Shown here: positions 1 through 21,892 of the stretch, piece after piece | Layout: each line of letters opens with the position of its first letter | Numbering within the stretch: position 1 is the stretch's first letter | From: a virus | DNA: 21,892 bases | IMG/VR virus record: IMGVR_UViG_3300043409_000039 | Location: 1-21,892 of that record | Reading direction: 5' to 3' (one strand) | The notes under the pieces: generated by a model | The model's input: only the letters and a program-made list of their open reading frames with translations | What the model was told of the DNA's origin: nothing | Database searches by the model: none | Position numbers and translations under genes: made by a program

Positions 1-2032
1 TTTTGTTTCTTGGGTCAAATGTGAACCCTGTTCCAACATCATCGTCAGCGTAAGCCACGGCAATGTATCGCAAATCAAATTGGAAAGTTTGCGGTGTCCA
101 TTTCACTACTAGACTTGGCGGACTATAGATTGACTTGCCCAAACTGTTGACCATGCGAGAAAAGAAATAATAATTTCCCGCAGGAACGCCTTGCAACGAC
201 ACGGCAGGAATAACAGAGTTCGCAGGATACGGATTGCCGCTTGCCTGTATCTCTGTCGTGCCGCCAAAAATGCGCTGTGTGTCGTCTGGGTACTCAAATG
301 CGCTGTACCAAATCTCTGCGTACTGAACGATGCCGTTTGGCGGTGTTGTGACGTACACAGATATATAAGGATCGGCAGCTAGATAACCGTCTGTGGTTGC
401 ATAAACAACTGGAATTGTGCCAAAGAATAACGGGTCACCAATGCCGCTGTTTGGCGCAGGCTGAAACTCTGTGATGTTTGTATCGTCATAAACGGCAGGG
501 TTGTACTCAGTCATAATTAACTTAACAATGATTGCGCCATCGTCCGTAAATGTTTGCGTGACTTTGTTAAGTCTAAATAATTTGTTTGTCCACCCATAAT
601 TAGAGTTTGTCATCGTGACAACATCACCCGCCTCTAACTGGATACCTACAAAGTTAATATCAACCGTAATTGTTAAATCTTCCCTTGCTGCCTTTAAAAC
701 ACGGGTAGCAATGTATTGAGCTTGTACGCTGTTATTAACTAGCGGCAGACTAAACGACACCTTATTAACTGGTTCGTTAGGATAAAGTAAAGCAGGCTCA
801 ACAACCGCAAGGTCAAGGTTTGACGCATTGAAAGCATCTTGATTTGATCGGTCTGGAAATTTGCACTCGACAAAGTTATAACTCGATGCAATGTCTGTCG
901 GGCTAACTGTAATTGCCGAAATCATGTTGCTGTCGTTAATATTCATTGCAACTTCATAAATAGGCGTTTGAACAATCACGCCCCACTTTGCGTTAATTTC
1001 GTTGTATTTAATCAAGCAATCGCAACAGGTCGACATATCCTGTAGGTTTGCCATGATTGTATTGTTGGTATTTACAACGCCGTTAAACTGAAAACGTGGC
1101 TGCGTTGTTGTATCGCCTTGATAATTTACAAACGTAAAATTTTCGTTTCCGTAAACATCCAACGCTATTAAACTATCACCATCAATTTGATTTTCAGGCA
1201 ACGCTGCGCCATATCGTTGATTGATTAAATAATCAGAAATACAAGACCCTGCGCCAGTTCTATTATTAAGAACTTGAAATTGTGTTCTTTCAAGACCACG
1301 AATATTGGCTGTTTGACTGTAGGTTAAAACAACAATTGCAAAAACGCAGTTTGTCATTAAGTCTGTGTTTGACCATTGATAAGTCAACCCTGCGCTATTC
1401 ATTAAACTGATTGCAGATTGACTTGAATTTGCAGGGCTGTTTGAACCGTTGCTATAAAGATAAATGTTAATTTTTCCCGCAACGCTTGTATCAACAGTCC
1501 CGTTAGAATCATCAATTAAAGCAGCCACTTTATATGGTTCGTAATAATCAAAAGTAACTCGTTTGCCGCCGTAATAAATATCACCAAAACTAAACGTGTC
1601 AGGAGTTTGACCCTCATTTGTGTTTGTCACTTCACACAATGACAAGACGTAAAACAATTTTTGGTTATCGTCTGTAATGCTTAAATCCGTAATAATGCCG
1701 CCAACAAAAGCAGAGCCGTAAATAACAGGCAATTTATTATCTGTTTGTGGCGGAATTTGCTGACGATTGCCCGGATTCGGTGATGCGCCTGCTGCGCCTG
1801 ATGATGCACCACTTTCTGCTGTGCCGCCTGAATAGCCTATAGACGGGGCGTTTGGAGCCATGACTTTTGAAATAATCACAGACACAGCAAGGTTAATCGT
1901 AAATGCAATAGCTGCCGCACCAAACGTACCAAGCACCGCTGCGCCGCCTAATGCTGCCGCAATAGTCATCCCAATCGCTGACGCATCGACTGCGTAAGTT
2001 AAACCGCACAACAAAACAAATAATTTAAGCAT
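1..2032 (-). CDS. Tail tip / central fibre protein (J-like), 3' end outside window
   Basis: The frame is open from ATG 2032-2030 through the left edge, at least 677 residues. Early domains resemble J/tip proteins: NRQQIPPQTDNKLPVIYGSA then FVGGIITDLSITDDNQKLFY (about 90-130); a hub-like middle including TNTIMANLQDMSTCCDCLI-type text; and SFSLPLVNNSVQAQYIATRV then GDVVTMTNSNYGW (about 435-500). Beta-sandwich-like fibronectin-type segments follow (TPPNGIVQYAEIWYSAFEYP). The first 20 residues, MLKLFVLLCGLTYAVDASA, look like a signal peptide. Residues 22-55 are hydrophobic and Ala/Gly-rich, resembling the lambda gpI region that normally precedes J. The tip would attach to the host and guide DNA entry. 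The start overlaps the acetyltransferase stop (TAATG). The missing C-terminus should hold the receptor-binding part. Confidence 0.85.
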   Translation of the reverse strand, partial: MLKLFVLLCGLTYAVDASAIGMTIAAALGGAAVLGTFGAAAIAFTINLAVSVIISKVMAPNAPSIGYSGGTAESGASSGAAGASPNPGNRQQIPPQTDNKLPVIYGSAFVGGIITDLSITDDNQKLFYVLSLCEVTNTNEGQTPDTFSFGDIYYGGKRVTFDYYEPYKVAALIDDSNGTVDTSVAGKINIYLYSNGSNSPANSSQSAISLMNSAGLTYQWSNTDLMTNCVFAIVVLTYSQTANIRGLERTQFQVLNNRTGAGSCISDYLINQRYGAALPENQIDGDSLIALDVYGNENFTFVNYQGDTTTQPRFQFNGVVNTNNTIMANLQDMSTCCDCLIKYNEINAKWGVIVQTPIYEVAMNINDSNMISAITVSPTDIASSYNFVECKFPDRSNQDAFNASNLDLAVVEPALLYPNEPVNKVSFSLPLVNNSVQAQYIATRVLKAAREDLTITVDINFVGIQLEAGDVVTMTNSNYGWTNKLFRLNKVTQTFTDDGAIIVKLIMTEYNPAVYDDTNITEFQPAPNSGIGDPLFFGTIPVVYATTDGYLAADPYISVYVTTPPNGIVQYAEIWYSAFEYPDDTQRIFGGTTEIQASGNPYPANSVIPAVSLQGVPAGNYYFFSRMVNSLGKSIYSPPSLVVKWTPQTFQFDLRYIAVAYADDDVGTGFTFDPRNK

Positions 2033-2466
2033 TATTGAATCCAGTTCTCGTCTAGCTTGCTAAAGCCGAATTTATCGTATTTCACATTCGGGCTTGTAAC
2101 CATTTTGGCTATGGAAAATATCTTAATTCTGCCCTGCTCTTTAAGTTGCTTTCCATAATCAACATAGGTCTTTAATAACCTGTACCCAACCGTGCCACCT
2201 CTAAACTCTGGCTTAACGTACCAAGCTAGTTCGTACATTTGAAACGTCTTGTCGCACCATGCCGTATGCGAAATTAACGCCATAATTAAACCCTTACCCT
2301 CTTCAATAAAAATAATCCCCATGCCTGCAAGAATATTGTCTAACAACCTATTCCAATACGGCTCGTTGTCTAGGTTTTGAAATTGCTCTATCTTGCTTTC
2401 TGCTCTAAACAATTTCATCATTTCAATGATTTGAACTTTGTCGTATTTTGTCGCTTGTCTTATCAC
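2032..2466 (-). CDS. GNAT-family N-acetyltransferase
   Basis: This 144-residue enzyme would transfer an acetyl group from acetyl-CoA to an amine; the substrate is unknown. It shows the GNAT layout. The start MIRQATKYDKVQIIEMMKLF is strand-helix. IIFIEEGKGLIMALISH (51-67) forms the central strands. The CoA-binding motif ELAWYVKPEFRGGTVGYRLL (79-98) has R89-G90-G91-T92-V93-G94, and the end NVKYDKFGFSKLD includes the usual K.GF element. The start is GTG overlapping the hub stop (GTGA), and its TAA overlaps the ATG of the tip gene (TAATG), so it is co-translated with tail-tip proteins. It sits where lambda has the gpK peptidase. Acetylation of a tail or host protein is possible; neither is shown. 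Confidence 0.85.
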   Translation of the reverse strand: MIRQATKYDKVQIIEMMKLFRAESKIEQFQNLDNEPYWNRLLDNILAGMGIIFIEEGKGLIMALISHTAWCDKTFQMYELAWYVKPEFRGGTVGYRLLKTYVDYGKQLKEQGRIKIFSIAKMVTSPNVKYDKFGFSKLDENWIQ

Positions 2467-3155
2467 GAATCTGCCTTTGCACCTTTGCCAAACAGATAGT
2501 TAATCGTTGACACAAACGCCACTCGATTCATTGACGTATCGCCGCTGTTAAAGAATTGCCAAGAGTTGTCATTGGTGTATCGCCCTGCGACACGGTTCTT
2601 TAAGATCAATTGAATTGAACTGGCTGATAACGTGATGACACCAACAAAACTTCGTACTTCTTCCATCCACGTTTCGCTGATAGTGAACGAGTTGATGTAC
2701 CCATTAAAAAATTGATACAGTCCGCCGTTGTCAGATTCGTTTGTCCACAAAATTGGATTGCTTGAGTTGTTTACCCACGGAATAACCGTGCCAGAATTAT
2801 TAACCCAATCAGCGGTAACAGAAGTAATCAATTCGCCTGCGGTATTAAAAAATCCGTGCCAAGCCTCAATCTGCGAACCCTTAACGTTTTGACTTAGCAC
2901 CCACCCAAGCATAGCGGTGTCGATGCCAACAAGCGTAAACGTGGTTTCGTTAGCGGTGCTTTTAATGTCTTGCTGTGCATCGCCTACTCGCATTAACGCA
3001 CCAAGAGCATCAAACGGTTGAGAGTCAATCTCTGGAATCGTTAAGGCTGACGGTGCGGTTGAGAACCGATAGGTAGCTGTTGGCGTAGTCACCCTAACAA
3101 AATCCGCATATCGAATATTGTTTGTGTTTTGAACTGGCGTAATTAAATTAGACAC
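2463..3155 (-). CDS. Minor tail / tail hub protein (lambda L-like or DUF2163-like)
   Basis: This 230-residue protein is two genes before the J-like tip, the place of lambda gpL. The C-terminal part resembles tail hub proteins: FTISETWMEEVRSFVGVITL (157-176), then a strand IQLILKNRVAGRYT and SWQFFNSGDTSMNRV, like the G-R-x-T-N ... F-x-x-G-D-x-x-F/M ending of such proteins. Residues 116-145 are three ten-residue repeats (W at 117, 127, 137), which are not part of the usual family. The start is GTG, two bases after the tiny membrane gene. Its stop overlaps the next gene (GTGA). The hub assignment is moderate; tail membership is safer. Confidence 0.65.
   Translation of the reverse strand: MSNLITPVQNTNNIRYADFVRVTTPTATYRFSTAPSALTIPEIDSQPFDALGALMRVGDAQQDIKSTANETTFTLVGIDTAMLGWVLSQNVKGSQIEAWHGFFNTAGELITSVTADWVNNSGTVIPWVNNSSNPILWTNESDNGGLYQFFNGYINSFTISETWMEEVRSFVGVITLSASSIQLILKNRVAGRYTNDNSWQFFNSGDTSMNRVAFVSTINYLFGKGAKADS
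2721..2810 (-). repeat. Three 10-residue repeats in the hub protein
   Basis: DWVNNSGTVI, PWVNNSSNPI and LWTNESDNGG are consecutive with a period of exactly ten residues (30 bases). W, N and S are invariant at positions 2, 4 and 6 of each unit. Confidence 0.75.
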
Positions 3156-3156
3156 G

Positions 3157-3249
3157 CTAATAACCTTTCATCTGTTCGTCAATACCCGCACAAAGCCAGA
3201 AAAAGAATCCGACTATTGTGGCAAGTATTGCAAAGCTGAGCCAAATCAT
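3157..3249 (-). CDS. Tiny single-span membrane protein (30 residues)
   Basis: The frame is ATG at 3249-3247 to TAG at 3159-3157. The protein is a single hydrophobic segment, MIWLSFAILATIVGFFFWLC, followed by a short polar end with charged residues (AGIDEQMKGY). Its ATG overlaps the preceding stop (ATGA), and one base separates its TAG from the next gene's GTG. It fills the 90-base gap exactly, which supports it as a real gene despite its size. Position in the tail-tip module suggests a membrane-related role in DNA entry, or a small holin- or exclusion-like activity, but only the membrane span is directly visible. Confidence 0.62.
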   Translation of the reverse strand: MIWLSFAILATIVGFFFWLCAGIDEQMKGY

Positions 3250-3593
3250 TCTGCGGCTACATCGACTGGTGCGGGTTCTTCGGCAACAACCCACGGCAAT
3301 GGGGCAGGCTGTGGTGTAGGAATCTTTTGTGCGTCAATTTGTGCTTGCACTTCGGCTTCCATTGCTGCCACACGTTCTTCGCCCAATGCGTCTTGAGTCC
3401 ATTGGATCGCTTCGGTTTGGGTGATGTCTGTGTAAGGGATAAAGTTTTTACCGTCTGATGGTAATAGGTTGACTGCGTAAGTGACCGACCCAGTAAGCTC
3501 ATCTTGCGTGTCGCTGATTGTAAAGTTACTCATAACAACGGTTTCGGGTTCGGGCTGATTAACAACCGACAGCGAGTTAATAATCCAGTTCAT
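3246..3593 (-). CDS. Small tail-module protein, DUF7936-like
   Basis: This 115-residue protein begins MNWIINSLSVVNQPEPETVV. A beta-type segment ELTGSVTYAVNLLPSDGKNF leads into IPYTDITQTEAIQWTQDALG and a charged helix. It ends in a Pro/Ala/Glu-rich disordered tail (from about residue 90). The W-I-I.. start, GSV.Y strand, P-Y/F-I-P-Y and a final W...LG helix recall a family of small proteins found beside fibre genes in many aquatic phages (DUF7936-like, from memory). The biochemical role is not known. The start overlaps the previous stop (ATGA) and the stop overlaps the next ATG (ATGA), so three small genes form a coupled set. Confidence 0.7.
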   Translation of the reverse strand: MNWIINSLSVVNQPEPETVVMSNFTISDTQDELTGSVTYAVNLLPSDGKNFIPYTDITQTEAIQWTQDALGEERVAAMEAEVQAQIDAQKIPTPQPAPLPWVVAEEPAPVDVAAE

Positions 3594-3757
3594 AATTCCA
3601 CCTGTGGGATTGGTTGGTTAGATTTCATTTGCTCATCAGCTTGTTTTTTAATTTCAATCATTAGCGGGTACGCCCCGCTAGATGTTGGCAATTGCCCAAG
3701 CGTTTGTAAAATTGCGTTAATACTTTCAACTGATAAAGTTAAATTGATTGTTTTCAT
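3590..3757 (-). CDS. Small protein (55 residues) after the fibre gene
   Basis: The protein runs MKTINLTLSVESINAILQTL, then GQLPTSSGAYPLMIEIKKQA, then a polar end. It looks like a strand, a helix and a second strand/helix: a small alpha/beta fold. The start is ATG with AGGGG eight bases upstream, a good ribosome binding site. The stop TGA overlaps the ATG of the next gene (ATGA), which strongly supports translation. The gene lies 15 bases after the fibre stop. Similar short proteins following fibre genes are familiar in phages of aquatic bacteria, usually of unknown function. A fibre chaperone role is possible but unproven. Confidence 0.7.
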   Translation of the reverse strand: MKTINLTLSVESINAILQTLGQLPTSSGAYPLMIEIKKQADEQMKSNQPIPQVEL

Positions 3758-3772
3758 TTAATGCCCCTGTAT

Positions 3773-5791
3773 TTAAGCAATGACTGCTAGTTTACGAACT
3801 GTTCCTGCCGAGTCTTTAATAGTGATATAACCCGTTATCGGTGCGTCAGCATTGGCTGTAAGTGTACCAAAGCGAACGTTACCTGTGCCTTTTGGATTGA
3901 TAGCTAAATCAATATTTGTATCTGTACCTACGGCTGAAACTATTGGAAAACCTGTCGTTACAATTCCACCAGTTATTTGTAAATAATTTACTGCTGATGC
4001 TGTGTGAGCAATATTAAGTTGAATGTTACCAAAAGCATTTGTATAAAAAGTTAATCCAGAAGTGCCTTTAGACGATAATCCTAAAGGTATATTGGTATCG
4101 CTACCTTGTGCGCTAATTGTTGGGGTCTGTCCAGTAACTGAACCAAATGCGCTTAAATAATTCACCGCAGACGCAACAGGCGTAACACGTAGGGATTCTG
4201 AGCCTGCGCTTGAGCCAAGTGACAGAACTTGGTTAGATGCAATCTGAATTGCAGTTGCGCTGTTTGTACCAATTTTTAATATGTTTGCGCCGTTTGTAAA
4301 AATTGCTGCATTAGTCCCGTTTACAAAATTTAGTGCGCCCAATCCCGCATTACTTAATCCTAAAGATGTACCTGTAGCTGATGCGTTGTATTGGACTAAT
4401 TGCGTTGTTCGATAACTTGGTGCGCTAAAATAATCAGACGCTGCGGCAAGTACATAAGATGCTTGTGTTGCGGAAGTTGCCCTCACTGCCATAGACGCAG
4501 ACGTACCTGAAATCTCTAACGGTGCGTTAGGTGTTGTTGTACCAATGCCCACGTTGCCCAAAAAGTAATTAGGCGCAGTTCCCGCTGAGTAGATATTAAA
4601 ACGACCAATAACAACAGTTGAGCCTGTGTCCGCAACTAATACAATGTCTGCGGCAGTCTGGGCGTAAGTAAATGTAGTTGTTGTCGGAACGCTTGCAATG
4701 ACAAACGTACCATTTAAACTTGTGTTTGTTGTTGCTGCTACCGTTACTGATTGCCCTGCCGTGTAGCCGTGCGCTACTGATGTGGTAATCGTCACCACGT
4801 TAGTAGTGCGCTGAACAAAAGTTATTGTTCGACTTGTGCCTAGAGGTAGGTTGCTGAAAACGCCGTAATTATTTGCTGCTGAAATTAACCCCGCATCAGC
4901 ATAAAACCCAACTTGATTGGTTATTGTCCCGCTGATTATGCCTTGAGCAGTTCCGTAATGTCTAACGTTTGTGGTTGTTACTCCTGCAATTTGAGCAACC
5001 GAAGTTGAAAAGTATGTCGCAGTGTTTGTAACGTCTGTTTGAATTTGGCTTGAAACAAAAAGTCCTGATGCGCTTACTGCGCCTGTAATACTTTTGCCAA
5101 GAGTTAAACTGAAATTTAAATTTGCGGTATTGCCGCCAAAGAAAATATTTCCTGCGCTGTTAATCCGCATCCGCTCAGTCGAGCTAGACGCACCATCCGC
5201 CGTGGTGCTGAACATCAACCTGCCGGGCATATCGTTTGTGCCGGGTGTTCCGTCTATGGATGAAGAAATAGATGCTGCCGCAATTGGGTTTGCGCCATCG
5301 GAAGCCGCAAAATAAATAGTGCCAATGCTATCCCCGCTAGATACAATCCCTTGCGCCCCAATTGCTCCTCTGCTTTTGTTAATTAACACAGAACAACCAA
5401 ACGCATCAGCAGAGTAACGCATAAGTGCTGTTGAGGAACTTTTATTATCCGTACCAAGCACTTGAAAATTTGGGGCAATACCGGATATGTAAGCAGTTGG
5501 CGAAGTATGACCAACAGTTACCTCACCATTGCCGTTTACCACAAACGGCGTAGCGTCAGGATTAGCACTATCTTCGACCAGTAAAGCGTTGCCTGTGCCG
5601 ACTTGCGTGATGCGTAAAGCATTGGTTGCAGAGTTAGCATTAACAACGGCTGCGGCTGTTGTGGTCGTTCCTGCTACCGTTACGGCTGTGCCGGATACAG
5701 AAATTGCTGTAGTGAAATAAGTAAAGTTTGCATCAAGATTTGCTAACGGGATCGGCAGCGTTGACAGTTGAAAACTATATGGAACGGGCAT
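3773..5791 (-). CDS. Mosaic tail fibre / receptor-binding protein
   Basis: This 672-residue Ser/Thr/Ala/Gly-rich, beta-structured protein looks like an assembly of widespread phage fibre modules. Residues 66-95 hold GTGNALLVEDSANPDATPFV then NGNGEVTVG. Residues 115-220 hold a domain ending DMPGRLMFSTTADGASSSTE with RMRI. Residues 325-385 hold RTTNVVTITTSVAHGYTAGQ then NGTFVIASVP and TTFTYAQT. Residues 412-426 hold GNVGIGTTTPNAPLE. Two related repeats run from about 540 and 598. The end GYITIKDSAGTVRKLAVIA is a conserved fibre tip seen in many aquatic phages. No catalytic site is visible. The start is ATG with AAAGGA nine bases upstream. It lies between the distal tail gene and the hub genes, earlier than lambda side fibres. 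Receptor binding is inferred, not shown. Confidence 0.85.
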   Translation of the reverse strand: MPVPYSFQLSTLPIPLANLDANFTYFTTAISVSGTAVTVAGTTTTAAAVVNANSATNALRITQVGTGNALLVEDSANPDATPFVVNGNGEVTVGHTSPTAYISGIAPNFQVLGTDNKSSSTALMRYSADAFGCSVLINKSRGAIGAQGIVSSGDSIGTIYFAASDGANPIAAASISSSIDGTPGTNDMPGRLMFSTTADGASSSTERMRINSAGNIFFGGNTANLNFSLTLGKSITGAVSASGLFVSSQIQTDVTNTATYFSTSVAQIAGVTTTNVRHYGTAQGIISGTITNQVGFYADAGLISAANNYGVFSNLPLGTSRTITFVQRTTNVVTITTSVAHGYTAGQSVTVAATTNTSLNGTFVIASVPTTTTFTYAQTAADIVLVADTGSTVVIGRFNIYSAGTAPNYFLGNVGIGTTTPNAPLEISGTSASMAVRATSATQASYVLAAASDYFSAPSYRTTQLVQYNASATGTSLGLSNAGLGALNFVNGTNAAIFTNGANILKIGTNSATAIQIASNQVLSLGSSAGSESLRVTPVASAVNYLSAFGSVTGQTPTISAQGSDTNIPLGLSSKGTSGLTFYTNAFGNIQLNIAHTASAVNYLQITGGIVTTGFPIVSAVGTDTNIDLAINPKGTGNVRFGTLTANADAPITGYITIKDSAGTVRKLAVIA
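3863..4174 (-). repeat. Two 58-residue-period repeats in the fibre C-terminus
   Basis: Residues 540-584 and 598-643 of the fibre share ASAVNYL, then T.G..P..SA.G.DTNI.L.L..KGT.G. The period is 58 residues. Known fibres carry strings of such units, probably triple-stranded beta segments. Confidence 0.7.
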
Positions 5792-5803
5792 AATAAATAT
5801 CCT

Positions 5804-6484
5804 TTATAAGACTGACTCAAAAGCCAAGAATTGACCCGACCATTGAATAAACGAATCGTTTGTCATCGGCACTAATGTGTAGGTTGGAAAATCTCGCAAG
5901 ATTACTGGAAACGTTACGCCTGTGTAGCTTGTGCCGCCCATTGATATTGTTGCCCCATACTGACCAATCACGCCTTGCACTGGTGATGTAAGCGTTTGAA
6001 TTAGGTTTCTATGTACGGGGATTGATACGGTTGAGGCAACACCTCGCAGAACGTCTGCGGTTGCAATATAAGCGTATCGCCCGACTTGGCAGAAATCTCC
6101 TGCTCGTACAACATAAGCAGAGGCTGAAATTGCAGGCAGCGAACCAAGAACTAAAACTTTATTGGCAGATGATGTTTGCCAAAACGTTGAGGCAATTTGA
6201 CCTGTAGTCATATCACCTTGATACTTTATATAGTTCAACCATCCTGTGCTGCCAAAGTTTAAGTATTGCTCAATGGCTTTATCAGGTATCCGCAAATTAT
6301 TAAGCAGCACTCGATTTTGCGAATACAGCAAATAATTCATTGGTTTCATTTCAAAGGCAAACGGCACTACGGTCATAATCTCGCTAGTTGAGATACGCTG
6401 ATTGCGGCTCAAAACTTGACCGACAAAACGATGATCGTTGATGCCGACAGACTCGCTAATGGATAAAATTGTATTAAGGCTCAT
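5804..6484 (-). CDS. Minor tail protein, distal tail candidate
   Basis: This 226-residue protein follows the tape measure directly, where siphophages place distal tail or lambda M-like proteins. It is beta-rich throughout, with an N-terminal half PFAFEMKPMNYLLYSQNRVL and a Gly/Ser/Thr-rich C-terminal half ending TYTLVPMTNDSFIQWSGQFL. No motif settles the family, so the role is inferred from position, size and predicted beta content. The start is ATG, and the gene is separated from the tape measure stop by two bases. Its last codons contain the region just upstream of the fibre gene's AAAGGA ribosome binding site. It may form the ring that joins tube and tip; a dedicated fibre-anchoring role is also possible given the next gene. 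Confidence 0.6.
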   Translation of the reverse strand: MSLNTILSISESVGINDHRFVGQVLSRNQRISTSEIMTVVPFAFEMKPMNYLLYSQNRVLLNNLRIPDKAIEQYLNFGSTGWLNYIKYQGDMTTGQIASTFWQTSSANKVLVLGSLPAISASAYVVRAGDFCQVGRYAYIATADVLRGVASTVSIPVHRNLIQTLTSPVQGVIGQYGATISMGGTSYTGVTFPVILRDFPTYTLVPMTNDSFIQWSGQFLAFESVL

Positions 6485-6486
6485 AA

Positions 6487-8706
6487 TTATCGACTCGTTG
6501 GCATTGAACGGCTTGCGGATTGATTGAGAGCGTAAATGTTCATTTTATTCTTTGCGAGAAACTGTAGACCAGACTGCGTGTCGATTGCTGTCATATTTTG
6601 AATGACAGTACCGTTGTAAACAACGCCACCACCGCCCATCATATCGCCAATATTATTATTTGGGATTATTGTTCCTGATCGACTAGGCATAAAGATTTCC
6701 GGACCCCGTTCACCCACTAATGTCGGGCTGTTAATTACGCCACCGTTGGCTGCAACGGGATAAGAAAATGCGCCTGCGCCGCCTTCTAAACTTCCTGACC
6801 CAATTACTGACGCAGTAACCCCTGAGCTTTGCATACCGCTAATGATTGCGTTCGCATCACTTACCACGCCTGCCCCGCCAATTGCCCCACCAACTGCCCC
6901 CGCAACCGCTTTAAATCCCATTTCAAACAATTTCATTGCTGCCATTTTTAATTGAATTTTGATTAAATCTTTAATGACGCTTGCAGCAAAGTCAGAAAAT
7001 GAAAACTTGCCGTTGTCAACAAACTGGTCAATCGCTTTGCCCATTGCGCCAGTCATTGCCTCAAACATATCTTTGCCAACAGTTGCATAGTTTTGTGCAT
7101 CTTCTGCGTACTGTCGAAATGCTTTATTCCAACCGTACTCAAAAGTTTGCTGTGCCGCAATTGTTGACTCTTGCTGTTGTCGTGCAAGTTCTTCGTACTC
7201 TTTACCAAGTCGGTTAACGGCTTCGGCTTGTCTATCGTATTCTTCTAATACTTCTGCGTTTGCGCCACGCCCTGCTGCCGCTTCACGTTTATCGCTAATC
7301 TCTTGTAACTTTTTGCTTGTTGAATTTAATACTTCGTTAACTGCCTCTTGAATTTTTCGTTCGTTGTTAGTCATGCCTGCAAGTTGCTCTCTTATTTTGA
7401 GCATTTCAATGGCATGATCTCGTTCACGTTCGTACTCGCCAGATAGCAGGCTTGCCGCCTTTAGCATATTGGCTTGTTTTTCTGCTTCCTTTTCTGCTGC
7501 TTTTGCCGCCGCTGTATCTGTAGTTATCATATCTGGGGCTTTAGGTTTCCCCATTTTGTCCCAGTTGTCAGAGTCATCTATCTTGCCAAGTTGCCTTAAA
7601 ATTCTTGCATCTTTGACTGCTTGTTGAACCGTTTTAGTAAAATACGTTGCATTTTTATCATTGATTCTTAAAAAAGAATCTGTAAATGTTTCTGCCAACT
7701 TTTGACGTTCTGCTAGTTGATCTTTCCACGCCTTAAACATACTTTCATTGGGTGTAAATAATTTGTCCATATTGCTAGGGCGAAAAATATTTACCGTTTC
7801 GTACAATAAACCAATGTCTGCCGAAATTGCTCTAATGCTGTTTGCTAATGCAATAACAGTACGAACCGCTGCAACCGCAACATCGGCAACGTGCGCCAAA
7901 CCAATAGCAAAGTTTTCTGCCCACTCAACCATATCAAGACCCGCAAGCTGCGTCATCTCATCACGCAGTTTGTCTGATTGAACGTATGAATTAAATAAGG
8001 CTTTTGTGATGTTGTTTAAAGTTGGCAATAACCCTTCTGTAAATTTATTGATTAGCCCTTGAGTAATTCCGTTGAGTCTAGTTAGACTGTCGTTAAATTC
8101 TTCTGCGGCTTTTGCTGTTTGTGTTGAAACAACTAAATGAAGTTTTTTAGCTTCATCCGCCATTTGTTTTAAACCTTCCGCCCCTGAATTAAGCAGAGGG
8201 ATCATTTGTGCGCCTGCTTTGCCAAACAGGGCAACGGCTAACGCTGTCTTATTTGCGCCATCTTCAAATTTTTCAAACTGTTCTGCAATTAAAGGCATTG
8301 CATCGTCAGCGTTGGCAAGTTCTTTAACGTTAATGCCTAACGCTTCAAACGCTTTTAAAGCATCGCCTGTTCCTTGCTTGGCATCGCTCATGCCCTTGCT
8401 TAACTTGACCATACTGGCGGTCAAATCCTCTTGGCTAACGCCTGCTAGGTTTGCGGCATAACTTAAAGCAGACAAACTCTCAACGGTCACGCCTGCCATC
8501 TGCGACTGCTTGGCTAACGCATCCATATTATCGATGGATTGCTTTGTTAAATAAGCTAGTCCTGCCCCCGCAGCTAATGCGGCTGTGCCAACCGCAAGAA
8601 TCGCAGGCTTGAGCTTGTCGAGGCTTTTCATTGCACCCGCAAGCCCAGATTGAAACTCTGCGGTATTTAATCCAAGAACTACGCCTAACCGTGCAATGTT
8701 CGCCAT
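6487..8706 (-). CDS. Tail tape measure protein (lambda H-like)
   Basis: This 739-residue protein sets tail length and is probably ejected with the DNA. At about 1.5 Angstrom per residue it predicts a tail near 110 nm. The N-terminus MANIARLGVVLGLNTAEFQS with an Ala-rich hydrophobic segment (residues 35-53) is typical, followed by SLSALSYAANLAGVSQEDL (77-95) and GKAGAQMIPLL (162-172). A long charged helical part spans about 395-520. Residues 521-600 (TFEYGWNKAFRQYAEDAQNY to KIQLKMAAMKLFEMG) match the lambda tape-measure C-terminal domain, and NSPTLVGERGPEIFMPSRSG (659-678) is the usual late motif. A Gly/Ala hydrophobic patch lies at 600-615. It starts at ATG one base after the chaperone fusion ends, and its stop is two bases before the next gene. 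Confidence 0.95.
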   Translation of the reverse strand: MANIARLGVVLGLNTAEFQSGLAGAMKSLDKLKPAILAVGTAALAAGAGLAYLTKQSIDNMDALAKQSQMAGVTVESLSALSYAANLAGVSQEDLTASMVKLSKGMSDAKQGTGDALKAFEALGINVKELANADDAMPLIAEQFEKFEDGANKTALAVALFGKAGAQMIPLLNSGAEGLKQMADEAKKLHLVVSTQTAKAAEEFNDSLTRLNGITQGLINKFTEGLLPTLNNITKALFNSYVQSDKLRDEMTQLAGLDMVEWAENFAIGLAHVADVAVAAVRTVIALANSIRAISADIGLLYETVNIFRPSNMDKLFTPNESMFKAWKDQLAERQKLAETFTDSFLRINDKNATYFTKTVQQAVKDARILRQLGKIDDSDNWDKMGKPKAPDMITTDTAAAKAAEKEAEKQANMLKAASLLSGEYERERDHAIEMLKIREQLAGMTNNERKIQEAVNEVLNSTSKKLQEISDKREAAAGRGANAEVLEEYDRQAEAVNRLGKEYEELARQQQESTIAAQQTFEYGWNKAFRQYAEDAQNYATVGKDMFEAMTGAMGKAIDQFVDNGKFSFSDFAASVIKDLIKIQLKMAAMKLFEMGFKAVAGAVGGAIGGAGVVSDANAIISGMQSSGVTASVIGSGSLEGGAGAFSYPVAANGGVINSPTLVGERGPEIFMPSRSGTIIPNNNIGDMMGGGGVVYNGTVIQNMTAIDTQSGLQFLAKNKMNIYALNQSASRSMPTSR

Positions 8707-8707
8707 G

Positions 8708-9519
8708 CTATGTACCTTTAAACAGACTCTGCGGTGCGTTTGGACTCATCATTGCAAACGCTAATAAATTTTGACTTGCTTGGTCTTTTTTTTCTTGTTC
8801 TGTCTGTGGCGGGTACAAATAATCGTAGGCGTGCGGAATAATATCTTTAAGTGTAAAGCCTGCCTTGCCTCTTGGCAAAACTTTATTAAATTGTCCTGCG
8901 GTTAACGTGCCTAAAACTTCAAGTATTCCAAGGTTGCCAATTAAGCCTGCATGAAACATTACCGCTATATCAGAAAAGGTTTCCTCGTCTACTGTTGCAG
9001 GGTCAGTCCCGTGGGCGGTCAGGTACGCTTTGACTTGCCTACGGACTGACCGGATTACTTTCCCTTAGTTGTTGCGTAATTTGGGCTAACGGTTTCGCCA
9101 ATCAATTCCATCATCTGCAACTGGATAGCAAACGGGAATAATTCGTCTACCATTTCATAAGTGACTGTAGACATATCAAAACCAATTTCTTCAGGCACTA
9201 AAAGCCGCATCATTTCAACCACTCTGGACTGAATCAATACTTTGCTTTTTGCTGCCTCACGAATTGACTTGCCTTCAATCAGAACATCGTTCTCAGTAAT
9301 CTGAACCGTGTCGCTAGGCTCTGTAAAACTTTTGGACATCTCTTTATAGTATTGCTCGATTAACGCCTCATCGGGCGTTTTGAGCCGTTCAAACATAGCG
9401 TCTGATTCTGCGGTCAGCGGGACTTTAACTTTAAATGTATGCCCGTTAAATTCAAACGAACGTATGCGTAATAAATCTTTGTTTAATGAGATGCCAAACG
9501 CTTTAGAAAACTTGCTCAT
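8708..9519 (-). CDS. Tail assembly chaperone, -1 frameshift fusion (lambda G-T-like)
   Basis: This is the predicted 270-residue product of ribosomes slipping back one base on GGGAAAG. They read 9519-9058 in the first frame, re-read base 9058, and continue to the stop at 8708. The added 116 residues begin VIRSVRRQVKAYLTAHGTD and end SPNAPQSLFKGT. The extension has no start codon of its own upstream of residue 34, where MFHAG occurs. There is no ribosome binding site, as expected for a part made only by frameshifting. In lambda, G-T joins G-coated tape measure to tail tube subunits; the same role is inferred here. The two parts and total length are close to the lambda pair. It ends one base before the tape measure ATG. 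Confidence 0.83.
9001..9064 (-). promoter_or_regulatory. Programmed -1 frameshift signal: GGGAAAG plus stem-loop
   Basis: The heptamer G GGA AAG (9064-9058, in the correct phase X XXY YYZ) is followed by a six-base spacer. A perfect nine-pair stem comes next: GGTCAGTCC at 9051-9043 with GGACTGACC at 9009-9001, around a 33-base loop. The heptamer is the same as lambda's G/T site. The in-frame TAA follows the heptamer immediately. The loop also holds CTGACC (9022-9017), which could compete for the first stem arm, giving an alternative fold. Confidence 0.85.
9055..9519 (-). CDS. Tail assembly chaperone, unshifted product (lambda G-like)
   Basis: This 154-residue protein is the unshifted product. 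It would coat or chaperone the tape measure during tail building and is absent from the mature tail. It shows no strong sequence signature. Identification rests on position directly before the tape measure, on size, and on a lambda-type frameshift signal at its very end. The last codons, AAG GGA AAG then TAA, contain the slippery heptamer GGGAAAG at 9064-9058, so most ribosomes should stop here and a minority continue in the -1 frame. The N-terminal half is strand-rich (FEFNGHTFKVKVPL), the later half helical. The start is ATG overlapping the previous stop (ATGA). Confidence 0.85.
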   Translation of the reverse strand: MSKFSKAFGISLNKDLLRIRSFEFNGHTFKVKVPLTAESDAMFERLKTPDEALIEQYYKEMSKSFTEPSDTVQITENDVLIEGKSIREAAKSKVLIQSRVVEMMRLLVPEEIGFDMSTVTYEMVDELFPFAIQLQMMELIGETVSPNYATTKGK

Positions 9520-10079
9520 GTCTTGACCTTTTTAAGTTGTCTTGCTTTGTATTTTTCTAAACTGAATTTTAATGATTCGCCTATGCTATCAGGCACAACC
9601 GTAGAACTCATTTCTAATGCAGGAATTAAAAACGGTTTTTTGTCTATCTTGGATGTTCCAAACTCCATAGCGGCAACTCTTTGGTCGGTGCTGAACACTT
9701 CTTTGCCATTAACTTGTTTTGTGATGACGTTAAAAGATTCTTTTTTATTGGTTTTAATATTTGTAAATTTGCGTTTAGCTAATTTTTTTCCTGATGCAGT
9801 TGTTAGTAAACCAATAACTGCATCACCTCTTTCAACATATCTAGAGCGCAAATCTTTTTTGCTTGGAATTCTGGTTTCAACTTGTAGACTTGCAGCTAAC
9901 GCACCTGTGTCTTTTGGGGCTAGATACTTGGCTGCGCCTAAAACTGGTTTCATTGATTTACGCACAGCATTACGCAAAATATTTGATGCGTCTTTTGCGC
10001 CGAAGTCATTTGAGATTTGTCGGAACAATTCTTCGGTTTCTTTGAAACCTTCAAACTCGACTTTAAAGACCGTTGCCAT
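9516..10079 (-). CDS. HK97 gp10-family protein (tail completion / minor head-tail)
   Basis: This 187-residue protein matches the gp10 family in its N-terminal layout: a strand VFKVEFEGFKETEELFRQIS, then a helix ILRNAVRKSMKPVLGAAKYL followed by the hallmark APKDTGALAASLQ (residues 54-66). The late block RVAAMEFGTSKIDKKPFLIPALE (134-156) is the other hallmark. The middle carries a Lys-rich insert (about 98-124). Gp10-like proteins act at the head-tail joint or as tail terminators. Here the gene lies after the major tail genes instead of before them, while another terminator candidate sits in the usual place, so the exact role is open. The start is ATG with AAAGGCGA upstream; the end overlaps the chaperone ATG (ATGA). 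Confidence 0.85.
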   Translation of the reverse strand: MATVFKVEFEGFKETEELFRQISNDFGAKDASNILRNAVRKSMKPVLGAAKYLAPKDTGALAASLQVETRIPSKKDLRSRYVERGDAVIGLLTTASGKKLAKRKFTNIKTNKKESFNVITKQVNGKEVFSTDQRVAAMEFGTSKIDKKPFLIPALEMSSTVVPDSIGESLKFSLEKYKARQLKKVKT

Positions 10080-10356
10080 GCAAATCGCCTTTAATAATTT
10101 TTTGATAAATTAAATTATTAAGTTTGATGACGTAATCGGTGACTTGTTCAGGAGTCATCTTGTCAGCGTGTCTTGCGGCAATTTCATGCACGAGATTTAC
10201 GCCTGTAATTTTTTGCTGCACAAATCCGAACCATCGTTTGGTTTCCACGGATTGTGCAAGCAAATATTTAATTAGTTCTTTGTTAGTCTGTTTGGTTTCT
10301 ACAGATTGAACTAATAAATAATCGAGTAATTCTTGGCTGTTTTGTATTGTGGTCAT
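10063..10356 (-). CDS. Small helical protein with an internal duplication
   Basis: This 97-residue protein is of unknown function. I start at ATG 10356, one base after the previous stop; the frame extends upstream to a TTG, but that would overlap a gene for no reason. Residues 9-22 and 27-40 are two copies of a helix, ELLDYLLVQSVETK and ELIKYLLAQSVETK, 18 residues apart, suggesting a helical hairpin. The rest (VHEIAARHADKMTPEQVTDY, then KLNNLIYQKII) is also helical. It overlaps the next gene by 17 bases. Small helical proteins before the tail chaperone can be assembly factors, but nothing visible proves this. Confidence 0.65.
   Translation of the reverse strand: MTTIQNSQELLDYLLVQSVETKQTNKELIKYLLAQSVETKRWFGFVQQKITGVNLVHEIAARHADKMTPEQVTDYVIKLNNLIYQKIIKGDLHGNGL
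10237..10332 (-). repeat. Tandem duplication of a 14-residue helix
   Basis: Two copies, ELLDYLLVQSVETK and ELIKYLLAQSVETK, start 18 residues apart. Eleven of 14 positions are identical, with SVETK exact. The duplication lies inside the 97-residue unknown protein. Confidence 0.7.
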
Positions 10357-10357
10357 T

Positions 10358-10555
10358 TTATTTTTTTGGTGTTGGCGGGGGTGTGTAAGGATTGTATTTT
10401 GCAAGACTTCGCAAGCAAACCGCTTCTACGCTATCTGGGTCAGCAAGTTGTAACGCAGCGTCTACCTCTGCGGCATCTACAGGGCATCCTTGCGCCACAA
10501 TATCAAGCGATTGGTGTGTAGATGCCAAAAGTTTAATTGCAGCGATTAGGGTCAT
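10358..10555 (-). CDS. Small protein, tail module, unknown function
   Basis: This 65-residue protein starts at an ATG overlapping the stop of major tail protein 2 (ATGA), so it is probably translated by coupling. It begins with helical MTLIAAIKLLAS, continues with an acidic, Ala-rich middle (VDAAEVDAALQLADPDSVEA), and ends in a short Pro-rich tail NPYTPPPTPKK. No domain is recognised. Small genes at this site are common in siphophages and are mostly undescribed. The reading frame is credible because of the overlap and because it fills the space exactly: its TAA ends one base before the next ATG. Confidence 0.65.
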   Translation of the reverse strand: MTLIAAIKLLASTHQSLDIVAQGCPVDAAEVDAALQLADPDSVEAVCLRSLAKYNPYTPPPTPKK

Positions 10556-11073
10556 GTGTTGTTACTCCAGCCGTATTGGTTGCCACGGGGATGGATCGTA
10601 AACACACACTTAGCTTCAGCACCGACTTGAGCGTCAATCTGAAACTGGCTTACTCGACCGTTAAAAGCGTAAGCAATCGTGTTCGTGCCATCAACCGCCG
10701 CAATGACAAAAGTACGATCAATCACGCCTGAGTAAGCATCGCCACGAATCAACAACAGACCCGCATCAGATGGATTCCACGCTGATGTAATCGTCAAAGA
10801 AGTCGGGGCTGATTGCGTTGGGATTTTGTCTGATTGCCGACTGCCTGCAATACCAAACGATGCAACAGCGTCATCCTGCCCAAATGCAGGGACTGCCTCA
10901 ACAGTCAAAGGCAAACCAGATGCGCCTGTGCCGTTTGCAATTGTGCCGACAAGCGTAGCAACTTGCGCTGTCCAAACAGACAGGTTTGCAGTTGAAAATG
11001 CTGTCGGTGTTGCGCCAGATTGCATCCACATTGACGCAGAAAAGCCGGGCAGTATTTTATTTGGAATAGCCAT
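10552..11073 (-). CDS. Major tail tube protein 2 (paralogue)
   Basis: This 173-residue paralogue of the preceding tail protein is nearly identical in the last 116 residues but has its own N-terminal third, nine residues longer and rich in Thr/Ala/Gly. The DNA of the shared part differs at many silent sites, so the duplication is not recent, or one copy came from another phage; both have been kept under selection. The start is ATG with GAGG seven bases upstream. The stop TGA overlaps the ATG of the next small gene (ATGA). It may build a mixed tube or supply a rare ring, for example at a tail end, but which copy predominates cannot be told from the sequence. Confidence 0.78.
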   Translation of the reverse strand: MAIPNKILPGFSASMWMQSGATPTAFSTANLSVWTAQVATLVGTIANGTGASGLPLTVEAVPAFGQDDAVASFGIAGSRQSDKIPTQSAPTSLTITSAWNPSDAGLLLIRGDAYSGVIDRTFVIAAVDGTNTIAYAFNGRVSQFQIDAQVGAEAKCVFTIHPRGNQYGWSNNT

Positions 11074-11084
11074 AATAGACCTCG

Positions 11085-11579
11085 TTAAGCGTTGTTAGAC
11101 CAACCGTACTGGTTGCCCCTTGGGTGAACTGTAAACACGGCTTTTGCCTCTGCGCCGACCTGTGCATCAATTTGAAACTGCGACACTCGCCCGTTAAAAG
11201 CGTAATAAACAATGTTTGCGCCATCAACGGCAGAGATAACAAAGGTGCGATCAACGACACCAGAATAAGCGTCACCACGCATCAAGAGCAATGCGGCATC
11301 CGATGGATTCCACGGTGCGGTGATTGTTAAAGACGTTGGTGCAGACTGTGTAGGAATCTTGTCCGATTGCCGTGAACCTGCTACGCCAAAAGACGCTACT
11401 GCATCGTCTTGACCAAATGCAGGAACAGCCTCAACGTTGATTAGATTGCCGATTACAGCGATTGGTGCAACGCTTGCAACTAATGACAATTGCGTTGTCG
11501 TTAATGGTGTTGGCGTAGCTGTTGGTTGACAGTAAAGTGCGGCTGTAAATCCGGCTAGTATTTTATTTGGGAGTGCCAT
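11085..11579 (-). CDS. Major tail tube protein 1
   Basis: This 164-residue protein is probably a subunit of the tail tube. The evidence is position between the tail terminator and the chaperone/tape-measure genes, suitable size, and beta-rich sequence. A paralogue follows directly. The two share MA[LI]PNKIL.GF at the start and 102 of 116 residues from VEAVPAFGQDD to the end (GNQYGWSNN), but differ completely in residues about 12-50. The start is ATG with AAGGA nine bases upstream. Twelve bases separate its coding region from the next ATG (stop TAA at 11087-11085, next ATG at 11073-11071). The conserved FQIDAQVGAEAKAVFT region is probably the tube core. The divergent part may be surface-exposed or pack against different partners. 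Confidence 0.78.
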   Translation of the reverse strand: MALPNKILAGFTAALYCQPTATPTPLTTTQLSLVASVAPIAVIGNLINVEAVPAFGQDDAVASFGVAGSRQSDKIPTQSAPTSLTITAPWNPSDAALLLMRGDAYSGVVDRTFVISAVDGANIVYYAFNGRVSQFQIDAQVGAEAKAVFTVHPRGNQYGWSNNA

Positions 11580-11613
11580 TTTAAATTCCTTTTAAACAAA
11601 TTAAGTTTCTGTC

Positions 11614-12027
11614 TTATGTTGGAACGTCAATTACGCAATCCAAAATAACTTGCTGCAATCCAACTTCGTTATCGTAGGTGTTGTATAGCCAGTCAACGTC
11701 TGCTTTAGCAATGTAAAAACCTGACGCACCACCAAATTGACCGCTGTAGCCATGTAGAGATTGTAGTATCGAATTGCTAATTGACAAAGCATCTTGAAAT
11801 GCTTGGGTAAAGATAGATATTTGGAAAACTGGTCTATCAATACCTTTGTTGTTTTGATTCTGCCCCGTGTAAACAGGCTGATGAATGTTTCGCATATTCC
11901 AAGTTAAAAACTTTGGTTCTATTGCCCAGTTTCTGTTGAAGTTTGCATAGACAGGCACAGGCGTAACAATAGCCGCCAGTTGATACTGAATGGCTGCGGC
12001 ATAAACGGATGGGTTCTGTTGGCTCAT
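11614..12027 (-). CDS. Tail terminator / tail completion protein
   Basis: This 137-residue protein would cap the finished tail tube for joining to the head. I start at ATG 12027, which overlaps the previous stop as ATGA; a frame extending ten codons further upstream has no support. Position just before the major tail genes is the main argument. The pattern also fits: an N-terminal helix AAAIQYQLAAIV, central strands RPVFQISIFTQ, a helix FQDALSISNSILQSLHGYSG, and a last strand VILDCVIDVPT, like SPP1 gp17/DUF3168-type terminators. Size is typical. A gp10-like protein further downstream could share or compete for this role. Confidence 0.7.
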   Translation of the reverse strand: MSQQNPSVYAAAIQYQLAAIVTPVPVYANFNRNWAIEPKFLTWNMRNIHQPVYTGQNQNNKGIDRPVFQISIFTQAFQDALSISNSILQSLHGYSGQFGGASGFYIAKADVDWLYNTYDNEVGLQQVILDCVIDVPT

Positions 12028-12368
12028 ACTGGTGCGCTTGGGTCGTTGCGGTAACAAACAAAACTAATACTCATTCTGTCATCGCTCTCGTATACGTCAG
12101 TGATGCGCCAATCTAAATTGCGCCAATTAAACGAATGAAGATTCTGATTATCAACAATGCTCTTTATGTTTGGCGTGTAGTTAAAAGTGAAGTCTGCTAA
12201 ATCAGAATAAACTCTATACCGTTCAGAAATTCGCAGGCTGTTGTGAACATCTTTAACTTTTGCTCTAGATGTAAACCACGGTGTAATAGTTGTGGTTTGC
12301 TCACCGTACTGGCTAGTGCCGTTCGTGACGTTGTTAATGATTACGTTCTCGTAACGGGCAATTGCCAT
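12024..12368 (-). CDS. Head-closure / head-tail adaptor protein
   Basis: This 114-residue protein would plug the connector after packaging and bridge to the tail. It lies in the canonical place between connector and tail terminator. The predicted fold is a small beta barrel: the end SFNWRNLDWRITDVYESDD through MSISFVCYRNDP resembles head-closure proteins of the SPP1 gp16/HK97 gp7 type, which are of similar length. The start is ATG, immediately after the endonuclease stop, with no good ribosome binding site of its own, so it may depend on translational coupling across the inserted gene. Its TGA overlaps the ATG of the next gene (ATGA). The function is inferred from size, position and weak pattern match. 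Confidence 0.72.
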   Translation of the reverse strand: MAIARYENVIINNVTNGTSQYGEQTTTITPWFTSRAKVKDVHNSLRISERYRVYSDLADFTFNYTPNIKSIVDNQNLHSFNWRNLDWRITDVYESDDRMSISFVCYRNDPSAPV

Positions 12369-12995
12369 CTACATCACCAGATTGCATGAGTTAACCCAAG
12401 CATACTTGCCTTGCTTTGGTTTAGATTTAAGAATGTAATCAATACTACCCATTGGGATTTGCAACTTATTGCTTGCATCTAACCAACTATCGTAAATAAT
12501 GTTGTTAATTTCAATTTTTTGTTTATGTGCTTTAGCATTTTTTTGCTTATGTTCTTTTGTTTTTGCAACCCCACGAACAAACTTCATTGTTTTTTCTATG
12601 GATTCTTTTGGCATTTTTTTGCCTTTCATGCCAGATACTCGACCAATTAACGCTTTTGTCCTGTTTGCAATATGCTGTAAAGATTGCGGTTTGCCTTTTA
12701 AATGTGCGCCGGAAATTTCTCCGCCACCAATAGCAATATTCCATCCAATGCGTTCTTTTGATCTTAATTTTTTTTCTATTTGCAAACAATAATTTTCATC
12801 TGCAATTAAAATTATTTCTTTAATTAAATTTTCCCACCCGTATTTACGAATTGCTTTATATAAAGTTTGTTCTTTACCTGTTTTAGCACAAGATTTGTGA
12901 GAAAACATTCTTTGTTTAAAATCATGTGCAATACCAACATAACCATCAATGGTTACGTCAGTTTGTTCAGGTAAGTGAATCCAATATATATACAT
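12369..12995 (-). CDS. GIY-YIG homing endonuclease (connector/closure junction)
   Basis: This 208-residue mobile endonuclease has a GIY-YIG core starting MYIYWIHLPE with DGYVGIAHDFKQR at residues 17-29. AIRKYGW (48-54) follows, with a candidate catalytic Glu at 74 (LQIEKKL) and NIAIGGG at 87-93. A central stretch IANRTKALIGRVSGMKGKK looks like NUMOD3. The C-terminal INNIIYDSWLDASNKL to KYAW looks like a NUMOD1-type DNA-binding module. I start at ATG 12995. A TTG at 13001 overlapping the connector stop would add only two residues. The stop TAG directly abuts the ATG of the closure gene. It is distinct from the other GIY-YIG protein in this block. It looks AT-rich like the other two endonuclease genes, suggesting transfer. 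Confidence 0.9.
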   Translation of the reverse strand: MYIYWIHLPEQTDVTIDGYVGIAHDFKQRMFSHKSCAKTGKEQTLYKAIRKYGWENLIKEIILIADENYCLQIEKKLRSKERIGWNIAIGGGEISGAHLKGKPQSLQHIANRTKALIGRVSGMKGKKMPKESIEKTMKFVRGVAKTKEHKQKNAKAHKQKIEINNIIYDSWLDASNKLQIPMGSIDYILKSKPKQGKYAWVNSCNLVM

Positions 12996-12997
12996 AA

Positions 12998-13663
12998 TCA
13001 AAAAACAAGAGGTTTGTAAGGTCTAAGCAATTGATCCACGCCAAAAGGAATGTCACGCAATGCTGCCGCCGTGGTGTTGCTGCGATTGTTGTAAATATGA
13101 GTTAACAACAAAAGCCCTGCTTGTTTAATAACAGGATACTGACCAATTGGGTTTCCGTTGCAGGTGTACGTCACCATAATTGGATTGGTGTTGTAATTAT
13201 TGATCGACTCAGGCAAGCCAGTCACGATGACTTTGTTGCCCGTTGGATCGTACCAATAAGTCGAACTTGCCATTGCAACTACTACGGGCGGTGTTGCTCC
13301 GTTGTAGTATTCAACGGCGTTAATTGTTACGCCTGCTTGCCCTTGAAAAGATTGCGAAACCGCAGGCAAATCCAAGCTAATTTCTGTCCCACCCATGCCA
13401 TTGAACGTGCCATAGTAGACCTTATAGGTTGTTGAGCAAATTGACATACCAAGGTAATCCTCAATAGCCATGCGGGTAGCCAGTTCAATACTGGTTAGGT
13501 ATACGTCTTGGCTCTCATCTTCAAACAAATTAAGTTGCTGCGTGATTTCTTCAAGCGTAAGCCATTGGGTAGAAATGTCACGGCTAATCTGTTCAACTTT
13601 TTCATAGTTAAACGGGTTGCGGCTAGTGCCTAGATACGGATTGCCTGCAAGGGTGTCAGACAT
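12998..13663 (-). CDS. Head-tail connector (HK97 gp6-like)
   Basis: This 221-residue protein would form the ring beneath the portal to which the closure protein binds. An all-helical start (VEQISRDISTQWLTLEEITQ, residues 23-42) is followed by a helix that includes TSIELATRMAIEDYLGM. The end, VIKQAGLLLLTHIYNNRSNT then LRDIPFGVDQLLRPYKP, is the recognisable signature of gp6-like connectors. A beta-rich central insert (about residues 80-165) makes it longer than the compact HK97 gp6 and resembles the larger two-domain versions. It sits directly after capsid gene 2, the canonical position. It is followed immediately by a GIY-YIG endonuclease gene, which separates it from the closure gene. The stop TGA is three bases from that gene's ATG. 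Confidence 0.9.
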   Translation of the reverse strand: MSDTLAGNPYLGTSRNPFNYEKVEQISRDISTQWLTLEEITQQLNLFEDESQDVYLTSIELATRMAIEDYLGMSICSTTYKVYYGTFNGMGGTEISLDLPAVSQSFQGQAGVTINAVEYYNGATPPVVVAMASSTYWYDPTGNKVIVTGLPESINNYNTNPIMVTYTCNGNPIGQYPVIKQAGLLLLTHIYNNRSNTTAAALRDIPFGVDQLLRPYKPLVF

Positions 13664-13665
13664 TT

Positions 13666-14700
13666 TTAAATACCAATCAAACGAACGCCTGCGAAAACAT
13701 CACGGATAGTGCAACAAACTCGTTTTTCAGCAAACAGATAAATAAATCCTGCTTGTGTTTGGTCAAACCGCTTAATACTCATTAGTTCGTTGTCTGCAAT
13801 CGTAAAGAATTGCGACCATTCTGCAAGGTAGACTGGATAATTGCCAACGCCTGAAACATCCATGTACGGGTTTGGAATAACTGGATGACCAAAGATGTAC
13901 AAAACTGCGCCGCCATCTTCGCTGCCCAATTCAATAAAATTGTTTTTGGTTGATGATGTTTTTAATAATCGAAATGCTGCAATTGTAGTTGGGTGCATCA
14001 TCCAAGCAGTTGTATCTTTGTAAAGATATTGGCTAGGCAATGCGGCTTGCAGATTAACTAAATCATCGTAGCCAAGACCACCGCTGTGCGTGTGGTTAAC
14101 CTCTAGCATCGTGTGCAAGCCGTTTGTCATGGCAGACCCACTAGTTCCAAAGGCTGCTGCGGTTGTTGAGCCTGCGTAGCTGTTTAAGCCTCGCACGCCA
14201 CTCGTTGCACCGTAGTTAACTGTAGTGCTTCCTGCTTGGTCATTATTGAACATCATCGCAAGTGACTCTTGCTGTGCGAATTCAAGCATTAAATCTGAAA
14301 CGATAGATTCTTCAAGATTGTTAATGTCTGATAGCACGGCGGTGCGAACTGGCACGCCTGCGTTAAGCGAGCGTACAGGCAATTGCCAAAATGCTGTTGC
14401 AATATTTGGCGAACCTGTGTTGTTGTTTACAGGGTATCCCCAAGGGTTGTTAGTGCTGTTTTCAATCAACGTGGCGTTACCAGTTTTCACTACAAATGCT
14501 TCATCTGAACCAATTGTTTGAATAATGCGTGAACCGTCACGCAAAGGATTATGTTCTCGTTTTGATGCAAACGCATCATCATAAATAACTCGACCGCCGA
14601 CCCCTGAGCCTGACCCAGTTAGCACAGAGGCTTCTTTCAAGTTGACCGTGGCTTCGCCGTCTAGCAGGGCTTTTTTTACTGACTCAAGAATGAGGCTCAT
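13666..14700 (-). CDS. Major capsid protein 2, paralogue lacking the scaffold domain
   Basis: This 344-residue HK97-fold protein is related to the preceding capsid protein over most of its length. Its KEASVLTGSGSGVGGR at residue 22 aligns with residue 104 of the first. WQLPVRSLNAGVPVRTAVLS, then VSDLM.EF, then FNNDQAG match the equivalent blocks, as does the end KRFDQTQAGFIYLFAEKR. It lacks about 82 N-terminal residues, the coiled-coil delta domain. All core segments are present, so it seems functional and not a relic. It may be a minor shell subunit, a pentamer or vertex form, or a copy co-assembling on the scaffold of the first. It ends two bases before the connector ATG. The start is ATG with a weak GGA. 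Confidence 0.85.
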   Translation of the reverse strand: MSLILESVKKALLDGEATVNLKEASVLTGSGSGVGGRVIYDDAFASKREHNPLRDGSRIIQTIGSDEAFVVKTGNATLIENSTNNPWGYPVNNNTGSPNIATAFWQLPVRSLNAGVPVRTAVLSDINNLEESIVSDLMLEFAQQESLAMMFNNDQAGSTTVNYGATSGVRGLNSYAGSTTAAAFGTSGSAMTNGLHTMLEVNHTHSGGLGYDDLVNLQAALPSQYLYKDTTAWMMHPTTIAAFRLLKTSSTKNNFIELGSEDGGAVLYIFGHPVIPNPYMDVSGVGNYPVYLAEWSQFFTIADNELMSIKRFDQTQAGFIYLFAEKRVCCTIRDVFAGVRLIGI

Positions 14701-14727
14701 TGTGTGATTTCCAAATAAGTTAAACAG

Positions 14728-14758
14728 TTCGGGAGAGGTGTTTTAAGCCTCCCCCGAA
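14728..14758 (-). promoter_or_regulatory. Intercistronic hairpin between the two capsid genes
   Basis: On the transcribed strand TTCGGGGGAGG pairs with CCTCTCCCGAA across a nine-base loop: eleven pairs, one of them G-U. It starts six bases after the stop of capsid gene 1 and lies 28 bases before the ATG of capsid gene 2. The bases after it (CTGTTTAACTT) are only mildly T-rich, so a complete intrinsic terminator is doubtful. It more likely tunes expression by partial termination or by protecting the 3' end of the capsid 1 message. Confidence 0.6.
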
Positions 14759-14763
14759 TTTAC

Positions 14764-16107
14764 TTAGTTTGCAGTGCCAGTAGAGCGATAACGAATGATT
14801 GCGAATGGGTCAACAACAGAAGTTGCCAAGCGTTTTTCACCGTAGAAAGTGATAAATCCGGGCAATGTCTGATCGTATCTACGCAGAACCATGTTCAGGC
14901 GGTCAACGATGGTATGACCTTTCTGCCAATCACCAAAGTACATTGGATAGTAGCTAGTTGTGCTTGCTGCGCCAGTTGTTGGCTGTGATGGGTTGTCAGC
15001 GTACTTGTTAACAACAACATCAAAGCCAAGCAATTGACCAACGATGCCATCGGCACGGGCAAGACCGTCAACGTAGATTGGTCGACCTTGTGAGTCAACT
15101 AGACCACGAATGGCTTGCAGCAAAATTGGATTTACAACAAACTTTGCCGAATCAGTCCAGTATTGCTGTGGCAAGCTATATACAAAGTTAATAACGTCTT
15201 TGTAAACAATAGCGTTTGCGCCTACAGTGTTAACGTTCGAGGTTAACTGGTCGTAAGTTGCAAGGCTATGTAAACCTGACGATGAACCTGTGCCGCTTGT
15301 ACCAAATGCTGCGGTGCTAATTGTGCCGCCTGCGTAGGTAGCGTTTGCGCCTGCGTACTGGTCAAGACCACGCAGACCGTTTGTGCCGCCGTAAGGATTT
15401 CCGGCTGATTGAGCAGCTTGGTCATTATTCTGCATAAGCGATTGTGCCTCGCTCTGACTGAATTCTGCCATCATGTCTGAAACAACGTTTGACTCAAGAC
15501 CATCAATATCGTCAAGGGCTGCCGTGCGGATCGGGAACTGAACGTTCAAATCTTGCAAGGTCAATTGCCAGATGTTTGTATCTTCAGTTGTGGTTGCGCC
15601 GTTGTTTTGGATTGTGTATCCCCATGCAGCCCCGCTGTTGCCAATTTTGGATCTAAATTGATAGGTTGAACCATCTGTTGCAACAGAACGTGACACGCCA
15701 CGCATAGGGTTCATTAAACGCAGAGGTGCAAATACTGGATCGTAAGCTGTACGACCACCAACGCCTGCACCGCTGCCTGTAAGGGCTGATGCTTCTTTCA
15801 TGTATGCAGCATATTGTGACTCGTCTGCAAACATTGTCAGTTCTTTTTGAACCTTAGCACCGGACTTGTAGAAGTCACGGATTTGCTCTTTTACAGAACG
15901 GTTAATTTCCTGCGAAATACTTTTGTAAGTCTTAATGACAGGCACGGCTGAAACAGAAGATACTTTCGCTTCTAGTGCTGCGACTTTTTCCTCGAACGAT
16001 GCTTTCGCTTCTTCGATTGCGGCTACTGCTTGTGCTTTAACTTCGTCAATCTTAGCTGCATTTGATGCTTCGATTGCGTCAAGTTTTTCAATGATTTTTT
16101 CTGACAT
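14764..16107 (-). CDS. Major capsid protein 1, HK97 fold with scaffold (delta) domain
   Basis: This 447-residue protein is the main shell subunit. Residues 1-52 are an Ala/Glu/Lys coiled coil (IEKLDAIEASNAAKIDEVKA and onward), and residues 53-103 a charged linker. This is the internal scaffold that the upstream protease would remove. The mature HK97-fold part starts around residue 104 with KEASALTGSGAGVGGR and ends with RRYDQTLPGFITFYGEKR near the C-terminus, typical of HK97-type capsid proteins. The start is ATG with GAGGA at the right distance. A second capsid-like gene follows after 63 bases and a strong hairpin. The length suits a one-gene capsid plus delta domain. Nothing suggests damage. 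Confidence 0.95.
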   Translation of the reverse strand: MSEKIIEKLDAIEASNAAKIDEVKAQAVAAIEEAKASFEEKVAALEAKVSSVSAVPVIKTYKSISQEINRSVKEQIRDFYKSGAKVQKELTMFADESQYAAYMKEASALTGSGAGVGGRTAYDPVFAPLRLMNPMRGVSRSVATDGSTYQFRSKIGNSGAAWGYTIQNNGATTTEDTNIWQLTLQDLNVQFPIRTAALDDIDGLESNVVSDMMAEFSQSEAQSLMQNNDQAAQSAGNPYGGTNGLRGLDQYAGANATYAGGTISTAAFGTSGTGSSSGLHSLATYDQLTSNVNTVGANAIVYKDVINFVYSLPQQYWTDSAKFVVNPILLQAIRGLVDSQGRPIYVDGLARADGIVGQLLGFDVVVNKYADNPSQPTTGAASTTSYYPMYFGDWQKGHTIVDRLNMVLRRYDQTLPGFITFYGEKRLATSVVDPFAIIRYRSTGTAN

Positions 16108-16116
16108 GATAATTCC

Positions 16117-16914
16117 TCAAATACGTTTGGAAAGTACCGCTAACAATTCTCGTTCCTCAAGGGCTTTTAGAATGTTATCGGCTTCATTGACCACCGTATC
16201 AGGATCACCCTGACTTGGGGCAGATTCAAGGGCTTTGACAGCATCACGCTGCTCAAGAGCTTTCTTGAGTACGCAAGATACGGCGGTCGCATCTTTTCGT
16301 GAAACCCCTGCATCACGCAGGACTTTTTCGATTGTTCGTGGGTTCATATTTCCTTTGGCATCAAAATATTCAAGTTGTTGAATATTGGCTTCAGGATTGT
16401 TTGGGTACATCACTACGCTAATTTCACGTAGTCCACCCTTAGTGATTTGAAAATATCCATCTTCGTATGGGTCATCAGAGCCAACAGTCATTGGCGTACC
16501 ATCTTCTTTAACCCATTGAAATTCATCAGCGTATGCGCCAACAGAAACACCGCCAAACATTTTGGGTGATTCTTTAAGAACTGAATATAGGTCAGAACCC
16601 GCTACGGTATTTAGATAAAGTTTGCCAGATGCAGACATACCGTTTTCATCAAACGTTACATCATTCCATTCACCGACAGGCATCCCCATGTCGTTATGAT
16701 TTAGGAACATCGGCATTGGTTTGTCAGACTTGGCAAATTCATCTGCCCATTGTGCAAAGCCTTCGGGCTGATAGTTAAACTTGCGCCCATCTGCGCCTTT
16801 TCTTGCACCCCAACTGGTGATACGGGCTTCGATTTTGCCTGTTGGGTTAGCTGCTTCGTCTGCTGATTTGCCCAAGGTAACTTGCGCTTCGCAAACTAAC
16901 GTGATTTGTTTCAT
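16117..16914 (-). CDS. Prohead maturation protease (HK97 gp4/U35-like)
   Basis: This 265-residue serine protease would cleave the scaffold/delta domain of the major capsid protein and itself during head maturation. Numbering from the ATG at 16914, the catalytic His is at 73 in MFLNHND, the nucleophile Ser at 124 in GGVSVGAY, and the conserved LREISVVMYPNNPEA is at 162-176, with E164 a possible third member. After residue 180 comes a helical, charged tail typical of proteases that enter the procapsid. A longer frame would begin at a TTG four codons upstream. I prefer the ATG because GGGG lies eight bases before it. The gene ends with TGAGGA, its stop overlapping the ribosome binding site of the capsid gene, which gives tight coupling to its substrate. 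Confidence 0.93.
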   Translation of the reverse strand: MKQITLVCEAQVTLGKSADEAANPTGKIEARITSWGARKGADGRKFNYQPEGFAQWADEFAKSDKPMPMFLNHNDMGMPVGEWNDVTFDENGMSASGKLYLNTVAGSDLYSVLKESPKMFGGVSVGAYADEFQWVKEDGTPMTVGSDDPYEDGYFQITKGGLREISVVMYPNNPEANIQQLEYFDAKGNMNPRTIEKVLRDAGVSRKDATAVSCVLKKALEQRDAVKALESAPSQGDPDTVVNEADNILKALEERELLAVLSKRI

Positions 16915-17047
16915 TGATAGCCCCAAGACTAATTGATTGATTATTATCTTGTATTGTGGGCTGCTGCACTACTTTTTTCGGTAGTTTAACACTAGGTTTT
17001 TTAATTTGTAAATTTAATAATGCACAAATCTTGTTAACCGTGTCCAT
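16847..17047 (-). CDS. Possible small coupled protein between portal and protease
   Basis: This 66-residue open frame starts MDTVNKICALLNLQIKKP at an ATG that overlaps the HNH stop (TGATG). It fills the otherwise empty 132 bases before the prohead protease and then runs 68 bases into it in another frame. The stop/start overlap is the type used by real genes throughout this block, and by the portal/HNH junction. The first half is basic and helical with no recognised domain. The overlapping second half (SLRSASYLGQISRRSS) may merely be a shadow of the protease. No function can be assigned. It could be a genuine small head gene once coupled to the portal, or only leader sequence for the protease. 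Confidence 0.45.
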   Translation of the reverse strand: MDTVNKICALLNLQIKKPSVKLPKKVVQQPTIQDNNQSISLGAINETNHVSLRSASYLGQISRRSS

Positions 17048-17100
17048 CAGGTAGCCCCAATATTGTTTTTCCGCTTCTGATTGCCGCCGCCACCGCCTGT
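17047..17100 (-). repeat. Portal C-terminal tail, copy 2 (fused to HNH gene)
   Basis: This is the second copy of the portal tail, read in frame as the end of the HNH protein. It is probably the original portal end, because it is directly followed by a TGATG overlap leading into the next native reading frame, the arrangement expected of the uninvaded genome. Gly codons differ between the copies (mostly GGC here, mixed GGT/GGA in the portal), which suggests the portal copy came from another lineage rather than from a recent exact duplication. Confidence 0.75.
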
Positions 17101-17652
17101 AGTTATTTCCCAAATTTTAAACCTACTTTGCGGTTTTTTTGACCCATCTAACCAACTTCTTATAGTGCATCTGTTTAATCCCAGACTTTGTGCAGCCAAG
17201 GTGATGCAATCAAAGTTAATGCCATTTATTCGTAATTTTTTTGAACTTGGATTGGTTGTGCCATAATTTTTTAAGGTATCGCTGCCTCGCAATTTAATCA
17301 TTGCATCTTTGTGCTTACTTTTTATTTCTGGTCTGCTCATGGCATTGTTGTTGCCGCTTTTGCCTTTCTTTTTGTTGACTTCATCAGAAAATTTACGATT
17401 TAAATTTGGCTTGCAAATTAAAGCATTTGTTTTGTGATTCGCTTGCCTTAAAAGTCTATTGTATGCCCACGCATCAGCATCTTTTTTGTGCAATTTATAC
17501 AAAACATAATGAGCAATAGCATGATCTATTGGCGAAAGTAAAATTAAATTATTAGGCGTGTTGTCACCACCTGCATGGATTGGCACTATATGATGCCAAT
17601 GAAACCCTGCAAGTAGTTTTGGTTTTTTTGTGTGTATTTTTTTTCGTGGCAC
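17047..17652 (-). CDS. HNH homing endonuclease with portal-like C-terminal tail
   Basis: This 201-residue free-standing homing endonuclease carries an HNH core at residues 18-48 (HWHHIVPIHAGGDNTPNN, then LILLSPIDHAIAH): catalytic His at 20/21, Asn at 34/35, third His at 44 or 48. A Lys/Asn-rich linker with NNNAMSRPEIKSKHKDAM follows (about 100-120). A DNA-binding module RINGINFDCITLAAQSLGLN continues to SRFKIWEI, as in NUMOD/IENR1-type repeats. The start is GTG overlapping the portal stop (TAGTG); no ATG is available nearby. The last 17 residues, TGGGGGNQKRKNNIGAT, do not belong to any endonuclease module and nearly repeat the portal tail. This suggests the gene landed inside the portal's 3' end and kept the old end as its own. 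Confidence 0.92.
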   Translation of the reverse strand: MPRKKIHTKKPKLLAGFHWHHIVPIHAGGDNTPNNLILLSPIDHAIAHYVLYKLHKKDADAWAYNRLLRQANHKTNALICKPNLNRKFSDEVNKKKGKSGNNNAMSRPEIKSKHKDAMIKLRGSDTLKNYGTTNPSSKKLRINGINFDCITLAAQSLGLNRCTIRSWLDGSKKPQSRFKIWEITTGGGGGNQKRKNNIGAT

Positions 17653-17705
17653 TAGGTTGTCCCTATGTTTGCCCTACGTTTTTGATTGCCACCACCTCCA
17701 CCAGT
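17652..17705 (-). repeat. Portal C-terminal tail, copy 1 (inside portal)
   Basis: Seventeen codons plus the stop encode TGGGGGNQKRRANIGTT. The copy at 17047-17100 encodes TGGGGGNQKRKNNIGAT. By hand alignment 14 of 17 residues and 34 of 51 coding bases agree, with most differences at third positions. Both copies end in a stop/start overlap: TAGTG here, TGATG in the other. The simplest reading is that this copy was brought in with the endonuclease cassette and restored the portal's end. Confidence 0.8.
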
Positions 17706-19052
17706 CGATTGTGGACTAGTTCCGGCTATAGGTTCTTGCTTTTTGCCGCTAATTAACTCATCGTGACCGTCAACTTTAGGCATATTCAAATATTCTCTTG
17801 CCTCGTTCGCTGACATAATACCCGCATTTACGCCTTGCACCGCAAAATTGATCTGGTCGAGTGCTGCGCCTTTTAGGAAGTCTTTAGTGTCAAAGCGAAC
17901 GCACAAATTAGGATACCCTTTAAACAAATGGTAGTTTAATTTCTGCTCAATGTTAATAATCATTGGGTACATAGTGGCTTTGTAGAACTCATCCAGCATC
18001 GTTTGCGTGTTGTTGTATTTCTGATCGGCAATACCAATCATCGCAGGCGGCACACCAAACAAACCACAAATCCGCTTCATTGTTTGCGTCTTTAATTCTG
18101 ATGTTTGCGTGTCCTGTAGGGTCAACATATCAAGCGGTTGATACTTCATACCTTGATCTAAAAGCATCCCTTGTCCGGGCTTGCTCTGGTCTGTGGCACG
18201 ACTTCCAGTCATGCTAGACCATGCCTCTTTTAATCTAGCGGCAATCTCTTTATATTTGGCATCGGGAATAACTTGTTCAGTAACAAACATCCCGCTAGGC
18301 TTTGCCCCGTTCTGCATTACAAAGTTGGCATAAAGATCAATATCTTGGTCAAGTGCTACTAATTCCGTAGCCAAAATGCCCTTGTTAAATCCCGCCGAAC
18401 CTTGCCATGCAGCTTCTTTAACGTGCATGACTTGATGTGCAGATAGCGGCTCATCTTTGTTAAATCCATACGATGGGGTCGAGAGTGTATATGCAGGGTA
18501 GCGGGTATCGGTCAATCGACTAGTGATTAGCGTAGCGTCAAGGTTATACATCTCGATTGGCGTTTGCATTGAGTCTTGCTGATCTTTGCGCCACCAGAGC
18601 GTAAAAGTTTCGCCTGCCAAGTCTTGCCACATTGACCACTGATACCAGAATTCATATTGACTTTCAAAATGGTTTGGGTTGCGCAATAAGTTAAGGACTT
18701 GTTTGGCTTTAGCTTTGTCCCGTGCGCCAATCTTAGGTGACTGCAAAGCGTCAACAAACGTACCGTCATCAGCTTTCGACATAATGCTAATTGGCAATTG
18801 TGCCAATGCTCGTGCCTTTACGCCAACCGCTGCCATAACTGTAGAGTTACGGGTAAGCATAGACATATCAACGACACGACCTGCCGTAGTTGTACTGCTA
18901 GTCGTTACATATAACAGTTGTTGGCTTACAGTTTGCCTGCCGCCTGCGCCTTGATAAATTACGTTATTGCCTAATTGCGTTTGAGCGAACAACGTGTTGC
19001 TTTCACTTATTTGAGATGGCTTATCTCTTTTAAAAAAATTAAATATACCCAT
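17652..19052 (-). CDS. Portal protein (HK97 family)
   Basis: This 466-residue protein forms the ring at the capsid vertex through which DNA enters and leaves, and onto which terminase and connector dock. It matches HK97-type portals: an N-terminal arm MGIFNFFKR, a stem and wing region with YEFWYQWSMWQDLAGETF (about residues 133-150), and the characteristic late segment MKRICGLFGVPPAMIGI followed by an NNTQTM stretch. Length is normal. The ATG lies one base after the stop of the preceding endonuclease gene; the sequence AAAGGATTGAG before it is a good ribosome binding site. The C-terminus is a Gly-rich tail TGGGGGNQKRRANIGTT, and a diverged copy of this tail ends the following HNH gene. The portal's stop TAG overlaps the GTG start of that HNH gene (TAGTG). 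Confidence 0.95.
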   Translation of the reverse strand: MGIFNFFKRDKPSQISESNTLFAQTQLGNNVIYQGAGGRQTVSQQLLYVTTSSTTTAGRVVDMSMLTRNSTVMAAVGVKARALAQLPISIMSKADDGTFVDALQSPKIGARDKAKAKQVLNLLRNPNHFESQYEFWYQWSMWQDLAGETFTLWWRKDQQDSMQTPIEMYNLDATLITSRLTDTRYPAYTLSTPSYGFNKDEPLSAHQVMHVKEAAWQGSAGFNKGILATELVALDQDIDLYANFVMQNGAKPSGMFVTEQVIPDAKYKEIAARLKEAWSSMTGSRATDQSKPGQGMLLDQGMKYQPLDMLTLQDTQTSELKTQTMKRICGLFGVPPAMIGIADQKYNNTQTMLDEFYKATMYPMIINIEQKLNYHLFKGYPNLCVRFDTKDFLKGAALDQINFAVQGVNAGIMSANEAREYLNMPKVDGHDELISGKKQEPIAGTSPQSTGGGGGNQKRRANIGTT

Positions 19053-19053
19053 C

Positions 19054-19680
19054 TCAATCCTTTAGCGTTAAAAACCACCCGACTTTAGGCGGATAGCTAT
19101 ACAACTTTCCTTTTACAACGCAATTATTGCCGTACAAATTCATTCTTACTTTTTTTTCTGTGCAATTATTTCCAACCGCACAGTCAGCGATTGATGCAAA
19201 AATACCGTTAGGCGTGGTGTAAAAACCTTTAAATTTTATGTTTTTTTCACCTTTATTCTTACCTTTACTAGGCGTATACCCTATTTTTTTTATTGTTTCT
19301 TTTCTTTTTTCAATTGTTTTGATAGATTGTTTTTTGCCTAAATTAACTTTCCGCAAGTGTTCTTTTTGCGCTTGTGTTCTTTTAATCCCAAGATTTGTAT
19401 GTGTTCCTAATTGCCCTTCACCGCCGTCTGTGCGGTTTACCAATTTATATTTGTAAAACTTAAATTTTTGTATTGCTTCCATTTCAACAAGATATGCAAG
19501 TTCTTCATCAATGTTTTCAACTAACTTGTAACTGTTAAATCCACCGTCTTTATTGACAATGTTATGCCAATGCTTGTTTCTTTTATTTTTCCCGTCAATA
19601 CGTTTCTTTGTCCCTTTGCCAACATAGAAAGGAACGCCTGTGCCAATTCGTGTGTGAACGTAGACATATGCAGTATTCAT
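19054..19680 (-). CDS. GIY-YIG homing endonuclease (terminase/portal junction)
   Basis: This 208-residue free-standing homing endonuclease nicks or cuts a DNA target to spread its own gene. The GIY-YIG core is visible as YVYVHTRIGTG at residues 5-15 and FYVGKG at 18-23. A candidate metal-binding Glu lies in LVEMEA (64-69), and an NRTDGGEGQ segment (82-90) follows, as in many phage enzymes. The middle is Lys-rich and linker-like. Residues about 149-185 (KFKGFYTTPNGIFASIADCA onward) resemble the small DNA-binding repeats found at the C-end of such enzymes. It starts with ATG 14 bases after the terminase stop and ends one base before the portal ATG. It looks more AT-rich than its neighbours, consistent with acquisition. 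It has no role in virion assembly. Confidence 0.9.
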   Translation of the reverse strand: MNTAYVYVHTRIGTGVPFYVGKGTKKRIDGKNKRNKHWHNIVNKDGGFNSYKLVENIDEELAYLVEMEAIQKFKFYKYKLVNRTDGGEGQLGTHTNLGIKRTQAQKEHLRKVNLGKKQSIKTIEKRKETIKKIGYTPSKGKNKGEKNIKFKGFYTTPNGIFASIADCAVGNNCTEKKVRMNLYGNNCVVKGKLYSYPPKVGWFLTLKD

Positions 19681-19694
19681 GTATCAATTTTAAG

Positions 19695-21362
19695 CTAAAA
19701 ACTCCTAAAACCAAAACTATTTGATATATACGGGTTATCAAGTGAACAATGCGCCGCAATGATTAAAGCGATAACGCCATCAACCTTTGCGGATTTGTCA
19801 GCCTCGTTTTTACGGACTTTGATATTGCCGTTTACATCTTCGTATACTTCGCAGTTGCCTAGTTGCCAACCAACAAACGGGTTTCCATCGTGTTTAATCT
19901 GATTGTTTAGTATTAACTTTTCTATATACTTTGACGGGTTCGAGAGCGTAGCCATGCCTTGACCAACCTTCTTAACTGGTATTCCGTCATCGTGCAATCG
20001 GGCAACAAGTGAGGCGGCATTATAAGCATCGTATCCAACTTCTTTAATGTCGTACTGGCTGCATTGCTGTTTAATGTACTCGCTAATTTCACGGTCATCC
20101 ATGACGTTGCCTTCAGTTAGTTTTAATATTCCTGAACTAATTGCAACCCTGAAAATGTCAGAATAGTGTTTAGGTATAAGATCAAACCCTGCCTCTGGCA
20201 AAAAGAATTGCCAGTGCGCCTCATAGTCCAGTTCGCCGTATCTCTTGAGCGTACAGACTGCGTTTAAGTCACGAGTAGCTGCTAGGTCAAAGCCAATAAA
20301 CACGGCTTCGGGCTGTCGTTCCTGCGGGACAATTAACGACTTTTCATCATCCCAATACGCACGGTCTAGCCATGCAGTATTAGCAGAAACATAAATATTA
20401 AGGGTTTTGCAAAGAAACTCATTTAATGCCGCAGGCTTATGTTTTGCTTCTTCGGCTCGCTGTGCAATGGCTTCTTCAAAGACAGAAATACCGTGCATCG
20501 GGTTGGCTTTTTGCCAGTTAATAGGGTCACGCCAATCGTCTTGTGGGTCTAATCCGTACAGTAAACCAAACCACTTTGGGTTATCAGTTGCCTCACCATT
20601 TAGCATGGATTGGAACATTGACATATCTTCGTAGAACTTGGTTTCTTTAGTAAATGATGCCGTAGTGATGTAAATACGCAACGGATTTTGACGGGCAACC
20701 ATGCCTGAATGAAGAACCTCTATTGAATTTCGGTCAACAATCTGGGCGGCTTCGTCAATAATTACGCATGATGGGTTTTTGCCGTCACCCGTTTTTTTGG
20801 TATCACGGCTCAATGCTTTAAACATAGATTGAGCGTCACCAACTTTTTTAATCTCGTATTTACTTTGATTAAATACTTTGGCAAAACTAGGCGGCATATT
20901 GTCTATAAAGCCTTTGGCGGCATCGAAAACGATAGTGGCTTGTTCTCTATTGGTTGCTAGAGTAAAGACCTCTGCGCCTGCCTCACCGCAAGCCAGTTCA
21001 TATAAAGCAATAACGGCTGTAAGTGTAGACTTGCCTGCTTTGCGTGGAATGTACAAAATAACATCCGACACCATCCGCTTGTTGCGGTCTTTCTTATTTC
21101 TAAACCCGTAAACAGCGCAAATCAGGAATATTTGAAATGGCTCAAGTACGATTGGTTGCCCTGCAAGTACGCCTTTTGTGTGGCGTAACTGGTCTGCAAA
21201 CTCTAGAACGTGCTGCGGGAAATCCTCATCAAATACCCATTGCCAGTCATTATTTTCGTATTGGTTGAGAAATCGTTGGCAAGCTAAACGCACGTTTCGG
21301 CATACGTTTATATTTCCCTTGGCGGCTTCTTTTGCATATACAACACCATCCTGCCAATTCAC
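19695..21362 (-). CDS. terL: Terminase large subunit (ATPase-nuclease)
   Basis: This 555-residue packaging motor has an N-terminal ATPase that pumps DNA through the portal and a C-terminal RNase H-like nuclease that cuts the concatemer. The Walker A-like motif PRKAGKST is at residues 106-113, and the Walker B CVIIDEA at 199-205 carries the catalytic Glu. Nuclease carboxylates are plausible at D359 (FIGFDLA), D445 (GYDAYN) and D528 (KVDGVIALIIA). Length and motif order match HK97-type terminases. The start is GTG overlapping the stop of the small subunit, so the two are probably translationally coupled. The gene ends FGFRSF just before a GIY-YIG endonuclease gene that separates it from the portal, its usual neighbour. 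It appears intact, with all key motifs present. Confidence 0.96.
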   Translation of the reverse strand: MNWQDGVVYAKEAAKGNINVCRNVRLACQRFLNQYENNDWQWVFDEDFPQHVLEFADQLRHTKGVLAGQPIVLEPFQIFLICAVYGFRNKKDRNKRMVSDVILYIPRKAGKSTLTAVIALYELACGEAGAEVFTLATNREQATIVFDAAKGFIDNMPPSFAKVFNQSKYEIKKVGDAQSMFKALSRDTKKTGDGKNPSCVIIDEAAQIVDRNSIEVLHSGMVARQNPLRIYITTASFTKETKFYEDMSMFQSMLNGEATDNPKWFGLLYGLDPQDDWRDPINWQKANPMHGISVFEEAIAQRAEEAKHKPAALNEFLCKTLNIYVSANTAWLDRAYWDDEKSLIVPQERQPEAVFIGFDLAATRDLNAVCTLKRYGELDYEAHWQFFLPEAGFDLIPKHYSDIFRVAISSGILKLTEGNVMDDREISEYIKQQCSQYDIKEVGYDAYNAASLVARLHDDGIPVKKVGQGMATLSNPSKYIEKLILNNQIKHDGNPFVGWQLGNCEVYEDVNGNIKVRKNEADKSAKVDGVIALIIAAHCSLDNPYISNSFGFRSF

Positions 21363-21835
21363 CCTTTGGCGCCTCGTAAAAATTTGCTAATGCTTGAAGA
21401 TTCGTCAGGCTTGTTAATGCTCAAGCGCCCCCGAGGTGTCAATCCGAGTTCGTTCATGAGTTGAATAATTAACGTTGCGGCTTTATTTTTAATGCCAACA
21501 TAAGGCGATGCGCCTGTTGTTTTTCCGTCGTTAAATTCAATGACCAATCCAGTTTCTTTGATTCCTGCTATGCAATTAACATAATTTTCTATTTGGTCAG
21601 CGAGCATAGACAAAGAGTGTTTGTCTTGTTCGCTACCAATTCCGTAAACTTCAAATAAATAATTAGACGTTTCGTCAATAAAAGTTTTTCTATCCCACGC
21701 ACTAGGGTCATTCAACCATTCTGCTGCTGGGATTCTTTTTTTAATTGAGTCAGGAACAGACGCAGTATTTTTTGTGGACTTTCCACGTGGGGTCGTTCCG
21801 TCGATTAAATGTAGCTCGGGAGGTTTTTTGTTCAT
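21359..21835 (-). CDS. terS: Terminase small subunit (P27 family-like)
   Basis: This 158-residue protein would recognise phage DNA and load the large terminase for packaging. Position is the main evidence: it is the first full gene of the block and overlaps the large subunit by GTGA (its TGA is 21361-21359, the next GTG is 21362-21360). The sequence fits the P27-type small terminases: a polar, basic N-terminus (residues 1-35), a helical core with LADQIENYVN around residues 78-87, and a late segment ending LMNELGLTPRGRLSI, the L-T-P-x-x-R pattern common near the C-terminus of that family. The length is typical. The start is ATG; there is no strong Shine-Dalgarno sequence directly upstream. The family name is a moderate-confidence call; the terminase role is firmer. 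Confidence 0.82.
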   Translation of the reverse strand: MNKKPPELHLIDGTTPRGKSTKNTASVPDSIKKRIPAAEWLNDPSAWDRKTFIDETSNYLFEVYGIGSEQDKHSLSMLADQIENYVNCIAGIKETGLVIEFNDGKTTGASPYVGIKNKAATLIIQLMNELGLTPRGRLSINKPDESSSISKFLRGAKG

Positions 21836-21848
21836 GATTTGATATTAC

Positions 21849-21892
21849 TTAATAAACCCCCTCCCCGTCAATTTGCTTTGCAGCTAATTGTG
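21849..21892 (-). CDS. Possible 3' end of an upstream gene (partial)
   Basis: One minus-strand frame entering from the right edge stays open for 13 codons and ends in TAA at 21851-21849, giving a tail QLAAKQIDGEGVY. The other two frames stop sooner. It lies 13 bases upstream of the small terminase ATG, as expected for another tightly packed phage gene. So little is visible that neither its reality nor its function can be judged; the stretch may instead be leader sequence. A G-rich run within it, about 20 bases before the next start, is too far away to be that gene's ribosome binding site. Confidence 0.3.
   Translation of the reverse strand, partial: QLAAKQIDGEGVY

Follow-up and report, generated by a model that had tools for sequence, protein, structure and literature searches.

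How can a nuclease gene come to lie in an essential, tightly packed phage operon and end in a copy of its upstream neighbour's last codons? The question is raised by an uncultured tailed-phage fragment, a 21.9 kb virus record (its full 21,892 nucleotides are called the window hereafter), whose head operon lies on the minus strand and reads terL, a GIY-YIG gene, the portal gene, an HNH gene, a small ORF and the prohead protease gene, continuing with two capsid-like genes, the connector gene, a second GIY-YIG gene and a head-completion gene, with three nuclease genes of two families among them. Among annotated phages, Methylophilaceae phage P19250A comes closest (portal identity 68%), and no gene is annotated there between the portal and the gene that follows in the protease position. 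The reading that we favour, with a probability of roughly 80%, is that the HNH gene belongs to the free-standing endonuclease genes of homing type and was inserted by replacing the portal 3' end.

Two portal tails in the head operon

The portal gene (17652-19052, minus strand; 466 aa; Pfam Phage_portal, E = 1.5e-59) is now completed by the tail TGGGGGNQKRRANIGTT (copy 1, 17655-17705, minus strand), and the portals of uninvaded relatives end in the same type of tail. The HNH gene (17047-17652, minus strand; 201 aa; Pfam HNH, E = 1e-5) begins with a GTG overlapping the portal stop (TAGTG), and closes with a TGA that shares bases with the small ORF's ATG (TGATG). This ORF (16847-17047, minus strand; 66 aa) gave no match in a PHROG search and directly follows the portal in empty relatives. 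The last 17 codons of the HNH gene, TGGGGGNQKRKNNIGAT (copy 2, 17050-17100, minus strand), are a displaced portal tail that serves in frame as the HNH C-terminus; they repeat the last 17 codons of the portal with 14/17 residues and 34/51 bases identical. Four codons are identical, ten differ silently and three change the residue, which means that 10 of the 13 changed codons are silent. The copied tail, the mostly silent nature of its differences and the two overlapping stop/starts had all been proposed in a first-pass annotation of this DNA, and each was reproduced here, coordinates and counts included.

The tail match is neither chance nor a mere Gly run, because the runner-up matches found when the whole window is translated in six frames are much lower, with 7 identities versus 14 for the 17-residue tail and 6 versus 8 for the 11 residues past the Gly run. 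In addition, the HNH protein, when used as query in a protein search of the record, also matched the portal end (E = 8e-5). Copy 2 is predicted to be disordered, with pLDDT values below 50 for residues 187-201 in an HNH model that is itself of low confidence (mean pLDDT 59). This copy equals the portal tail of the uninvaded phage L023 residue for residue, and it runs into the native downstream gene just as the tails at empty sites do. A nucleotide comparison of both window tails with those of relatives singled out neither copy as native; the assignment of copy 2 as the probable resident, and of copy 1 as the putative newcomer, is thus based on position and on agreement with L023 rather than on nucleotide affinity.

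Empty and occupied sites among relatives

Portal relatives were taken from viral contigs, and their sites were scored as empty or occupied with the prohead protease gene (16117-16926 in the window, minus strand; Pfam Peptidase_S78) as the anchor, which left 177 distinct portal 3' ends on contigs that also show the protease. The insert is absent from 170 of them, and the tails of these empty ends belong to the GGGGGNQ...NIG type (119), to a related GGGGNT...GQAGKA type (50) or to one close variant. Each HNH-free portal carries a single tail of the same kind as those in the window, and in close relatives the portal stop is followed immediately by the small ORF, i.e. by the frame that starts at 17047 in the window, as the first-pass annotation had anticipated for uninvaded alleles. 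An HNH-free near-identical relative of the window phage is absent from the sample, in which the best portal body reaches 80%.

The HNH gene is sporadic, with one fixed site and a gap at this site in most relatives, and plotting its presence on the portal-body tree demands six changes, all of them forced by well-supported branches. Members of the same HNH family are found at the portal junction in five more lineages (L080/L099, L083, L084, L096/L101 and L100) and are about 50% identical to the window protein. None of these portal-junction homologues carries the Gly-rich tail. A search of genome contigs with the HNH alignment returned no relatives. The same portal-small ORF junction is occupied by a second kind of cargo in L165 (4001-8974), where the portal has lost its stop and runs on, and non-nuclease ORFs totalling about 3.3 kb separate it from the small ORF.

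The HNH protein itself matches PHROG 655, a homing endonuclease family (E = 5e-14), and its C-terminal half matches the DNA-binding domain profile of I-TevI (1i3j, E = 0.004), while a weak hit to the NUMOD-like domain of I-HmuI (E = 0.04) falls below the cut-off. The residues of the catalytic motif (H20, H21, N35, H44 and H48) are invariant across seven homologues. Packaging-associated HNH proteins reportedly occur beside terminase and portal genes, and the HNH gene of the window adjoins this very region, so it might be regarded as a packaging protein whose common tail is a functional motif of both proteins. We find this hardly credible, as a gene missing from 170 of the 177 distinct relatives is not a conserved member of the packaging module, the homologues at the same site do without the tail, the best family matches are homing endonucleases, and a GIY-YIG gene at the connector shows the same structure (see below).

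Portal ends replaced together with the HNH gene

Three HNH-bearing phages have near-identical HNH-free relatives (L096/L142, L084/L109 and L080/L075), and in all three pairs the mismatches are crowded at the portal end. For L096/L142, 23 mismatches fall in the final 80 nt versus 2 in the preceding 320 nt; the corresponding figures are 19 in the final 120 nt versus 3 in the preceding 280 nt for L084/L109, and 21 in the final 100 nt versus 8 in the preceding 300 nt for L080/L075. The difference between tail and body is significant in each (p = 1e-10 for L096, 1e-4 for L084 and 6e-3 for L080), and identity returns shortly past the HNH stop. The changed tail codons are mostly silent, the ratio of silent to residue-changing codons being 12/3, 7/3 and 7/0 for L096/L142, L084/L109 and L080/L075, respectively. 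Uninvaded pairs with 93-96% identical bodies have tails that are 94.5% identical on average, with a minimum of 82.5% (n = 46); measured against this range, the tail identity of L096 (66.7%) lies well outside, that of L084 (80.7%) just outside, and that of L080/L075 (83.3%) at its edge. These pairs bear out the history suggested by the first-pass annotation in that a recoded portal end accompanies the insert. The displaced end, in turn, is read in frame at the 3' end of the HNH gene, and the sequences show or strongly support this anatomy and history.

Gain and loss of the HNH gene are indistinguishable from the pair comparison alone, and homing genes are often lost, which leaves room for the view that the HNH-free twins are the derived ones, having shed the gene through recombination with an uninvaded phage that replaced the tail in reverse. 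We judge this improbable. The uninvaded phages around L096 have the tail type of L142, so the change in this pair is most simply a gain, and a loss would leave the portal-end remnants on the HNH ends unexplained. Duplication of the tail in place, target-site-like or tandem, followed by drift of the two copies, also deserves consideration because the insert is flanked by two copies as in a target-site duplication. Here the 17 base differences between the copies come with only 3 residue changes, whereas neutral drift of one copy would give about 10, and 3 or fewer residue changes were obtained in 0 of 20,000 simulations. Besides, both copies are complete portal-type tails, and the near-identical pairs diverge from 80-120 nt upstream of the stop, past the duplicated part, so that we consider such an origin very improbable.

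Replacement of the portal 3' end by an incoming gene is further supported by the right-hand joins, at which varying lengths of portal-end sequence are retained. The window keeps 51 nt. In L080, the HNH protein ends in GGTAAATAATG, which equals the portal end of its clade plus the next start; in L100, it ends in MGKT-stop, resembling portal ends, so that L080 and L100 each keep a few codons; in L084, GCATAA is followed by nearly the same spacer as after the L109 portal, i.e. the last codon and the spacer were kept; and in L096, the join falls immediately ahead of the following ATG. With only 6-20 nt, the remnants in L080, L084 and L100 could each be due to chance, and they are weaker evidence than the 51-nt stretch in the window. 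The remnants in L080/L075 and at the connector agree with a displaced copy that is closer to uninvaded near relatives than the incoming copy is, but they are short.

A GIY-YIG gene at the connector 3' end

The same two-junction structure as for the portal HNH gene is seen around the GIY-YIG endonuclease gene at the connector 3' end (12369-13001, minus strand; PHROG 314 homing endonuclease, E = 2e-18), with gene-end copies of 12 nt. The last codons of the head-tail connector gene (12998-13663, minus strand) are recoded (CTTGTTTTTTGA at 12998-13009), and the displaced native connector end, CTGGTGATGTAG (12369-12380, minus strand), forms the end of the GIY-YIG gene and matches the connector ends of uninvaded phages, e.g. 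TTGGTGATGTAG-ATGGCAATTGCCCG in L006. Orthologues of this GIY-YIG gene occupy the connector site in other phages, and we surveyed the connector alleles by motif. Of the 100 alleles with the head-completion gene immediately behind the connector, 97 have an end made up of YTGGTG, one further codon and the stop, and the remaining three are TTGGTC or TTGGTT variants. The connector end is recoded in 10/10 distinct nuclease-bearing alleles (the window, L012, L258-L261, L263, L297, L298 and L338), and four of the nucleases (those of the window, L012, L298 and L338) themselves terminate in the native YTGGTGATGTRR, adjoining the start of the next gene. The L012 nuclease resembles the connector GIY-YIG gene of the window in its DNA-binding part.

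GGTGAT can pair with the complementary 3' end of 16S rRNA, from which we infer that the retained connector end probably acts as the ribosome-binding site of the following head-completion gene. Recoding is also found where a spacer of at least 5 nt but no nuclease follows the connector, in 21 of 22 such alleles, and the nuclease-free L265 has the same recoded connector end as the nuclease-bearing L261. Such ends may have been left behind as scars by a lost nuclease, or may have been freed when the binding site moved into the spacer. Nine of the nuclease-free connectors (L265, L271, L279, L283, L290, L319, L323, L329 and L333) combine a recoded end with a 7-nt spacer and have their exact end codons in common with nuclease-bearing alleles; they possibly represent scars left by a lost nuclease as well as resistant alleles.

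The third nuclease gene of the window is a GIY-YIG homing-type gene in the terL-portal intergenic region (19054-19680), and inspection of this gene for a gene-end copy revealed none. Other additions to the head region were observed among the relatives, including an HNH-like insert between terL and portal in L023 (2241-2837), a GIY-YIG insert between the two capsid-like genes in L024 (8867-9520), and a DNA-methyltransferase-like ORF between terS and terL in L062, L066, L109, L177 and L184. In L035 (5936-7261) and L172 (4740-6077), the second capsid-like gene has an extra N-terminal domain (MPKPT.AMK.EA.RGL.WR.EF.RGGT...).

Proposed insertion mechanism

Empty relatives proceed from the portal tail to the small ORF, and invaded phages from a portal with a diverged but protein-conserving tail to the HNH gene, a displaced portal-end remnant and the original downstream sequence. 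We propose that the enzyme would cut within the conserved 3' portion of an uninvaded portal gene, at a site predicted to lie around SSPQ(D/S)TGGGG, and that repair from a donor phage would copy the donor portal end together with the HNH gene, co-converting about 80-120 bases. The right arm would then rejoin inside the displaced tail, whereby the old last codons become the C-terminus of the HNH protein. In the window, the whole old tail would have been kept because the join lies at the tail start, while elsewhere only a few codons would survive. The next gene begins in overlap with the stop, and its start region is probably preserved along with the old codons.

The first-pass annotation had further supposed that the recoded tail protects the site from re-cutting. 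In that case, recoding would have been selected as a shield of the invaded allele, an addition to the replacement model and not a substitute for it. The tails of HNH-bearing phages are indeed recoded, mostly silently, and nuclease-bearing connector alleles never retain the YTGGTGATG end, yet the same pattern would arise from co-conversion without selection, and the connector end could also change freely once its ribosome-binding constraint was lost. Moreover, in copy 2 of the window 51 nt of the native tail still lead into the small ORF, and a target therein would remain. Co-conversion tracts of free-standing phage endonucleases are documented (PMC2988022). Co-conversion accounts for the recoding more simply than protection does, and we regard a shielding role as possible but rather doubtful.

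Judged from the gene sequences, replacement of a host-gene 3' end, with the original end kept as the nuclease C-terminus, is a repeated mode of insertion, seen at both the portal and the connector. With little more than even confidence, we extend this to the view that unrelated families of homing endonucleases in tailed phages routinely enter the junctions between genes of essential head operons as a cassette of a replacement 3' end and a nuclease, the displaced end supplying the nuclease C-terminus and the start region of the next gene, so that the neighbours would stay functional in the absence of an intron or intein. The earlier phrase that an endonuclease can invade the middle of an essential gene was too strong, as the insertions lie within the last 1-17 codons.

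Comparison with known systems

The intron- and intein-free manoeuvre highlighted by the first-pass annotation is present here, but it is not new in principle, as gene-end replacement by an endonuclease ORF is already known from fungal mitochondria, where mobile ORFs (mORFs) replace gene C-termini in Allomyces macrogynus atp6, in atp6, atp9, cox2 and nad3 of Glomus sp., in Phlebia radiata atp6 and cox2, and in Ophiostoma rps3 (PMC3630166, PMC4019555). As in the head operon, a LAGLIDADG or GIY-YIG endonuclease ORF lies there between two copies of the host-gene 3' end, of which the incoming copy completes the gene with mostly silent differences and the displaced native copy lies downstream; the latter matches uninvaded relatives in the fungi and may do so here.

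Free-standing homing endonucleases of T4-like phages (seg, mob) likewise are HNH or GIY-YIG genes beside conserved genes, and mobE (UAAUGA), segC, segF, mobA and mobC overlap the end of the upstream gene as the HNH gene does here; a term search of the review describing them found no duplicated or replaced host-gene ends (PMC2988022). The HNH endonucleases of lactococcal skunaviruses are homing-type genes too, sporadic in occurrence but fixed in location, and some of them show marker-exclusion activity; a term search of that paper found no replaced or duplicated ends of neighbouring genes (PMC12724721). I-TevI has a DNA-binding domain like the C-terminal half of the HNH protein and I-HmuI, weakly so, a NUMOD-like domain; unlike these enzymes, the window HNH protein is not intron-encoded and has an extra portal-derived tail. 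We found no report of the gene-end replacement arrangement from phages in the open-licence literature.

The arrangement offers a selfish nuclease gene a route to occupy an essential, tightly packed phage operon harmlessly and without splicing, and it explains odd C-terminal tails of phage nucleases. Its signature, a sharply bounded and mostly silent 3'-end change plus a remnant on the adjoining nuclease gene, is readable and could serve to map homing events and to guess cut sites in uncultured phages. The element of the window works like a C-terminus-replacing mORF of fungi, although it is not classed as one, being located in the head operon of a tailed phage, and the replaced ends are much shorter here. 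What is new is that tailed phages have it, at a pair of head genes and with two unrelated nuclease families, HNH and GIY-YIG, together with the in-frame use of the displaced end as the nuclease C-terminus, abutting the start of the next gene, in contrast to Glomus atp6 and cox2, whose native copy is not expressed.
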